Notes under the pieces: model-generated
What the model was told of the DNA's origin: nothing
Databases searched by the model: none
What the model saw: only the letters and a program-made list of their open reading frames with translations
Part shown: positions 1-64,000 of the stretch, one piece after another
Layout of the letters: each line of letters opens with the position of its first letter
Position numbering within the stretch: position 1 is the stretch's first letter
Program-made: the position numbers and the translations under genes
From: Cobetia marina
GTDB taxonomy: Bacteria; Pseudomonadota; Gammaproteobacteria; Pseudomonadales; Halomonadaceae
Assembly: GCF_001720485.1 (NCBI RefSeq)
Contig: NZ_CP017114.1
Span: 1,488,001 to 1,552,000, forward strand
Length of the DNA: 64,000 nucleotides
Direction of reading: 5' to 3'

Positions 1-1035
1 GGTTTCTGGTGTTATGCCGATGGCAAAGAGTGGCCAGGGTTCTTCGCTCAGAATCCGCTGCGGATCTACGCCCAGCGTTTTGGCAGCCGGGACGATATGC
101 ATAAGAGCCGTCAGCTGGAAGAGTCGATCGAGATCCATGCTCTGCATCTGCTGGATGTCATCCCGACGCTGGATCAGATACGTCTTGCACACGAACGTAG
201 TGAGCAGCAGACAGGATCTCGGCATAAGTCTCCTGATGACTCCCGTCATGCTTTCTACCCGCATGCCGGGCATGGTCTCGATCGTTTCGGCAAGCTGGAG
301 CTGCGCTACCGCTGCAGCCCCTTCGGCAACAGCTCTCACCGCCATGGTGATCAAGGCAATGTGAGTTTCATCGATACCGGTCGCTCCGTTTTATGTCCCA
401 CAGGAAGTTACGGTTATGCTTTCGGCAGCCAGCATCACCGTGAATGGACGCGCACCTCACTTGCCCACAACGTGCCATTGATCGATGGAGTGGCGCAGTC
501 TCTGGATGATCCAGCAGCGATAGCTCGCGTTATCTCGAGTACCCGAACGGGTGGAATGGTGGCTCATCGGCTGGACTTGAGCGCTGCCTATACAGGTGAT
601 ATCCGCTATGTACGCACCATCGTGTTATTGGAAGGTGTCGGCAGCGTGATATTTGATGATCTCTCAAGTCAGCAGCCATTTACTGTGCAGTGGCAGCTGC
701 ATTCTTCACTGAAAGCTGGCCTTCAATCCGACGAGCAGGGCAAAGCAGTAACACTTTGCGAAGGCCAGCGTGACTACCGACTGCGCCTGGAAAGCCACCC
801 GGAACTGACTCCTGAAGTGACTCATGGCTACGCTGAAGAGCGAGAAGAGCACATCATCATCGACAGCGATGCAAACCCCGATGTCGCTCACATGACGTGG
901 ACAATTCTTGCCCAGCGACAGCATTGCATCCTTGCCAGCTGTGTCAGTCAGGAGGTCATTCTGAAGCAGGAGGAGGGAAGGTTGCGTATCGTCTGGGAGG
1001 GTAAGGAGATGGTGGTGGAATTGATTGATTATTAA
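1..1035 (+). CDS. Heparinase II/III-like polysaccharide lyase, 3' part only
   Basis: The reading frame is open from base 1, so the N-terminal part and the start lie outside the window; about 344 residues remain. The visible part contains a histidine-rich stretch, SSHRHGDQGN, followed by a tyrosine/glycine segment and HHREWTRTSLAHN. This is the pattern of the heparinase II/III beta-sandwich domain found in alginate and oligo-alginate lyases and other uronic-acid polysaccharide lyases. Such enzymes cleave uronate-containing glycans by beta-elimination. The last part is beta-rich and ends at TAA 1033-1035. The exact substrate cannot be told from this fragment; alginate is a reasonable guess for a marine bacterium. 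Confidence 0.72.
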   Translation, partial: GFWCYADGKEWPGFFAQNPLRIYAQRFGSRDDMHKSRQLEESIEIHALHLLDVIPTLDQIRLAHERSEQQTGSRHKSPDDSRHAFYPHAGHGLDRFGKLELRYRCSPFGNSSHRHGDQGNVSFIDTGRSVLCPTGSYGYAFGSQHHREWTRTSLAHNVPLIDGVAQSLDDPAAIARVISSTRTGGMVAHRLDLSAAYTGDIRYVRTIVLLEGVGSVIFDDLSSQQPFTVQWQLHSSLKAGLQSDEQGKAVTLCEGQRDYRLRLESHPELTPEVTHGYAEEREEHIIIDSDANPDVAHMTWTILAQRQHCILASCVSQEVILKQEEGRLRIVWEGKEMVVELIDY

Positions 1036-1496
1036 TGGGAGAGGTTTTCTCTATTGTTATCATTCATTTTCAATCTCTACTTTATTGTCACACATTGAGT
1101 GTCCCGGCACTAGAATATGGTCCTTATTTAAGGAGGTTATAAATGACTATCCGTAGTGGCCGGGTTTGTACTCGCTTCAATTAAGTGTGGATAAATTTAG
1201 CTTCCTGTACTGGCTTGTTTTCTCTACTGGAGGGCATAAAAACCAGCAGAAATAGTGTATGGATATCCATCGGGCCTGGTCTGAAAGGGAGAGGTGAATG
1301 TATGGTGATTATCTTGATTCAGTCATAGGTCATAAGATAATCTTACTATCTATTGTTATTGTAATATATCAGAAATCACCTTCCGATTTAGCCCTTTGTA
1401 TAATGTGGATAGCATGCTCTTCTTGATCATGAAGTGTAGAGTTCTCATTACTGCAATGCTATGATCAGCGTTCTGAAAATATATAGAGAACATGGG
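1036..1496. other. AT-rich intergenic region
   Basis: About 460 bases, clearly lower in GC than the flanks. Apart from the 13-codon ORF with a strong ribosome binding site at 1131-1184, I see no gene, no tRNA and no convincing terminator. It probably carries the promoter of the downstream unknown gene. Confidence 0.6.
1143..1184 (+). CDS. Possible 13-codon peptide or leader ORF
   Basis: A perfect AGGAGG at 1131-1136 lies six bases before ATG 1143. The frame reads MTIRSGRVCTRFN and stops at TAA 1182. The Shine-Dalgarno strength and spacing are the only evidence for translation. The next gene begins more than 300 bases downstream, so a role as a leader peptide for that gene is possible but unsupported. 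Codon composition cannot be judged at this length. Confidence 0.35.
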   Translation: MTIRSGRVCTRFN

Positions 1497-2558
1497 ATGT
1501 CAAACGATAGGGAAGTTGTTTCTCGGAAATATCATGTTGATGACTTGCCGGGTACAAAATTACCCGCCACCAGAATTACTGGTATCTTGGAGCGGCTTCA
1601 GCAGGGAGAACCCATATCTCAGCTATCATTACGATACTTGGATAGTCAGGGTCTGCTGGCCCTAAAGAAATTTATTATGCAAGACATCCCTTTTGATCAG
1701 TTTCATCAAGAAGCAGAAGAAGAGCAGATTCTCAGAATACGGAAAGCCAAGCTAGACAGGATCGCAAAGGAAGAAGAAGCACGGTTGATAGAGGAAGCAA
1801 GACAAGAGAGTGTCCGAATAGCACAACAAAAATCCTTGGAGAAACGAAAGGCGCTAGAAAAGACACCTCAATATAAAGCCAGGATGAAAAATCGATTTCT
1901 GAGAAATAAGTATGCTATCGACTGTTACATTGAGAAAATCGACTTTCATCGTTTGATGGATATATTGCGTCGAATTGATGAAGACAATCGTCTTTTCGAA
2001 AATGATTTGCTGTGGCTTTCTACACATGGCCGGGATTATTTCAGCAAAGAGTTGAGGTCAGCCTATCATCATGCAGAGGCCAGGTTTTACGAGGAACATT
2101 TCAATCGTAGTCAAGATGTATGGATGGCGATTAATGCCAGTAGCCACTATCGAAAATGCGGAAAATCTCTCAGAGCTGCTGAAATTCTCAAGGCTATTGA
2201 TATTGTAAATATGGCATCAAGAAAAATGAAAACCGCATTTCATACAACATTTGGTGGTGTACAACGTGACCTCGGACACCGAGACGAGGCTATTGATCTA
2301 GCAATGATCGCTCACGGGCTCATGAGTAAAGACTTCAGACCATGCACATTGTTGGGTGCAATTTATATGGAAGGTGGACAGGTCAGTCTCGGTCATGAGT
2401 GGTACGAAAAAGCGATTGAACGTGGTGCGAGTGAGGAGGCTATTGATAGTGAGCTAAGAATCATCTTCAATCGCGCCAACCATAAGGACCGTCAGGATAT
2501 TCGCAAGTATCTTCTTCAGGTTGATTCAAGACGTTTTTCCTGGGTCAAGAATAGATGA
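1497..2558 (+). CDS. Unknown protein with coiled coil and TPR-like C-terminus
   Basis: I do not recognise the family. From the preferred start (ATG 1497, preceded by AGAGAAC) it has 353 residues; an in-frame ATG at 1461 would add 12. Residues about 65-130 are strongly charged and rich in E, K, R and Q, typical of a long helix or coiled coil. The C-terminal 150 residues contain helix pairs such as LGAIYMEGGQVSLGHEWYEK that resemble tetratricopeptide repeats. There is no signal peptide or membrane segment, so it is probably cytoplasmic. Base composition is AT-rich compared with the metF and lyase neighbours, which suggests acquisition by transfer. It faces metF tail to tail. Confidence 0.7.
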   Translation: MSNDREVVSRKYHVDDLPGTKLPATRITGILERLQQGEPISQLSLRYLDSQGLLALKKFIMQDIPFDQFHQEAEEEQILRIRKAKLDRIAKEEEARLIEEARQESVRIAQQKSLEKRKALEKTPQYKARMKNRFLRNKYAIDCYIEKIDFHRLMDILRRIDEDNRLFENDLLWLSTHGRDYFSKELRSAYHHAEARFYEEHFNRSQDVWMAINASSHYRKCGKSLRAAEILKAIDIVNMASRKMKTAFHTTFGGVQRDLGHRDEAIDLAMIAHGLMSKDFRPCTLLGAIYMEGGQVSLGHEWYEKAIERGASEEAIDSELRIIFNRANHKDRQDIRKYLLQVDSRRFSWVKNR

Positions 2559-2729
2559 GACGTTATTGAAGACCGTGGCCATTCCAGACCCTGTGCGCAA
2601 CATCTTTAGGGATTGGACGTGGTGCGTAGATAGCCGAGCAAATATCCATCCCGTAGCTTCCTGGAGTCTGACGCTATCAGTCATATGTCAGCGGGTTTGC
2701 GGAGAAGGGGTTGGATGAGGTTCGGGTGT

Positions 2730-3701
2730 TCATGGCATTCGTTCCCCCAGAATGCCTGCGCGCTGGATGATCTCCGGCACAGACGCTTCCTGACGATGCG
2801 CCATGATATGCACGCCACTCACACCCTCGATCTCACGCAACTGCTGGATCATCTCGATGCAGATGTCACGGCCTTCCGCCTTTTGATTCTTGGCACCCTT
2901 GAGGCGTTCGATCACCTCGTCCGGGATATGCACGCCGGGGACATGGCGACGCATCCACTCGGCGGTACGTGCCGAGGCCAGCGGGCCGACGCCGGGCAGG
3001 ATGAAGCATTTTTCCACCAGGCCCAGATCACGAGCGCGATGCATGAAGTCCTGAAAGCGTGGGAGGTCGAAGCAGTACTGTGTCTGGATGAACTGAGCCC
3101 CGGCGGCGATCTTCTTGGCCAGACGATGAGGGCGAAACGCGAAGGGCGGGGCGAAGGGGTTGGCGGCGGCGCCCAGAAATACCTGAGGCGCAGAGGTCAG
3201 TGACCGGCCGCTTGCGAAGGCGTGCTTGTCACGCAGTCCGGCGACGATTTCCAGCAGCGACAGGGAATCGAGGTCGAACACCGGCTTGGCCTCGGGGTGA
3301 TCCCCGACCTGCACACCATCGCCGGTCAGACACAGCAGGTTGCGGATGCCCAGCGCCGAGGCCCCCAGCACATCGCCCTGGATGGCGATGCGGTTTCTGT
3401 CACGACAGGAGATCTGCATCACCGTCTCATGGCCTTCGCGGGCCAGCAGGGCACACATCGCCACGCTCGACATGTGGCAATTGGCGCCCGAGCCATCGGT
3501 GGCGTTCATGGCATCGACATGGCCGGCAAACAGCTGCGCGCGTGCATGGACGTCCCGTGGGTCAGCCGAGTCGGGAGGCGCCAGCTCGGCGGTAACGGCG
3601 AACTGACCGCTTCTGAGCACTCGCTCCAGGTGACCGACGTTGCCATGGCGCTCGGCAGGTGGCGCCTGGGTGTTGTCCGGGATAGTGAGTCTGGAGGTCA
3701 T
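2730..3701 (-). CDS. Methylenetetrahydrofolate reductase family protein
   Basis: A 323-residue TIM-barrel flavoenzyme of the MetF family, which converts 5,10-methylene-THF and 5-methyl-THF. Visible family features are the glutamate in FAVTAELAPPDS (E39, matching the catalytic glutamate of MetF), CLTGDG around residue 124 and a PGVGPL turn. Length is slightly above the roughly 296 residues of E. coli MetF. Its ATG overlaps the stop of the cysteine-rich partner gene upstream (ATGA at 3698-3701), so the two are translationally coupled. That pairing marks the MetF/MetV type rather than the stand-alone methionine-synthesis enzyme. Such pairs are seen in C1-releasing catabolism, for example of betaine derivatives. 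The direction of the reaction here is inference. Confidence 0.85.
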   Translation of the reverse strand: MTSRLTIPDNTQAPPAERHGNVGHLERVLRSGQFAVTAELAPPDSADPRDVHARAQLFAGHVDAMNATDGSGANCHMSSVAMCALLAREGHETVMQISCRDRNRIAIQGDVLGASALGIRNLLCLTGDGVQVGDHPEAKPVFDLDSLSLLEIVAGLRDKHAFASGRSLTSAPQVFLGAAANPFAPPFAFRPHRLAKKIAAGAQFIQTQYCFDLPRFQDFMHRARDLGLVEKCFILPGVGPLASARTAEWMRRHVPGVHIPDEVIERLKGAKNQKAEGRDICIEMIQQLREIEGVSGVHIMAHRQEASVPEIIQRAGILGERMP

Positions 3702-4162
3702 TTCAGGCTCTCTCGACGCTCAGCGGCTTGCCGAGCCACACGCAGCCAGGATGAAGTGCCCTGCAGGCGGTGGTCCACCGGCAACTGCACGACCTGGATC
3801 GCGTCGCTGTCCTTCATTCGCTGGCTGCCTTCCCAGGCTTCCACCCAGACACAACGCTTGTCCGGTTCGACTTCACAGTTGCCATTCTGCATGACACCGC
3901 CGCAGGGACCGTTGCGCAGATTCTTGGGGCAGTTCATGGAGCAGGACATGCCGGTCGAACTCAGAATGCACTGGCCACACATCTGACAGTCAAACAGCAA
4001 ACCCTTGCAGGCTTGCTCCAAGCTGGCGACGGGCTTCTCGGCACGTGCGTAACCGACAGACTTCCACAGCGGCTGCAGTTTGATGATCACCGGCTCGACG
4101 GCCCGATAGGTGAGCTCCAGCAGTCGCGCGTAACGTGCGGCCCACAGACGAATCGAATACAC
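3698..4162 (-). CDS. Cysteine-rich MetV-type partner of MetF
   Basis: A 154-residue protein matching the methylenetetrahydrofolate reductase C-terminal (MetV-like) domain. It has a run of cysteine motifs, CQMCGQC, CSMNCPK and GPCGG, between about residues 60 and 95, suited to binding an iron-sulfur cluster or zinc. The start is GTG 4162, fixed by AGGAGG five bases upstream; an ATG nearby is in another frame. It overlaps the downstream metF-like gene by four bases. It probably forms a complex with that reductase, supplying electrons or stabilising it. No other gene follows on this strand, so the pair forms its own operon. Confidence 0.8.
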   Translation of the reverse strand: MYSIRLWAARYARLLELTYRAVEPVIIKLQPLWKSVGYARAEKPVASLEQACKGLLFDCQMCGQCILSSTGMSCSMNCPKNLRNGPCGGVMQNGNCEVEPDKRCVWVEAWEGSQRMKDSDAIQVVQLPVDHRLQGTSSWLRVARQAAERRESLK

Positions 4163-4359
4163 GCATGCCTCCTGTCAAACACTGGCGGGGGTAACGCCAT
4201 GGGCGTTCTGGAGCGCTATCTTCGCATGGCCGCCACCCGGGCCGACATCCCGTGGGCGACAGCGTCACTATCGAAAGGCGCACAATAAGCGGGAGAGGCA
4301 TCGTTGCTTGGCTGAAGCCAAAAAGCCTCCGTAGCCCTGAAAGCCCCCGAAACCTAGAA

Positions 4360-4394
4360 AGACGCCGGAGCATTCGCTGCTCCGGCGTCTTTTT
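4360..4394. terminator. Rho-independent terminator between metV and the cyd operon
   Basis: A perfect 13-bp stem (4360-4372 with 4378-4390) and a 5-base loop, followed on the plus strand by five T residues. On the minus strand it ends in TCTTTC and lies 30 bases past the last cyd gene, so it probably terminates the cyd operon. Confidence 0.8.
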
Positions 4395-4424
4395 GTGTCT
4401 ACGTGATGTCTTCTTTCGCTGCTT

Positions 4425-4637
4425 TCATGGTGTAAGGCCCGCGGCCTGCATGAAGCGTCGCAGTGTTAGAGAGACGAGGCCCAGCGCGCTGACGCTGCCT
4501 CCCCAGATGACCACCAGCCAGCCGACTTTGCTGAGCCAGCTGGCCGGGCGCGCAGGCGTCCCGGATGGCTCGATGCTGGGCCTGGCTGTGGGGGCGTGCA
4601 GTGGCACTGAATGTGACTCGCGTGTCGGGGATGTCAT
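4425..4637 (-). CDS. DUF2474 small subunit of the bd-type oxidase
   Basis: A 70-residue peptide with one membrane helix (WLVVIWGGSVSALGLVSLTL) and a C-terminal MQAAGLTP, the pattern of the DUF2474 family that accompanies CydAB/CioAB. By analogy with CydX it probably sits beside the catalytic subunit and stabilises the haem site. I take ATG 4637, which overlaps the end of cydB; a longer frame to 4703 would lie entirely inside cydB. The N-terminal half is Pro/Ser-rich and probably disordered in the cytoplasm. Confidence 0.75.
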   Translation of the reverse strand: MTSPTRESHSVPLHAPTARPSIEPSGTPARPASWLSKVGWLVVIWGGSVSALGLVSLTLRRFMQAAGLTP

Positions 4638-4648
4638 GTCAGTACCTC

Positions 4649-5665
4649 TCAATGGTAGCCATCGGTGTGACGGACCTTGCCCTTGAACACGAAGTAGCTC
4701 CACGCCGTGTACACCAGGATGATCGGCAGGATGAAGAGCGTACCGACGAGGGCAAAGCCCTGGCTCTGTGGCGGAGAGGCCGCTTCCCAGATCGTCACAT
4801 GACCGGGAATGATGTCAGGCCACATGCTGATGCCGAAACCGCTGTAGCCCAGGAAGATCAAGGCCAGCACCAGCAGGAAAGGCTGGGCATGATATTCAAG
4901 GGCGACGGCGCGGATCAGCGCATAACCGGCCAGTACTACCAGCACTGGCACCGGCAGGAACCAGAACAGCTGCGGCAGCGTGAACCAGCGCTCGGCGATG
5001 GCGGGGCGCGCCAGCGGAGTCCACAGACTGACGGCCGCGATCATGATCAATACCCACAGCGTCAGCGGGCGCGTCAGGGCAAACATGCGCGCCTGGAGAA
5101 TGCCTTCGGTCTTCATGATCAGCCAGGTGCTGCCGAGCAATGCATAGGTGAACAGCAGCGCCACACCGCAGAACAGCGGGAAGGGTGACAACCAGTCCAG
5201 CGAACCGCCGCTGAAGTGAACCCCATCGAAGGCGATGCCCTGGATGTAGCCTCCCAGTGCGACGCCTTGACTGAAGGTGGCCAGCACCGAGCCGCCCACG
5301 AAGGCCTTGTCCCACCAGTGGCGACTCGCGTCCGAGGCCTTGAAGCGAAATTCGAAGGCGACACCGCGGAAGATGAGGCCGATCAACATGGCGACAAGGG
5401 GAATGCTCAGGGCTTCCAGCAAGACGGCGTAGGCCAGCGGAAAGGCTACAAATAGCCCGGCGCCGCCCAGCACCAACCATGTCTCGTTGCCATCCCACAC
5501 GGGGGCCACGGTATTCATCATCACATCGCGGTCCACCTTTTCCTCCACCCACGGGAAGAGAATGCCGATGCCCAGATCAAAGCCGTCCATGATCACATAC
5601 ATCATCAGGCCGAACAGGATGATGCCCGCCCAGATGACAGAAAGGTCGATACCCATAGCGTTCAT
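4649..5665 (-). CDS. cydB: Cytochrome bd-type quinol oxidase subunit II
   Basis: A 338-residue integral membrane protein of the CydB/CioB family. It starts with the conserved VIWAGIILFGLMMYVIMDGFDLGIG-type first helix (seen from about residue 10) and has WDGNETWLV at about residue 57. About eight to nine helices can be recognised. With CydA it forms the quinol oxidase that reduces oxygen to water in the cytoplasmic membrane. An in-frame ATG three codons further in (5656) is an alternative start. It lies eight bases after cydA and overlaps the DUF2474 gene, so the three form an operon. Confidence 0.92.
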   Translation of the reverse strand: MNAMGIDLSVIWAGIILFGLMMYVIMDGFDLGIGILFPWVEEKVDRDVMMNTVAPVWDGNETWLVLGGAGLFVAFPLAYAVLLEALSIPLVAMLIGLIFRGVAFEFRFKASDASRHWWDKAFVGGSVLATFSQGVALGGYIQGIAFDGVHFSGGSLDWLSPFPLFCGVALLFTYALLGSTWLIMKTEGILQARMFALTRPLTLWVLIMIAAVSLWTPLARPAIAERWFTLPQLFWFLPVPVLVVLAGYALIRAVALEYHAQPFLLVLALIFLGYSGFGISMWPDIIPGHVTIWEAASPPQSQGFALVGTLFILPIILVYTAWSYFVFKGKVRHTDGYH

Positions 5666-5673
5666 CGCTCCGG

Positions 5674-7089
5674 TCAGTGAGTGGTGCCGTCGAGAGATTC
5701 CTCGATGGCCGACAGTGGGCGGGATGGCGTGCGTGGCTTGCCGGGGCCGCCGCTGGGGGCGTGGCTGTCATCACCCGCCGGCCCTTTCTTGATCAGCTTG
5801 AAGAGGTAGTTGATCCCCGTGCCGAAGACGATGAAGTACACCGTGACAAAGGCCGTCAGGCTGATGCTGAGGTGAACGGCGCTGTGGGCAGAGACGGCAT
5901 CTTCCGTTCTCATCAAACCGTAGATCACCCACGGCTGGCGGCCGACTTCGGTGGTGAACCAGCCCGCGAGTATCGCGATCAGACCGGCCGGCCCCATGGC
6001 GACGGCCAGCCTCAGCCAGCGCCGCGAGATAAAGAGCCTACCCTTGCGAGCCAGATAGACACCCGAGAGGCCGAGCAGAATCATCGCAAGGCCCAGGCCA
6101 ACCATCAGGCGGAAGCTCCAGAACACGATGGTCGAATTGGGACGGTCCGCGGCGGGGAAGTCCTTGAGCGCCGGTACCTGCTTGTCGATGTCATGCATCA
6201 ACAGCAGGCTGCCGAGAGCCGGGATCTCGAGCGCGAAGCGCGTCTCTTCGCGCTGCATGTCGGGCACACCGAACAGGATCAACGGCGTCGGTTCCCCATG
6301 GCTGTTGTCCCAATGACCTTCGATGGCCGCGATCTTGGCCGGTTGGTGCTTGAGCGTATTCAGGCCATGCATGTCGCCGACGAAGGCCTGCAGCGGGGCG
6401 GTCACCATCAACATCAGCACCGCCATGACCAGCATCTTGCGCACTTCCGGGGTGTCGCGTTTCTTGAGCAGCAACCAGGCGGCGGAGGCAGCGACGAACA
6501 GCGAGGTGCTCAGGAAGGAGGCCAGTGCCATGTGGGCCAGGCGATAGGGGAAGGAGGGGTTGAAGACGATCGCGAACCAGTCGACCGGCACGACGATGCC
6601 ATCAATGACCTCGTGCCCCTGTGGGGTCTGCATCCAGCTGTTGGACGACAGGATCCAGAACATCGAGACCAGGGTGCCGAGTGCGACCATGCAGGTCGAG
6701 AAGAAGTGCAGGCCGCGACCGACGCGATTCCAGCCAAATAGCATCACGCCGAGGAAGCCGGCTTCGAGGAAGAAGGCGGTCAGCACTTCATAGGTCAGCA
6801 GTGGCCCGGTCACGCTGCCGGCAAAGGCCGAGAAACCGCTCCAATGCGTGCCGAACTGGTAGGCCATGACCAGTCCCGACACCACACCCATCGCGAAGTT
6901 GACCGCGAATATCTTCGACCAGAAATGATAGAGATTGCGGTAGACCTGTGTGCCTGTCTTCAACCACATGCCTTCCAGCACCGCCAGATAGCTGGCGAGG
7001 CCAATGGTGATGGCCGGGAAGATGATGTGAAACGAGATGGTGAAGGCGAACTGTATCCTGGCCAGGTCGATGGCCTCGGTGCCGAACAT
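5674..7089 (-). CDS. cydA: Cytochrome bd-type (cyanide-insensitive) ubiquinol oxidase subunit I
   Basis: A 471-residue CydA/CioA protein. His 21 in the first helix (FTISFHIIFPA) corresponds to a haem ligand. GRQPWVIYG near residue 390 is the family signature. The Q-loop region is short, which places it with the cyanide-insensitive CIO subgroup rather than the long-loop E. coli CydA. The C-terminal 35 residues are rich in Pro, Gly and Ser and face the cytoplasm. AGGAGAC precedes ATG 7089. It is the first gene of the cydA-cydB-DUF2474 operon and supports respiration at low oxygen or in the presence of haem-copper oxidase inhibitors. Confidence 0.93.
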   Translation of the reverse strand: MFGTEAIDLARIQFAFTISFHIIFPAITIGLASYLAVLEGMWLKTGTQVYRNLYHFWSKIFAVNFAMGVVSGLVMAYQFGTHWSGFSAFAGSVTGPLLTYEVLTAFFLEAGFLGVMLFGWNRVGRGLHFFSTCMVALGTLVSMFWILSSNSWMQTPQGHEVIDGIVVPVDWFAIVFNPSFPYRLAHMALASFLSTSLFVAASAAWLLLKKRDTPEVRKMLVMAVLMLMVTAPLQAFVGDMHGLNTLKHQPAKIAAIEGHWDNSHGEPTPLILFGVPDMQREETRFALEIPALGSLLLMHDIDKQVPALKDFPAADRPNSTIVFWSFRLMVGLGLAMILLGLSGVYLARKGRLFISRRWLRLAVAMGPAGLIAILAGWFTTEVGRQPWVIYGLMRTEDAVSAHSAVHLSISLTAFVTVYFIVFGTGINYLFKLIKKGPAGDDSHAPSGGPGKPRTPSRPLSAIEESLDGTTH

Positions 7090-7667
7090 GGCAATGTCTC
7101 CTGAGTAGGCGGCAAGGGGGACGGCCCTGCCTGAATCTTCGCCGCTACTCTAGGGAGCCGCCTGATCCCATAACAGGCTCAGTTGTGCGAGAAAAAACCA
7201 TATCAGTTGCGAGCTGAACCTTGGCTTGGCGTGAAATGCCCGTGAGCCAGTCAACCCGCCAGCCAGGCGGTATGGCAAGAATCCAGCAAGGCGAGCCGGA
7301 CAGGAGGGCGCACTCTGATTGATGCCAGCACCATGTTAGTGTCAGATGCTTGGCCTCATCGCCCTAGGCGGCAGGCCCCGCCATGGCGGGCTCTGGCGCA
7401 CTCTGCAGGGGCACACATGCGGCATCAGGGCAGGCAATCAAGGTGAGTAAAACGGTGCGCAATCAAGGCGTGGCAAGCGGCTCTCGAGCGAGTGATATGC
7501 ACCGCAAAAGACTGTTTTGACGCAGCGGATAACGCGTGAAGACTGTGTGGCAAGGCGGCAGCAAGGACTGCGGTATTTGCGCGCACTCATGCGCACATAC
7601 TCAAGGCGCTTCTCGCATCCTGCATATCGCATATCGCATATCGCATACAACCTGAGTGGTCCGCGTG
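7090..7667. other. Intergenic region upstream of cydA
   Basis: About 580 bases between the cydA start and the stop of the MocR-type gene, both on the minus strand. It must hold the cyd promoter, but I see no clear FNR-type site or strong promoter. The only structured element found is a 7-bp tandem repeat (GCATATC, about 3.7 copies) at 7622-7647. Confidence 0.55.
7622..7647. repeat. 7-bp tandem repeat GCATATC
   Basis: Three full copies and a partial one lie just downstream of the MocR-type gene. Function unknown; it may simply be a slipped-strand repeat. Confidence 0.6.
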
Positions 7668-9089
7668 TCAGGCTGCCTTGAGCAATTCACCCAATGTTTG
7701 CATGGCGCGCTCTGACGCCGCGTCCCACGGGTGGCCGTAGCTCAAGCGAATGCAATGCTTGAAGCCCTGGGTGGCCGAGAAGATGGGCCCCGGCGCCAGG
7801 CTGATGCCGTGGGCCAGTGCCTGCTGAAACAGGGCCAGCGAGTCGATGTGCTCGGGAAGCTCGCACCACAGGAAATAGCCCCCGTGGGGATGGGTAACGC
7901 GGGTGTCTGCAGGGAAGTAGCGATCAATGGCTGCCAGCATGGCCGTCTGCTGGGTCTCGAGCGCCAGGCGTAGCTTGCGCAGGTGGCGGTCGTAGCCGCC
8001 ATGCTGGAGGTAGTCGGCCAGGGCCACCTGGGCAGGCAGCGATGGCGAGATGGTCGTCATCAGCTTGAGGCGCGAAATCTCCCGGGTATGCCGCCCCGCG
8101 GATATCCAGCCCACCCGATAGCCCGGCGCCAGGCACTTGGAGAACGACCCGCAGTGCATCACCAGGCCCTCGACATCCAGCGCCTTGACGGGCTGCGGGG
8201 GCGACACCTCGGCACGTTGATCGAAATAAAGCTCCGCGTAGACATCATCCTCCAGCATCGGCAGCTGATGACGGCAGAGCAGCGCATACAGTTGCGCCTT
8301 GCGCGCATCGCTCAAGCTGGCCCCCAGCGGATTCTGCAGATGGCTCATGAACCAGCAGGCCTTGATGGGCAGCGTCTCCAGACGATTCTCGAGCACCTCG
8401 AGATCGATCCCGTCGCGCGGGTGTACCGGAATTTCCACCGCGCGCAGCTTGAGCCGCTCAAGCACCTGAAGCGTGGCATAGAAGGCCGGCGCCTCGATGG
8501 CGACCAGGTCCCCGGTCTGGGTGACACATTGCAGGCCAAGATTGAGCGCTTCCATGGCGCCATTGGTGATCACCAGCGCCTCTGTCGGCAGCTGCATGCC
8601 GTTGACCATGTAGCGCTGAGCGATCTGTCGGCACAGGTCAGGATGGCCTGTGGTCATGTCGGAGATCACGGCATGCGATGACAGCTGGCGCAGCCCACGC
8701 GTCATGCTGGTCGCAAGCCGCGCGAGCGGAAAGAGCTCCGGGCTCGGGAAGGCAGAGCCGAAGGGCACGGTGTCGTTGTCGCGCAGTGAGCCCAGCACCG
8801 AGAACACCAGTTCACTGACGGCGACATCGGAAGGGGCTTGCTGCTGCAGGGCGACATGCGGCTCATCAAGTATCCGTGAGGCATTGTCGCGCACGAAATA
8901 TCCCGAGCGCGGCCGCGCACTGATCAATCCCTGATTCTCCAGCAGGTAATACGCCTGGAAGACGGTAGAGGGGCTGATGCCATGCGCCTTGCTGGCCTGA
9001 CGCACCGACGGCACGCGCTCACCCGGCGCGAGAATGCCGGTTCGAATCAGGTTGGAGATCTCGGCGGCAAAGCGTTCATAACGCTTCAT
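7668..9089 (-). CDS. MocR-type regulator: GntR DNA-binding domain fused to a PLP aminotransferase-like domain
   Basis: A 473-residue protein. Residues 1-75 form a GntR winged helix-turn-helix (ILAPGERVPSVRQASKAHGISPSTVFQAYY). The rest is a class I/II aminotransferase fold with ITNGAMEAL, the LEDDVYAEL segment and a lysine in SFSKCLAPGYRVGW expected to bind pyridoxal phosphate. MocR proteins sense PLP-linked amines or amino acids and regulate nearby or distant genes. AGGAAAG precedes ATG 9089. It is divergent from urtA across a 460-base region that contains nitrogen-control sites, but nothing shows that it regulates urea uptake. Confidence 0.9.
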   Translation of the reverse strand: MKRYERFAAEISNLIRTGILAPGERVPSVRQASKAHGISPSTVFQAYYLLENQGLISARPRSGYFVRDNASRILDEPHVALQQQAPSDVAVSELVFSVLGSLRDNDTVPFGSAFPSPELFPLARLATSMTRGLRQLSSHAVISDMTTGHPDLCRQIAQRYMVNGMQLPTEALVITNGAMEALNLGLQCVTQTGDLVAIEAPAFYATLQVLERLKLRAVEIPVHPRDGIDLEVLENRLETLPIKACWFMSHLQNPLGASLSDARKAQLYALLCRHQLPMLEDDVYAELYFDQRAEVSPPQPVKALDVEGLVMHCGSFSKCLAPGYRVGWISAGRHTREISRLKLMTTISPSLPAQVALADYLQHGGYDRHLRKLRLALETQQTAMLAAIDRYFPADTRVTHPHGGYFLWCELPEHIDSLALFQQALAHGISLAPGPIFSATQGFKHCIRLSYGHPWDAASERAMQTLGELLKAA

Positions 9090-9340
9090 GAGGGCTTTCC
9101 TGGAGGAGTCGGGGAGGCAAGGATTCCGGAGTGATTACGCCGGCGCATGGCGCGGTGGCCGGGATGGATCATTGTCCATGTCAGAAGGAGCCGCGGAGGG
9201 CAATGCATCATCAGCGTGCTGCTGATGCTGACGTGTCCTGCTCGACTTTCGCCCGCTGCACCAGTCAAGGCCATGCTTTTGACTGGTAATCTCCTCATTA
9301 CGCCATACCAAGGATGAGTTTTGTGCACGATATTCAGTAA

Positions 9341-9357
9341 TTCACCTGTTTGGTGCA
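9341..9357. promoter_or_regulatory. NtrC-like binding site 1 upstream of urtA
   Basis: TTCACCTGTTTGGTGCA is a 17-bp near-palindrome very close to the enterobacterial NtrC consensus (TGCACC-N5-GGTGCA). Its centre is about 165 bases upstream of the predicted start of transcription, a typical enhancer distance. Confidence 0.65.
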
Positions 9358-9382
9358 AATGGCTGGCTGGCATATTTTTGAT

Positions 9383-9399
9383 TGCGCATATTTGGTGCG
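9383..9399. promoter_or_regulatory. NtrC-like binding site 2 upstream of urtA
   Basis: TGCGCATATTTGGTGCG is a second 17-bp NtrC-like element. Its centre is 42 bases from the first, about four helical turns, so both would face the same side of the DNA. It is weaker in its left half. Confidence 0.55.
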
Positions 9400-9487
9400 G
9401 CTTATATGCAAAACGATATCGAGATTTCCTTTTGGCTGAACGATGGCAACGCACGGCACCGATGTTTCGTGCGATTGCCTGCTTTGC

Positions 9488-9503
9488 TGGCACATCAATT
9501 GCA
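9488..9503 (+). promoter_or_regulatory. Sigma-54 promoter of the urt-ure block
   Basis: TGGCACATCAATTGCA carries the GG-N10-GC spacing of RpoN promoters and matches the TGGCAC-N5-TTGCA consensus. Transcription would start near 9514, giving a leader of about 36 bases before the GTG start of urtA. Confidence 0.8.
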
Positions 9504-9549
9504 CTACCTCAGTCGGGATAACAAGTACAACAAGATACGAGGGAATGTC

Positions 9550-10848
9550 GTGAACAAGAAAATTGCTGCCGCAATGCTGTCCGCCTGTGTCGGTTTCTCG
9601 CTGGCCAATGTCGCCCAGGCGGAAGAGGGGCCGATCAAGGTCGGCATCCTGCATTCACTGTCCGGCACCATGGCGATCAGTGAATCGACACTGAAAGACA
9701 CCATGTTGATGCTGATCGAGAAGCAGAACGAGAAGGGCGGGCTGCTGGGACGCAAGCTGGAGCCCGTCGTGGTCGACCCGGCCTCCAACTGGCCGCTGTT
9801 CGCCGAGAAGGCGCGTGAACTGCTGGCGCAGGACAAGGTCGACGTGATCTTCGGCAACTGGACGTCCGTCTCGCGCAAGTCGGTGCTGCCGGTGGTCGAG
9901 GAGCTCAACGGCCTGCTGTTCTATCCGGTGCAGTATGAGGGCGAGGAGTCCTCGGAGAATGTCTTCTATACCGGGGCGGCGCCCAATCAGCAGGCGATTC
10001 CGGCAGTGGATTATCTGATGAACGATGTGGGCGTGGAGCGCTGGGTGCTGGCAGGCACGGACTATGTCTATCCGCGTACCACCAACAAGATCCTGGCCGC
10101 CTACCTCAAGTCTCACGGTGTGGCCGACGAGGATGTGATGGTCAATTACACGCCCTTCGGTCATTCCAACTGGCAGTCCATCGTCTCGGACATCAAGTCC
10201 TTCGGCAGCGCCGGCAAGAAGACGGCCGTGGTGTCCACCATCAACGGCGATGCCAACGTGCCGTTCTATCGTGAGCTGGCCAACCAGGGCATCGATGCCG
10301 AGGACATTCCGGTGGTGGCCTTCTCGGTGGGCGAGCAGGAGCTCTCGGGCATCGATACTGCACCGCTGGTCGGGCATCTCGCGGCCTGGAACTACTTCAT
10401 GAGCGTGGACAGCGACACCAACTACGACTTCATCGATGAGTGGATCGCCTACACCGGCAAGGAAGATGCGGTCACCAATGACCCGATGGAAGCCCACTAC
10501 ATCGGCTTCAACATGTGGATGGAAGCCGCTCGCAAGGCAGGCAGTGTCGAGGTCGATGCGGTCAAGGACGCCATCATCGGCGTATCCGTTCCCAACCTGA
10601 CCGGCGGCTACGCCACCATGATGCCCAACCATCACATCACCAAACCGGTGCTGATCGGCGAGATCCAGGACAACGGCCAGTTCTCCGTCGTCTGGCAGAC
10701 CCCCTCCACCGTGGCAGGCGATGCCTGGTCGGACTATCTGGAAGGTTCCAAGGACCTGATCAGCGACTGGCGCAAACCGATGGAGTGCGGCAACTACAAC
10801 GTCGTGACCCATTCCTGTGGGGCTCAACAGAACGTCGCCACGCAATGA
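9550..10848 (+). CDS. urtA: Urea ABC transporter substrate-binding protein
   Basis: 432 residues from GTG 9550, which has GAGGGA five bases upstream (9539-9544). A signal peptide (MNKKIAAAMLSACVGFSLANVAQA) is followed directly by EEGPIKVGILHSLSGTMA, the start of a mature type I periplasmic binding protein of the UrtA/AmiC family. The usual UrtA landmarks are present: NWTSVSRKSVLPV, FYPVQYEGEESS and TNDPMEAHYIGFNMW. It delivers urea to UrtBCDE. It is the first gene of a long block under a sigma-54 promoter, so it should be induced by nitrogen limitation. Two hairpins follow before urtB. A longer frame back to 9382 would run across the promoter and is rejected. Confidence 0.95.
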   Translation: MNKKIAAAMLSACVGFSLANVAQAEEGPIKVGILHSLSGTMAISESTLKDTMLMLIEKQNEKGGLLGRKLEPVVVDPASNWPLFAEKARELLAQDKVDVIFGNWTSVSRKSVLPVVEELNGLLFYPVQYEGEESSENVFYTGAAPNQQAIPAVDYLMNDVGVERWVLAGTDYVYPRTTNKILAAYLKSHGVADEDVMVNYTPFGHSNWQSIVSDIKSFGSAGKKTAVVSTINGDANVPFYRELANQGIDAEDIPVVAFSVGEQELSGIDTAPLVGHLAAWNYFMSVDSDTNYDFIDEWIAYTGKEDAVTNDPMEAHYIGFNMWMEAARKAGSVEVDAVKDAIIGVSVPNLTGGYATMMPNHHITKPVLIGEIQDNGQFSVVWQTPSTVAGDAWSDYLEGSKDLISDWRKPMECGNYNVVTHSCGAQQNVATQ

Positions 10849-10869
10849 GGCGTAGCACGTTCTGAGAGT

Positions 10870-10946
10870 GAGGCGGCGCGCATGTGAGCCTGCGTGCCGC
10901 CTCGCTGAGTGTCAGTCTCCGAGGTCGCGACGCCCTCGGAGACTGA
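10870..10946 (+). promoter_or_regulatory. Two stem-loops between urtA and urtB
   Basis: The first hairpin pairs GAGGCGGC (10870-10877) with GCCGCCTC (10896-10903). The second has a perfect 13-bp stem (10912-10924 with 10934-10946) and a 9-base loop. Neither has a T-run, so complete termination is unlikely. Such structures after a binding-protein gene often protect the upstream mRNA and make that protein more abundant than the permease. Confidence 0.6.
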
Positions 10947-11004
10947 TGACGCCTTCGCGCGTTCACCATGGATGGCCTTCTTGATGTCTATCTCCGTTGC
11001 AACG

Positions 11005-12636
11005 ATGTTCCGCTGGTGCTGGCAGAGGATGCTGCTGATCTGTCTTCTGTCATTCCCCCTGTTTGCCGCTGCCCAGTCCGAATCCGCGACTGGGCAGTCA
11101 GCGCGTCTGTCTGACGGCGCTGCCCAGACCTTGCTGACCCGACTTGCCGAGGCGCGCAATCCCGCCAAGCCGGCCGTGATCGATGAGATCGCCGTGAGCG
11201 GCGATGAGCGCGCGCGTGGCTGGCTGGAAGCCTTCTCCTCAAGCAAGCTGGCTCGCCTCAAGAGCGGCGAGCGCTTCCTGATCATCGACAGCAATCGCGG
11301 CCGCGAATGGGCCGTTTCCGACGCCCTGTCCGGCGACTCCGCCGGCAAGGTCTCGCGGCGTGAGCTCGAGACACTGCGCAGCAACAACTCGCTGCGTGGC
11401 CATATCGATGGTGTGTTGTCGATGATCGACCTGTTGTCCCCGGAGGCCGAGGTCCGGCTCGCGGCGGCGCGCGGCCTGCGCGGCAGTGTCGATGAGACCA
11501 TGGCCGAGCGGCTGCCAAGCCTGATCGAGCAGGAAGCCGATGCTGATACCCGCGCCACCCTGGCGGAGGCGCTCGCCATCCAGCAGCTGGAAGCCAATGG
11601 CGACCCTGCGGCGCTGGAGACGCTGTCCGGCAGCCTGAATGCCGCGGCGATCGCCGCCATCAATGGTGCCGCGGCCAGTGATGACCCGCAGCTGGCCAAG
11701 GCCGCCCGGGTAGCACTGGCCGGTATCGAGCAGAAGCTCAAGCTCAACAGCGGGCTCGAGACGCTCTACTTCGGCCTCTCGCTGGGCTCGGTACTGGTGC
11801 TGGCTGCCATCGGGCTTGCCATCACCTTCGGTGTCATGGGCGTGATCAACATGGCGCATGGCGAACTGATCATGCTGGGCGCCTACACCACCTGGGGCAT
11901 GCAGCAGCTGCTGCCCGGGCAGCCGGGGCTGGCACTGCTGCTTTCCATTCCCGCAGGCTTTCTGGTCGCGGCGGCGGTGGGCGTCATCATCGAGCGCAGC
12001 GTCATCCAGCACCTCAAGGGGCGTCCGCTGGAGACCTTGCTGGCCACCTTCGGCATCAGCCTGATCCTGCAGCAGCTGGTGCGTACCACCATCTCGCCCC
12101 TGAATCGCATCGTGGTCACGCCGGAGTGGATGAGCGGCTCGCTGATGATCAATGAGGCGCTGTCATTGACGCTCAATCGCCTCTACATCATCGGCTTCGC
12201 GCTGTTCGTGTTCGCCGGTTTGATGCTGATCATGCGCCGCACCCGTCTCGGGCTCGAGGTGCGGGCGGTGACCCAGAACCGTGCCATGGCGCGCTCGATG
12301 GGCATCAAGGCGACGCGTGTCGACATCATGACCTTCGCACTCGGCTCCGGCGTTGCCGGCCTTGCCGGTGTCGCGCTCTCGCAGATCACCAACGTCGGGC
12401 CGAACCTGGGCCAGAACTACATCATCGATTCCTTCATGGTGGTGGTGTTCGGTGGGGTCGGCAATTTGTGGGGCACGCTGGTGGCCGGCATGTCGCTGGG
12501 GCTGCTCAATCAGTTCCTCGAGCCCTGGGCGGGTGCGGTCCTCGCCAAGATCGTGGTGCTGGTGTTCATCATCCTGTTCATTCAAAAGCGCCCGCGGGGA
12601 CTCTTCCCGCAGAAGGGCCGCGCCGCGGAGGGTTGA
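11005..12636 (+). CDS. urtB: Urea ABC transporter permease UrtB
   Basis: 543 residues from ATG 11005. The start is chosen because MFRWCWQRMLLICLLSFPLF reads as a signal peptide; in-frame starts at 10909, 10972 and 10984 exist and no ribosome site decides between them. UrtB has a long periplasmic N-terminal region (about residues 25-245, helical and Ala-rich) followed by a LivH-like branched-chain-type permease core with about eight helices (from LYFGLSLGSVLVLAAIGLAITFG). VFGGVGNLWGTLVAG near the C-terminus is a family signature. It forms the channel with UrtC. Confidence 0.9.
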   Translation: MFRWCWQRMLLICLLSFPLFAAAQSESATGQSARLSDGAAQTLLTRLAEARNPAKPAVIDEIAVSGDERARGWLEAFSSSKLARLKSGERFLIIDSNRGREWAVSDALSGDSAGKVSRRELETLRSNNSLRGHIDGVLSMIDLLSPEAEVRLAAARGLRGSVDETMAERLPSLIEQEADADTRATLAEALAIQQLEANGDPAALETLSGSLNAAAIAAINGAAASDDPQLAKAARVALAGIEQKLKLNSGLETLYFGLSLGSVLVLAAIGLAITFGVMGVINMAHGELIMLGAYTTWGMQQLLPGQPGLALLLSIPAGFLVAAAVGVIIERSVIQHLKGRPLETLLATFGISLILQQLVRTTISPLNRIVVTPEWMSGSLMINEALSLTLNRLYIIGFALFVFAGLMLIMRRTRLGLEVRAVTQNRAMARSMGIKATRVDIMTFALGSGVAGLAGVALSQITNVGPNLGQNYIIDSFMVVVFGGVGNLWGTLVAGMSLGLLNQFLEPWAGAVLAKIVVLVFIILFIQKRPRGLFPQKGRAAEG

Positions 12637-12639
12637 TCC

Positions 12640-13805
12640 ATGCCTGATTCACGTTCCTGGCTGGCGCGCCCCTTCACGGAGCGCTCCACCCAGATATTCC
12701 TGGCAGTCCTGACACTGTCGGTACTCGCGGTCACGCTGCTGCATGTGCTGCTGCCCGAGAGTAACCCGTTGCATGTCAGCACCTTCACCGTCACCTTGCT
12801 GGGCAAGTACCTGTGCTATGCGCTGCTGGCGGTGGCGGTGGATCTCGTCTGGGGCTACCTGGGCATCCTCAGCCTGGGCCACGGGGCCTTCTTCGCGCTG
12901 GGCGGTTACGCCATGGGCATGTACCTGATGCGCCAGGTGGGCGACCGCGGCGTGTATGGCAATCCGGAACTGCCGGACTTCATGGTCTTCCTCAACTGGC
13001 AGGAGCTGCCGTGGTTCTGGCAGGGCTTTGACATGCCCGGCTTCGCCTTCCTGATGGTGCTGCTGGCACCGGGGCTGCTGGCGCTGGTGTTCGGATTCCT
13101 GGCCTTCCGCTCCCGCGTCACCGGTGTCTATCTCTCCATCATCACCCAGGCGCTGACCTTCGCCTTGATGCTGGCGTTCTTCCGCAATGAGATGGGCTTT
13201 GGCGGCAACAACGGCCTGACCGACTTCAAGGACATTCTCGGCTTCGATCTGCGCACGGATGCGGTACGCATCGCGCTGTTCATCGCCAGCGGTGTGGCGC
13301 TGGGACTCGGTTATCTGCTGTGTCGCGGCATCGTCGGTTCCAAGCTCGGACGCGTGAGCATCGCCTGTCGCGACGCCGAGGCGCGCACGCGCTTTCTGGG
13401 CTATCGCGTCGAACGTGTCCAGCTGTTCATCTTCGTGGTCTCGGCGATGCTGGCCGGAGTGGCGGGAGCGCTGTATGTGCCGCAGGTCGGCATCATCAAT
13501 CCCGGCGAGTTCTCGCCGCTGTTCTCCATCGAGGTGGTGGTGTGGGTGGCGCTCGGCGGCCGCGCGACGCTCTACGGCGCCGTGCTGGGCGCGCTGATCG
13601 TCAATTACGCCAAGACGGTGTTCACCGGCATCATGCCGGACGCCTGGCTGTTCGCTCTCGGCGGTCTGTTCGTGCTGGTCACCGTGCTGTTGCCCAAGGG
13701 CATCGCCGGCCTGTTCGCCCAGCGTGGCTGGGGCAGGCGCTCGTCGTCCAAGGCGAAGATTGATCCGACGAACGCGACTCGTCCCACCGAGCAGGAGGCC
13801 ACGGC

Positions 13806-13809
<4 letters not shown>
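12640..13809 (+). CDS. urtC: Urea ABC transporter permease UrtC
   Basis: A 389-residue LivM-type permease. GGAGG lies eight bases before ATG 12640. Around ten membrane helices are visible, with the family segments DLVWGYLGILSLGHGAFFALGGY (from about residue 67) and VALGGRATLYGAVLGALIVNY. It pairs with UrtB in the cytoplasmic membrane. The last 30 residues (GRRSSSKAKIDPTN...) are hydrophilic and probably face the ATPases. The stop overlaps the start of urtD. Confidence 0.95.
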
Positions 13810-14629
<820 letters not shown>

Positions 14630-14633
<4 letters not shown>

Positions 14634-15478
14634 CGCAAGCGCAGATGACCGATACCCCGATGTCCCCCGCATCGCCGACCCGTGACGCGGAGACGAATGA
14701 CCCGGCGACGAATGACGTGGCGCCGCTGCTGAGCATCGAGTCGCTCAATCAGTTCTACGGCGAGAGTCATACGCTGTGGGATCTCACGCTGGAGATTCCC
14801 GCCGGCCAATGCACCTGCGTGATGGGCCGCAACGGTGTCGGCAAGACCACCTTGATGAAGTGCATCATGGGTGAGGAGAGTGTCCGTGACGGCAAGCTGC
14901 TGTATCGCGCCGAGGGCGAGGGCGGTAGTGGTGAGAACATCAGTGGCGATGCCAGTGGCGACGAGCCGCTTGATCTGACACGCCGCAAGCTCGAGGAGCG
15001 CGCCCGCCTGGGCGTCGGCTATGTCCCCCAGGGGCGTCAGATCTTCCCGATGATGACGGTGGAAGAGAACCTGCGCACCGGCCTGGCCGTACGTCGTGAT
15101 GGACTGCGTCAGATTCCCGAGCGCATCTATGAGCTGTTCCCCGTGCTCAAGGAGATGCGTCACCGGCGTGGGGGTGACCTGTCCGGCGGCCAGCAGCAAC
15201 AGCTCGCCATCGGCCGCGCGCTGGTGATCGAACCGCGCCTGCTGATCCTCGATGAGCCCGGCGAAGGCATCCAGCCCAATATCGTCGCCCAGATAGGCGA
15301 GGTCATTCGGCGCCTGATCAAGGAAGACGGCCTGACGGTGCTGCTGGTCGAGCAGAAGCTGCCCTTCGCGCGCAAGTACGCCGATCGCTTCGTGATCATG
15401 GATCGCGGCCGGCGGGTGGCCGAAGGCGAGATCGCGGCGCTGTCCGATGAATTGATCAAGCAGCACCTGACCGTATGA
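14630..15478 (+). CDS. urtE: Urea ABC transporter ATP-binding protein UrtE
   Basis: A 282-residue LivF-type ATPase, longer than the roughly 230 residues usual for UrtE. Walker A is GRNGVGKTT near residue 66, the signature is LSGGQQQQLAIGRAL, and Walker B is LILDEPGEGIQPNI, where GEGIQP is characteristic of UrtE. The additional length comes from a Ser/Thr/Asp-rich N-terminal tail of about 35 residues and an acidic Gly/Ser insertion of about 20 residues (EGEGGSGENISGDASGDEP) before the RARLGVGYVPQGRQ segment. It overlaps urtD and ureD. Confidence 0.94.
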
Positions 15479-16386
15479 CCATCCAGCGCATGATTTCCGC
15501 AGACGGCGCGACGGATGTCGCGTCCGGCCATCGCTTCGATGATCAGCGTCAGTGGCAGGCCTCGCTGGCGCTGCGCTTCGAGACCGACACCCGCGATGGC
15601 GCAGGCCCCATCACGCGACTGACGCGTCGTCGTCATCACGGCCCGCTGCGCGTGCAGCGCCCGTTCTATCCGGAAGGCCGCCACGGATGCTGCCATGTCT
15701 ATCTGCTGCACCCTCCCGGCGGGCTGGTCAGTGGTGATGCGCTGCATATCACGGCAGAGATCGAGGAAGGCGCGCAGGTGCTGTTGACCACGCCGGCGGC
15801 GGCCAAGCTCTACAAGGCGGATCGCAACGGCGTGGCCTGGGGCCAGCATACGCATCTCAAGGTCGCCGACGGCGCCACGCTGGAATGGCTGCCTCAGGAG
15901 ACGCTGGCCTTCAATGGCTCGCGCGGCGAGCAGACCACCACCCTCGAGCTTGAGGGCAATGCTCGCTGTCTGGGCTGGGAAGTGCTGGCACTCGGCCGGC
16001 CCGTCGGTGAGCTGCCCTTCGTCAGCGGCCATCTGGAACAACGCTTCCGCCTGACGCGTGACGGTAAGCCAGTGTGGATCGAGCGCCAGTCGCTGGACCC
16101 GCTGCATCCGCGCTTCATGGGGCGCTGGGGGCAGGGCGGCTGCAGTGTCCAGGCCACGCTGTGGGCGGTGGGACTTAACGATGAGGCGGCGGCCATCGAG
16201 GCCCTGCGCGAGGCGATGCCTGCCACTCCGCGATGGGCGGTGACGCGCCGCGAGGGCGTGTTGCTGCTGCGCTATCTCGGCCATGAACGCAACGAGGCCT
16301 GGGCACTGTGCCAGCAGGCATGGCAGATCCTGCGCCCGATGATGACGGGGCTTGAGGCACAGGTGCCGCGTATCTGGCTGACCTGA
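15475..16386 (+). CDS. ureD: Urease accessory protein UreD
   Basis: A 303-residue UreD/UreH protein. It binds apo-urease and helps UreF and UreG insert nickel. Recognisable landmarks are RRRHHGPLRVQRPFYPEG near residue 43, CHVYLLHPPGGLVSGD near residue 64 and LTTPAAAKLYK around residue 102, all typical of the family. The ATG overlaps the urtE stop by four bases (15475-15478), which ties the urease operon directly to the urea transporter operon. Confidence 0.95.
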   Translation: MTIQRMISADGATDVASGHRFDDQRQWQASLALRFETDTRDGAGPITRLTRRRHHGPLRVQRPFYPEGRHGCCHVYLLHPPGGLVSGDALHITAEIEEGAQVLLTTPAAAKLYKADRNGVAWGQHTHLKVADGATLEWLPQETLAFNGSRGEQTTTLELEGNARCLGWEVLALGRPVGELPFVSGHLEQRFRLTRDGKPVWIERQSLDPLHPRFMGRWGQGGCSVQATLWAVGLNDEAAAIEALREAMPATPRWAVTRREGVLLLRYLGHERNEAWALCQQAWQILRPMMTGLEAQVPRIWLT

Positions 16387-16428
16387 CCTCGAGAGCCCCC
16401 ACGCAATGACAACCACAAGAGCCACGAC

Positions 16429-16731
16429 ATGGAACTGACGCCAAGAGACAAGGACAAGCTGTTGCTGTTTACCGCAGCACTGCTGGCCGAGCGCCGCAAG
16501 GCCAAGGGCCTCAAGCTCAACTATCCGGAATCCATCGCGTTGATCAGCGCCGAGATTCTGGAAGGCGCACGCGAAGGATTGAGTGTGGCTGAGCTGATGG
16601 GGCGCGGGGCAGAGGTGCTGACCCGTGATGACGTGATGGAAGGCATCGCCGAGATGATTCCCGAGGTGCAGGTCGAGGCGACCTTCCCGGATGGCACCAA
16701 GCTGGTGACCGTTCACAACCCCATCGTGTGA
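16429..16731 (+). CDS. ureA: Urease gamma subunit
   Basis: A 100-residue UreA, the standard length. [27 protein letters not shown] and [11 protein letters not shown] in the first half and VTVHNPIV at the end are near-invariant family segments. It is the smallest of three structural subunits of the cytoplasmic nickel urease. ureB follows after eight bases. Confidence 0.97.
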
Positions 16732-16739
16732 GGTGAGCA

Positions 16740-17072
16740 ATGATGATTCCCGGTGAATATCAGGTGGCGGACGGCGAGATCTCTCTCTGTGAGGACCGCC
16801 TGCGCACCACGCTCTCGGTCGGCAATCGCGGCGACCGACCGATCCAGATCGGCTCGCACTATCACTTTGCCGAGGCCAATCCGGCGTTGGTGTTCGATCG
16901 CGAGGCCGCCCTCGGACAGCGCCTGGACATCGCCTCCGGAACGGCGATTCGCTTCGAGCCCGGGCAGACGCGTGACGTCACGCTGATCCCCTTCGCCGGC
17001 AGTCGCCATATCTATGGCTTCCGTGGCGAGGTGATGGGACAGCTCAAGGATGACGGCAGTGTCGAGCGCTGA
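16740..17072 (+). CDS. ureB: Urease beta subunit
   Basis: A 110-residue Ure[13 protein letters not shown] opens the beta-structured domain, and [20 protein letters not shown] and [10 protein letters not shown] are diagnostic. Two adjacent ATG codons (16740, 16743) are possible starts, with GAGG-type bases at 16731-16737. It is separated from ureC by about 100 bases with no clear hairpin. Confidence 0.96.
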
Positions 17073-17174
17073 GCGAGTGACAACCTTTCCGTCAAGGCGT
17101 CAGGCAATGGCGCCGACAGGCATTTATCTTGGAGCTCATTCAGAGACTGCGGCTCAGGGATCAAGAGGCAACCC

Positions 17175-18878
17175 ATGAAGATAGCGCGACAGGCCTATGC
17201 CGACATGTACGGCCCGACCACCGGTGACCGCGTGCGTCTGGGCGACACGGCACTGTGGATCGAGGTGGAGAAGGACTTCACCCACTATGGCGAAGAGGTG
17301 AAGTTCGGCGGTGGCAAGGTGATTCGCGATGGCATGGGCCAGAGCCAGCGCGCTGATGAGAGCGTGATGGATACCGTGATCACCAATGCGCTGATTCTGG
17401 ACTGGTGGGGCATCGTCAAGGCGGATGTCGGTCTCAAGGCCGGGCGCATCGCGGCCATCGGCAAGGCCGGCAATCCCGACACCCAGCCTGACGTGGATAT
17501 CGTGATCGGCCCGGGCACCGAGATCATCGCCGGCGAGGGCAAGATCCTGACTGCCGGCGGTGTCGACCCGCATATCCACTTCATCTGCCCCCAGCAGGTG
17601 GAAGAGGCGCTGATGAGCGGCATCACCACCATGCTCGGCGGTGGGACGGGGCCGGCCACCGGCACCAATGCCACCACCTGTACGCCGGGGCCGTGGCATA
17701 TCGGCAAGATGCTGCAGGCGGTGGATAGCCTGCCGATGAACATCGGCTTTCTCGGCAAGGGCAATGCCTCGTTGCCCGAGGGGCTGGAGCAGCAGATAGA
17801 GGCCGGCGTGATCGGCCTCAAGCTGCATGAGGATTGGGGCACGTCGCCGGCCTCCATCGACAACTGTCTGACAGTCGCCGATGCCTACGACGTGCAGGTG
17901 GCGATCCATACCGACACCCTGAATGAATCAGGCTTCGTCGAGGATACCCTGGCGGCCTTCAAGGACCGTTGCATCCACACCTTCCACACCGAAGGCGCCG
18001 GTGGCGGCCATGCGCCGGACATCATCACCGCCTGTTCGCGGCCCAACGTGCTGCCGTCCTCCACCAACCCGACGCGTCCCTACACCGTCAATACGGTGGA
18101 TGAGCACCTCGACATGCTGATGGTCTGCCACCACCTGGACCCGAGCATTCCCGAGGATGTCGCCTTCGCCGATTCGCGTATTCGTCGCGAGACCATCGCC
18201 GCCGAGGACATCCTGCATGACCTGGGTGTCATCTCGATGATGTCCTCGGATTCCCAGGCGATGGGCCGCGTGGGCGAGGTGATCTGTCGTACCTGGCAGA
18301 CGGCGCACAAGATGCGCGAACAGCGCGGCCTGCTGGCAGAAGACAGCGAGCGCGGCACCGACAACTTCCGCGCGCGTCGCTATATCGCCAAGTACACCAT
18401 CAACTCGGCCATCACCCATGGCATCGCCCATGAAGTCGGCTCCATCGAGGTCGGCAAGCTGGCGGACCTGGTGCTGTGGTCGCCGGCATTCTTCGGAGTC
18501 AAACCGGCCTGCATCCTCAAGGGCGGCATGATTGCCGCCGCACCCATGGGCGACCCGAATGCCTCGATTCCTACACCGCAACCGGTGCATTACCGGCCGA
18601 TGTTCGGCGCCTTCGGCAAGGCGGCCAGTGCCACGCGCCTGACCTTCGTCAGTCAGGCGGCGCTCAAGGCCGGTGTCGGGGAAGCGCTGGGGCTCGACAG
18701 TCCGCTGTCCGCCTGCCGCGACGTGCGTCAGGTGCGCAAGTGCGACATGAAACTCAATGACGCCTGCCCGGAGCTCAAGGTCGACCCCGAGACCTACGAA
18801 GTCTTCGCCGACGGTGAGCTGCTGACCTGTGAGCCAGCCAGCGAGCTGCCACTGGCCCAGCGCTACCACCTGTTCTGA
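17175..18878 (+). CDS. ureC: Urease alpha (catalytic) subunit
   Basis: A 567-residue UreC, the normal size. It hydrolyses urea to ammonia and carbamate at a di-nickel centre. Metal ligands are visible in [11 protein letters not shown] (near residue 133) and in GLKLHEDWG (near residue 216), whose lysine is carbamylated and bridges the two nickel ions. The mobile active-site flap is MVCHHLD near residue 320. All catalytic motifs appear intact, so the enzyme should be functional. An AGAGG ribosome site precedes ATG 17175. Confidence 0.98.
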
Positions 18879-18939
18879 AGGCCTGTTCTGAGGGCCTGTT
18901 TCAAGTGCCTGTTCTGACTCCCTATTCGAGATTGACGCC

Positions 18940-19527
18940 ATGATGGAACTGATACATCGCCTGCCAGACGCCAGTGGATCAGGCGACCCAGCGAGCGCTC
19001 ACACCGAGGCAGAGCCTCTGGATATCTTGACTCTGCCGCTGGAGCTGCGCATCCGTGGGCGGCTGCGTGCCACCACGGACGGCGGGCGCGAGGTCGGCCT
19101 GTTTCTGGATCGCGGACCGGTGCTGCGTGACGGCGATCGGCTGGCCTCGCGCGAGGGCGAGGTAATCTGCATCCGCGCCGCGGATGAGCCGGTAGTGACT
19201 GCCCACATCGCCGCCGGGCGTCCGATGGCGGCGCTCTGCTATCACCTGGGCAATCGCCATGTGCAGCTGGCGATCGGCATGCAGGATGAAGGGACCGACA
19301 CGGAAACCGGCTGGGTGCGCTTCCCGCCGGATCACGTGCTGGAAGCGCTGGCCGAGCGCCTTGGCGCGACCCTCACCCATCACGAGGCGCCCTTTGATCC
19401 TGAGTCGGGCGCCTATGCCCAGGCGGGACAGGGGGCTCATTCTCACGATCATGGTCATTCGTACGGGCATGAGCACAGCCACGATCATTCTCACAGCCAC
19501 GCCCATGAGCACACGCATGAGCACTGA
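18940..19527 (+). CDS. ureE: Urease accessory nickel metallochaperone UreE
   Basis: A 195-residue UreE. The N-terminal domain (about residues 20-85) is followed by the metal-binding domain with CYHLGNRHVQLAIG. A long histidine-rich tail begins at about residue 163 (SHDHGHSYGHEHSHDHSH and on to the C-terminus), as in Klebsiella UreE, and should store several nickel ions. The preceding 60 bases contain imperfect GGCCTGTT repeats (18884-18923). The 3' end overlaps ureF. Confidence 0.93.
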   Translation: MMELIHRLPDASGSGDPASAHTEAEPLDILTLPLELRIRGRLRATTDGGREVGLFLDRGPVLRDGDRLASREGEVICIRAADEPVVTAHIAAGRPMAALCYHLGNRHVQLAIGMQDEGTDTETGWVRFPPDHVLEALAERLGATLTHHEAPFDPESGAYAQAGQGAHSHDHGHSYGHEHSHDHSHSHAHEHTHEH

Positions 19528-20218
19528 TGCCATGGCGAGCCTGCCGGCTCAGGAGGACCTGGCACTGCTGGGGCTCCTGCAGCTGGTGAGTCCGGCCTTG
19601 CCCATCGGTGCCTTTGCCTGGTCCCAGGGGCTGGAAAGTGCCTTCGAACTGGGGTGGGTCACTCAGGAGCAGGAGCTTGGCGAGTGGATCGATGGCGTGC
19701 TGGAAGACGGGCTCGGCCGTTGCGAACTGCCGTTGCTGGTGCGCCTGCAGCAGGCATGGGCCGAGGAGGATGCGGCGGCGCTCAATGAGTGGGATGGCTG
19801 GCTCAAGGCGACACGCGAAACCGCCGAACTCAGCGATGAGGACGCGCGTCTCGGGGCGGCGTTGCTGCGCCTGCTCAGAAGCCTCGCGCTTGAACCACCA
19901 GCGGCGCTGATGCCCGAGACACCGGGCTACGTCACGGTGTTCGCCTGGGTGGCGCATCAGCGTGGGGTGCCACTGCGCCAGACCTTGATCGGCTTCGCCT
20001 GGGCCTGGCTGGAAAACCAGCTGGCGGTGGCCTGCAAGGCCATGCCGCTGGGGCACACCGCCGCGCAGCGCCTGACCGAGCAGTTGCGACCCCGCGTGGT
20101 GGAGGTTGTCGCACAGGCGCTTGAGCGCCCGGATGCAGCGCTTGGCCCGATACTGCCGGGGCTGGCACTCGCCTCCGCCCAGCACGAAACCCAATATTCC
20201 CGTCTGTTCAGGAGTTGA
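19517..20218 (+). CDS. ureF: Urease accessory protein UreF
   Basis: A helical protein of 233 residues from ATG 19517, which overlaps the end of ureE; ATG 19532 would give 228. The family motif LLQLVSPALPIGAFAWSQGLESAFELGWV is at about residues 16-44. UreF joins UreD and UreG on apo-urease and acts as a fidelity check on UreG GTP hydrolysis during nickel insertion. The open frame extends upstream to 19259 inside ureE, but that part is a shadow of the histidine-rich region. Confidence 0.93.
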   Translation: MSTDAMASLPAQEDLALLGLLQLVSPALPIGAFAWSQGLESAFELGWVTQEQELGEWIDGVLEDGLGRCELPLLVRLQQAWAEEDAAALNEWDGWLKATRETAELSDEDARLGAALLRLLRSLALEPPAALMPETPGYVTVFAWVAHQRGVPLRQTLIGFAWAWLENQLAVACKAMPLGHTAAQRLTEQLRPRVVEVVAQALERPDAALGPILPGLALASAQHETQYSRLFRS

Positions 20219-20299
20219 GTGAACGCCGCCTGTCCTGAGGCGGCGGCGCCTGAACCGACCGACACGAACGCCTGATATCTCACGAGAAAGGAAGCTGTC

Positions 20300-20938
20300 A
20301 TGAAGCATTGTCTACGCGTAGGAGTGGGTGGGCCGGTGGGCTCCGGCAAGACGGCGCTGTTGCGTCAGCTGTGTCTGGCCCTGCGCGATCACTACGACAT
20401 CGGGGTGGTCACCAATGACATCTACACCCGCGAAGATGCCGATTTCCTGCTGCGCCATGAAGCACTGGAGGCGGACCGCATTCTCGGCGTCGAGACCGGC
20501 GGCTGTCCGCATACCGCGATCCGCGAAGACGCCTCGATGAATCTGGCGGCCATCGATGATCTCCAGGCCCGCCATCCGAACATGGAGCTGGTGCTGGTGG
20601 AATCCGGCGGTGACAACCTGTCCGCGACCTTCAGCCCCGAACTTTCCGATCTCACGCTCTATGTGATCGACGTCTCGGCAGGCGACAAGATTCCGCGCAA
20701 GGGCGGGCCGGGCATCACCAAGTCCGACCTTCTGATCATCAACAAGATCGACATCGCCGAGCAGGTGCATGCCTCGCTTGAGGTGATGGACCGCGACTCG
20801 CGCAAGATGCGTGGCGAGCGGCCCTTCGTGTTCGCCAACCTGTATGACGGCGTCGGCCTGGAAGAGATCATCGCCTTCATTCTGGATCGCGGCATGCTGC
20901 CGGAGCGCCGCCCGGAAAAGCTGGCGGCACAGGCCTGA
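20300..20938 (+). CDS. ureG: Urease accessory GTPase UreG
   Basis: A 212-residue SIMIBI GTPase. The P-loop is [11 protein letters not shown] near residue 8, the metal-binding CPH motif lies in [17 protein letters not shown], and NKIDIAEQV is the guanine-specificity loop. It delivers nickel to urease with GTP hydrolysis. AAGGAAG lies ahead of ATG 20300. It follows ureF after 81 bases. Confidence 0.97.
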
Positions 20939-21042
20939 CGGCGCAGCGTTTTCTGCCGCTTGCCAGGAATCCATTGTCTCCCGGTAGTCGACACATGACG
21001 GATATCGGGTGAATTCATCATCATCTTGTTCAGGAATGACAC

Positions 21043-21627
21043 ATGAAGCGTTCTCACTCCGCACTGCTGGCCACCTCGCTGCTGCTGGTGGCGACCTCGG
21101 CCTCCGCACACCCCGGCCATGATGCCCACGGACTGATGGCCGGCCTGACGCATCCCTTCACCGGGCTGGATCACCTGCTGGCCATGCTGGCCATCGGCAT
21201 CTGGAGCGCGCGCCAGTCACGGGCCTTGAGGTTTGGCACGCCGCTGCTGATGGTCATCGGCATGCTGGCGGGGGCGGGCATCGCGCTTCTCAGCGGTGGA
21301 CAGGCGCTGCATGCGCTGATCGCGGAGCAGGGCATCCTGCTCTCGGTGCTGGTGTCCGGTGCGCTGGTGGCGCTGCTGCTGCGTCTGCCGACTCTGGCTG
21401 GCGCCGTCATGGTGGCCGGCTTCATGGCCTTCCACGGCTTCGCCCACGCGCTGGAAATGCCCGCGGCTGGCAGTGCCATGGGTTACATGGCGGGCTTCGT
21501 GGTCGCGACACTGGTCCTGGCGTTGCTGGGCCGTGCAGTGGGTCAGCGCCTGATGGGCGTGCCAACCATCGCGTCTCGTCTGGTGGGTGGGGCAGTGATG
21601 GCCTCTGCCGTGATGATGGCGGTCTGA
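21043..21627 (+). CDS. HupE/UreJ family membrane protein, probable nickel permease
   Basis: A 194-residue protein with a signal-like N-terminus and HPGHDAHGLMAGLTHPFTGLDHLLAMLAIG, the metal-ligand motif of the HupE/UreJ family. Six helices can be counted. It is thought to import nickel for urease maturation. The position at the end of the ure operon and the terminator after it support this. It lies 104 bases after ureG. Confidence 0.88.
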   Translation: MKRSHSALLATSLLLVATSASAHPGHDAHGLMAGLTHPFTGLDHLLAMLAIGIWSARQSRALRFGTPLLMVIGMLAGAGIALLSGGQALHALIAEQGILLSVLVSGALVALLLRLPTLAGAVMVAGFMAFHGFAHALEMPAAGSAMGYMAGFVVATLVLALLGRAVGQRLMGVPTIASRLVGGAVMASAVMMAV

Positions 21628-21656
21628 TCGTCACCTGACATTCTGCTCAAGACGAG

Positions 21657-21694
21657 AAACGCCCCGCTGGCTTGCCAGCGGGGCGTTTTCTTTC
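21657..21694 (+). terminator. Terminator of the urt-ure block
   Basis: An inverted repeat, AAACGCCCCGCTGGC with its complement, is followed by TTTTCTTTCTTTC. It lies 30 bases after the hupE/ureJ stop. Stem about 13 bp with a short loop. Confidence 0.88.
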
Positions 21695-21756
21695 TTTCTG
21701 ATGCTGATGAGACAAGAAGGTGGGGCGGTTCATCAGAAAATGGCTGACGGAAGATT

Positions 21757-21773
21757 ATGTTATAACGTATCAT
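21757..21773. promoter_or_regulatory. Zur-like box upstream of the COG0523 GTPase
   Basis: ATGTTATAACGTATCAT agrees at 13 of 16 defined positions with the gammaproteobacterial Zur consensus as I know it (ATGTTATANTATAACAT). It lies about 140 bases before the GTPase start. It resembles the second site at 27201 between znuC and znuA. Confidence 0.7.
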
Positions 21774-21914
21774 TTGCCGCATCTGATGATCGAGAAACCA
21801 GCGGTCCCCCACGTCCAGGCACTCACCTGTCCCTCGCCCTGACCCTGCGCCGGCAAGAATGCCTCCAGGCGAAAGCGACGTGGCCAAGACCCTATCCTAT
21901 CGAGGTACCGCCTG

Positions 21915-23183
21915 ATGACTTCCCCCCGAGTGTCTCCAACGCAATCCCCGTCTCAAGCCCTGTCGCGGCCCCTGCCACAATCCCTGCCAGTCACTGTGCT
22001 GTCCGGTTTTCTGGGCGCCGGCAAGACGACACTGCTCAATCACATCCTGGCCAACCGCGAAGGGCGGCGGGTGGCGGTGATCGTGAATGACATGAGCGAG
22101 GTCAATATCGACGCCGCCATGGTGCGTGGCGCACCCGGCACAGGCAGCGAGGTGGCGCTCAATCGCGCCGAGGAGCAGCTGGTGGAGATGAGCAATGGCT
22201 GCATCTGCTGCACGCTGCGCGAGGACCTGCTCATCGAGGTCCGCCGGCTGGCCGAGGAGGGGCGCTTCGACTGCCTGGTGATCGAGTCCACCGGCATTTC
22301 CGAGCCACTGCCGGTGGCGGAAACCTTCACCTTCGAGGATGAGGATGGCCAGTGCCTCTCCGATGTCGCGCGCCTCGACACCATGGTCACCGTCGTGGAT
22401 GGTGCCAACTTCCTTGCCCAGTATCGCGAGGCGCAGTCACTGGCCGAAGCCGGGGAAAGCCTCGGCGAGGACGATGAGCGCAATGTCGCCGACCTGCTGG
22501 TTGACCAGATCGAGTTCTGCGATGTGCTGTTGATCAGCAAGACGGACATGATCGAGGCAACCCAGCTGGATGAGCTGACGGCCGTGCTGCGCTCGCTCAA
22601 CCCGGAGGCCGAGATTCTGCCCATGGCGCAGGGCGCCGTGCCGCTTTCCAAGGTGCTGGATACCGGTCGCTTCAGTTTCGATCGTGCACAGCAGGCACCG
22701 GGCTGGCTGAAGGAGATGCGCGGCGAGCACGTGCCGGAGACTGAGGAGTACGGCATCTCGAGCTTCTCCTACCATGCGCGCGTGCCGTTCCATCCCGAGA
22801 AATTCCACCAGCTGCTCCACGGGGACTGGTTCGGTGGCAAGCTGTTGCGCTCCAAGGGCTTCTTCTGGCTGGCCACGCGCCCGCAGTTCGCGGGGCAGTG
22901 GAACCAGGCCGGTGGCATCGCCCACTACGGATTCGGCGGCATGTTCTGGAAGGCGGTACCGAAGGTCGAATGGCCTGAAGACCCCGAGTATCTGGCGTCG
23001 ATCCATGAAAAATGGCAAGAGCCCTTCGGCGACATGCGCCAGGAGCTGGTGTTCATCGGCCAGAACCTGGAGGAAGCCCGTATCCGCCAGGCGCTGGATG
23101 ACTGTCTGCTCGATGACGCCACGCTGCTGGCGGGCAAGGAAGCCTGGCGTGACCTGCCGGACCCGTTCCCCGCCTGGGAATGA
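21915..23183 (+). CDS. COG0523 (CobW/ZigA-like) GTPase, probable zinc metallochaperone
   Basis: A 422-residue G3E-family GTPase. The P-loop is GFLGAGKTT (31-39) and the conserved metal-binding motif is CICC (96-99) in [19 protein letters not shown] supplies nucleotide specificity, and a CobW C-terminal domain follows from about residue 270 ([10 protein letters not shown]). The ZigA-type subgroup is expressed under zinc starvation and passes zinc to client enzymes. The upstream Zur-like box supports that subgroup rather than CobW or nitrile-hydratase activators. It is followed by a strong hairpin. Confidence 0.88.
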
Positions 23184-23218
23184 GTGATGGGCAGATAGTG
23201 CCCGATGACTCTCGCGCC

Positions 23219-23265
23219 CCATGACAACGCCCCACTGATCATTGGTCAGTGGGGCGTTGTCATGG
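23219..23265. terminator. Bidirectional hairpin between convergent genes
   Basis: A perfect 20-bp stem (23219-23238 with 23246-23265) with a 7-base loop separates the GTPase and the FMN reductase, which converge here. There is no long T-run, so efficiency is uncertain. Confidence 0.7.
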
Positions 23266-23306
23266 TGGATGAGAAGACGTCAGAGCCAGCCCTGCTGGCC
23301 AGAGCA

Positions 23307-23909
23307 TTACATCCCGAAGGCAAAGCTCCTTGAGGGGACGCCCGGCAAGTCTCTTATCGGCGTGAGGGCGCGTGCATAGTGGGCCAGCAGGCTCATGGTG
23401 TAGCGGCTCCGAGCCTCGAACGGTACATCGTGACACAACGAATCAGCATCAATCAGGCTATCGACCTGACGAAAGATCAGCTGCTCCGGAATCAGGCACA
23501 GGTGATTGTTCTTTGTCCCGCTCATGCGCAGCTCGGCAATGGGATACACCCCGTTGTCTGCCGCAGATACCCCTGCCAGCAATCCAGCCTTGTGCCCCAG
23601 CTCATGTTGGGTGCACAGCATGAGAAAGTTCTTGGCCGCCGGTGTGGCCATGCCATGCCACTCGGGCGTGACCAGAATCACGGCATGGGCTGCCTGCACC
23701 CGTTGTCGAAGGTCCGGCATGTCGGACCAATGGCCTACATGACTGTCAAGATCAGTGTCCCACAAGGGGAGTGGTGTCTTGCCAAGGTCAAGAATGTCAC
23801 AGTCCGCAAAGCCGCTAGAAAGGGCCTGACGTTCCAGAAATCGTGCGCATCGCAGGCTGGCGGATTCAGGGCGTTGACTGGCGACGATGATCATCAGGTG
23901 CAAGTTCAT
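23307..23909 (-). CDS. NAD(P)H-dependent FMN reductase family protein
   Basis: A 200-residue flavodoxin-like protein. The phosphate-binding loop is ASQRPES near residue 10, and TPEWHGMATPAAKNFL around residue 90 corresponds to the flavin-binding PEYN/H segment. It should reduce flavins or quinones with NAD(P)H in the cytoplasm. ATG 23909 is preferred because AAGGAACTCACC precedes it; the frame extends to 23966 without a ribosome site. It lies 19 bases after the EamA exporter gene, so both are probably controlled by the divergent MarR regulator. Confidence 0.78.
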   Translation of the reverse strand: MNLHLMIIVASQRPESASLRCARFLERQALSSGFADCDILDLGKTPLPLWDTDLDSHVGHWSDMPDLRQRVQAAHAVILVTPEWHGMATPAAKNFLMLCTQHELGHKAGLLAGVSAADNGVYPIAELRMSGTKNNHLCLIPEQLIFRQVDSLIDADSLCHDVPFEARSRYTMSLLAHYARALTPIRDLPGVPSRSFAFGM

Positions 23910-23928
23910 GGTGAGTTCCTTGGGAGTG

Positions 23929-24828
23929 TCATTGGGTAGGTGCAGGTTGGCTGCGTTGAGCGACATGTCGCTTGAGTGAGAATCCGAGAGGGAGTGTCAG
24001 GGCCGTGAGAATGCACAAGGTGCCAAGCCATTGAAGCGGTCCGAATGACTCGTCCATCCATAGGAAGCCCAATACCGTCGCGGTCAGCGGACTCAAGGTC
24101 CCCAGCAGAGAGGCGGAGAAGGCGGACATTTTCTGGATGCCGGCGAACCAGAGCCCATACCCGAGCACGCCCCCCAGAAGGATCAGGTATCCGTAGCCAA
24201 GCAGATGACGAGGATCGAGGGAGGTGGGGATCCCTTCCGACCAGGCAGCCAGGGGGAGCAGCAAGAGCCCGCCGAACACCAGTTGCCAACCAGTCAGGCT
24301 CAATTGACTGACGTCGGGCGGACGTGCCCAGCGTTTGCTCAAGACGATGCCGGCTGCCATCGAGAGCGCGCCGAGCAGGGCAAATCCGAGTCCCGCCGGG
24401 TCCAGCCCGTTCTGATCGGGAGTGACCAGCAGCACCACACCCCCCACGCCGAAGCCACATTGCAGTACTGCCGTCACGCTGAAGCCGGTGCCTAGCCACC
24501 AGCGGCTCAATAGCAGTACCCACACCGCCTGGCTGGCCAGCAGCAGTGCGGCCAGGCTACCGGGAATGCGGTAGGCAGCGGCGAACAGGCAAGTGAAGAA
24601 CAGCCCGATATTGAGCGTGCCGAGCACCATGGCCTTCAACCACCACCCACCTGTCAGGGTCTGCCGAGTCCAGAGAAGTATGAGTATCCCAGCGGGGATG
24701 GCGCGGATGGCCGCTGCAGTGAAGGGGGTATCCAGGGGCAGCAGGGTCTGCGTCACCAGATAGGTGCTGCCCCATATGATCGGGGCCATGGCGGTCATGG
24801 CTAGGCTCCTGGCGTTGGTGAGTGGCAT
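23929..24828 (-). CDS. EamA/DMT family exporter
   Basis: A 299-residue membrane protein with ten predicted helices in two repeats of five. The first helix reads MAPIIWGSTYLVTQTLLP, and GYLILLGGVLGYGLWFAGIQ is typical of the second EamA domain. The family exports amino acids and other small metabolites. AGGAGAG precedes ATG 24828. The gene is divergent from a MarR regulator, with one 18-bp palindrome just upstream of its start, so repression by MarR and release by an exported compound is likely. Substrate unknown. Confidence 0.88.
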   Translation of the reverse strand: MPLTNARSLAMTAMAPIIWGSTYLVTQTLLPLDTPFTAAAIRAIPAGILILLWTRQTLTGGWWLKAMVLGTLNIGLFFTCLFAAAYRIPGSLAALLLASQAVWVLLLSRWWLGTGFSVTAVLQCGFGVGGVVLLVTPDQNGLDPAGLGFALLGALSMAAGIVLSKRWARPPDVSQLSLTGWQLVFGGLLLLPLAAWSEGIPTSLDPRHLLGYGYLILLGGVLGYGLWFAGIQKMSAFSASLLGTLSPLTATVLGFLWMDESFGPLQWLGTLCILTALTLPLGFSLKRHVAQRSQPAPTQ

Positions 24829-24846
24829 AGCTGTCTCTCCTGAAAG

Positions 24847-24864
24847 TATCTTTCTTAAAAGATA
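24847..24864. promoter_or_regulatory. MarR-type palindrome 1
   Basis: TATCTTTCTTAAAAGATA, an 18-bp near-perfect inverted repeat 19 bases upstream of the EamA start. Confidence 0.7.
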
Positions 24865-24899
24865 TATTTACAGTACTCGCAAATCTCCAGAGATCAAAG

Positions 24900-24917
24900 T
24901 ATCTTTTTGAAAAGATA
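24900..24917. promoter_or_regulatory. MarR-type palindrome 2
   Basis: TATCTTTTTGAAAAGATA, a second copy of the same palindrome, 53 bases centre to centre from the first and 13 bases before the MarR gene. It could mediate autoregulation. Confidence 0.7.
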
Positions 24918-24929
24918 TTCAGGAGAGAC

Positions 24930-25415
24930 ATGATGACGGATGGTGTGGATCGTATTCTTGCGCAGTGGGAGGTGGCTCGCCCCGACCTGGATTGTCGGCC
25001 GATGGGCATTTTCGGACGTCTTCGCCGAGCTGGTCGATTGTTCAGTCCAGCCATGGAGCAGGTGTTCGAGAGGTTTGGCCTGTCTGCTGTCGAGTTCGAT
25101 ATCCTGGCGACACTGCGACGTTCTCGAGAACCGCTGACGCCGACTCAGCTGTATCAGACGTTGATGCTCTCTTCTGGCGCCATGAGCACGCGGATTGATC
25201 AGTTGGTAAAGCGAGGGCTGTTGCAGCGACAGGCCAGTGATGAAGATCGGCGTAGCAATCGCGTCGTGCTGACGAAGGAAGGGCGTCATCTGATCGACGA
25301 TGCCCTGGCGGGGCATGTCGAGAACCTGCATCAGATGGCGAGTGTGCTGGACAGTGAGGAGCAGGAGCAGCTTGCCCGTCTATTGCGCAAGCTGCTAATT
25401 GACGCAGAAAAGTAG
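24930..25415 (+). CDS. MarR family transcriptional regulator
   Basis: A 161-residue winged-helix regulator. The recognition region is SAVEFDILATLRRSREPLTPTQLYQTLMLSSGAMSTRIDQLVKRGLL, and the wing is ASDEDRRSNRVVLTKEG, both classical MarR segments. AGGAG precedes two adjacent in-frame ATG codons (24930, 24933). It probably represses itself and the divergent EamA-FMN reductase pair by binding the two TATCTTT palindromes. The ligand is unknown. Confidence 0.92.
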   Translation: MMTDGVDRILAQWEVARPDLDCRPMGIFGRLRRAGRLFSPAMEQVFERFGLSAVEFDILATLRRSREPLTPTQLYQTLMLSSGAMSTRIDQLVKRGLLQRQASDEDRRSNRVVLTKEGRHLIDDALAGHVENLHQMASVLDSEEQEQLARLLRKLLIDAEK

Positions 25416-25462
25416 TCGTCTCGCCATTCGGCGTTCCGGCATCCTGTCAGTGTCTGAGAGGC

Positions 25463-26314
25463 TCACTCGACTCGCTTTCGTGGATCAGGTGCGTCGGGGG
25501 CTGTGCGGGAGGCCAGACGCGAGAGCTTTGCCGATACGCTGCTCAGGGCAAACAGCAGGGCGGCGAGACACACGATGGTCGGGCCGGTGGGGGTATCCAG
25601 CCAGTAGGCCGCCTGCAGACCGCCCGTGGTGGAAATCCCGCCGATGATGGCAGCGGTAACCGCCATGAGTTCTGGGGTGTGGCAGAAGCGGCGTGCCGTG
25701 GCCGCTGGAATGATCAGCAGCGCGGTGATCAGAAGCGCCCCGACCACCTTCAGGGCGACCGCGACCACCACGGCCAGCGACAGTGTCAGCACCAGCTGCT
25801 CGCGTCGCGGGTTGATGCCGCTGGCGCGCGCCAGGTCTTCATTGAGTGTCGCAGTGAGCAGGGCTGACCAGCGCCAGCGAAGCAGCCCGAGGACCAGCAG
25901 GCCGCCTGTGGCGATGATGGCGAGATCCGTCTTGCTGACGGCCAGGATGTCGCCGAACAGATAGGCCATCAGGTCGATCCGTACGCCAGGCAGGAAGGAG
26001 ACGGCGACCAGCCCGAAGGCGAGCGAGGAGTGCGCCATGACGCCAAGCAGGGTGTCCATGGCATAGCCGCGTCCGCTGAGCAGGGTTACCAGCGTCGCCA
26101 TGATCAGCGAGACGATGAGCACGCCTGCCAGCATCGAGGTGGACATCAACAGTGACAGCGCCACCCCGAGAATTGCGGCGTGGGCCGTGGCATCGCCGAA
26201 ATAGGCCATGCGCCGCCAGACGACGAAACAGCCCAGGGGCGCTGCCGCAAGCGCCACGGCAATGCCTGCCAGAGCGGCGCGGACCATGAAATCGTCCATG
26301 ACATTGTCCAGCAT
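25463..26314 (-). CDS. znuB: Zinc ABC transporter permease ZnuB
   Basis: A 283-residue ABC-3 family permease with about eight helices. VWRRMAYFGDATAHAAILGVAL at residues 30-51 is the conserved segment of metal permeases, and ARASGINPRREQL is typical of ZnuB. It takes up zinc through the cytoplasmic membrane with ZnuC and ZnuA. The start overlaps the znuC stop by one base (TGATG at 26312-26316). Confidence 0.93.
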   Translation of the reverse strand: MLDNVMDDFMVRAALAGIAVALAAAPLGCFVVWRRMAYFGDATAHAAILGVALSLLMSTSMLAGVLIVSLIMATLVTLLSGRGYAMDTLLGVMAHSSLAFGLVAVSFLPGVRIDLMAYLFGDILAVSKTDLAIIATGGLLVLGLLRWRWSALLTATLNEDLARASGINPRREQLVLTLSLAVVVAVALKVVGALLITALLIIPAATARRFCHTPELMAVTAAIIGGISTTGGLQAAYWLDTPTGPTIVCLAALLFALSSVSAKLSRLASRTAPDAPDPRKRVE

Positions 26315-27150
26315 CAGTGCAATCTCTCGGTGATCGGTGTCGCGGGTGTCGTGAGGGGCTGTGCAGGCGGCACCCTGTCATCCATCGGCGGGGCCGTGTG
26401 GCTGTGGTGATGACTGTGTCGATGACTGTGTCGATGGCTGTGTCGATGGCTGTGTCGATGGTCATGTCGGTAGAAGGCGAGGGCGTCAGCGGTATCGAGT
26501 CCGAACAGATCCTGATAGGCCGGTGAGGCCATGACGCGCTCTGGCGTGCCCTGACAGCAGACGTGCCCATGCAGGCAGACGACGCGGTCCGAGGCGCGCA
26601 TCACCACATGCAGTTCGTGGCTGACCATCAGCACTCCGCAGCCGAGGGTGTGACGGACACGGTCGATCTGACGATAGAAATCCGCGATGCCTCGGTGATC
26701 CAGGCCTTGGGTCGCCTCATCCAGCAGCAGGAGATCAGGCGAATCCAGCAGTGCACGGGCCAGCAGAATGCGCTGGAACTGACCACCGGAGAGACTGGCG
26801 ATCTGCTGAACCTCGGCACCGGGAATGCCGGCCTGCAGGAGGGCATGCGCCACGGCATCCAGCGAGTGTCGATGTGGCAGGTTCAGGAAGCGTTCCACCG
26901 TCATCGGCAGCGTCGGGTCAAGGCTCAGACGTTGAGGGACATAGCCGATCTTGAGTCCCGGCTCTCGTTGTATCCGACCGTGCGATGGGGCAATGGACCC
27001 GATGATGCTGCGAAGCAGCGTGGACTTGCCGGACCCATTGGGGCCTACGAGGGTGACGATTTCACCGCGTTCCACCTGTAGCTCGATCTCCTCGAGAATG
27101 CGGTGCTTGCCGAGGGTGACGCAGAGGTTCTCGATCGATAACAGCGGCAT
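26314..27150 (-). CDS. znuC: Zinc ABC transporter ATP-binding protein ZnuC with His-rich tail
   Basis: 278 residues from ATG 27150 (MPLLSIENL); an upstream in-frame extension to 27261 runs through the Zur-like box and is rejected. Walker A is GPNGSGKST (36-44), the signature is LSGGQFQRILLARALL and Walker B is LLLLDEATQGLD. The C-terminal 55 residues include a repeated His-Arg/Ser-His run coded by imperfect 12-bp repeats (26406-26465). That tail may sense or buffer zinc. It is the first gene of znuCB, transcribed away from znuA. Confidence 0.94.
   Translation of the reverse strand: MPLLSIENLCVTLGKHRILEEIELQVERGEIVTLVGPNGSGKSTLLRSIIGSIAPSHGRIQREPGLKIGYVPQRLSLDPTLPMTVERFLNLPHRHSLDAVAHALLQAGIPGAEVQQIASLSGGQFQRILLARALLDSPDLLLLDEATQGLDHRGIADFYRQIDRVRHTLGCGVLMVSHELHVVMRASDRVVCLHGHVCCQGTPERVMASPAYQDLFGLDTADALAFYRHDHRHSHRHSHRHSHRHSHHHSHTAPPMDDRVPPAQPLTTPATPITERLH
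26406..26465 (-). repeat. 12-bp tandem repeats coding the His-rich tail of ZnuC
   Basis: About four to five copies of GATGRCTGTGTC-like units (plus-strand sense), coding HSHR units on the minus strand. The copy number may vary between strains. Confidence 0.75.
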
Positions 27151-27200
27151 GGGGAGCGGGCCCTTGAAGAATGACAACGTTGACGGTTCAGTGACCGTAA

Positions 27201-27217
27201 GTGTTATGTTATAACAT
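27201..27217. promoter_or_regulatory. Zur-like box in the divergent znuC/znuA promoter region
   Basis: GTGTTATGTTATAACAT agrees at 14 of 16 defined positions with the Zur consensus (ATGTTATANTATAACAT). It lies 51 bases from the znuC start and 66 from znuA, so one dimer or dimer pair could repress both. Confidence 0.78.
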
Positions 27218-27282
27218 ATTGAGTCGAGGCGGTAGCGTCTCCGAACTTCCTTCCGTGTCATCGCATCTTCTGGAGAACCGTC

Positions 27283-28317
27283 ATGCGCAATCGGTTGCTG
27301 CCCTTACTCTCGCTGCCAGTGTTGATGCTGCCCGCCGTGGCCATGGCGGAGGTGCCATCCGTCGCGGTGGACATCCCGCCGGTGCATTCACTGGTCTCGC
27401 GCGTCATGGGGGAGCTGGGCAGTCCCGAGCTTGTCATCCAGCCTGGAGCCTCGCCGCATGGCTATTCCATGCGGATCTCGGAGGCCAGGTCACTGGCCGA
27501 CGCGGATATCGTGTTCTTCGTCAGTGATGATCTGACGCCCTGGCTTGCCAAGGCGCGTGCGTCGCTGGCCGCGGATGCCGACACCCTCGAGCTGATGGAA
27601 GTGCCCGGCACCCTTCATCTGCGCTACCGCCAAGGGCCTACCTTCGAAGCGCATCATCATGATGACGAGGTGTCTTTTGAACATGATGAAGCGCATGGCG
27701 ATCACGAAGAGCATCACGATGGTGATCATGAAGAGCACGGTGACCATGACGATCATCATGATGGCGGACATGACGAGCATCATGAGCATGCCCACGCTGG
27801 CATGAACCCGCATGGCTGGCTGGACCCGATGAATGCGCGTCTCTGGCTGGCGGCGATCGCGGAATCGCTGGCAGCGCAGGACCCGGAGCACGCCGCGACC
27901 TATCGCAGGAATGCCCAGGCGGGCCAGCGGGAGCTCGAGACGCTGACTGAGTCACTCTCAGCGCGTCTGGCGCAGGTGCAGGGCACTCGCTATATCGTCT
28001 TCCATGATGCCTACCAGTACTTCGAGCACCGCTTCGATGCTCCGGCCTCCGGTGCCATCTCGCTAGGGGATGCCTCCACGCCCAGCCCGGCGCGCGTCAA
28101 GGAGATCCAGGCGCGCGTGGCGCGGGACAACATCCAGTGCGTCTTCCGTGAGCCACAATACAACCCGGCGTTGATCGAGAGTGTCTTCGAGGGGACCGGC
28201 GTCAAGACCTCCATCGTCTTCGAGCCGCTGGGGGTCGGGCTGCCGCTGGGCGAGACACTCTATCCGCAGCTGATCGAGCGTTTGGGGCAGGGCATCCTGC
28301 GGTGCGCCGACGCCTGA
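27283..28317 (+). CDS. znuA: Zinc ABC transporter substrate-binding protein ZnuA
   Basis: A 344-residue cluster A-I binding protein. A signal peptide (cleavage near MAMAEVPS) precedes VDIPPVHSLVSRVMGELG, which holds the first zinc-ligand histidine. A charged loop from about residue 124 to 170 is rich in His, Asp and Glu (HHHDDEVSFEHDEAHGDHEE and on), followed by AGMNPHGWLDP. A second ligand region is FHDAYQYFEHRF. GGAG precedes ATG 27283. It is divergent from znuCB and probably heads an operon with the two genes downstream. Confidence 0.95.
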   Translation: MRNRLLPLLSLPVLMLPAVAMAEVPSVAVDIPPVHSLVSRVMGELGSPELVIQPGASPHGYSMRISEARSLADADIVFFVSDDLTPWLAKARASLAADADTLELMEVPGTLHLRYRQGPTFEAHHHDDEVSFEHDEAHGDHEEHHDGDHEEHGDHDDHHDGGHDEHHEHAHAGMNPHGWLDPMNARLWLAAIAESLAAQDPEHAATYRRNAQAGQRELETLTESLSARLAQVQGTRYIVFHDAYQYFEHRFDAPASGAISLGDASTPSPARVKEIQARVARDNIQCVFREPQYNPALIESVFEGTGVKTSIVFEPLGVGLPLGETLYPQLIERLGQGILRCADA

Positions 28318-28409
28318 GCGATCACGTGACATCAGGACGGGGAGGCCGGCAGATCCCCGTCTTTCCTTCCATATCCTCAAGAGCCTCATCCTCAAGGGAG
28401 AGCCACTGC

Positions 28410-28838
28410 ATGCCCCATCCGACGTCCCCACCATTGACGGAACGTGACGCTGAATTCTGCATCAATGCCGCAACGCGCACGCTCGAACGCTGGGCGATCG
28501 CCGTCACGCGTGGGGAAAAGGAAACGCTTCTCTCGCTGTATGCCGAGGACGCGATTCTGGTGCCGACGGTCGCCGATGATGTGCGTGAGAATCGCCAGCA
28601 GCGGCAGGCCTATTTCGATGGTTTTCTCGCCAATGAGGCGCTGGCCTGCGAGCTGGGTGAGTACTCGCCACGGGTCAGTCGCAAGCTGGGCACCGTGGTG
28701 ATCGGCGGGCATTACACCTTCGAGTATCGCGTCGCTGACGAGACGGTCACGATTCCGGCCCGCTTTCTGTTCACCTTCGAGGAGATCCTCGGCGAGTGGA
28801 GGATCACCGGCCATCACTCCTCGCGACTGGCGGGATGA
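28410..28838 (+). CDS. SnoaL/DUF4440-type (SgcJ/EcaC family) protein
   Basis: 142 residues from ATG 28410, which follows AGGGAGAG. The fold is NTF2-like: a helical N-terminus (TRTLERWAIAVTRGEKETLLSLYAEDAILVPT) and beta strands ending in FTFEEILGEWRITGHHSS, the pattern of SgcJ/EcaC and CaMKII-association-domain proteins. There is no signal peptide. It lies 92 bases after znuA and 140 before folE2 on the same strand, so it is probably part of a zinc-starvation operon. Its biochemical role is unknown. Confidence 0.8.
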   Translation: MPHPTSPPLTERDAEFCINAATRTLERWAIAVTRGEKETLLSLYAEDAILVPTVADDVRENRQQRQAYFDGFLANEALACELGEYSPRVSRKLGTVVIGGHYTFEYRVADETVTIPARFLFTFEEILGEWRITGHHSSRLAG

Positions 28839-28978
28839 TCCTGCGCTGACGGCGAGCCGTCCGCGCTGTGTTCATCACCTCTCCTGACACTCCCCCACAC
28901 TTCGGCGGAACTCAGTGCCTGCCTCCCACCGGCGTGAGGAAGGCGGCACTGATGAGAGCCGCTCTGGATATCTGACGA

Positions 28979-29878
28979 ATGACCGCAATACTCCCCGACG
29001 TTTCCCTGACCGAGCGCTCCCGTTCCCTGAGCCCCCTTCAGTGGGTGGGCATGCAGGGCATTGATCTGCCCGTGCTCATCGAGGAGGGCGATTACCGCCG
29101 TGAATTGCATGCCCGCGTGGATGCGCAGGTCGACCTGCCGATGCCGCACACCAAGGGCATTCACATGTCGCGCCTCTACCGTCTGCTGGATGGGCTGGCG
29201 GAGGGCAAGGCGCTGACCCCCGGCAGTCTGCGGAATGTGCTCGCTGCAATGGTCGAAAGTCATCATGACTGCGCCTCGCGCAATGCCCGCGTGAAGATGA
29301 CGTTCGCACTGCTGGTGAAGCGTCCGGCGCTAGTCACGCCGGCACTCTACGGATGGAAGTCGTATCCCGTCACGCTGGAGGCCAGTCTGCACGAGGGCAG
29401 GTTCACGCTGCAGGCCAGTGTCACGGTTGGCTATTCCTCCACCTGTCCCTGCTCGGCGGCCCTGTCGCGTCAGCTGATCGAGCAGGCATTCCTGGAGGCT
29501 CACCGCCATGATGCAACGCTGACCCCAGAGCAGGTCGCCGAGTGGCTCACCCACCATGCCACCCTGGCCACGCCCCACAGCCAGCGCAGTGAAGCGATTG
29601 TCCGGGTCACCCTCAAGCCTGAGGCCGAGGATCTGGGACTGATCGCGCTGATCGATGCCATCGAGCAGGCCGTGGCGACGCCTGTCCAGACGGCCGTGAA
29701 ACGCGCCGATGAGCAGGCGTTTGCCGCGCTCAATGGTCAGAATCTGATGTTCGTCGAGGACGCCGCGCGCCGCTTGATCAATGGCCTGGCGGTCTCACAG
29801 GGTGAGGCGCATGTCCATGTGCGGCATATCGAGAGCCTTCACCCCCATGATGCCGTGGCTTGGGGAGGCGGTGCGTAA
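28979..29878 (+). CDS. folE2: GTP cyclohydrolase FolE2 (type IB)
   Basis: A 299-residue FolE2. It makes 7,8-dihydroneopterin triphosphate from GTP for folate synthesis, the same reaction as FolE, but can use Mn or Fe instead of Zn. Family landmarks are [29 protein letters not shown] (with the active-site cysteine, about residues 140-160) and a C-terminal [16 protein letters not shown]. Placement after znuA matches its known role as a zinc-independent backup under Zur control. Confidence 0.93.
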
Positions 29879-30293
29879 GAAGCCCCCCTGCGCCATGGTG
29901 AGTGCCAGCTCATGGCCCCGCTGAAGAGACATCGAGGTTGATGTCCTGATCTGTCCAGGCCCTGCCGGCGATGCCGGTGGGGCCTTCGCGTCTGGAGCAC
30001 CGCCATCAGGCATCATGTGGTTTGCAAAACAGGCCAGATGTTATGGTGTAGAGCGATATATTGCGTATTTGTCTAGACAAAGGTCTATTTCTGCGCCAAT
30101 TGGATTGACCCTTGAGTCGGAAGGCGTCTAAGTTCTGCTCTATCTGGTATGGTTTGCAGTCCACTTGAGGAAGGCGGCTCTTGCGCGTGAAGCGCTCGAA
30201 GCTCCGTCGCCAGCACACGCTCACCGTCCTCAAGCGTCATGCCAGACGCGATACGTCCATACCCATAATCAGAACAATCAAAGGGATTCGACA
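29879..30293. other. Intergenic region between folE2 and a TRAP operon
   Basis: About 415 bases. It holds a GC-rich hairpin (29957-29985, 13-bp stem with two wobble pairs and no T-run) that may end the folE2 transcript, and a 14-bp palindrome at 30068-30081. I see no gene. Confidence 0.6.
30068..30081. promoter_or_regulatory. Perfect palindrome, probable operator of the TRAP operon
   Basis: TTTGTCTAGACAAA is a perfect 14-bp palindrome about 210 bases before dctP. It resembles operators of GntR/FadR-type regulators that control TRAP operons. No regulator gene is adjacent. Confidence 0.5.
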
Positions 30294-31268
30294 ATGAAGC
30301 GAGTCATGCTTGCCGCCACGCTGTTAGCCGCCGCCTTGGGTACCACGACCGCGCATGCCGAGAAGATCGTGTTTGCCATCGGGGGAAGTCCCAACAGTCT
30401 GCAGGGCCAGACCGCGCAGTACTTCGCCGATAGCCTGCAAGCCCGGCTCGGCGATGAGCATCAGGTCGAGTACTACCACAGTGGGCAGCTGGGGGATGAG
30501 CGCCAGCTGATCCAGAAGCTGCGCCTGGGTACGGTCGACCTGGCCGCGATTTCCTCGGTGATGTCGTCCGTGTCACCAAGCTTCGCCCTGTTCGACATGC
30601 CGTTCATGGTCAAGGACCGCGAGCACCTCAAGCGCATCGATGACGAGATCGTGATGACGGATCTGGCCGAGGATGCCAAGTCCAAGGGCCTCAAGCTGGT
30701 CTCCACCTGGAAGAACGGCTTCCGTCAGATCACCAACAACGAGCATCCGATCGTTGCGCCAGAAGACCTAGACGGGCTGAAGCTGCGTACCCCACAGAGC
30801 GAATGGCGGACCGGCATGTTCAACGCCTGGGGCGCCAACCCGACACCGATGGCCTTCTCGGAAGTCTTCGTGGCGCTGCAGACCGGGGTCGTCGATGGTC
30901 AGGAGAACCCGTTGTCCAACATCGATGGCGCCAAGTTCCAGGAGGTGCAGAAGTACCTGTCACTCTCCAATCATGTCTATTCGCCCATCTGGTTGACCAG
31001 CAGTCAGGCCGGCTGGAAGAAGATGCCCGAGGACGTGAAGGCAGCGATTGCCGAAGTCTCCGCCGAGACCCAGAGCTGGGCCTTCGCCAAGGGTGCGGAG
31101 CTTGATGACAAGCTGCTGGCAAGCCTCAAGGCGGGTGGCATGGCCGTCAACGAGGTGGACCGGGATGCCTTCGTCACTGCAAGTGCGCCGGTCTATCAGG
31201 CGTTCTCCGACAAGGTCGATGGCGGCCAGGCGCTGGTTGACCGGGCCATGGCACTGGCCAAGGAGTAA
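30294..31268 (+). CDS. TRAP transporter substrate-binding protein (DctP family)
   Basis: 324 residues from ATG 30294; AAGGGA lies upstream and a clear signal peptide (MKRVMLAATLLAAALGTTTAHA) confirms the start. The mature protein has the DctP pattern: QKLRLGTVDLAAISS, a GLKLRTPQSEW segment with the arginine that binds the substrate carboxylate, and VDGQENPLSN. It captures an organic or sugar acid in the periplasm for the DctQM genes that follow immediately. The substrate is not evident. Confidence 0.92.
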   Translation: MKRVMLAATLLAAALGTTTAHAEKIVFAIGGSPNSLQGQTAQYFADSLQARLGDEHQVEYYHSGQLGDERQLIQKLRLGTVDLAAISSVMSSVSPSFALFDMPFMVKDREHLKRIDDEIVMTDLAEDAKSKGLKLVSTWKNGFRQITNNEHPIVAPEDLDGLKLRTPQSEWRTGMFNAWGANPTPMAFSEVFVALQTGVVDGQENPLSNIDGAKFQEVQKYLSLSNHVYSPIWLTSSQAGWKKMPEDVKAAIAEVSAETQSWAFAKGAELDDKLLASLKAGGMAVNEVDRDAFVTASAPVYQAFSDKVDGGQALVDRAMALAKE

Positions 31269-31271
31269 GTC

Positions 31272-31901
31272 ATGAGCTCGCATTCCCATGCGGCCAAGGC
31301 AACCTTCCCCACCGAGAGTGGGGAAGGACTGACGCCCAAGGCTGACTTGACAGTGCTGGACAGAATCAACCGTGTGGTAGAACGCTGCCTTGAGGTATTT
31401 ACCGTCAGCCTGCTGTTGTCGCTGACGGTGATCGTGCTGGCGGCAGTGGCCTTGCGTACCTTCGGTGGCTCCTTGCCGTGGTATGACGAGGTCGCCTCGA
31501 TCAATCTGGCATGGCTCAGCTTCTATGGCGCTTGTCTCGCGGCCTTGAAGCGTTCGCACATGGGCTTTCCCGGCTTGATCACCAAGGCGCCCATCGCACT
31601 GCGCAGTACGCTGTTCATTACCTCTGAGCTAATCGTGATCGGATTCTTTGCCGTGGTGGGCTGGTTTGGGTATCAGGTGCTGGACGTGCTGGCCTGGGAT
31701 GCCTTGATCGCCTTGCCGAGCATCGGCCTGGATGTCACCCAGTCGGTGATCCCGCTCAGTGCGGCACTCTTCATCGTGTGTGAGCTGCTGAGCCTGCCCC
31801 ACGCATGGCGCAAGATGTGTGAAGGGGTCAACAGCGAAGAGGAAGAGATCGCGGAAGCCATCCGCCTGGCCGAGGAAGACCTCAAGGAGCACCGTTCATG
31901 A
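31272..31901 (+). CDS. TRAP transporter small permease (DctQ)
   Basis: A 209-residue membrane protein with four helices (first from about residue 42). The family segment LPWYDEVASINLAWLSFYGACLAALKRSHMGF is clear. The N-terminal 30 residues and an acidic C-terminal tail (SEEEEIAEAIRLAEEDLKE) are cytoplasmic. It begins three bases after dctP and its stop overlaps dctM (ATGA). Confidence 0.9.
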   Translation: MSSHSHAAKATFPTESGEGLTPKADLTVLDRINRVVERCLEVFTVSLLLSLTVIVLAAVALRTFGGSLPWYDEVASINLAWLSFYGACLAALKRSHMGFPGLITKAPIALRSTLFITSELIVIGFFAVVGWFGYQVLDVLAWDALIALPSIGLDVTQSVIPLSAALFIVCELLSLPHAWRKMCEGVNSEEEEIAEAIRLAEEDLKEHRS

Positions 31902-33181
31902 CGCTACTGATCATTATCGCGGCCCTGTTCGCACTGGTGCTGATCAACGTGCCCATCGCGGTTGCCATCGGCACGGTGGGGGTCGTGGGGGTGGTGATCT
32001 TCATGGGCGTGGACGCGCTGGTGAACGTGCCGCTGACGCTCTTCAATGGCGCGACCAAGTTTCCGCTGATCGCGATTCCGCTGTTCATCCTCGCCGGTGC
32101 GCTGATGAACACGTCAGGCATCTCCATGCGGCTGATCAATCTCGTCACGGCGATGGTGGGGTTCGTGCGCGGTGGCCTGGCCATGGTCAATGTCGGGGTG
32201 TCACTGTTCTTTGCCGAGATTTCCGGCTCGGCTGTCGCGGACGTGGCAGCCACGGGGTCGGTGTTGATTCCCGAGATGAAGAAGCGCAAGTACACGCCAG
32301 AGTTCTCGGCGGCCATCACGTCATCCTCCGCGTCATTGGCGATCATCATTCCGCCGTCGCTGTCGATGATCCTGTATGGCGCCATCGCGGATACCTCCAT
32401 CGTCAAACTGTTCGTGGCAGGGATCATTCCGGGCCTGTTGGGGGGATTCGGCCTGGCAGTGCTCTGCTACTACTATGCCCGCAAGTACGACATGCCGCGT
32501 GAGGCTGCCTTCTCGCTGTCGGCGCTTGGCAAGGCATTCCGGGAAGCCTTCTGGGCGCTGACGTTGCCGGTCATCATCCTGGGCGGAATCTTCGGCGGCT
32601 TCGTGACCGCCACGGAAGGAGCGGGCATCGCTGTGCTGGCGGCGCTGGTCATCGGGGGGCTGGTCTATCGCGAGTTGAATCTGCAGGTGCTGTATCGGGC
32701 GGTGATCGATGGCGTGATCCAGACTTCCGTCGTCATGCTGCTGGTCGCGACTTCAGCCGTCCTGGGGCTGTTCCTGACCGAGATGCAGCTGCCGCAGCAA
32801 CTGGCGCAGGAAATCACCTCACTGACCACGGACCCGGTGGCGGTGCTGGCGTTGCTCAATATCCTGCTGCTGTTGCTGGGGATGTTCCTGCATGGTGCAG
32901 CGGCCATCATCCTGGTCGTGCCGATCGTGATGCCGCTGATCCAGCAGATCGGGATCGACCCGATCCACTTCGGCCTGATCCTGACGCTCAACCTCGCCAT
33001 CGGTCAGCAGACACCCCCCGTCGCCTCGGTGCTGGCGACCTCCTGCTCGATTGCCAGAACGGACATGTGGGAAACCACCAAGGTCAATCTGCCGATGATC
33101 TTCGTGCTCTTCCTGGTGCTGATGCTGGTCACCTACGTGCCGGCGATTCCCATGAGCCTTGTCGAGCACTTCTATGGGTGA
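31898..33181 (+). CDS. TRAP transporter large permease (DctM)
   Basis: A 427-residue DctM-type permease with about twelve helices. PLIAIPLFILAGALMNTSGIS, EISGSAVADVAATGSVLIPEMKK and LNLAIGQQTPPVASVL are characteristic. It uses the sodium gradient to import the substrate bound by the DctP protein. Last gene of this dctPQM operon; a hairpin follows. Confidence 0.94.
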   Translation: MTLLIIIAALFALVLINVPIAVAIGTVGVVGVVIFMGVDALVNVPLTLFNGATKFPLIAIPLFILAGALMNTSGISMRLINLVTAMVGFVRGGLAMVNVGVSLFFAEISGSAVADVAATGSVLIPEMKKRKYTPEFSAAITSSSASLAIIIPPSLSMILYGAIADTSIVKLFVAGIIPGLLGGFGLAVLCYYYARKYDMPREAAFSLSALGKAFREAFWALTLPVIILGGIFGGFVTATEGAGIAVLAALVIGGLVYRELNLQVLYRAVIDGVIQTSVVMLLVATSAVLGLFLTEMQLPQQLAQEITSLTTDPVAVLALLNILLLLLGMFLHGAAAIILVVPIVMPLIQQIGIDPIHFGLILTLNLAIGQQTPPVASVLATSCSIARTDMWETTKVNLPMIFVLFLVLMLVTYVPAIPMSLVEHFYG

Positions 33182-33243
33182 GTGTTTGATTGATAGGTAG
33201 AGAGGTAGGTAGATAAGTAGGGCAGTGATGGAGACTGCTCACC

Positions 33244-33285
33244 AGACACGCCAAGGCCGCCCTTTGAGGCGGCCTTGGCGTGTCT
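33244..33285. terminator. Hairpin after the dctPQM operon
   Basis: A perfect 18-bp stem (33244-33261 with 33268-33285) and a 6-base loop. No T-run follows on the plus strand. It lies between dctM and a decayed gene on the minus strand and probably serves both. A TAGG-rich simple repeat precedes it (33190-33220). Confidence 0.7.
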
Positions 33286-33352
33286 GAAGCCAGCAAGCGA
33301 CCCCCGAGGTGCATGCCCCTCAGGCAATCCACGCTGCATCAGGCGGGGGATT

Positions 33353-33990
33353 TCACTTTTCCGGTCCAGCAACCGGCACGCCTTGTGCTATCTGGCGGGG
33401 GCCGGACACATGCTGTTCGGCACGGAGAATCCAGGTGACACCTCCAGGCATCAGCAGCATGCCCAATACTTCGTTGGTCAGGGGCCATTGCCATGCCAGC
33501 AGGTATCCGTAGAGCAACACACAGCAGGTCTCGAAGACGGTCATCTGCCCACCCACGGAGACCGGCAACCGCTGGGCGGAGGAGTTTCACAAGGCATTGG
33601 CAATCCACGAACCGCCCACCGACATGAAGACGACTGCGGAACCGAAAGCCCACCAGCGCTCTGATGACAGCACCAGCGGCAGTATTCGCGGCTGCAAGAC
33701 GGCGACGCCTGCGCGCGGCAGCACCCTGACACCGTCAGCGTGCTGGCAATGCATGCCGCCATTCAGCGAGGCGCCGGTACCGGTCTGGCCTGGGATTTCA
33801 TGGCGGGAGACGCCATCGCAAAGGGCGAGCTGGTGCGCGCCACAGACCATCGCGAGATCATTGGCCTGGCTGAGCATCTTGTCCACGGCCCTCATCGACC
33901 GTTACCGGCCTCCGCGCGACGGTTCAGGGATTGGCTGATCGCCAGGGGGGCAATATCAAGGCACTGGATGGTGGATACTGACAACCAAGG
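33353..33990 (-). pseudogene. Decayed DMT/EamA-type transporter gene
   Basis: Fragments on the minus strand still read like the C-terminal half of a drug/metabolite transporter: VLQPRILPLVLSSERWWAFG, FMSVGG, then AQRLPVSVGGQMTVFETCC and LGMLLMPGGVTWILRAEQH. They are separated by an in-frame TGA at 33587-33589, apparently with frame changes around it. Another stop lies at 33902-33904, with transporter-like sequence beyond it in another frame. No start and no complete frame remain. The upstream boundary is approximate. Confidence 0.5.
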
Positions 33991-34024
33991 TCAGAATCAG
34001 AGCTCAAGACGCAAAGACGAATGA

Positions 34025-34579
34025 CGGACATCGGATTAGTTGCCGAAGTGTCGTCGCAGTAGTGACGTATTCAGACATCATCGCTCCCTGGAGTTCTTGT
34101 CTCAGGGATGAGCTCAACAGATGAGGTGAATCTTCTGTAACAGAGAGTAATTTAACGTATCATTCCAGTGATCAGAAGTTATCTTTATCATGTGGACCCC
34201 TGCGTCGTCATGACACAGATAATATTGTGCGTGACGTCGTCGAGTCTGTAGACCTGCTTCATTTTGCCAACTATGTTGACAGATTCCGGGGAGGCTGACC
34301 CGATGATGGGCAAGCAGGGCCTTGCGATGGCTTGACTAATGGCAACCTCCTGTTTCACTACTCAAAAAGTGGGTGGCGTCTCCTCCTTTGAGCGGTCTTC
34401 ATTGTGGTGGCAGGAAAGACTGTGTAAAATTTCGCGTCCAGAGTTCGTCATTCGATAACTCAGCTTGAAAGAGTCTATCTAGAGGAAGAGTCTATCTAGA
34501 TCGCATAGAGACAAGACTCTTTGATATCCCCAAGATAAACCCCAGTGTGATAAAGACACCTTGGATAAGTAGAGTCATT
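34025..34579. other. Intergenic region upstream of the O-antigen-ligase-like gene
   Basis: About 550 AT-richer bases. It contains a 15-bp direct repeat (34469-34483 and 34486-34500) and probably the promoter of the next gene. No gene, tRNA or terminator is evident. Confidence 0.55.
34469..34500. repeat. Direct repeat AAGAGTCTATCTAGA, two copies
   Basis: The two 15-bp copies start 17 bases apart, about 80-110 bases before the ligase-like gene. AAAGAGTC also recurs inverted as GACTCTTT at 34515-34522. These could be regulator sites. Confidence 0.55.
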
Positions 34580-35899
34580 ATGCAACCTGTAAAGTGTTGG
34601 TATTCGATTGATGATCGTCTCGGAGCTCGTTGGCTGGCTTATATAGGCATCATATCGTTATTATTATATGCCGCTTTACAATTTGTCTTGCCAAACACTC
34701 AAGAAGTGATGGAACGAGTCTTGGCATTTTCGGGGCTTGTCGCATTCTGTGTATACGGTAAAGGCTTGCGCAAGGCCCCCCTCTTACTATTGCTGGGGTT
34801 TCTCTGCGTACAATTGTTTTCCTGGAGCCTGGGATTATGGCAGTACCCGCAATGGGCGATAGATGACCCAAGGCTCCAGGATCTGGCCAAATTGTTTATC
34901 TTCATCAGTGTGGCGTGGTGGTTGAACGGAAGTACACGAAATACTCTCATCGTGTGGGGACTGGCAGTCGGCGGGGTCTTGGTCACGACGCTATTTGCAC
35001 CAGGTGACGACGGATGGCTCACCGGGTTTACTGGGGAAAGAGTGGGATTCGGAATCCGTAATAACCAGCATGCATCCATGTTGTTTGGGGTTTCGCTATT
35101 GGGTTTGCTCTGTTTTGCTCGTCGCTTTTGGAGCGACGGTAACGCGCGGTATTTGAGAATAGCGCTTTGGTGCCTGGCGATGGTGATGGTGGTGACTGGC
35201 ATCGCCGTTGGTCAGACAAGAGCCGTCTGGCTCAGTGCAACGATTGCGAGTGGCATCGGTCTGATACTCTGGGTTATCAAGTCCGTACTGGAGGGTAGAA
35301 CCAGACATTTGACAAAGTATCTCGTCACAATTTCATTATCCATAGTAATCGGGGCAGGGGTACTGGTCTCTACACTGGGAGACTCTCTCAATCATCGCTT
35401 CCATAAAGAGAGCAGTGTGATATCTCAGTTGGTAGATGGCGAAATCACGGAAGTTCCTTATACAAGCATCGGCATTCGTATCAATAGCTGGATCGCGGCG
35501 AGCCAGTGGATTGCGGAACGCCCGATGACAGGGTGGGGACCTGAAGGGCGTCAGTTGGTCATGTCGAAAACGACCTGGCTGCCAGATTGGGTACTGGCAA
35601 AATATGGCCACCTGCATAATTACTTCCTTGAAACCTGGGTCGAATATGGGATTGTTGGACTTGTCGCGATGTCTCTATTGGCATTCTGGATTGGCCGTGC
35701 CACCTGGCTCGCGTGGCGGGGTAATGCGATGCCTGATGACATTGCCTGCTTCGGCCTGATGTTCTTCATCTATTGGATGATAATCAGTAACTTTGAATCC
35801 TATAATTCATTCCCGACAGGCCTGTTTGTCCATAATCTGATTGTCGGTGGTTTGATCACGCATTATTGGCGTTGGCGTTTAAGTCACCAGACTGCGTAA
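34580..35899 (+). CDS. O-antigen ligase family membrane protein (WaaL/Wzy_C type)
   Basis: 439 residues from ATG 34580; a GTG at 34547 would add eleven. About eleven to twelve helices are visible. The large periplasmic loop contains the family pattern: RINSWIAASQWIAERPMTGWGPEG and GHLHNYFLETWVEYGIVGL, whose His is functionally important in WaaL and related ligases. The preceding GQTRAVWL is also typical. Such proteins join undecaprenyl-linked glycans to lipid A-core or polymerise repeat units. It is a single-gene unit with its own terminator, next to the glycerol-phosphate polymer operon. Which polymer it handles is inference. Confidence 0.82.
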   Translation: MQPVKCWYSIDDRLGARWLAYIGIISLLLYAALQFVLPNTQEVMERVLAFSGLVAFCVYGKGLRKAPLLLLLGFLCVQLFSWSLGLWQYPQWAIDDPRLQDLAKLFIFISVAWWLNGSTRNTLIVWGLAVGGVLVTTLFAPGDDGWLTGFTGERVGFGIRNNQHASMLFGVSLLGLLCFARRFWSDGNARYLRIALWCLAMVMVVTGIAVGQTRAVWLSATIASGIGLILWVIKSVLEGRTRHLTKYLVTISLSIVIGAGVLVSTLGDSLNHRFHKESSVISQLVDGEITEVPYTSIGIRINSWIAASQWIAERPMTGWGPEGRQLVMSKTTWLPDWVLAKYGHLHNYFLETWVEYGIVGLVAMSLLAFWIGRATWLAWRGNAMPDDIACFGLMFFIYWMIISNFESYNSFPTGLFVHNLIVGGLITHYWRWRLSHQTA

Positions 35900-35921
35900 T
35901 CGAATCTGTAAAGAAGTATGA

Positions 35922-35959
35922 ATAAAGCGTGTCAGAAAATTCTGGCGCGCTTTATTTTT
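35922..35959 (+). terminator. Rho-independent terminator after the ligase-like gene
   Basis: A long stem of about 14 bp (including two wobble pairs) closes on CAGAAAATTCTG and is followed by ATTTTTG. It lies about 25 bases after the stop. Confidence 0.85.
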
Positions 35960-36579
35960 GAATACAAGATTATTGAATGTCACCTAATATGAGCAAGAGG
36001 TGCCAGTAAGCTGAAAGGGGACGAGTGAGTCCATGCTTCTGATACGGTGCATCATTGAAATATTTATGAATAATGATCCGGGTCTCTGATTTGAGGTATC
36101 TCAAGCGGTCATCAGATAGACACGATCTGCTACGCATCACCATCTGGTGATATCCTCTAGACTTTCCTCCACTGTTGCATCGATAGATAAATACAGTGAG
36201 TGTTGGAGTAATGCAAATGAATAATTCAGTGAAAACATGAGCTGGGGAGTGGCATACGATGGAAGCGATCAATTACTGACCAAGCTAGAAGGCGGGAGGT
36301 TAAAGCCAGAAAAATATCTGAAGACTGAGACGCATTACTATCGTACTGAGAGCCGCTCTCATGATAAATAATTAACATGATCTGATGCTTGCGAGTCTGC
36401 TCTGTCCCATCCGGTGCCGGGTGCATTTCACAAGAACAGCACCGTTCCTGTCGATCCCTTGGTCGCGTCATGCCTACGATGGACACTAAGGTGATGATTA
36501 TCCGATGTTTTCTTGATCTTGCACCTGCAGGAAGATGGGCTTCATTGCCCTGAATCTAGCCAAATATGACGAAAATATG
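35960..36579. other. Long AT-rich region before the surface-polymer operon
   Basis: About 620 bases without a recognised gene. A 44-codon ORF at 36237 is the only coding candidate. The sequence reads like accessory DNA of low GC. Confidence 0.5.
36237..36371 (+). CDS. Possible 44-residue small protein
   Basis: ATG 36237 overlaps (ATGA) the stop of a 9-codon ORF (36211-36240) that has GGAG just upstream, so the two could be translationally coupled. The product would be hydrophilic, with a basic C-terminal half and no membrane segment. There is no family match that I recognise. It may be only a chance frame. Confidence 0.25.
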   Translation: MSWGVAYDGSDQLLTKLEGGRLKPEKYLKTETHYYRTESRSHDK

Positions 36580-36585
36580 TATAAT
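36580..36585 (+). promoter_or_regulatory. Probable -10 box of the surface-polymer operon
   Basis: TATAAT preceded by TG (TGTATAAT, 36578-36585). No good -35 is seen. Transcription from about 36592 would give a leader of roughly 140 bases containing a hairpin and the ops element. Confidence 0.45.
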
Positions 36586-36623
36586 CCATGAAGCTTTCAA
36601 TAAAAAACCTCGCTATTTTATCC

Positions 36624-36658
36624 AACAGGGCACCGTGCTCTCACTACGGCGCCCTGTT
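36624..36658 (+). terminator. Leader hairpin before the ops element
   Basis: AACAGGGC (36624-36631) pairs with GCCCTGTT (36651-36658), and four more pairs form inside after one mismatch. TTTG follows. Its place in the operon leader suggests attenuation or pausing rather than the end of a gene. Confidence 0.5.
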
Positions 36659-36694
36659 TGTCGTCTGGCCTCAGGAATTGCCCCAAAATCCTGG

Positions 36695-36706
36695 GGCGGT
36701 AGCGTG
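36695..36706 (+). promoter_or_regulatory. ops element (RfaH recruitment site)
   Basis: GGCGGTAGCGTG is identical to the core ops/JUMPstart sequence that pauses RNA polymerase and loads RfaH in enterobacterial capsule and LPS operons. It lies 27 bases before the first gene of a polysaccharide operon, the expected place. RfaH would suppress Rho termination along this low-GC operon. Confidence 0.85.
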
Positions 36707-36733
36707 CCTAAATAAACAGAGACCCGAGACGTT

Positions 36734-38179
36734 ATGAAAGGCATCTTGCGCAAGATAGGTAAGCATAAGTTATTGCCAGTCGTATTTTCCGTTATTTCGC
36801 TTCTGGTTGGTAGTATGGTAACCGGTTCTGTCACTTCATTCACGATAGCCATATTTGCACTAGTATGCGGGTTGCAATTCCTGACGGGAAAATCAGCAAA
36901 GCTAGAGTATTATCTGTCTGGCTTGGAAGTCAAAGTGGCTTCCAATGAAAACTCTATTGGTAAATACGGGCAGAAAATCAATTTTGCTGCCTCACTTGTA
37001 CCGTTATTGACAAGTCAATTGGGTTTATATGTACTCCCTATAGTACTACTATATATCGTGACTTCGCTGATTGTCGCATGGCCGGTCATCCTCAAATTAT
37101 TCAATAGAAAAAAGATAAGAGCGTATGCCGTGAAGGTGCTTGAGACAAAGCGTCCGACCGTCGCCGTGTACGTAACTGGAATGAAGGGGGTCGCATATCA
37201 AATCAACCAATGGCTTCCTGTATTGGAAAAGCTGGATCAGCCAGTGATTATCATACTTCGTGAGGCTGATATTTTCTCAGGGATGCTGCCTACGGATATT
37301 CTTACAGTAACGGCTAGAACACAGATCGATCTTGAGGCCATATTGGGCGGGGCTACCTCCGTAAAGAAAGTATTATATCCCGCCAATACGATGAAAAATG
37401 TGCAAGCATTGCGTTATCACCACCTGGATCATATTTTCATTAATCATGGTGAGAGTGATAAAGCCGTTAACCAAAGCAAATTGCTGATGGCCTATGATTA
37501 TCTGTTTGTGGCTGGCCCTCTCTCGGAAGAGCGTTTGAGAGCTGCAGGGCTTCCGCTGAGAGAAGGGCAGGTGTTACATGTTGGACGTCCTCAAGCGGAA
37601 ATGGCGCTGAAATATCAAAAGGAGATAAATAGAATAAACACTATTCTGTATGCTCCTACTTGGGAAGGGCATGTCAAGAAAGTTGATTACAGCTCCATTG
37701 GAGAATTAGGTTACAAGTTATGTAAAGAAATTATAGAGCATGATAGTTTTTCACTAATATTCAAGCCTCATCCTTATACTGGTAGTATAAGCAGTACTCA
37801 TAAGTATTGGTTAAGCAAGATCCTGAAGTTGTGCGAAGATCATGGTGTTGAAGTGCTGGATGAAAATAACTCACTGCATTGCGCAATGAACTCAAGCGAT
37901 ATATTGGTGTGTGATATTTCAAGCGTATTGAATGAATATCTTGTTACAGGGAAACCTATCATTCTTTGTAATACCCAATCACTTGATTTTGAACAATTGC
38001 ATTCAGAGTATCCTTCTGCTGCGGCAGCTAGCCTTGTCAATGTAGAAAGTAATATTGTAGATGTCATACAACTGATTGAAAGAGAAGATCCACTCCAAGC
38101 ATCAAGACAGAGGTTGAGAGTTTCTTCCTTGGGTGATCGGATAGATGATCCTTTGAGTATGTTCAAGTCACTACTATAG
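36734..38179 (+). CDS. CDP-glycerol glycerophosphotransferase-like protein, membrane-anchored
   Basis: A 481-residue protein. The first 130 residues carry two hydrophobic stretches (about 12-55 and 90-125), followed by a GT-B-like domain. NHGESDKAVNQSKLLMAYDYLFVAGP near residue 237, YAPTWEG, FKPHPYTG and CDISSVLNEYL match the teichoic acid TagB/TagF catalytic region (HG, PHP and D-SS motifs). It probably transfers glycerol phosphate from CDP-glycerol, as a primase or polymerase, at the inner membrane. It is the first gene after the ops element. Low GC compared with the rest of the window indicates horizontal acquisition. Confidence 0.78.
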   Translation: MKGILRKIGKHKLLPVVFSVISLLVGSMVTGSVTSFTIAIFALVCGLQFLTGKSAKLEYYLSGLEVKVASNENSIGKYGQKINFAASLVPLLTSQLGLYVLPIVLLYIVTSLIVAWPVILKLFNRKKIRAYAVKVLETKRPTVAVYVTGMKGVAYQINQWLPVLEKLDQPVIIILREADIFSGMLPTDILTVTARTQIDLEAILGGATSVKKVLYPANTMKNVQALRYHHLDHIFINHGESDKAVNQSKLLMAYDYLFVAGPLSEERLRAAGLPLREGQVLHVGRPQAEMALKYQKEINRINTILYAPTWEGHVKKVDYSSIGELGYKLCKEIIEHDSFSLIFKPHPYTGSISSTHKYWLSKILKLCEDHGVEVLDENNSLHCAMNSSDILVCDISSVLNEYLVTGKPIILCNTQSLDFEQLHSEYPSAAAASLVNVESNIVDVIQLIEREDPLQASRQRLRVSSLGDRIDDPLSMFKSLL

Positions 38180-38194
38180 TATGGATGTTGTCGC

Positions 38195-38962
38195 ATGAAT
38201 TTTTTCACTCATTTCAAGATAATGCTTGCAACATGGTCGTTAATAAATAAAGAGTCTCCTTACTTTATCGGTGGTGCATTCTTTTTAGCAACATCCAGGC
38301 TGTTTCAACTGGCTGCTTTTTTCCTACCATTGAAGATACTTATCTTGGTCTCATCGGATGTTAAGCCAAGCTACATGCAAATATTACCATTTGACTTTGG
38401 TTTGAACGAAGCTGTTGTAATTTTTTCCTGCCTTGTTCCTATTGTCTATATCATGTATATAGTATGTGGGGTAATAAGTCGAAGAAGCCTCGACTATAGT
38501 CAATCTATCTTCATTGAAAATAGTGCTATTCCATCCAAAGATAAAAAAGCTAACAAGCTTAAAAAGATGCATGGACACATCGGAAAAGCAGCATCTGAAT
38601 TCATTTTAATTTCGTTATCCATGTTGCTGGTGTTAATGGTAAGTATCTCTACTGCATTAATATTGCTATTAATGATGATAATCACGATAGCTGCTATGTT
38701 CAAGATAGCGATATTCATGAAAGATACTGACAGGACTCATTACTTCAAGTTGCATCGGAAGCAATGTATAGAATATGCTACTTCTGCAAATTTTATATTG
38801 GTATTTGTTGTCATCCTGACTCAGGTGATGTACTTGGGGATGGGAGTAATCGTAGCAATTTACGTATTACTGATATCACGAATGCTATTCCAAGCACTTC
38901 AGCGTTACTGTATAGAGTTGATGTATATCGATGTTGATTTATTAGGTTCAAATATGAGATGA
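38195..38962 (+). CDS. Unknown six-helix membrane protein of the polymer operon
   Basis: A 255-residue protein with about six hydrophobic helices (around residues 24-50, 68-92, 132-152, 153-172, 197-215 and 213-235) and a basic cytoplasmic loop near 115-125. The arrangement resembles the membrane half of an exporter-type ABC protein, but there is no ATPase domain, and I do not recognise a family. It lies 15 bases after the first glycerophosphotransferase-like gene. A role in exporting or anchoring the polymer is inference only. Codon use is AT-rich like its neighbours. Confidence 0.7.
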   Translation: MNFFTHFKIMLATWSLINKESPYFIGGAFFLATSRLFQLAAFFLPLKILILVSSDVKPSYMQILPFDFGLNEAVVIFSCLVPIVYIMYIVCGVISRRSLDYSQSIFIENSAIPSKDKKANKLKKMHGHIGKAASEFILISLSMLLVLMVSISTALILLLMMIITIAAMFKIAIFMKDTDRTHYFKLHRKQCIEYATSANFILVFVVILTQVMYLGMGVIVAIYVLLISRMLFQALQRYCIELMYIDVDLLGSNMR

Positions 38963-39096
38963 ATAATTCATATCGTCGATTATATCTCGACTAAACTAAA
39001 TCAAAAAACGCAAGTGGTTAAGCCGAATTGTGCCACCATCTTTTATAAGATGGCAACGTCATTTCTAGCGTCAAGTTTCACATACTGGAATAAGTA

Positions 39097-41037
39097 ATGA
39101 ACCAGGTATCGTATACTGTATCCTCTCCCGCTTCTGCAATGGATGATATTGAAGACATTATTGTTGCGACCTATGACAGTAATGTTTTGGTCATAAGTGA
39201 TCGAACTCACTCAAGGTTTATATCCTTGAATATAGATAAACTGTTGGGGGTTGATAAGATAGCATTCAAGGTTCGACTGAAGCAAAATGAGATGAATAAG
39301 ATATTATTGGTACAGGAGCTGCCTGCTACTGATGAGATCTTGATCGTTTATTCTAACAAGCACTCATTGAGTTGCCTGAGAAAAGCCAATAAAGGTAATC
39401 ACCCATTAAAGCAGTTTGTGAAGGTCAAGTTTAAGATTCTAAATCTATATGTAAGTAAGAATAAGGTTGCGTTGACTTACGTTGCATTTATTTCAAATCC
39501 ATACAATTTGAATATTTCGAATACAAGAATCTATCTTGACGATAATAATGTACTTCCTGTGGAGATTCCGGTTGGGAAGTCATTTGTAAAATCCAAGCTT
39601 AAATTGTTGAGTTTGGTGAAGATAGCCAAGTTTGGAATGCCAAGTTTATTGAAAGGTGGAGAGCCACCTATCAATAGCCAAGTTAAAATGGCACTCGATA
39701 TTGACGGTGACACTGCAGTCTATCCTTCACAGACCCTAAAGATACATAAACAAAAAAACAGAAGATTGTACAGTGTGCCTGTTTCAACATGCTACACTGA
39801 AAATTTTGCAGTTCACTTTAGACGTACTTATAATGGGACACCGACCCTGGTAAGACGCCAAAAAAATGCAATTGAGGATGATTTCAAATTCAGGTTATTC
39901 GAATCGAGACCAATTAGCTTCTTGCTGTATCATATGGGCAGATTTTCCAGGTCCATTAGTGATGTGAATCATAATATCTACTTTGAGAAATATGCTTGTA
40001 AAGCAGAGGAGGGTGCTTATAATCTTTTCTGCAAAACAACAAACAGTAAAAATTCTAAGAATTACTATGTCATTGACGAAGAGTCAGATGATTATGCTGA
40101 TATCAAACATAATGACAAGGTATTGAAGAAGTATTCTTATAGCTATTACTGGCACTTGTTTAGAGCAAATTATTTTATCTCTACTGAAGCTCCAGCTCAC
40201 GTAAATTTATTGAGAAGTAATAACAAGTATGTAAGAAGAAAGTTGATAACAACACCGTTTGTCTTCTTGCAGCATGGAATTACATATTTGAAGAACCACG
40301 ATAGAAAGGGGGTTTACGCGAAAAATAGAGAAGCAGAGCCAGCTTATATGGTAGTGAGTAGTGAAAAAGAAAAAAAAGTCGTCTCAGAAATGTTGCGCCT
40401 TCCTGAAGATAGATTATTGAATGTTGGTATGCCTGCATTTGATGATGTTGAGTATTCAAGTATCAACGATCTTACTGATGATGTTTTGACTATCATGTTG
40501 ACTTGGAAACCATATGAAGAGCATTTGAATGATTTCACGGCGACAAGTTATTACCGTAATACTGTTGCAGTCGCTCATCTGCTAAAAGCAAAGTTACCTG
40601 CACTCAATATTCGAGTAGTTGCTCATCCGAAAGTATATGATGCTTTATGTCGCACAGATTTAAAGGATCAGCTATGGGTGGGTAAAATTTCTGATGCCCT
40701 GAAAGATACTAAGCTACTAATCACTGACTATTCTTCAGTCTGCTATAATTCATTTTACCGCGGCGCAGGTGTAATTTTCTTTCAACCAGATATTGTAGAT
40801 TATGAACGCGAAACAGGCCCTTTGGTACCGCAGGAACATGAATATATCGGTTATAGAAGTTATTCTATTGAGGGGCTTAATGAAATTATCGATAGTGCGA
40901 TATCTAACAATAAAATAAACCTTTCCTATGTACGAACTACTGAGCACGAGTTTAGATATAAAGAGATCAATCAGTTTAGCGATGGCAACAATATCGATAG
41001 GCTGTTTAGTGCCCTTACTTCACTCAAGATTATTTGA
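39097..41037 (+). CDS. CDP-glycerol glycerophosphotransferase family protein (TagF-like)
   Basis: A 646-residue protein. The N-terminal 240 residues are beta-rich and not recognised. From about residue 290 it follows the Glyphos_transf pattern: YFISTEAPAHVN, FLQHGITYLKNHDRK (catalytic His), VGMPAFDDV, LTWKPYEEH, AHPKVY and LLITDYSSVCYNSFYR. The best-known members polymerise poly(glycerol phosphate) or add glycerol phosphate in wall teichoic acid and in some Gram-negative capsules. It has no membrane segment. Base composition is strongly AT-rich. Confidence 0.82.
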   Translation: MNQVSYTVSSPASAMDDIEDIIVATYDSNVLVISDRTHSRFISLNIDKLLGVDKIAFKVRLKQNEMNKILLVQELPATDEILIVYSNKHSLSCLRKANKGNHPLKQFVKVKFKILNLYVSKNKVALTYVAFISNPYNLNISNTRIYLDDNNVLPVEIPVGKSFVKSKLKLLSLVKIAKFGMPSLLKGGEPPINSQVKMALDIDGDTAVYPSQTLKIHKQKNRRLYSVPVSTCYTENFAVHFRRTYNGTPTLVRRQKNAIEDDFKFRLFESRPISFLLYHMGRFSRSISDVNHNIYFEKYACKAEEGAYNLFCKTTNSKNSKNYYVIDEESDDYADIKHNDKVLKKYSYSYYWHLFRANYFISTEAPAHVNLLRSNNKYVRRKLITTPFVFLQHGITYLKNHDRKGVYAKNREAEPAYMVVSSEKEKKVVSEMLRLPEDRLLNVGMPAFDDVEYSSINDLTDDVLTIMLTWKPYEEHLNDFTATSYYRNTVAVAHLLKAKLPALNIRVVAHPKVYDALCRTDLKDQLWVGKISDALKDTKLLITDYSSVCYNSFYRGAGVIFFQPDIVDYERETGPLVPQEHEYIGYRSYSIEGLNEIIDSAISNNKINLSYVRTTEHEFRYKEINQFSDGNNIDRLFSALTSLKII

Positions 41038-41126
41038 TATCAAGCAGATGTGATAAGGGTGAATGGATATTAGCTTCCACCTTGATAATGCCTGAATAGG
41101 GTTAAGCTATGATGAGGTTATATTAG

Positions 41127-41621
41127 ATGAAGCATAACCCAATAGATATTTCACATGAGAGTGTGAAAACGGTTATTACCTATGGCACGTTTGATATGTT
41201 CCATATCGGGCATCTCAATCTCCTGAAGCGTCTCAGTGAGAGAGGTGATCGTCTGATAGTCGGTGTGTCAACTGATGAGTTCAACTTGCTGAAAGGCAAG
41301 AAGACACTGATTCCCTACGATCAGCGTGCCAAGATCGTGGAAGCGATCGATTGTGTAGATCTCGTGATTCCTGAAAACGACTGGGAGCAAAAAGTACGCG
41401 ACGTCAAGGAATATAATGTCGATACTTTCGCAATAGGGGAAGATTGGAAAGGGGAGTTCGACTTTCTGCAGGAATATTGTGAAGTGCTGTATATGGAGCG
41501 CACCAAGGATATATCCACGACGGATCTGAAACGCTCACTGAAGCGGTTCTTGTCAATTCCTCATGAAGATCTCATCAAGGCTTTCGAAGTCTTGGAATTG
41601 CTCCGTAGAGATCTTGAATAA
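41127..41621 (+). CDS. Glycerol-3-phosphate cytidylyltransferase (TagD/GCT type)
   Basis: A 164-residue nucleotidyltransferase, slightly longer than TagD (about 129-132). YGTFDMFHIGHLNLLKR at about residues 19-35 holds the HxGH motif (H26, H29), and RTKDISTTDLK is the RTxGISTT-type motif that binds the triphosphate. It makes CDP-glycerol from glycerol 3-phosphate and CTP, the donor needed by the two glycerophosphotransferase-like proteins upstream. The last 30 residues are an additional helical extension. Confidence 0.88.
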   Translation: MKHNPIDISHESVKTVITYGTFDMFHIGHLNLLKRLSERGDRLIVGVSTDEFNLLKGKKTLIPYDQRAKIVEAIDCVDLVIPENDWEQKVRDVKEYNVDTFAIGEDWKGEFDFLQEYCEVLYMERTKDISTTDLKRSLKRFLSIPHEDLIKAFEVLELLRRDLE

Positions 41622-41640
41622 TGATGATGTTACAAACGCT

Positions 41641-43026
41641 ATGAAAGTTCAAAATCGCGTCTTGAGTGGCTATACCATGTATACCACTGAATTGGTACGC
41701 CTGGTCGATTTCTGTATTATCTTTCTGGCAGGGTTCAGTGCACACTGGTTCCATTTTGGGGGACTGGATGTTTCCGAGAGATATGGTTGGGGCATGTTGC
41801 TGGGGGGGATATTAGCTCTTCTGGTACTGCCGCATTTCAATATCTATCGTTCCTGGAGAGGACAAGTCCGCTTCCGCCTGGTATTCCAGATCATGGCCGG
41901 ATACATGATGTTGGGAGGGCTGTTGGCGCTGGTCATGTTCATGACCAAGACAGGTGACAAGTTCTCCCGGCTGTGGGTTGGCTATTGGATGGTAAGTGCT
42001 ACGACATACTCCATCCTGATTCGTGCGATTGCTTATCCTGTTCTCAACCATCTGCGAGCCAAGGGCAAGAACCGCAAAAGCGTCCTCTTGATTGGTGATG
42101 CCTTGACCTGTGTTGGTGCAGTGCGTCAGCTGGCCAAGATCCCGACAGCAGGCTTTGATGTAGAACGAGTCATCTTGACTGGGGGGATTGAGCATTGGGG
42201 GTGGAGCGCAATTGAGCCAGAGCGCTACCAGCCTGACCAACAGATCGTCCATCAGGAGCAGGAAGTCTGGATCTGTCTCCCATTGACGCAAGGTAACCTG
42301 GTTCGTGATATCCAGTCAGAGTTGAGCCTGACGACCTGCAATGTGCGTTACATGCCCGATATGCGTGATTTTCGCCTTATCAACCATGATGTATCAGATG
42401 TTGCCGGTCTGTTCATGCTTGATCTGAGTTGCAGTCGCATGTCGCTGGGGGCAAAGCTTCTCAAGTGGATCGAGGATCGCCTGCTGTCATTGATCATCGT
42501 GATTCTGCTGTCACCTTTATTGGCGCTTATCGCGCTATTGGTGAAATGTACCTCTGCGGGCCCGGTGTTCTATACCCAGGAAAGGGTCGGGTTGAACGGA
42601 AAGCCCTTCAAGATGCTGAAATTCCGCTCGATGCCAGTCGACAGTGAAAAGGGTGGGGTGCAGTGGGGAAATGCCCAGGCGAAACGAACTACCCTTGTGG
42701 GCAGGTTCCTTCGCAAGACCAGCCTGGATGAGTTGCCGCAGTTCCTCAACGTGCTCAAAGGTGACATGTCAATCGTGGGGCCGCGTCCGGAACGCACGAT
42801 CTTCGTCGAAAAACTTCGTCACGAAATTCCTGGTTATATGCAAAAGCACATGGTCAAGGCCGGTATCACGGGCTGGGCACAGATCAATGGTTGGCGAGGC
42901 GATACGGACCTGGCCAAGCGAATTGAATGCGACCTGTGGTATGTAGAGCATTGGTCATTATGGCTGGACTTACGTATCATCATGCTGACTCTCTTCAAGG
43001 GTTTGATCCATAAACATGCGTACTGA
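41641..43026 (+). CDS. Undecaprenyl-phosphate sugar phosphotransferase (WcaJ/WbaP type)
   Basis: 461 residues from ATG 41641. Four N-terminal helices (about residues 15-125) are followed by a CoA-binding-like domain, a fifth hydrophobic segment (about 285-305) and the bacterial sugar transferase domain, with FRSMPVDSEKGG, LRKTSLDELPQFLNVLKGDMSIVGPRPER and a final GLIHKHAY. It transfers a hexose 1-phosphate to undecaprenyl phosphate and so starts assembly of a lipid-linked glycan. GC content is higher than in the genes before it, so the operon is a mosaic. Confidence 0.9.
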   Translation: MKVQNRVLSGYTMYTTELVRLVDFCIIFLAGFSAHWFHFGGLDVSERYGWGMLLGGILALLVLPHFNIYRSWRGQVRFRLVFQIMAGYMMLGGLLALVMFMTKTGDKFSRLWVGYWMVSATTYSILIRAIAYPVLNHLRAKGKNRKSVLLIGDALTCVGAVRQLAKIPTAGFDVERVILTGGIEHWGWSAIEPERYQPDQQIVHQEQEVWICLPLTQGNLVRDIQSELSLTTCNVRYMPDMRDFRLINHDVSDVAGLFMLDLSCSRMSLGAKLLKWIEDRLLSLIIVILLSPLLALIALLVKCTSAGPVFYTQERVGLNGKPFKMLKFRSMPVDSEKGGVQWGNAQAKRTTLVGRFLRKTSLDELPQFLNVLKGDMSIVGPRPERTIFVEKLRHEIPGYMQKHMVKAGITGWAQINGWRGDTDLAKRIECDLWYVEHWSLWLDLRIIMLTLFKGLIHKHAY

Positions 43027-43044
43027 CACATTGGTGAAAGTGAA

Positions 43045-44328
43045 ATGAATATCGAAGTCGAAAAATCCTATCGGCTTCTACGGTTTTTGAATAAACCACG
43101 CCACCCATTACTTCGTTATCCTTTGGCCTTGTTATCCGGCATTGGTGTGTGGATGTTGGGTGCGCCTCTGGCCGTAGCGGCAGACAGTATCAAGCTCGCA
43201 TCGCGAAGCAATGGACTGAAAATCGTCGTGCGGCGAGGCATCTGGTTTGCGCATACCGGGTGGCTGCCAGTGTCGACCAGGTCTGATTTCTTTTTCGATA
43301 TTTCTGAAGAAATGTCTACCAAGGCGGCCGACTGCCTCATTGCCTGGTTGGCTGACAACCAGCGCATCACTGACTTTGAGCGCCATATCTGGCAGGCTGA
43401 TCTGCATGGTGGGAAGCTGGAAAAAGCCGATTTCTCAGAGTGTGATAATGATCGTGATACGTCTACCAGCAGTCTGGTCATCTCTCCGCAAGACTCACTC
43501 TGGCAATATGACAAATCCTTCTGCGCCAGCGTCAATCATGCATTGTCGATCATCAGCGCTGACTTGGACAATCCGACAGCAGCGCCTGTCGTGGCGCATA
43601 AGTTCCAGAAGTCAGCGCAGTCGTTTGACAAGAATGATGCCTATCGCACGATCAAGGATTGCGATAGTTTGATGGGTAGCCTTGAGTGGCCCTGGTATGT
43701 CATCAGTGGCACGCTTCTTGGAGCCGTGAGAGAACAGGATTTCCTGGGACATGACTACGATATTGATATCGGTGTCGACGCCAAGGACTTCGATATCAAG
43801 CAACTTCGAGATGCTGTTGCTGGATCCGACAATACCTGGTTCATAAAGTCAGAAAGTTATTGTACTTTCCGGGAAGTCGTATCCGAGCGTGCCGTGCGAT
43901 ATTCCAGATTGACTCAGCCGATACTTGTCAAACTCGTGCACCATACCGGCCTTGTCGCTGACCTTTTTGTTCATGTGCAAGAGGGGAGCGTCGTCTGGCA
44001 TGGCTCCGCTATCCACCGGTGGGACAACTCGGAGTTTTCGTTGACTGACTACACCTTGGGCAGTCAGGTAGTCAAAGGTGCTGCAGATGCAGATCGTTAC
44101 TTGACTGAGAACTATGGCGATTGGCGTACCCCCGTGACGCGTTTCGATTGTAGTATTGATCCTCCCAATATCCGTTATTCTCGAACTGCGCGTTCAATCA
44201 CGTACTTGAGCAAGGTCATTTATCGCTATCTGCTTGACGGTGATGTCGAGAAGGCACGTCAATACCTTTCTGCACTGGAAAGCGATGGGATGATCCTCAA
44301 GCAAGACGGTGTCTATCGTTATTGTTAG
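43045..44328 (+). CDS. LicD-like phosphotransferase
   Basis: A 427-residue protein. The N-terminal 200 residues are not recognised and include one hydrophobic segment (about 30-50). The motif YVISGTLLGAVRE followed by HDYDIDIGV (about residues 218-244) and the later YLTENYGDWRTP are the LicD/fukutin nucleotidyltransferase-fold signature. LicD proteins attach phosphocholine or similar phospho-groups to teichoic acids and other surface glycans. In this operon it could decorate or link the glycerol-phosphate polymer; the donor is unknown. Last gene before a strong terminator. Confidence 0.78.
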   Translation: MNIEVEKSYRLLRFLNKPRHPLLRYPLALLSGIGVWMLGAPLAVAADSIKLASRSNGLKIVVRRGIWFAHTGWLPVSTRSDFFFDISEEMSTKAADCLIAWLADNQRITDFERHIWQADLHGGKLEKADFSECDNDRDTSTSSLVISPQDSLWQYDKSFCASVNHALSIISADLDNPTAAPVVAHKFQKSAQSFDKNDAYRTIKDCDSLMGSLEWPWYVISGTLLGAVREQDFLGHDYDIDIGVDAKDFDIKQLRDAVAGSDNTWFIKSESYCTFREVVSERAVRYSRLTQPILVKLVHHTGLVADLFVHVQEGSVVWHGSAIHRWDNSEFSLTDYTLGSQVVKGAADADRYLTENYGDWRTPVTRFDCSIDPPNIRYSRTARSITYLSKVIYRYLLDGDVEKARQYLSALESDGMILKQDGVYRYC

Positions 44329-44394
44329 AGGATCGCGAAGATTCGGCTTCTCGCATCGTGGGAAGGCTGACGGTATCAAGGATATGAATGACAG

Positions 44395-44421
44395 AAGCCC
44401 GCCAAATTGGCGGGCTTTTTT
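44395..44421 (+). terminator. Terminator of the surface-polymer operon
   Basis: AAGCCCGCC pairs with GGCGGGCTT around a 5-base loop, followed by a T-run (44416-44421). It lies between this operon and the convergent catabolic cluster. Confidence 0.92.
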
Positions 44422-44426
44422 GTTTG

Positions 44427-46013
44427 TCATCGCATGACCTCCCGCTCCCCACTCACCAGTCGGCTAATGCCTTCTGCTGGAGCATGCTTGAGCTCCGGCG
44501 GGAGCAGGGCATCCGGCAGGTCCTGATAGCAGACCGGACGCAGGAAGCGGTGAATGGCGGCGGTGCCGACCGAGGTGGTGCGGCTGTCGGAGGTGGCCGG
44601 CCAGGGGCCGCCGTGCACCATGGCGTCACAGACTTCGACCCCTGTCGGCCAGCCATTGACGAGGATGCGGCCTGCACGACGCTCCAGCACTGGTAGCAAG
44701 TGGCAGGCCGCGGTGTGATCTGCCTCATCGAGATGCAGCGTGGCGGTCAGCTGGCCTTCGAGTGCACTGCAGACCTGCTTGAGCTGAGCGAGATCCACGC
44801 ATTCGATGATCAGCGAACTTGAGCCGAAGACTTCCGCCTGCATGGCCTCATTGGCAAGAAAGTCACTCGCCTGGGTGCTGAACAGCTGTGTCTGACACGG
44901 GCTGGCGATGGGGGAGTCGCTTTCACCGCTGGCCAGACAGGTGATGCCTGGCTGTTCGGACAGGCTCGCGACGCCTTGGGCATAGGCCTTGTGGATGCCG
45001 GGTGTCAGCATGGTCTGCACCGGGCTTGCCTGGATGGCAGGGATGGCCGCCTGCTTGAAGCGTTCCAGCGCTGCGCCTTTCACTGCCAATACCAGGCCCG
45101 GGTTGGTGCAGAACTGCCCGGCGCCCATGTTGAGCGAGCCGACGAAGGCCTCGCCCAGCAATTCGGCGCGGGCTTCCAGGGCCGCTGGCATCAGGATGAC
45201 CGGGTTGATGCTGCTCATTTCGGCGTAGACTGGAATCGGCTGCGGACGCGATTGGGCAAGCGTCAGCAGGGCGGTGCCCCCACTGCGCGAGCCGGTAAAG
45301 CCGACCGCCTGGATCTCGGGATGCTTGACCAGTGCCTGACCGACCTCATTGCCGGGGCCGAACAGCAACGAGAAGACGCCTTCCGGCATCTGACAACGCT
45401 GGGCGGCGCGAGCGACGGCCTGACCGACCAGTTCCGAGGTACCCGGGTGGGCCGAGTGTCCCTTGACCACGACCGGACAGCCTGCAGCCAGTGCGGAGGC
45501 GGTATCGCCGCCGGCCACCGAGAAGGCCAGCGGGAAGTTGCTGGCACCGAAGACGGCGACCGGGCCAAGCGGGATCTGACGCTGGCGAAGGTCTGCCCGC
45601 GGCAGGGGAGTGCGCTCCGGCAGTGCAGGATCGACGCGCACATCCTGCCACTCACCGCGACGCAGCACCTTGGCAAAGAGCTTGAGCTGGCCACAGGTGC
45701 GACCGCGTTCACCGTTAAGGCGTGCCTCAGGCAGGCCGGTTTCCTGCATTCCGCGCTGGGTCAGGGTATCGCCGAGTGCCTCGATCTCCTCAGCGATGGT
45801 CTCGAGGAAGATGGCTCTTTCTTCTGGCGTCGTGGCGCGATAGGCATCAAAGGCCTGGCCGGCCAGTCGGCAGGCGTCTTCCACATCCCCTGCATTGGCC
45901 CCCGGGTAGCCGGGTGCCAGGCGCTCTGCGGTGGCCGGATTGATGGCGTGGATCGCCTCGCCCTTGGCGGCGAAGCTGCGCTGTCCGATGAGCTGATGGC
46001 CGTTGAGTGTCAT
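44427..46013 (-). CDS. Aldehyde dehydrogenase, alpha-ketoglutarate semialdehyde type
   Basis: A 528-residue member of the NADP-dependent aldehyde dehydrogenases related to 2,5-dioxovalerate (ketoglutarate semialdehyde) dehydrogenase. PLGPVAVFGASNFPLAFSVAGGDTASALAAGCPVVVKGHSAHPGTS is typical of that subgroup (seen from residue about 147). The catalytic cysteine is in MGAGQFCTNPG near residue 305 and the glutamate in VYAEMSSINPV. It would oxidise the end product of sugar-acid degradation to 2-oxoglutarate. AGGAGG precedes ATG 46013, which overlaps the amidohydrolase upstream by four bases. Confidence 0.88.
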   Translation of the reverse strand: MTLNGHQLIGQRSFAAKGEAIHAINPATAERLAPGYPGANAGDVEDACRLAGQAFDAYRATTPEERAIFLETIAEEIEALGDTLTQRGMQETGLPEARLNGERGRTCGQLKLFAKVLRRGEWQDVRVDPALPERTPLPRADLRQRQIPLGPVAVFGASNFPLAFSVAGGDTASALAAGCPVVVKGHSAHPGTSELVGQAVARAAQRCQMPEGVFSLLFGPGNEVGQALVKHPEIQAVGFTGSRSGGTALLTLAQSRPQPIPVYAEMSSINPVILMPAALEARAELLGEAFVGSLNMGAGQFCTNPGLVLAVKGAALERFKQAAIPAIQASPVQTMLTPGIHKAYAQGVASLSEQPGITCLASGESDSPIASPCQTQLFSTQASDFLANEAMQAEVFGSSSLIIECVDLAQLKQVCSALEGQLTATLHLDEADHTAACHLLPVLERRAGRILVNGWPTGVEVCDAMVHGGPWPATSDSRTTSVGTAAIHRFLRPVCYQDLPDALLPPELKHAPAEGISRLVSGEREVMR

Positions 46014-47026
46014 GGTGCCTCCTGTCTGGCATGTTGGGTGGGTCTGGCATCGTGGGTGATAGCGGCAATCGGCAGCCGATACCAGTGAATGGCGTTGTCG
46101 TGCAGAACCTGGTCGAACGCGATCTGGCGTTGGTCGTGAGACGCCGTCTGCGCAATGGCACCGGTCACCAGTGATAGCCAGTCGCCATAGCTGACCTTGA
46201 GGCCGGAGACCGGGAAGTTGCTGGCGAACAGGCAGCGACGGGGGCCGAAGACGTCCAGTACCTCGCAGAGCAGCTCGTGATTGGCGCTGGTATCCCAGGC
46301 ATGCCAGGGCGTGCCCAGTTCCGAGAGCTTGACGGCGACATTCGGGTTCTCAGAAAGCGCCCGCATGCCTGCGCGCCACTGGGCGAGGCCTTCCGGCGTG
46401 CGATCCCACGGCAGGCCGCTGTGATTGAGCATGACGCGCAAGCCGGGGTAGTCCTGAAGCGTCGTGGCCGCCTCTTCGAGATGCCAGGCGGGCACGCGCA
46501 GGTCCCAGCTCAGGTCACGCGCTTTGAGCAGCGCCAGTCCCTCGCACCAGCGTGGGTCCTGCAGACTGCCGCTGGTTCCCGTTACCGACTGGCGGGTCTG
46601 AGGTGTGGCGGCGGTGACCGGCTTGGCACGCACGCCACGAAACAGCGCTGAGTCACATTGCGCGTCCAGCTGTTCGGCGCACGCCTCAGTGCCGAAGGCC
46701 GCCCAGCCGACATGCGCACTCGGCAGGCCATGAATGGCTGCTTGCTCGGTAATCCATCGCGTCTCTTTCTCAGCCTGTGGGCGTGACGCTTCGGCTTCGC
46801 AATGCACGCTGCCTACCAGTTCGAAGCCCTCAGGCACCAGACGCTTGAGATCCGCGACCTGAAAGGGCTGGCGGATCGCGGCGTAATCGCCGAGAAAGAA
46901 GTTCTCCACCGGCGAGTCTTCCAGCCAGGGATACGCCACCTGGCCATCCAGCGCCCAGAGATGGTGGTGCGCATCGATCAGTGGCTGGCTTTGTGAAGGT
47001 TCGCGCTGTATTGGGGTATCCGTCAT
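46010..47026 (-). CDS. Amidohydrolase 2 family protein, probable sugar lactonase (paralogue 1)
   Basis: 338 residues from ATG 47026. IDAHHHLWALDG near residue 17 is the metal-binding motif of the amidohydrolase 2 (COG3618) family, and RCLFASNFPVSG near residue 275 is another family signature. Members include L-fucono- and L-rhamnono-lactonases and pyrone dicarboxylate hydrolase. In this cluster a lactonase that opens an aldonolactone before dehydration is most likely. It is a paralogue of the protein encoded at 52508-53521. The stop overlaps the aldehyde dehydrogenase start. Confidence 0.83.
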   Translation of the reverse strand: MTDTPIQREPSQSQPLIDAHHHLWALDGQVAYPWLEDSPVENFFLGDYAAIRQPFQVADLKRLVPEGFELVGSVHCEAEASRPQAEKETRWITEQAAIHGLPSAHVGWAAFGTEACAEQLDAQCDSALFRGVRAKPVTAATPQTRQSVTGTSGSLQDPRWCEGLALLKARDLSWDLRVPAWHLEEAATTLQDYPGLRVMLNHSGLPWDRTPEGLAQWRAGMRALSENPNVAVKLSELGTPWHAWDTSANHELLCEVLDVFGPRRCLFASNFPVSGLKVSYGDWLSLVTGAIAQTASHDQRQIAFDQVLHDNAIHWYRLPIAAITHDARPTQHARQEAP

Positions 47027-47069
47027 GACTGGCTCGTGTCCTGGCAAGAAGTATCAAGTGCCCACTGAC

Positions 47070-48005
47070 TCAGTGGTCACGCACCAACAAGCAAGACACG
47101 TCCGGCTCGGCGCGCGTCGCGAAGCTTCGGCGTACCTGACCGCTCTCCAGATCCAGCACCGCGATGCGATCCCCCTTGAGCGAGACGAAGGCCTGCTCGC
47201 CATCCGGATGAAAGCTCATCGCGATGGGAACCGCCTCAAGCTGGATGGTGCCCAGCGGTGCCAGCGTTTCATCGAACAATGACAGCGAGCTTTCGCCGTA
47301 GTTGGTGGTGATCAGGCGGCCCCTGGGGTCACGGTAGATGCGATTGGGGTCACGTCCCGTGGTCGCCGAGGCGCGCACGGTCATCGATTCGGTATCCACC
47401 GCCACGATGCTGTCGTCATCGCGATTGCTGATGAACAGGGTGCGGCCATCGGCGGACAGGCTGTTGCCTTCCGGCTTGCGGCCCGGAATCATCGCGATGG
47501 GCGCGAAGGTGGCATCGTGCGGCTTGAACTTGGTGATGGTGTTGCTGAGCAGGTTGATGCCGTAGGCCCAGTCGCCTGCCTTGGTGAGCGCGAACAGGTG
47601 AGTCTTGTAGCCCCCGGAGGACACGGCCAGGTCTGGCGTGGTCTGGGTCAGGGGCGTGTTGAACAGCAAGAGGGTGTTGTGGCCCTCGCTCATCGCATAC
47701 AGACGATCCTGCTCATCGATGCCCAGCCCATGGATGCGGTAGTACGGCCAGGTGCTGAGCGTGTTGACCAGCGTGAAGGTCTCGAGATCGACCACGAACA
47801 CCGAGCAGCCGCCCTGATCGCCGATGCAGTCGGCGCCGAGGATGCCGTAGTGGCCCACGAAGGCGTAGCGGCCGGTGGAATCCACCACGAACTCATGCGG
47901 GTAGTCCGGCAGGCGCAGATGGTTGAGCTCCTCGCCGCTGGTGGCATCGTAAAGGCTCAGGGTGTGCGCGCATTTCTGGTTGAGCAGCAGAACATCTCGG
48001 GACAT
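47070..48005 (-). CDS. YncE-like beta-propeller protein
   Basis: A 311-residue protein of repeated beta-blade units, for example GYKTHLFALTKAGDWAYGIN, GNSLSADGRTLFISNRDDDSIVAVD and PIAMSFHPDGEQAFVSLKGDRIAVLD, as in the YncE/lactonase-type seven-bladed propellers. No signal peptide is visible, so it is probably cytoplasmic. GGAG precedes ATG 48005. In a sugar-acid cluster it could be a lactonase, but the sequence does not prove catalysis. Confidence 0.8.
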   Translation of the reverse strand: MSRDVLLLNQKCAHTLSLYDATSGEELNHLRLPDYPHEFVVDSTGRYAFVGHYGILGADCIGDQGGCSVFVVDLETFTLVNTLSTWPYYRIHGLGIDEQDRLYAMSEGHNTLLLFNTPLTQTTPDLAVSSGGYKTHLFALTKAGDWAYGINLLSNTITKFKPHDATFAPIAMIPGRKPEGNSLSADGRTLFISNRDDDSIVAVDTESMTVRASATTGRDPNRIYRDPRGRLITTNYGESSLSLFDETLAPLGTIQLEAVPIAMSFHPDGEQAFVSLKGDRIAVLDLESGQVRRSFATRAEPDVSCLLVRDH

Positions 48006-48029
48006 GACATTTCTCCAATCAGCGAGGGC

Positions 48030-48090
48030 CTGTTTGTCAGGGCCTGTTTGTCAGGGCCTGGATATCAGGCTCTGGTTATCAAGGGCCTGT
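48030..48090. repeat. Imperfect GGCCTG repeats
   Basis: Five or so copies of a CAGGGCCTGTTTGT-like unit of about 14-19 bases. Similar GGCCTGTT units occur in the ureC-ureE gap (18884-18923). Function unknown. Confidence 0.5.
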
Positions 48091-48137
48091 GCCCTCGCTG
48101 GAGTGACAGATAGGGAAAACGAAAAAGCGCTTGTGCG

Positions 48138-49184
48138 TTACTGAGTCACGGCGGCCGTGGTCTTCTGCGTGCCTTGCGGCTGGGCGTTGGTCGCGACATC
48201 GGCACCGGCCTGACTGGCGACCTGAATGGCATCGATCCAGTCACGGCCATTGGCGGCGATATAGCTGTCCCAGGTGGGTAGCACGACCTGCTGGAAGGCG
48301 GCGGTATCGACGTCGGTCTCGATCTTCATGCCCTTGGCGGCCAGTTCAGTGAGAATCTTCTGCTCGTTCTTCGCGTTCAGTTCGCGCTGATAATCACCGG
48401 CCTCGCGTGCTGCGTTCACCAGCACCTGTTGATACTCCGGTGACAGGTTCTCGAAGGTGTCGTCGTTCATCACCATCAACAGCGAGGTGTAGGCCTGGTT
48501 GGTCAGTGACAGGTAGTCCTGCACTTCGTAGAAACCCGCCGACCAGACGATGCTGATCGGGTGGTCCTGCGCATCGACCGTGCCCGTCTCCATCGCGGTG
48601 TAGAGCTCACCCAGCGGCATCGGTACCGGGTTCGCGCCGAGCAGGGAGAAGGCCTCGATCAGAGACTTGTTGGAGTTGGTGCGCATCACCAGGCCATCGA
48701 CATCGGCGGGAGTCTTGATCGGATGTTTCGAGTTGGTCATCGCGCGGAAGCCGACCTCCCAGAAGGCCAGGCCCTTGAGGTTGTCCTGCTTGAGCAGTGC
48801 CAGGGCATCGTCGCCGACCTTGCCGTCCAGCACCTGATAGGCCGTCTTGCGGTCCGGGAAGATGTAGGGCAGATCGAAGGCGCCCAGCGCCGGCTGCAGG
48901 CCCGCGAAGTTGGGGTTGCCGGACAGCTCGATATCGATGGTGCCGCTGCGCACGCCGGCGATCATCTGCTGGTCACCGCCGAGCACGCCGTTGCCGAAGA
49001 TGTTGACGGTGATCTCGCCATCCGTGCCTTCCTTGACCAGCTCGGCGAAGCGCTCGGCCGCCTGTTGCTGGGTATCGGTGGTCGGGGCCGCGTGGGCCAG
49101 CTTGAGCACGGTGGCTGCATGCGCGGCGCTCATTGGCGCAAGGAGAAGCAGACTGGCGAGGGAGGTCTTGAGCATTGGCGTCAT
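48138..49184 (-). CDS. TRAP transporter substrate-binding protein (DctP family), copy 1
   Basis: A 348-residue DctP protein with signal peptide (MTPMLKTSLASLLLLAPMSAAHA). The core has GVRSGTIDIELSGNPNF, VDGLVMRTNSNKSL and the GTVDAQDHPISIVW segment. The last 25 residues are Gln/Thr/Ala-rich and probably disordered. It is clearly related to copy 3 (53560-54558), with many identical stretches, which suggests tandem duplication. It probably delivers a sugar acid to the DctQM pair encoded just upstream in the operon. Confidence 0.9.
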   Translation of the reverse strand: MTPMLKTSLASLLLLAPMSAAHAATVLKLAHAAPTTDTQQQAAERFAELVKEGTDGEITVNIFGNGVLGGDQQMIAGVRSGTIDIELSGNPNFAGLQPALGAFDLPYIFPDRKTAYQVLDGKVGDDALALLKQDNLKGLAFWEVGFRAMTNSKHPIKTPADVDGLVMRTNSNKSLIEAFSLLGANPVPMPLGELYTAMETGTVDAQDHPISIVWSAGFYEVQDYLSLTNQAYTSLLMVMNDDTFENLSPEYQQVLVNAAREAGDYQRELNAKNEQKILTELAAKGMKIETDVDTAAFQQVVLPTWDSYIAANGRDWIDAIQVASQAGADVATNAQPQGTQKTTAAVTQ

Positions 49185-49279
49185 GGAAAGGCTCTCTTGT
49201 CGTTGTTGTCGTGAGTGGCGCTGTTGTCGTGAATGGCTCGGTTGTCGTGAGTGGCGCTGGCGGCCTGCAGAACTGCGAG

Positions 49280-50560
49280 TCAGTCGGTCATCCAGTACAG
49301 GGGCACGGTGATGATCTGCGGGAAGGCCACGAACAGCAGCAGGATCACCACATAGGCGAGGGCGAAGGGCGCGACACCACTGACCGCCTTCTCGAACTTG
49401 AGGTTGCCGACGCTGGTGATCACGTTGAGCACGTTGCCGACCGGCGGGGTGATCAGGCCGATGGCGCAGTTGAGGACGAACATGATCCCGAAGTAGACCG
49501 GATCGATACCGGCCAGCTTGACGATGGGCATCAGGATCGGCGTGAGCACCAGAATGGTCGGCGTCAGGTCCATCACCATGCCGACCACCAGCACGATGCC
49601 CATGATGGCGAGCATCAGGATGCGCGGATCATCGGCCAGCGGCTGCAGCAGACCGGCGACCATCAGCGGCAGCTGGGCGATGCTGATCAGCCAGGAGGCG
49701 ACCATCGCGGCAGCCACCAGGAACATCACGATGGCGGTGCTGCGCGCGGCCTGGGCGAGGACGGCGTAGAGCTGGCTCAAGTCCAGTTCGCGGTAGACCA
49801 CGGTGGCGACGAAGATGGCGTAGACCGCGGCGACCACGCCGGCTTCGGTCGGGGTGAAGATGCCGCTCTTGATGCCGCCGATGATGATGACCGGCAGCAT
49901 GATGGCCCAGAAGCTGTCCTTGAGTGCCTTGAGGCGCTCACGCCCGCTGGCCTTCTTGGTGACGACCAGATCTTCCTTGCGGGTCATGAACAGCCACATC
50001 ACCACCAGGGTCACGCCCATGATCAGCCCCGGCACGATCCCGGCGAGGAACAGCTTGCCGATCGAGATGCCACCGGCGACCCCGATGATGATCAGCGGAA
50101 TCGAGGGCGGGATGATCGGCGCGATGATCCCGCCGGCGGCCATCAGGCCGGAGGAGCGGCCCAGCGGATAGCCCGCCTTGCGCATCATCGGCAGCAGCAT
50201 GCTGGCAAGCGCGGCGGTATCCGCGACCGCGGAGCCGGACAGACTGGCCATGACGATGGCGGCGAAGATGGCCACGAAACCCAGTCCGCCCTTGCGGTGA
50301 CCCACCAGCGACATCGCCAGCGTGACGATGCGCTGGGAGAGCCCGCCACGCGACATCACTTCCCCGGCGGTCAGGAAGAAGGGAATGGCCAGCAGGGTGT
50401 AGCTGTCGGCGCCGTTGACGAGGTTCTGGGCCAGGATCTGCGAGTTGAACAGATCCAGGTGCAGCATCAGCACGATGGCACTGACCAGCAGGGCAAAGGC
50501 GATGGGGAGGCTCAGGCCGATGGCGGCCAGCAGGGAGCCGAGGAAGAGCCCGATGGTCAT
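49280..50560 (-). CDS. TRAP transporter large permease (DctM)
   Basis: A 426-residue permease with about twelve helices. YTLLAIPFFLTAGEVMSRGGLS, ASLSGSAVADTAALASMLLP, GGIIAPIIPPSIPLII and LNCAIGLITPPVGNVLNV are DctM signatures. The start overlaps dctQ (ATGA at 50557-50560). It is the only large permease in this catabolic cluster, so all three binding proteins may share it. Confidence 0.94.
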   Translation of the reverse strand: MTIGLFLGSLLAAIGLSLPIAFALLVSAIVLMLHLDLFNSQILAQNLVNGADSYTLLAIPFFLTAGEVMSRGGLSQRIVTLAMSLVGHRKGGLGFVAIFAAIVMASLSGSAVADTAALASMLLPMMRKAGYPLGRSSGLMAAGGIIAPIIPPSIPLIIIGVAGGISIGKLFLAGIVPGLIMGVTLVVMWLFMTRKEDLVVTKKASGRERLKALKDSFWAIMLPVIIIGGIKSGIFTPTEAGVVAAVYAIFVATVVYRELDLSQLYAVLAQAARSTAIVMFLVAAAMVASWLISIAQLPLMVAGLLQPLADDPRILMLAIMGIVLVVGMVMDLTPTILVLTPILMPIVKLAGIDPVYFGIMFVLNCAIGLITPPVGNVLNVITSVGNLKFEKAVSGVAPFALAYVVILLLFVAFPQIITVPLYWMTD

Positions 50561-51207
50561 GGCGTGTCTCCTTGCTGATCAGATGAGGGGCTGGCGGCAT
50601 TCGGTGGCGTGATGCCATGCAGGGCAAGGGGCGTCAGCAGTCGCCACAGCAGGATCAGCGACATCAATACGCCTGCCATCAGGCCGGCGAGATAGAAGAC
50701 GCCGACGGGAATGCCGCTGATGGGAGAGAGATTGCGCCAGTTGAGCACCGTCTGATCGAAGCTGCCCTTGAGCAGCATCAGGCAGCAGCCGAGCATCACC
50801 AGAGTGACAATGCGATCCAGCACCCTGCGACATGCCGCCGGCAGCTTGTCGGCGAAGGTGTTGACGCTCAGGTGCTCCTGACGGATCAATGCCGTCACGG
50901 CGCCCATGAAGGTGACCCAGACGAACAGGAAGCGGGACAGCTCGACGCTGATCGAGATGCCGCTGTTGAAGCCGTAACGCAGCACGACATTGACGAAGAC
51001 CAGCGCGATCATCGCCACCAGTGCCAGTACCATCAGCAGGGTGAGGGCCTTCTCCAGTCCCTTGAAGATCGTCGTGATGCCGGTGGCAGTGCGGGTAGGC
51101 GCCGTTGACGCCAGCGGGGTGGCGTGGCTTCCCCGTGACTCGGAGGATGGCGCGATGGGCGGTTTGATCGACATGGATAACGGCATCTCTTGGGTCAGTT
51201 TGTTCAT
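50557..51207 (-). CDS. TRAP transporter small permease (DctQ)
   Basis: A 216-residue protein with four helices (from about residue 55: LTLLMVLALVAMIALVFVNV). VELSRFLFVWVTFMGAVTALIRQEHLSVN is the DctQ segment. A Ser/Thr/Pro-rich N-terminal region of about 45 residues precedes it. ATG 51207 has GGGGA upstream; ATG 51174 is an alternative. Coupled to dctM. Confidence 0.88.
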   Translation of the reverse strand: MNKLTQEMPLSMSIKPPIAPSSESRGSHATPLASTAPTRTATGITTIFKGLEKALTLLMVLALVAMIALVFVNVVLRYGFNSGISISVELSRFLFVWVTFMGAVTALIRQEHLSVNTFADKLPAACRRVLDRIVTLVMLGCCLMLLKGSFDQTVLNWRNLSPISGIPVGVFYLAGLMAGVLMSLILLWRLLTPLALHGITPPNAASPSSDQQGDTP

Positions 51208-51352
51208 GGTGTTATCCCCGAAGGAAGCATCTCGATGACGGCGCGACAGTGCGACGCAGTGGCGAGTCGTGGCAGCACTGCCGCGGGTCGTTTTCTGGGA
51301 CTGGTCACCGGAACGGGTTGCTCAGACTGGTCGCCGGGACTGGTTGTGTTGA

Positions 51353-52396
51353 CTAACGGGCGTCGGCCAGCGCTGCCTGGAATTGCGTCACCACCGCCGG
51401 GTCCAGCGCCTGGGTGTGCTGCTGGATCACCGGTGCCAGTGCCTCACGCATGCGCTGACGTTCACTGTCCGCCACCACGTTGACGGTCATCTTGTCCTGC
51501 AGCTCGCTCAGCAGTTCCTCGTTCATGGCACGGCTCTGCTCACGCTGATACAGCGTGGCTTCACGAGCGGCCTCGCGGACCAGCTGGCGTTGGGCGTCAT
51601 CGAGTGACTGCATGAAGCCTGCCGAGGCGACCAGCACCTGGGCGTCATAGGCATGCGCGGTACGCGACAGGTACGTCTGGACCTCGAAGAAGCGCTTGGC
51701 GTCGATCACGGTGTAAGGGTTTTCCTGACCATCCACCGTGCGGGTTTCCATGGCGGTGAACAGTTCATTGACCGACATGGGCACAGCGTTGGCATTCAGT
51801 CCGTTGAAGAGGTCGATGTAGAGGGCGTTCTGCATGGTGCGAATCTTGAGGCCCTCGATGTCCTCGAGCGTCTCGATGGGACGGCGGCTGTTGGTCATGT
51901 GACGGAAGCCGTTCTCCCAGTACTCGAGTGCCACCAGCTTCTTGTCATCGAGGCTTGCGAGCAGGGCACGGCCGGCCTCGCCATCCAGCACCGCATCGGC
52001 GTGTTCACTGTCATCGAACTGGAAGGGCAGGCTGACGATGTTGAAGTCAGGGTTGAGGCTGCTCAGCGTGGCGGTGGAGGGCGCGGTGAAGTCCAGGGTG
52101 TTGGACTGCAGCATCGAGGTCATGTTGACGTCATTGCCCAGAATGCCGTTGGAGAACACCGTGATGGTGATCTCGCCGTCCGACTTCTCCTCGACGAGCT
52201 CCGCAAACTTCTTGGCGCCCAGTGTCTGGGGATGCGCCTCCGGCAGGCTGGTGCCCATGCGCGCGGTGATCTCGGCGTGGGCGGTGGTCGCGAAGGTCAG
52301 CATCAACCCCAGGGTGGAGACCGTCTTGAGCAGGACGTTCGTATGCTGGGCTTTTTTGAACTGAGTTTTTTTGAGCAGAGCGTGGCGGATGGACAT
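51353..52396 (-). CDS. TRAP transporter substrate-binding protein (DctP family), copy 2
   Basis: A 347-residue DctP protein. The signal peptide is long (about 42 residues), with a basic N-terminus rich in Lys and Gln and a hydrophobic core (VSTLGLMLTFATTAHA). ETLEDIEGLKIRTMQNA holds the substrate-binding arginine, and TRTVDGQENPYTVID is typical. It is more distant from copies 1 and 3, so it may bind another substrate. It lies just upstream of dctQ. The leader contains AACAACAAC before the AAGGAA ribosome site. Confidence 0.9.
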   Translation of the reverse strand: MSIRHALLKKTQFKKAQHTNVLLKTVSTLGLMLTFATTAHAEITARMGTSLPEAHPQTLGAKKFAELVEEKSDGEITITVFSNGILGNDVNMTSMLQSNTLDFTAPSTATLSSLNPDFNIVSLPFQFDDSEHADAVLDGEAGRALLASLDDKKLVALEYWENGFRHMTNSRRPIETLEDIEGLKIRTMQNALYIDLFNGLNANAVPMSVNELFTAMETRTVDGQENPYTVIDAKRFFEVQTYLSRTAHAYDAQVLVASAGFMQSLDDAQRQLVREAAREATLYQREQSRAMNEELLSELQDKMTVNVVADSERQRMREALAPVIQQHTQALDPAVVTQFQAALADAR

Positions 52397-52507
52397 GGCG
52401 AATTCCTTGCGAGTTGTTGTTATGGCAATCGTGGTGATGGCAATCGTGGTGATGGCGATCGTTGCTGAGTTGATCGTTGCTGAGTTGATCGCCGCGGTGT
52501 CGATCGG

Positions 52508-53521
52508 TCACTGGACGCTGGTGTCCAGCGAGTAGCAGCGCACGGCGTTGTCGCAGAACAGCGCGAGTCGCTGCTCGGGACTGAGCGAACGACTGAGTGT
52601 CTTGAAGCCTTGAAACAGCGTGTCGAGAGAGGTCACCAGCCCATCGACCGGGAAGTTGCTGGCGAACATCACGCGCTGGGCCCCGAAATGACGCAGCACG
52701 CTGTCGAAGACCTCGCGGTTGTCTTCCAGACGCCAGGCCTGACCCGCAATCCCGAGACCGGAGAACTTGATCATCACCTGCGGCCAGACAGCGACCCTGG
52801 CGAGGGCGTGTGACCATTCCCGCAGGGTGTCGGGATCACGATCCCCGGGCACGCCGGCGTGATTGATCACCACTGGCATCTCGGGATGGCGCTCCAGCAG
52901 CGGCAGCAGTTCCGCCAGGTGCCACCAGGGCACCTGCAGCTCGAAGATCAGCCCGTGGCGGGCGACGTCACTGACGCCGGACTGATAACGCGGGCAGCGC
53001 AGCGAGCCGGGCAAGGCATGGGTGGCAAGCGCCGGATCGTGACGCTCCAGTGCGGCCGGCTTGTGGCGGACACCCTTGACCATCCCTGATGTGCAAAGGC
53101 TCTCGAGCTGCTCGCCGATGTCATCCTGATCCAGCCAGGCCTGGGCGATCATGGCGTTGGGCCAGCCGCTCTCGCGGGCAGTCTCCTCGATCCAGCGCAC
53201 TTCCTTGAGCGCATCGCCCCGCGCCCATTCCGCCTCCATGTAGACGCACCCCAGCACCCGGTGCGCCTCGCCCGCCGCCTGGAGATGCTCGGCGGGGAGG
53301 TAGGGGCGACGGATCGCGGAGTAGTCGCCGTAGCGGAAGAGGATCATCGGCTCATCACACAGCCAGGGGTGGTAGTTCCGCGTCGGGTCCCAGACATGCA
53401 TGTGGGCATCGATGATCGGCAGATCTTCCTCCTGGCGGCTGGCCAGATAACGTGCGCGCTGCTCGCCGAGTTCCGCCAGAGGCACAGGCATTACCGGAAA
53501 TTGGAGTGAGTCAGAGAGCAT
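52508..53521 (-). CDS. Amidohydrolase 2 family protein, probable sugar lactonase (paralogue 2)
   Basis: A 337-residue COG3618 amidohydrolase. IDAHMHVWDPTRNYHPWL near residue 37 and RVMFASNFPVDG near residue 285 are the metal and active-site regions. It shares many segments with the product of 46010-47026 (GDYSAIR, KEVRWIEE, GVRHKPA), so the two are paralogues. AGGAGG precedes ATG 53521. It probably opens a related lactone. Confidence 0.83.
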   Translation of the reverse strand: MLSDSLQFPVMPVPLAELGEQRARYLASRQEEDLPIIDAHMHVWDPTRNYHPWLCDEPMILFRYGDYSAIRRPYLPAEHLQAAGEAHRVLGCVYMEAEWARGDALKEVRWIEETARESGWPNAMIAQAWLDQDDIGEQLESLCTSGMVKGVRHKPAALERHDPALATHALPGSLRCPRYQSGVSDVARHGLIFELQVPWWHLAELLPLLERHPEMPVVINHAGVPGDRDPDTLREWSHALARVAVWPQVMIKFSGLGIAGQAWRLEDNREVFDSVLRHFGAQRVMFASNFPVDGLVTSLDTLFQGFKTLSRSLSPEQRLALFCDNAVRCYSLDTSVQ

Positions 53522-53559
53522 GGCGTGCCTCCTTGCATGGGCGAGTCAGGCGAGCGTGA

Positions 53560-54558
53560 TCAGCGCGCGAGCGCGGTGTCGATGCGATCCAGCAGCTCGC
53601 TGCCGTGCTTAGCAGTGAACTCGGCGCGTACCGGCTCGGCGACCTTGGCACGCATGCTGGCGGTATCAGGCTCACGTACGACCTGCATACCTTGCTCCTC
53701 GAGGAAGGCCAGATCGCCCTGCTCATTGTCATGATTGAGCTGACGCTGATAGCGGGCCGCTTCCTGAGCTTCTTCCTTGATCAGCGTCTGCAGTTCGGGC
53801 GCGAGGCTGTCGAACGTCTGCTTGTTCATGATCAAGGGGGCGGCGGTGTAGGCGTGTGCGGTGAGCGACAGGTGCTCCTGCACGGAGTACAGGTTGGCGG
53901 AGCGGATCAGGCTGACCGGATTCTCCTGGCCATCCACGGTGCGGGTTTCCAGCGCGGTATAGAGCTCCGCGAAGGGCATCGGGGTCGGATTGGCGCCGAG
54001 TGCCTGGAAGGCGGCGATATGCGCCGGATTCGGGGTGGTGCGCAGGGTCAGGCCGCTGACGTCATCGGCGTTCTCGACCGCGCGTCGCGAGTTGGTCAGG
54101 TTGCGAAAGCCGATTTCCCAGAAGGCCAGTCCTTCGATCTGCTGCGGCTGCATGGCGGTCAGCAGGTCCTGACCGACCTCGCCGTCCAGTACCTGATAGG
54201 CCTGCTCGCGGGTGTCGAACAGGAAGGGCAGATCCAGCACGTTCAGCTCGCCGACCAGCCCGCTGAAGTAGGGATTGCCTGAGAGCTCGATATCGATGGT
54301 GCCGCTGCGCACGCCCGAGATCATGGCCTGGTCATTGCCCAACTGGCCGTTGGGGAAGATCTTGACGGTCAGTTCACCGTCACTGCGTTCTGCCAGACGT
54401 TCGGCGAAGCGTTCGGCGGCCAGGTGCTGTGAGTCGGTGACCGGATGCGCATGCGCGAAGGTCAGCGAGGTGGCGGCGTGTGCGGGGCCTGCCAGCAGCA
54501 GACTGGCAAGGGCGGCGGTGATGAGTGAGGCGGTGGCGTGGCGGGTCGAGAGTGTCAT
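53560..54558 (-). CDS. TRAP transporter substrate-binding protein (DctP family), copy 3
   Basis: A 332-residue DctP protein with signal peptide (ending GPAHAATS). GVRSGTIDIELSGNPYF, VLDLPFLFDTREQAYQVLDGEVG and TRTVDGQENPVSLIRSA are visible. It is very similar to copy 1 along its length. No permease lies beside it, so it probably uses the DctQM encoded at 49280-51207. Confidence 0.9.
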   Translation of the reverse strand: MTLSTRHATASLITAALASLLLAGPAHAATSLTFAHAHPVTDSQHLAAERFAERLAERSDGELTVKIFPNGQLGNDQAMISGVRSGTIDIELSGNPYFSGLVGELNVLDLPFLFDTREQAYQVLDGEVGQDLLTAMQPQQIEGLAFWEIGFRNLTNSRRAVENADDVSGLTLRTTPNPAHIAAFQALGANPTPMPFAELYTALETRTVDGQENPVSLIRSANLYSVQEHLSLTAHAYTAAPLIMNKQTFDSLAPELQTLIKEEAQEAARYQRQLNHDNEQGDLAFLEEQGMQVVREPDTASMRAKVAEPVRAEFTAKHGSELLDRIDTALAR

Positions 54559-54718
54559 GGCGAAGCCCTTTTCTCGTTATTGTCGTGATGCTTCTGATGC
54601 GTACAGGCGGTGTTGCTGGTGGTGGTGGAGGTGCTGGTACTGCTGGGATCAGGGCCGTAGGAAGGCGGAATTCTCAAGACCCTGATCCTTTCTCTACTTG
54701 TTGTGTTTATCGTTGGCC

Positions 54719-55726
54719 CTAAAGCACCGCCATGGCGGATAGCTGCTCCGCTTGGTTGTCTTGGGTCTCGAACGCGACGGGATTGCGCAGTGCACGCCCG
54801 AAGGCGGGCAGTTCGATCTCGAAGCGATCGCCTTCCTGCACCTTGATCTGATCAGCGAAGCTCAGGGTGGCGGTGCCGAAGAAGTGCACGTGCAGATCCC
54901 CCGGCGCGCGGAACTGGGCGTACTTGAAGTGGTGGTGTTCCAGATTGGCCAGGCTGTGGGCCATGTTGGCCTCACCGGTCAGGAAGGGCTTCTCCCACAG
55001 GGTCTGGCCGTCGCGGGTGATGCGGCTGGTGCCTTCCAGGTGCTGGGGCAGCTCGCCGATCAGCAGTTCAGGGCCGTAGCTGCAGGCGCGCAGCTTGGAG
55101 TGGGCCAGCCACAGGTAGTTGGCGCGCTCGGTGATGTGATCGGAGAACTCGTTGCCTACCGCGTAGCCGATGCGATGCGGCTGACCGTTGGCATCGTTCA
55201 CGTACAGGCCGACCAGCTCGGGCTCTTCGCCGGCGTCTTCGGCGAAGGCCGGCACGCTGATCGCGGTTTCCGGTGCCACCACGATGCTGCCGTCACCCTT
55301 GTAGAACCATTCCGGCTGCGCGCCGACCTGCCCCTCGGCGGGCTTGCCGCCCTCGAGCCCCAGGCGGAACATGCGCATCGAGTCGGTGAGGCTTGCGTCA
55401 TCCTGCGCCTGTGCGGCGGCATGCATGGCGTCGCGGGTATCGGCGCTGCCCAGGTGAGTCAGGCCGGTACCGGTAACGGTGCAGCGCGCGCGATCCGGGT
55501 GGGTGACCGGCGGCAGCAGTTCCTGGCGATCGATGGCCTGCTTGTAGTCGACCAGCGTGTGCGAGTAGTGCTGTTCGATCAGCGCGCTGAGCCCGATGCC
55601 CAGCTCGATGGCGCGAGAGGCCAGCTCATAGGTGCCGCCCGGGAAGTCGAGCAGGCGCAGCTGGTCGCGGCTTTCGACCACGGCGACCCGCGGGCCGTTG
55701 GCGGTGCGAAGTTGGACGAGTCTCAT
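54719..55726 (-). CDS. AraD1 family (FAH-fold) sugar-acid enzyme
   Basis: A 335-residue protein of the AraD1 group in the fumarylacetoacetate hydrolase superfamily. Visible parts are VGNEFSDHITERANYLWLAHSKLRACSYGPELLIGELP and DLHVHFFGTATLSFADQIKVQEGD (metal site and C-terminal core). AraD1 was proposed as an L-2-keto-3-deoxyarabonate dehydratase giving ketoglutarate semialdehyde; related FAH-fold enzymes hydrolyse diketo-sugar acids. The presence of a KGSADH-type dehydrogenase in the cluster favours the first role. GAGGAAG precedes ATG 55726. It follows the dehydratase gene after ten bases. Confidence 0.84.
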   Translation of the reverse strand: MRLVQLRTANGPRVAVVESRDQLRLLDFPGGTYELASRAIELGIGLSALIEQHYSHTLVDYKQAIDRQELLPPVTHPDRARCTVTGTGLTHLGSADTRDAMHAAAQAQDDASLTDSMRMFRLGLEGGKPAEGQVGAQPEWFYKGDGSIVVAPETAISVPAFAEDAGEEPELVGLYVNDANGQPHRIGYAVGNEFSDHITERANYLWLAHSKLRACSYGPELLIGELPQHLEGTSRITRDGQTLWEKPFLTGEANMAHSLANLEHHHFKYAQFRAPGDLHVHFFGTATLSFADQIKVQEGDRFEIELPAFGRALRNPVAFETQDNQAEQLSAMAVL

Positions 55727-55736
55727 GATGGCTTCC

Positions 55737-56909
55737 TCACTCGATGATGTTGAACTGATCGAAGTAGTCGCTGTTCAGCTCAAGGCCCAGCCCCGGGGTC
55801 TCTTCGTCGAGGTCGATGAAGCCGTTCACCGGCTCCGGGTCGCCCTTGAAGATGTAGTAGAAGAGCTCGTTGCCGATCTCGACGTCATGCACCGGGAAGT
55901 ACTCACTCATCGGGGAGGCCAGTGAGGCCATGGTCAGGTGGTAGTTGTGCATCTGGCCGGCATGCGGGATGACCGGCACGCTGAAGGATTCGGCCAGAGC
56001 GTTGATCTTGCGCGCCGCGGTGATGCCACCGACCCGGTTGGTGTCGTACTGGATGACGGAGACGGCGCGCTTTTCCAGCAGCTGGCGGAAGCCGTAATGG
56101 GTGAATTCGTGCTCACCGCCGGAGATGGGGATGCTGGTCAGCTGATTGAGTTCGGCGTAACCATCGATGTCATCGGCGATCACCGGCTCTTCCAGCCAGC
56201 GCGGCTGGAAGCGCTCGAGCTTCGGCAACATGCGCTTGGCGTAGTCCAGGTTCCAGCCCATGTAGCATTCGAGCATCAGGTCGACATCCTCGCCGATGAC
56301 TTCGCGCACGGCGGCGACGCTATCCAGGTTGGCACGCACGCCCTCGACGCCGTCACGCGGGCCATAGCCGAAGCGCATCTTCATGGCGGTGAAGCCTTGA
56401 TCCAGATAGGACTGGGCCTCTTCCTGCATGCCCTTGAGGTCCGTGCGGTAGAGCTTGGAGGCGTAGCAGGGGATCTTGTCCTTGGTGCGTCCACCCAGCA
56501 GCTTGAAGACCGGCTTGCCGACCGCCTTGCCCATGATGTCCCAGATGGCGATATCCACGCCGGAAATGGCGGCCATGCCGATGCCCTTGCGGCCCCAGGC
56601 GTGGGTGGAGCGGTACATGCGCTGCCACAGGTATTCGTAGTCGAAGGGGTCCTGACCGATGATCAGCGGCGCGAGGTACTGATCGATGATCGCCTTGGCG
56701 ATGCGCGGGGCGAGTGCCACGTTGCCAAGCCCCACCAGCCCGTTGTCGGTCTCGATTTCCACCACCGTCCAGCCGTGGAAGCGGAAGGTGCCCATCGAGT
56801 CGCCCTTGTCCCACAGCTCGTCCATGGCGTTGGAGCAGAAGTGGGCAGTGGGGGGGACGGTGTGGCCTTTCCATTCGAAGACGCGAGTTCTGACCTTGGT
56901 GATTTTCAT
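55737..56909 (-). CDS. Enolase-superfamily sugar-acid dehydratase
   Basis: A 390-residue mandelate racemase/muconate lactonizing family enzyme. A KxR-type motif is seen in [10 protein letters not shown]. Metal ligands lie in [21 protein letters not shown] and [11 protein letters not shown]. The C-terminal [16 protein letters not shown] carries the general acid/base His. This arrangement fits the rhamnonate/aldonate dehydratase subgroup, which turns an aldonic acid into 2-keto-3-deoxy acid. Whether the substrate is L-rhamnonate, L-arabonate or another acid cannot be told. AACAAGGAT precedes the start. Confidence 0.86.
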
Positions 56910-56968
56910 CGGATTATCCTTGTTGTGGATGACGTTGGCGCAGATAGGTGAGCAAGAGTGGCAAGGCG

Positions 56969-57997
56969 TCAGGCCGAGGCGGTCTCGAGGCGCAGCGCGC
57001 GCAGGTTGGTGCCCATGCGCTTGGCGATCGCGAAGGCATTACGGGTCGGGTTCACGTCCGCCTTGCCTTGGCCTGCGATATCGAAGGCGGTGCCGTGGGC
57101 CGGCGTGGTGATGGGGATCGGCAGGCCGCCCTGGACGGTGACGCCGGACTTGAAGCCCAGCAGCTTGATCGCGATCTGCCCCTGGTCGTGGTACATGGTC
57201 ACGATGGCGTCGTACTCGCCGTCGCGTGCCTTGAGGAAGATGGTGTCAGCCGGGAAGGGGCCTTCCACGGGATAGCCCTGGGTGCGGCACTCGGCGACGG
57301 CCGGCGCGATGACATCGATTTCCTCACGCCCGCAGGTGCCGCCCTCGCCACCATGGGGATTGAAGGCGGCCACGGCGATGCGCGGCTGCTCGACACCGGC
57401 CAGTGTCAGCGAGTCATGAATCAGCTGGCTGGCGGCGATGATGCGCTCCTGAGTGACGTACTCGGCGGCATCCTTGAGCGGGATATGCGAGGAGATGCGC
57501 GAGGTCCACAGCGTCCCCAGGGTGTTGAACTCGCAGAAGTAGCCCTTGACGCCCAGCGTCTCGGCGAAGAAGTGCAATTCATCTTCATGGCCAAGGCCGC
57601 CTTTCTTCATCGACAGCTTGTTGAGGGGCGCGAAGCAGATGGCGTCGACTTCCTCGTTCTGGGCCGCTTCCAGGCAACGAGACAGCACCGCGAGGGTCGA
57701 GGCGCCACAGGCGGCACTTTCCTCGGCCAGCGTCACCTCCTGCTGTGCCACGCTCTCCACCAGCATCAATGACAGGCCTTCATGTTCACGGGCTTCCGCG
57801 AAGCTTGTGACGCGTGGCAGCTCGGTGAAGAGCCCGGCCTGGCGTTGGCCCTGCTCCCAAAGCCACTGATCCCCGACCAGCACGCTGTGGGTCTCGGCGA
57901 ACTGCTCGGGTTCCGCGATCAGGCGAGCGATCAGCTCCGGGCCGATACCGGCGGGATCACCGAGGGTCAGGGCAATGACAGGGCGTGTTGCGGACAT
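56969..57997 (-). CDS. PdxA-family 4-phosphate dehydrogenase-like protein
   Basis: A 342-residue PdxA-family protein. [16 protein letters not shown] opens the chain, and [15 protein letters not shown] and [24 protein letters not shown] near the end contain the conserved metal and substrate sites. In catabolic clusters PdxA2-type enzymes oxidise 4-phospho-aldonic acids such as threonate or erythronate derivatives, instead of making pyridoxal phosphate. No matching kinase (DUF1537) is seen here. AGAGG precedes ATG 57997. First gene of the minus-strand operon, divergent from the GntR regulator. Confidence 0.85.
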
Positions 57998-58184
57998 GGG
58001 GTCAGCCTCTTGGTGTTGTCGTCGTTGTTGTCGTTGTCGATCGATGTGGTAGATCGTTGTCGTCGACCGTTGTCGATCGTGTCGATGTCGGGCGTGCTCA
58101 GCAGTCCGGCCTCTGGCGTGAGGGCCTTCTCAAGACAGTTCAGGACGGTTCAGGACTGTGAAATATCACGACTTGATTGGACTG

Positions 58185-58205
58185 CTGGTTGGTTTACCGG
58201 ACCAG
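58185..58205. promoter_or_regulatory. GntR-type operator 1
   Basis: A 21-bp element with half sites CTGGT and ACCAG (58185-58189 and 58201-58205). It matches the half sites and spacing of the element at 58309. It lies on the side of the catabolic operon promoter. Confidence 0.5.
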
Positions 58206-58308
58206 TTGAGATGAAAACTAGCCGAGCGCACGATGATTGGTCAAGGATTTCTCGAAAATTGCGACCATGGTCGGTTTTCTGGTGCGTCTGATTCGGTTGT
58301 CAGTTATT

Positions 58309-58329
58309 CTGGTATGAAATCTATACCAG
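58309..58329. promoter_or_regulatory. GntR-type operator 2
   Basis: A 21-bp palindrome with perfect 7-base arms, CTGGTAT and ATACCAG, ending eleven bases before the regulator gene. TGGTAT/ATACCA arms are common in FadR-type operators. Probably mediates autoregulation. Confidence 0.65.
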
Positions 58330-58339
58330 TGGGGGCCGC

Positions 58340-59068
58340 ATGAACCAGACGCCTTTCGCCTTCGAGAAAGCGCTGAAGAATCAGACCAAGAAGGAAATTC
58401 TCGCCGACAAGCTCATCGAGATGATCCTGACCGGCCTGTTGCGCGATGGGGATGAGCTGCCCAGCGAGCGTGAGCTGGCGCAGCTGTTTGAAGTGAGTCG
58501 CGAGACCGTGCGCGGGGGGCTGGCACTATTGACGGGGTATGGCCTGCTCAATGTCTCGCATGGCAGCAAGTCACGGGTGTGTGCCAGCGAGGCGGTGATC
58601 GACAGCTTTCGCAATCATCCCGCACGTCAGCAGGGCGACGAGCTCAACAATCTGGACATCGAGAGCGTCTTCGAGAGCCGTATCGTGGTGGAGTCGGCCA
58701 TCGCCCGCCGCGCAGCACGGCACATCGATGCCGCGGGCCTCAAGAAGCTGGATGCCTTGCTGGACGCCCAGTCCCAGCATTTCGACTCGCCGGTGAACTT
58801 CCAGCTCTCGGATCAGAACTTCCATCAGGTGATCGCGGAGTATTCGCGCAACGAGATCCTGATCCGCTACGCCCACGAGCTCTATACCTATGCGCTCAAC
58901 ATTCGTCGCCAGGTCATGGCCGAGCATGGCTCGATCAAGCGCAGCTATGAAGAGCACGTACGTATCGTCGAAGCGCTGCGCGCCGGCGACCCTGACGCCG
59001 CCGAACGCGCCATGCTCTCGCATATCGACAGCGTCTATTACACGACGCGGGACAAGATGCCTCGTTGA
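58340..59068 (+). CDS. GntR/FadR family transcriptional regulator
   Basis: A 242-residue regulator. Residues about 15-80 form the GntR winged helix (GDELPSERELAQLFEVSRETVRGGLALLTGYGLL). Residues about 100-235 form the all-helical FCD ligand domain with the metal-ligand segments ESRIVVESAIARRAAR and HQVIAEYSRNEIL. FCD regulators of sugar-acid operons respond to the acid or its keto-deoxy product. It is divergent from the catabolic operon and flanked by two matching operators, so it very likely controls that operon and itself. Confidence 0.92.
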   Translation: MNQTPFAFEKALKNQTKKEILADKLIEMILTGLLRDGDELPSERELAQLFEVSRETVRGGLALLTGYGLLNVSHGSKSRVCASEAVIDSFRNHPARQQGDELNNLDIESVFESRIVVESAIARRAARHIDAAGLKKLDALLDAQSQHFDSPVNFQLSDQNFHQVIAEYSRNEILIRYAHELYTYALNIRRQVMAEHGSIKRSYEEHVRIVEALRAGDPDAAERAMLSHIDSVYYTTRDKMPR

Positions 59069-59092
59069 AGGGGTCTCATGGAGATGAGGGGC

Positions 59093-59719
59093 TCAGTACT
59101 CCACGCCCGTCATCACCCAGACGATGCGGGTCTCGGTCTCGCCGGGGTTGCGAATCCAGTGGGGTTCCTCCCCGGTCAGCGAGAAGCTGTCGCCCGGGTT
59201 GAGCAGGAAGACCTGCTCGCCGATGGTCAGCTCCAATTGGCCACTTTCCACATAGCCCGCTTCCTCACCGCGCCGCTCACGAGGCGTCTCCCCGCCGCTG
59301 CCGCCGGGCTGCAGGCGGGTCATGATCAGGATGAGCTGACCGCTCAGGCGGGGGGAGAGCAGTTCTTCCCGTGCACCGATGGCGCTGAGGTTCATGGCGC
59401 GGCGTTGATCCGCGCGCACGATAGTTTCCTGCTCGGCTGCCGAGTCACTCCCGCCCGGCTGGAAGAACCAGCTGACGCGCACACCGAGGGCATCACTCAG
59501 GGCCTGTAGTACCCCGATGGGGAGGGAGGAGACGCCGCGCTCCACCTGGCTCAGATAGCCGACGGATTTTCCGACGCGCTTCGCCAGTTGGCTGAGTGTC
59601 ATCTGACGGGACTTGCGCAGGTCGCGCAGCTGTCTGCCGATACGACGGTCTTCCTGTTCTGCATTGCTGAGTGCGGTGCTGCCGGCTGATGCCTGTGAGG
59701 AGTCTGTCTCCGTGGTCAT
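59093..59719 (-). CDS. XRE-cupin transcriptional regulator
   Basis: 208 residues from ATG 59719, chosen because AGAGGA precedes it; an upstream in-frame start at 59737 lacks one. A helix-turn-helix of the XRE family (about residues 27-80: MTLSQLAKRVGKSVGYLSQVERG) is joined to a cupin domain (about 130-205: EAGYVESGQLELTIGEQVFLLNPGDSFSL). PuuR-type members control polyamine use. The nearby PuuB-like oxidase would fit such a role. Confidence 0.9.
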   Translation of the reverse strand: MTTETDSSQASAGSTALSNAEQEDRRIGRQLRDLRKSRQMTLSQLAKRVGKSVGYLSQVERGVSSLPIGVLQALSDALGVRVSWFFQPGGSDSAAEQETIVRADQRRAMNLSAIGAREELLSPRLSGQLILIMTRLQPGGSGGETPRERRGEEAGYVESGQLELTIGEQVFLLNPGDSFSLTGEEPHWIRNPGETETRIVWVMTGVEY

Positions 59720-59885
59720 CCGGTTTCCTCTTGGCAATGGGAGCTGGCGGTCAATGCGTGGCGTTTCATGTAGATGAAAAGCGTGAAGTGGTTTTCATCA
59801 GCAAGATTATCAGCATGCGGCGTGGAGAGATAAGTCAGTGACGTTATCAAATCGTCGTGTCAGGACTGGTGTTGATTCAGGGCTT

Positions 59886-59930
59886 GAGATAGCGGTTTAT
59901 GAGATAGCGACTTCTGAGATAACGCTTGAG
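59886..59930. repeat. 15-bp imperfect tandem repeat
   Basis: Three copies of a TGAGATAGCG-like unit spaced 15 bases (59886, 59901, 59916), just before the hairpin. No function assigned. Confidence 0.5.
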
Positions 59931-59967
59931 ACGCAAAAGGCCAGTCATGATGACTGGCCTTTTGCGT
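59931..59967 (-). terminator. Terminator after the SnoaL-like gene
   Basis: A perfect 17-bp stem (59931-59947 with 59951-59967) around TGA, with AAAA/TTTT inside the arms. It lies 19 bases past the stop of the SnoaL-like gene. Confidence 0.8.
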
Positions 59968-59985
59968 GTGCGCCGGGCGTGAAAA

Positions 59986-60366
59986 TCACCCGGCTGGGGC
60001 AAAGGCCGGTCGCTGCTTGCGGAAGGCCTGCTTGCGGGTGATCTTGCCCTTCTCGATGGTGAAGAGATCCACGCTATCGGCCTCGACACGCAGGCCATCG
60101 GGCTGGGTCGCCATGAAGGTGCATTCGGAGACGACGCGCTGATCGGCGAAGAAGAACTCGCCCTTGGCCCACTGCACATCAGGCATGGTCGTCCAGGTGT
60201 TCACGAAGGCATCGCGCACGGCGGCCTTGCCGACGATACGCGTGCCGTGCGCCTCATCGCCGGACACGGTGTCGAAGACCACATCATCGGCAAAGTACTC
60301 CATGACGTCATCGATGGCGTGGCGATTGAAGGCATCGAACATGGCGGTCATCTGTTCACGGTTCAT
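59986..60366 (-). CDS. SnoaL/NTF2-like protein
   Basis: 126 residues from ATG 60366; an in-frame ATG at 60390 would add eight. The sequence FDAFNRHAIDDVMEYFADDVVFDTVSG and the strand pattern ending in FTIEKGKITRKQAF are typical of SnoaL-like polyketide-cyclase/isomerase-fold proteins with an NTF2-like cone. The family includes enzymes and ligand-binding proteins; no function can be assigned. It is downstream of the FAD oxidoreductase on the same strand. Confidence 0.8.
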   Translation of the reverse strand: MNREQMTAMFDAFNRHAIDDVMEYFADDVVFDTVSGDEAHGTRIVGKAAVRDAFVNTWTTMPDVQWAKGEFFFADQRVVSECTFMATQPDGLRVEADSVDLFTIEKGKITRKQAFRKQRPAFAPAG

Positions 60367-60514
60367 GGTAAGGGTCTCTGGTGCATGCATGCCGCGAGTG
60401 GCATGCCAGTGGGAGGTGCCGCGACGTCATTCGGGAGCGCCGCGGCGTGTTGAGCAACATGAAAGACGGTGGTCGGTTGGCGAAGAGCGAAGAGCGTAGA
60501 GAGCGAGTCGTGGC

Positions 60515-61891
60515 TCAACTCACCTTGTCCAGCACCTGGAAATACTTGTAGAGCAGATGCTGCCCCATGCGCCGGATCGGCCTGAGCGGATGGGCGGGCA
60601 GCGGGGAGTTGAAGATCGGCAGGTGGCGCTCGGGCAGTGACTGACCGGCGATCAGCGCAGCGAGTTGTCTGGAGGCATAGGCCGAGAACGACACGCCATT
60701 GCCGCTGTAGCCCTGGGAGTAGAAGATCTGCTGCTTGGGGTCCGGCTGCACGATGCGCGGCATCATGTCGTGGGAGATATCCATCCAGCCATGCGAGAAC
60801 CACGGTGTCTCGATGCCGGCCAGCGCCGGGAACTTGCGTGCAATGGCGGCATGCACCACATCCAGATGACGAGCATTCTGCGCATCCGCGCCGCTGATGG
60901 CGCTGCGCGTGCCGATCTGCAGGCGTTTCTCGGGCAGCAGCCGATAGTAATAGCGCAGCTTGCGGGTATCCGTGGTCAGGATGGTCGAACGCAGGCCGCA
61001 AGCCTCGATCTCATCGTCGGTCAGTGTGCGCGTCCACACCGAATTGGCCATGATCGGCATGTTGCGATAGGCGGTCAGTGAGTGGAGGTTGGGGCTGGTA
61101 TAGCCCGCCGTGGCGATGCCTACCGCGCGTGCCTTTACCGTGCCTCCCGGTGTCTGCAGATAGTGGATGCCGTTCTCTGTCGTCCAGTGTTGCACCGGGC
61201 TGCTGGTGTGGATTCTGGCGCCATGGCGGCGCGCGATACGCGCATAGCTGTAGGCCAGCTTGAGCGGCTGTACCGCGATGCCCTCGGGCTCCAGCATCGC
61301 GCCGTGACTTTCCTGATCGCCCATGAAATCCCGATGCACCGTCGCACGGTCCAGTGTCCGGGTCCGGTAACCGAGGATGTTGTTGCACAGGCGTGATTCG
61401 GCCTCGAGATGCTGCATGGCCTGTGGGCTATGGGCGATCAGCAGATTGCCCAGCGGTTGAGGCTCGCAATCCACTTCCGGGTCCTGGGTCAGGGACTTGA
61501 AGACCTCGAAACCCTCGAGACTATTGGCGTGCAGCTGGCGCGCCATGTCGACCCCCCATTTCCTGACCCACTGGCTGCGACTCAGGCGTCCCCAGGCCAG
61601 ATGGCCCTGGCCGCCATTGCGGCTGGTGCAGCCCCAGCCGATCTGATTGGCCTCCAGCACCACCGCCTTGATGCCGTGCTCGCGCGCCAGGAACATCGCC
61701 GTGGCAAGGCCGGTAAAGCCGGCGCCGATCAGCACCACGTCTGCCTCCATGTCGTCAGTGATGGGGCCATCATCCTCGGGAGGCGGGCCGGCGTGGTAGC
61801 GCCAGTAGCTCGGCGCATAATCCACTCCTTCACCCGGTGATGTGTCCTTGAGAGGGTCGTAGTGAGGGTTGTAAGGCTGCTTGACAGTCAT
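60515..61891 (-). CDS. FAD-dependent oxidoreductase of the DAO family (PuuB-like)
   Basis: A 458-residue protein. The dinucleotide-binding motif ADVVLIGAGFTGLATAMFLA is near residue 49, and GWGCTSRNGGQGHLAWG near residue 85 is typical of gamma-glutamylputrescine oxidase and related amine oxidases. The C-terminal GYSGNGVSFSAYASRQLAALI closes the FAD site. It would oxidise a secondary or primary amine such as gamma-glutamylputrescine or an N-methylated amino acid. The nearby XRE-cupin regulator and BCCT transporter point to polyamine, betaine or carnitine-type compounds. AACAACAAC lies in the leader. Confidence 0.85.
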   Translation of the reverse strand: MTVKQPYNPHYDPLKDTSPGEGVDYAPSYWRYHAGPPPEDDGPITDDMEADVVLIGAGFTGLATAMFLAREHGIKAVVLEANQIGWGCTSRNGGQGHLAWGRLSRSQWVRKWGVDMARQLHANSLEGFEVFKSLTQDPEVDCEPQPLGNLLIAHSPQAMQHLEAESRLCNNILGYRTRTLDRATVHRDFMGDQESHGAMLEPEGIAVQPLKLAYSYARIARRHGARIHTSSPVQHWTTENGIHYLQTPGGTVKARAVGIATAGYTSPNLHSLTAYRNMPIMANSVWTRTLTDDEIEACGLRSTILTTDTRKLRYYYRLLPEKRLQIGTRSAISGADAQNARHLDVVHAAIARKFPALAGIETPWFSHGWMDISHDMMPRIVQPDPKQQIFYSQGYSGNGVSFSAYASRQLAALIAGQSLPERHLPIFNSPLPAHPLRPIRRMGQHLLYKYFQVLDKVS

Positions 61892-62017
61892 CGTGGGTCA
61901 CCATCCGTGTTGTTGTTGGCGATCGTTGTCATTGGCGATCAATGGCGGTGCTTGTCCAGGCGCGTTGCGCTCTGGGGTCTCTGCCTGCCCGAGTCGATGT
62001 GAGGCGCATCATGCCGC

Positions 62018-63799
62018 TCAGGTCGCGCCCGGGATGGGTTGGCTTCCCGATCCCGGGAGGGCGTGCGGGGTTGGCGTGGCAGTGGTGCCTGGCGTGGTAA
62101 TTGGCGAGGTACTGGACGTGGTAGCTGGCGTGGCGGGTGTGGCAGCGCTCGGGGCTTCAGGCTCAGCGGCTTCGGCAGGCATCGGTCTGGCCTGAGGGGC
62201 CGGCTGCATGGCCGTCGCGGGCTGCTCGTGGGTCGCCTTGAGCATGCGATAGACCGAGAACATGTAGGCGATGCTGACGAGGAAGAAGGGCGCACCGACC
62301 ACGATCGCCAGGCTCTTGATGGCGTTGAAGCCTCCGGCAAGCTGGAAGACGATGCCGGTGACACCGATGATCACGCCCCACAGCAGACGCATCAGGATCT
62401 TTGGATTCTCGTTGCCATTGGAGACCTGCATGGCCGAGAAGAACGAGGCCGAATCCGAGGTGGTGACGGCGAAGACGACGATGTTGAACAGCACCGCGAG
62501 GCACAGCCACCAGCCGCCGGGCATGCTCTGCAGCAACAGGTAGATGCCGGATTCCGGATTGCCCTGCACGCTCTCCCACAGCGGCACGATCTGATTGACC
62601 TCGGCATAGCCGGCCGAGCCGCCCCAGATGCTGAACCATACGATCGACAGCAGCATCGGCACCACCACCACGCCGAACACGAATTCGCGCAGGGTGCGGC
62701 CGCGGGAGATGCGCGCGATGAAACCGCCGCAGAAGGGGATGTAGGAGATGTACCAGAGCCAGTAGAAGATCATCCACCAGCCCACCCATTCGCGCTGTTC
62801 GAAGCTGCCCGCATCGGCCCAGAACTGAGTGACGAACACCGAGCCGAAGTAGTCACCGAACTGCTGGGTGATCATGTTCAGCAGGTACTGCGCCGGTGCA
62901 TGACCGAAGGCCAGCAGCGCCAGCAATATGGCACCGGCCATGACCATGTTGAGCAGGCTGAGGTACTTGATGCCGCGCTCGATGCCGGTTGCCGCCGATG
63001 CTACGTAGGCGATGATGATCACCAGCATCACCATGGCCTGACCGAAGGCACCGAACTCGAGCCCGAACAGCACCTTCAAGGCATAGCTGATGGAGGTGAC
63101 GCCCAGGCCGATCATGGTGGCATTGCCGCCGATGGTGCCGATCACGCCCAGCCCGTTGGCAAGCTTGCCCCACAGGCTGCTGTTGCAACGCTCTCCTAGA
63201 AGGCCGTAGAGGCCGGTGGCGACCGTTAGCGGCTGCCCCAGGCGATAGGCCGGAAAGGCGATGGCCCAGGCGGCCACGGCAAACAGTGCCCAGCCATTTA
63301 TGCCCCAGTCCATCAAGGTGTCGAGAATCGCGGTCGATACCCCGGCCTGCTGGCCGACTTGATTGAGGTCCTGCACATGCGAGGAGGTGTAGAGATGCGT
63401 CAATGGCTCGGCGACGCTGAAGAACACGAAGCCGATGCCCAGTCCGCAGCTGAAGATCATCGAGATCCACGCCACATAGCTGAATTCAGGGCGTGAGTCG
63501 TCCGGCCCCAGCCGGATGCCGCCAAAGGGGCTGAGCAACAGATAGAAGCTGAAGATCAGTGTCGCGGCGACACCAAGCACGAAGCTCCAGCCGAAGTTGA
63601 AGATCAGGAAGTCGCGTATGCCGGACAGCGCCGCGCCGGTCTGCTCCGGTGCCGCCAGGGCGTAGATCATGATCAGGGTGTAGATGCTGAGAACGGGCCA
63701 GAACAGCCCCTTGTCGTAGTCGCCAAGCAGACCGGACGAGCGCGGAACGCCGTTGCTGCCAGCGTGCTCAGCCGCTGCGGGATTGCGTGTTGCTGTCAC
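62018..63799 (-). CDS. BCCT family transporter (betaine/choline/carnitine)
   Basis: 593 residues from GTG 63799, fixed by GGAGG seven bases upstream; an ATG at 63853 in the same frame has no such site. Twelve helices follow an N-terminal tail of about 30 residues. ISMIFSCGLGIGFVFFSVAEPLTHLYTS is the BCCT segment near residue 120-145, and WWMIFYWLWYISYIPFCGGFIARISRGRTLREF (about 335-370) holds the tryptophan box. The C-terminal 75 residues are Pro/Ala/Thr-rich, including tandem TPATP-like units, and cytoplasmic. It imports quaternary amines by Na+ or H+ symport as osmoprotectants or nutrients. Confidence 0.92.
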   Translation of the reverse strand: MTATRNPAAAEHAGSNGVPRSSGLLGDYDKGLFWPVLSIYTLIMIYALAAPEQTGAALSGIRDFLIFNFGWSFVLGVAATLIFSFYLLLSPFGGIRLGPDDSRPEFSYVAWISMIFSCGLGIGFVFFSVAEPLTHLYTSSHVQDLNQVGQQAGVSTAILDTLMDWGINGWALFAVAAWAIAFPAYRLGQPLTVATGLYGLLGERCNSSLWGKLANGLGVIGTIGGNATMIGLGVTSISYALKVLFGLEFGAFGQAMVMLVIIIAYVASAATGIERGIKYLSLLNMVMAGAILLALLAFGHAPAQYLLNMITQQFGDYFGSVFVTQFWADAGSFEQREWVGWWMIFYWLWYISYIPFCGGFIARISRGRTLREFVFGVVVVPMLLSIVWFSIWGGSAGYAEVNQIVPLWESVQGNPESGIYLLLQSMPGGWWLCLAVLFNIVVFAVTTSDSASFFSAMQVSNGNENPKILMRLLWGVIIGVTGIVFQLAGGFNAIKSLAIVVGAPFFLVSIAYMFSVYRMLKATHEQPATAMQPAPQARPMPAEAAEPEAPSAATPATPATTSSTSPITTPGTTATPTPHALPGSGSQPIPGAT

Positions 63800-63912
63800 T
63801 GGGATGCCTCCAGGAAGGGGCCCTGATGCTCCACGCCAGATCTCGTCAGACACCTGACAAGCCGACAGGAATATCGAGAGCAGATTTTATTGTTGTCATG
63901 GGAGCGGGGGCT

Positions 63913-63946
63913 GGGACCTCGCCATTCATCGAAGCGGCAAGGTCCC
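63913..63946 (-). terminator. Hairpin near the right edge
   Basis: An 11-bp stem (63913-63923 with 63936-63946, one wobble pair on the minus strand) with a 12-base loop. It lies about ten bases after a possible minus-strand gene end and has no T-run. Confidence 0.5.
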
Positions 63947-63955
63947 CATCCATCG

Positions 63956-64000
63956 TCAGTGAATGCGCTGCAGCTGATGCAGCACTCGATGAATCTTCTC
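63956..64000 (-). CDS. Possible C-terminal end of a gene entering from the right
   Basis: On the minus strand the frame reads EKIHRVLHQLQRIH and then TGA (63956-63958), followed by a hairpin. Fourteen codons are too few to identify the family; the hairpin after the stop is the only support. Confidence 0.35.
   Translation of the reverse strand, partial: EKIHRVLHQLQRIH

Follow-up and report, generated by a model that had tools for sequence, protein, structure and literature searches.

A putative teichoic-acid-like operon

Analysis of a 64,000-nucleotide window of the Cobetia marina genome reveals an operon whose products could plausibly build a teichoic-acid-like surface polymer that contains glycerol phosphate and is assembled on undecaprenyl diphosphate. 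From sequence matches and one predicted fold, we judge the chances of this function to be about even, with the membrane protein Hel6 serving in translocation or enzyme anchoring and a Wzy_C protein ligating the product to lipid A-core. The window covers positions 1488001-1552000 of a genome of 4,176,400 bases. The operon (36734-44328, forward strand) encodes two PF04464 proteins (CGT1 and CGT2), TagD, a WcaJ-type initiating transferase and a LicD protein, recognised with Pfam and NCBIfam profiles, together with Hel6 (Table 1). It is bracketed by an exact ops element on the 5' side and a terminator-like hairpin on the 3' side.

The genes named in the original prediction were all found where it had placed them. 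This includes the WcaJ-like gene, although its proposed start, 41563, falls within TagD, so that the ATG at 41641 is more likely. The Wzy_C gene just upstream of the operon had been overlooked. Chance matches or mis-called genes were rejected as an explanation, given the profile matches and the co-occurrence of TagD and PF04464 among family genomes. Plasmid searches gave no match, and a PHROGs search returned nothing useful. The gene set is an acquired one in Cobetia.

Table 1. Features of the operon and its flanks (window coordinates).
Feature	Position	Strand	Evidence
Wzy_C-family membrane protein, O-antigen ligase or polymerase	34547..35899	+	450 aa; PF04932 64.3 bits
Promoter-like site before operon	36557..36585	+	Weak, consensus match only, 10/12
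ops element GGCGGTAGCGTG	36695..36706	+	Just 5' of first gene
CGT1, PF04464 glycerophosphotransferase-like	36734..38179	+	PF04464 48.7 bits (cut-off 22.1)
Hel6, six-helix membrane protein	38195..38962	+	Type IV ABC-exporter transmembrane fold (structure model), without nucleotide-binding domain
CGT2, TagF-like PF04464 protein	39097..41037	+	PF04464 74.4 bits (cut-off 22.1); 646 aa
TagD/Gct-like glycerol-3-phosphate cytidylyltransferase	41127..41621	+	CTP_transf_like (Pfam); TIGR01518 163.4 bits
WcaJ-type undecaprenyl-phosphate glucose-1-phosphate transferase	41641..43026	+	TIGR03023 451.9 bits (cut-off 410.75); PF02397 233.5 bits
LicD-family protein, FKRP/CpsC-like nucleotidyltransferase motif	43045..44328	+	PF04991 22.6 bits, exactly at cut-off (22.6)
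Intrinsic-terminator-like hairpin after last gene	44393..44419	+	12-pair stem and T tail

Proposed assembly of the polymer

We infer the enzymatic steps, the order of assembly, the acceptor, the translocation and the final anchor from sequence and fold. WcaJ would transfer glucose-1-phosphate to undecaprenyl phosphate, TagD would provide CDP-glycerol, and the first glycerol-phosphate units, forming a linker or primer, would come from CGT1 (TagB/CpsA-like) and LicD (CpsC-like). The chain would then be extended in the cytoplasm by the TagF-like CGT2 and cross the inner membrane, where Hel6 might help or might hold the enzymes at the membrane. Finally, the upstream Wzy_C protein would ligate the chain to lipid A-core, resulting in a polyanionic O-polysaccharide. 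If true, this would place the logic of teichoic acids (an undecaprenyl start and a glycerol-phosphate chain) on the exterior of a Gram-negative bacterium from the sea, apart from the known Kdo-anchored capsules.

Putative enzymes of glycerol-phosphate transfer

TagD falls two bits short of the NCBI equivalog cut-off of TIGR01518 (165.4). Despite this shortfall, its homology is certain on sequence grounds, as it matches the solved enzymes 1coz (3e-43) and 2b7l (2.7e-44).

CGT1 and CGT2 are the only PF04464 genes found in the whole genome, and both are distant from TagF. In sequence searches of the PDB, CGT1 alone reached a best E of 0.09 and CGT2 alone gave no match. The profiles of their groups matched known enzymes: that of CGT2 (A8) matches TagF (3l7i, 4.6e-21) and TarL (1.4e-19), and that of CGT1 (A9) matches TarL (3.9e-6) and Cps3D (1.7e-4). 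The PF04464 match of CGT1 is partial, covering profile positions 126-341 only, and hydropathy places three hydrophobic stretches near its N-terminus; CGT2 has no predicted transmembrane segment.

In the sequence alignment, which leaves out rows L142-L145, the two catalytic histidines of TagF (H444 and H584) are kept in both proteins. H584, an alanine in 3l7m, aligns with the His510 column of CGT2 in the A8 profile, whereas H444 was paired with His393, invariant in group A8, by the HG motif and via L146 and not by the HMMER path. His238 and His346 of CGT1 align with His393 and His510 of CGT2. The lack of a CDP-glycerol site, which would have refuted the original prediction, is thus not seen at the sequence level. 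These likenesses make CGT1 a candidate TagB/CpsA-like primase and CGT2 a candidate polymerase.

The Asp motif of the LicD protein aligns with FKRP (6kaj, E 0.0015), a CDP-ribitol enzyme; the active-site Asp, as in CpsC, was located via this alignment. The protein is a candidate CDP-glycerol-dependent transferase, but with a profile match at the cut-off it could carry a different CDP-alcohol. In Actinobacillus pleuropneumoniae, the LicD-type CpsC is described as polymerising glycerol-3-phosphate (PMC11666461), and the family is best known for the addition of single phosphocholine groups, according to PMC11982090. The latter activity, the single phosphoglycerol groups reported on a Cobetia capsule (PMC11766843) and the distance of CGT1 and CGT2 from TagF would suit an operon that only decorates a glycan made elsewhere with single phosphoglycerol or other CDP-alcohol groups, no teichoic-acid-like chain being formed. 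We hold this to be very unlikely, as three CDP-glycerol-type transferases and a dedicated initiating transferase exceed the needs of one decoration, and the group profile of CGT2 is TagF/TarL-like.

Comparison with known systems and export

Wall teichoic acid of type I is made by TagO-A-B-D-F-GH. The operon shares with it the undecaprenyl-linked start, TagD and the TagB-like and TagF-like enzymes. It differs in that WcaJ replaces TagO, LicD is present and the host is Gram-negative; neither TagO nor TagA is among the Pfam matches of the operon, and no TagGH exporter was recognised, ABC2_membrane genes being absent from the window.

In A. pleuropneumoniae serotypes 3 and 7, one cluster likewise combines a TagB-like PF04464 enzyme (CpsA), CpsB, a LicD-type CpsC and a TagF-like CpsD, with CDP-glycerol synthesis included and a Kdo-phospholipid as carrier, as described in PMC11666461 and PMC5974469. 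The pairing of LicD with TagB/TagF-like enzymes, part of the combination that the original prediction held to be novel, is of this same kind and no new set, while the teichoic-acid-like system with lipid-linked initiation stands as the best reading. The described capsule has a Kdo-phosphatidylglycerol anchor and ABC export (PMC11666461), whereas here initiation falls to WcaJ and the operon has no Kps genes. CpsD carries TPR and galactosyltransferase domains (PMC11666461); CGT2 contains PF04464 only, plus one match below cut-off, with neither a TPR nor a GT domain. Hel6 is an extra protein relative to the cps set. What is unusual here is the WcaJ pairing, an operon without Kps, Wzx or TagGH, and the six-helix protein. 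Glycerol-phosphate polymers are already known in Gram-negatives, and Hel6 is the novel part. No description of an operon joining WcaJ, LicD and a TagF-like enzyme was found in the open-licence PMC literature, in searches whose phrasing could miss one.

The claim that the window holds no export gene was borne out by a genome-wide profile search for four families, all matches lying outside the window: PF01943 (Wzx; three over the cut-off, one under), PF02563 (Wza; five), PF05159 (KpsS/C; three) and PF01061 (ABC2; three genes). No ABC ATPase was found among the operon proteins with Pfam or phmmer.

Kps export and Kdo-anchor genes are located ~63 kb away, at 1595-1610 kb of the same genome, where a KpsS-like protein (475 aa), a two-domain KpsC-like protein (838 aa), a KpsM-like permease, an export ATPase and a Wza/KpsD gene are encoded. 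The chain might thus grow on Kdo-phosphatidylglycerol made by KpsS/KpsC and leave through Kps export as in A. pleuropneumoniae, with WcaJ serving another glycan. This is unlikely in our estimate, although Man-6-phosphoglycerol is reported from a Cobetia marina capsule (PMC11766843) and three Halomonadaceae TagD loci pair a KpsT/TagH/Wzt-type ATPase with LicD. The kps genes are absent from the operon, whereas WcaJ lies within it and is conserved alongside TagD and LicD in further genera. Moreover, the Kps cluster adjoins CysD and APS-kinase genes and so presumably has its own polymer, such a PAPS/sulfation neighbourhood being described for a rhamnose-containing C. marina capsule (PMC11766843).

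Two elements of a Wzx/Wzy-dependent O-antigen system are present, an undecaprenyl-phosphate sugar-phosphate transferase (WcaJ) and Wzy_C, but a PF01943 gene for Wzx is not in the locus. The glycerol-phosphate transferases might do no more than finish a repeat unit carried on Und-PP-Glc, which a Wzx from another cluster would flip and Wzy_C polymerise, as in Hafnia. The three PF01943 genes elsewhere in the genome would allow this, and for Hafnia alvei there are published O-antigen clusters that contain tagD along with a glycerol-phosphate transferase (PMC4869667), phosphoglycerol being a component of the O-polysaccharides of Hafnia, Citrobacter and Proteus (PMC4869667, PMC3210612). We consider this route improbable, much like export through Kps: each of the three PF01943 genes has its own Wza gene <10 kb away, and the TagF-like CGT2 fits chain growth. 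In addition, no ordinary repeat unit is apparent, because the Pfam search of the operon recognised no sugar glycosyltransferase besides WcaJ; the Hafnia clusters, as described, have several (PMC4869667), and here LicD and TagF-like enzymes are found instead.

For the favoured reading, a polymer ligated to lipid A-core, the Wzy_C protein is a candidate ligase by sequence family, and it could instead be a polymerase. Two of five congeners (L090 and L091; E 1.3e-155) have a homologue at the same site without the operon, so Wzy_C need not serve the operon's polymer.

The six-helix protein Hel6

Hel6, the one operon protein that was modelled and the only one found to have a transporter fold, has 255 residues. 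Its predicted structure shows the six transmembrane helices of the type IV ABC-exporter fold, as in PglK and MsbA. These exporters have an ATPase domain, whereas Hel6 stops directly past the sixth long helix and has no nucleotide-binding domain; in the model, it resembles an ABC transporter reduced to its membrane half, with the motor missing. No Pfam family matched at E <=1, and the best PDB match by sequence was a GPCR, at E 0.2. Within the most likely reading, a role in translocation may tentatively be proposed from this fold.

Protein searches returned at least eight matches for Hel6 and at least two for a fused form, in which a degenerate APH/choline-kinase-fold domain, its kinase residues placed by eye on motifs and not by superposition, takes the place of the ATPase. 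The fused relatives occur in Halomonadaceae, Pseudomonas (P. putida among its species), Thioalkalivibrio and others. As a membrane family that joins the ABC-exporter fold to a pseudokinase, they can be tested directly. No description of such a transmembrane half with a kinase-fold domain was found in the open-licence PMC literature, where phrasing could miss one.

Counted without correction for relatedness, Hel6-family members occur in 7/18 TagD genomes and 23/133 others (p 0.039), and the stand-alone form in TagD genomes in three of four cases (p 0.005, a tiny sample). The weak association of the whole family was rejected as proof; that of the stand-alone form is stronger. Since, in addition, most fused relatives are in loci without TagD, Hel6 shows no specificity for glycerol phosphate. 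As a tentative and rather doubtful proposal, Hel6 and the fused proteins might form a class, not yet described, that translocates glycans or regulates their translocases. Its members would be transmembrane halves of ABC exporters that have lost the ATPase and either stand alone beside TagF-like polymerases or bear an APH/choline-kinase-fold pseudokinase instead. In these loci they would replace Wzx or an ABC exporter, moving polymers linked to undecaprenyl with no ATP hydrolysis of the ABC type.

A comparison of Cobetia genomes reports an O-antigen-locus Wzx in one strain only and suggests an unknown hypothetical protein as its substitute (PMC11766843). Hel6 could fill this gap only in operon-bearing strains, as it was absent from the five congeners searched.

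Distribution in Halomonadaceae

The system had been called unusual for a marine gammaproteobacterium. Within Halomonadaceae it is not rare: PF04464 is present in 19 of the 151 family genomes, and the idea of a system private to this genome was rejected for this reason. Among these 151 genomes, PF04464 accompanies TagD (E <1e-40) in 15 of the 18 with TagD and occurs in 4 of the 133 others, so the pairing exceeds chance.

Related loci across the family have in some cases an export ATPase and in others WcaJ. TagD, a close LicD (E <1e-50) and WcaJ (E <1e-100) stand together in four of the 20 other TagD loci examined, and all four have a Hel6-family member and a CGT inside the 20 kb read. Two of them (L058 and L066) have a Wzy_C-type gene, and no Wzx was found among the 20 neighbour proteins scanned in the four. 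One gene of Wzx-like appearance (L045:12412-13764) matched no Pfam family. Export ATPases were sought with phmmer, one query being a PF00005 protein, its match to itself no control, whose best NCBIfam matches, all below cut-off, are teichoic-acid/galactan export ATPases. A KpsT/TagH/Wzt-type ATPase was found in none of six TagD loci with Hel6 (the window and five others) and in three of 15 without, the numbers being small. All three ATPase-bearing loci have LicD and none has Hel6 or WcaJ; within the stretch read, a TPR-CGT accompanies LicD in two of them.

Transcription signals

The ops element is the recruitment site of RfaH in long surface-polysaccharide operons. It is matched once in the window; shuffled sequences gave a mean of 0.05 (5/100 with one match). 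Three of the five Wza-type (PF02563) matches of this genome also have this element, 250-450 bases ahead of them. Transcription of the operon is, by this motif, probably RfaH/ops-dependent. Its expression is uncertain, because the rfaH homologue of the genome is split across two reading frames. Promoter-like sites number 29 in the region, with 21.0 (sd 4.0) expected, and the one before the operon is not significant alone. Four terminator-like sites were found where 8.0 are expected, and the hairpin behind the last gene was picked for its length and place.

Organization and transcription of the operon

All six genes named in the original prediction are present at 36734-44328, in a window (1488001-1552000) that is part of a single-contig genome of 4,176,400 bases. 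CGT1 and CGT2 are PF04464 glycerophosphotransferase-like proteins, a candidate primase and a candidate polymerase, and Hel6 is a six-helix membrane protein. A gap of 834 bases separates the Wzy_C protein gene from CGT1.

Features of the operon and its surroundings (window positions)
Feature	Position	Strand	Remark
Wzy_C protein	34547-35899	+	first gene in order, upstream of operon
CGT1	36734-38179	+	
Hel6	38195-38962	+	
CGT2	39097-41037	+	
TagD	41127-41621	+	
WcaJ	41641-43026	+	
LicD	43045-44328	+	
terminator-like hairpin	44393-44419	+	3' of LicD

An exact match to the ops element, GGCGGTAGCGTG, ends 27 bases upstream of CGT1 (mean in window shuffles, 0.05). Because this element precedes CGT1 and the hairpin follows LicD, the transcription unit probably runs from CGT1 to LicD. 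An identical element lies 250-450 bases upstream of three of the five Wza-type matches in the genome (loci L046, L049 and L051) and was not found near the other two (L045, L052) within the stretches read there. An rfaH homologue is split over two overlapping reading frames (G000:C1:3235247-3235712; about 5247-5712 of L052), which could be an assembly error; a real split might mean weak expression of the operons here that depend on ops.

Predicted enzymes and product

TagD residues 14-138 align with solved glycerol-3-phosphate cytidylyltransferases (3e-43), and the operon almost certainly supplies CDP-glycerol. PDB searches with CGT1 or CGT2 as single sequences returned little. The CGT2 group profile matched TagF (4.6e-21, a score partly due to a GT2 domain in some members) and TarL (1.4e-19), and the CGT1 group profile TarL (3.9e-6) and Cps3D (1.7e-4). 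CGT2 His510 aligns with TagF H584, the residue altered in 3l7m, and the HG motif containing His393 is invariant across the five members of the CGT2 group; both histidines are aligned between the two groups in the profile comparison (96.6%). The alignment of LicD with FKRP spans the Asp motif (E 0.0015); FKRP/LicD and CDP-glycerol are treated in PMC11982090, and the CpsA/CpsC/CpsD enzymes in PMC11666461.

These matches of TagD, CGT and LicD to known enzymes favor the teichoic-acid-like reading, and the original interpretation holds in part; teichoic-acid-like capsules are already described in Gram-negatives (PMC5974469). The product is likely a glycerol-phosphate-containing surface glycan, and a start on undecaprenyl is equally to be expected. 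For a Cobetia marina capsule, PMC11766843 describes phosphoglycerol on mannose. Ligation of the polymer as O-antigen has about an even chance. tagD occurs in Hafnia O-antigen clusters (PMC4869667), a ribitol-phosphate O-antigen is predicted for H. parainfluenzae (PMC3989065), and PMC3210612 concerns marine O-antigens.

Export

The suggested search for export genes in the rest of the genome yielded three Wzx-type (PF01943) genes and a Kps-type set, all outside the window. The former, at 1450300, 1569064 and 3242121, each lie <10 kb from a Wza; the latter (PF05159 genes, a KpsM-like permease under the NF050053 cut-off and an export ATPase) spans 1595-1610 kb, adjoining CysD and APS kinase. An exporter could therefore be supplied in trans, which keeps two alternatives alive: the operon may feed a Kps capsule through the Kps-type set, or an ordinary Wzx/Wzy heteropolymer through one of the PF01943 genes. 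Among the Cobetia O-antigen loci compared in PMC11766843, Wzx is given for one strain only.

The surprising item is the modeled motor-less ABC-exporter fold of Hel6, with its pseudokinase-fused family. In this family (L104-L141; Pseudomonas, Thioalkalivibrio, Halomonas and others), the membrane domain is mostly fused to a kinase-fold domain; four scanned fused members (L130 from this range, plus L057, L063 and L066) matched no Pfam family at E <=0.001. Participation of Hel6 in translocation is a tentative proposal. Two Pseudomonas members lack the second domain (L137 and L138, about 7872-8783; 273 aa).

An acquired island

G+C is 59% in the window, low in CGT1, Hel6 and CGT2 (35-41%) and intermediate in TagD, WcaJ and LicD (44-52%), a pattern that points to two acquired parts joined as a mosaic. 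All five congeners have the flanking aldehyde dehydrogenase and none has TagD (best match 8.9e-8, presumably HldE). Where the window has the stretch between 33490 and 44438, one congener, whose left flank is 97% identical, has only some 136 bases. At this site, two congeners carry a Wzy_C homologue alone (E 1.3e-155), without the operon, and two neither. Because the nearest homologues of LicD belong to Cobetia (94% and 68% identity), the genome was treated as that of a Cobetia-type member of the Halomonadaceae. Locus L142, on a contig catalogued as an Algicola MAG and perhaps misbinned, encodes a TagD nearly identical to that of the window. Gene order there is CGT1 (cut), Hel6 (containing masked bases), another polymerase that is fused to GT2, and TagD. 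With a different polymerase between Hel6 and TagD, the polymerase gene seems to be interchangeable, much as at serotype loci.

TagD loci across the Halomonadaceae

The window-like gene set recurs in the family, where such a system is not rare: PF04464 occurs in 19 of 151 genomes and TagD (E <1e-40) in 18, with both in 15 (Fisher p 1.6e-14). Outside this genome, 20 TagD loci were read, comprising every one of the 17 further strong loci and three weaker ones; four of the stretches are <20 kb. Within these stretches, a LicD-like gene (E <=1e-4) and a CGT were each found in 12/20, the Hel6 family in five, a full WcaJ in four and a KpsT/TagH/Wzt-type export ATPase, labeled by best NCBIfam matches all below cut-off, in three.

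The loci appear, from gene content, to be of two kinds. L054-L056 bear the ATPase and LicD (CGT with TPR in L055 and L056 only), resembling the A. pleuropneumoniae capsule set, here outside pathogens, whereas L057, L058, L059 and L066 resemble the window operon, with WcaJ, a close LicD, the Hel6 family and a CGT, without the ATPase. L063, the fifth locus with the Hel6 family, carries two TagDs besides CGTs; WcaJ was not found in the stretch read. None of the six Hel6-bearing TagD loci, window included, has the export ATPase, numbers too small for a test. Twenty scanned neighbor proteins of the four window-like loci comprise glycosyltransferases, sugar-nucleotide enzymes, Stealth, TupA, NeuB and Wzy_C; Wzx is absent from these 20. 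The Stealth-type protein (L066:12964-14019) and the TupA-like gene (L058:1221-2225) adjoin WcaJ-type TagD loci. Two TagD-like genes are present in each of L053, L063 and L071, perhaps serving different CDP-alcohols. One TagD homologue, in another genome, contains a single in-frame TAG (G021:C18:85458-85850).
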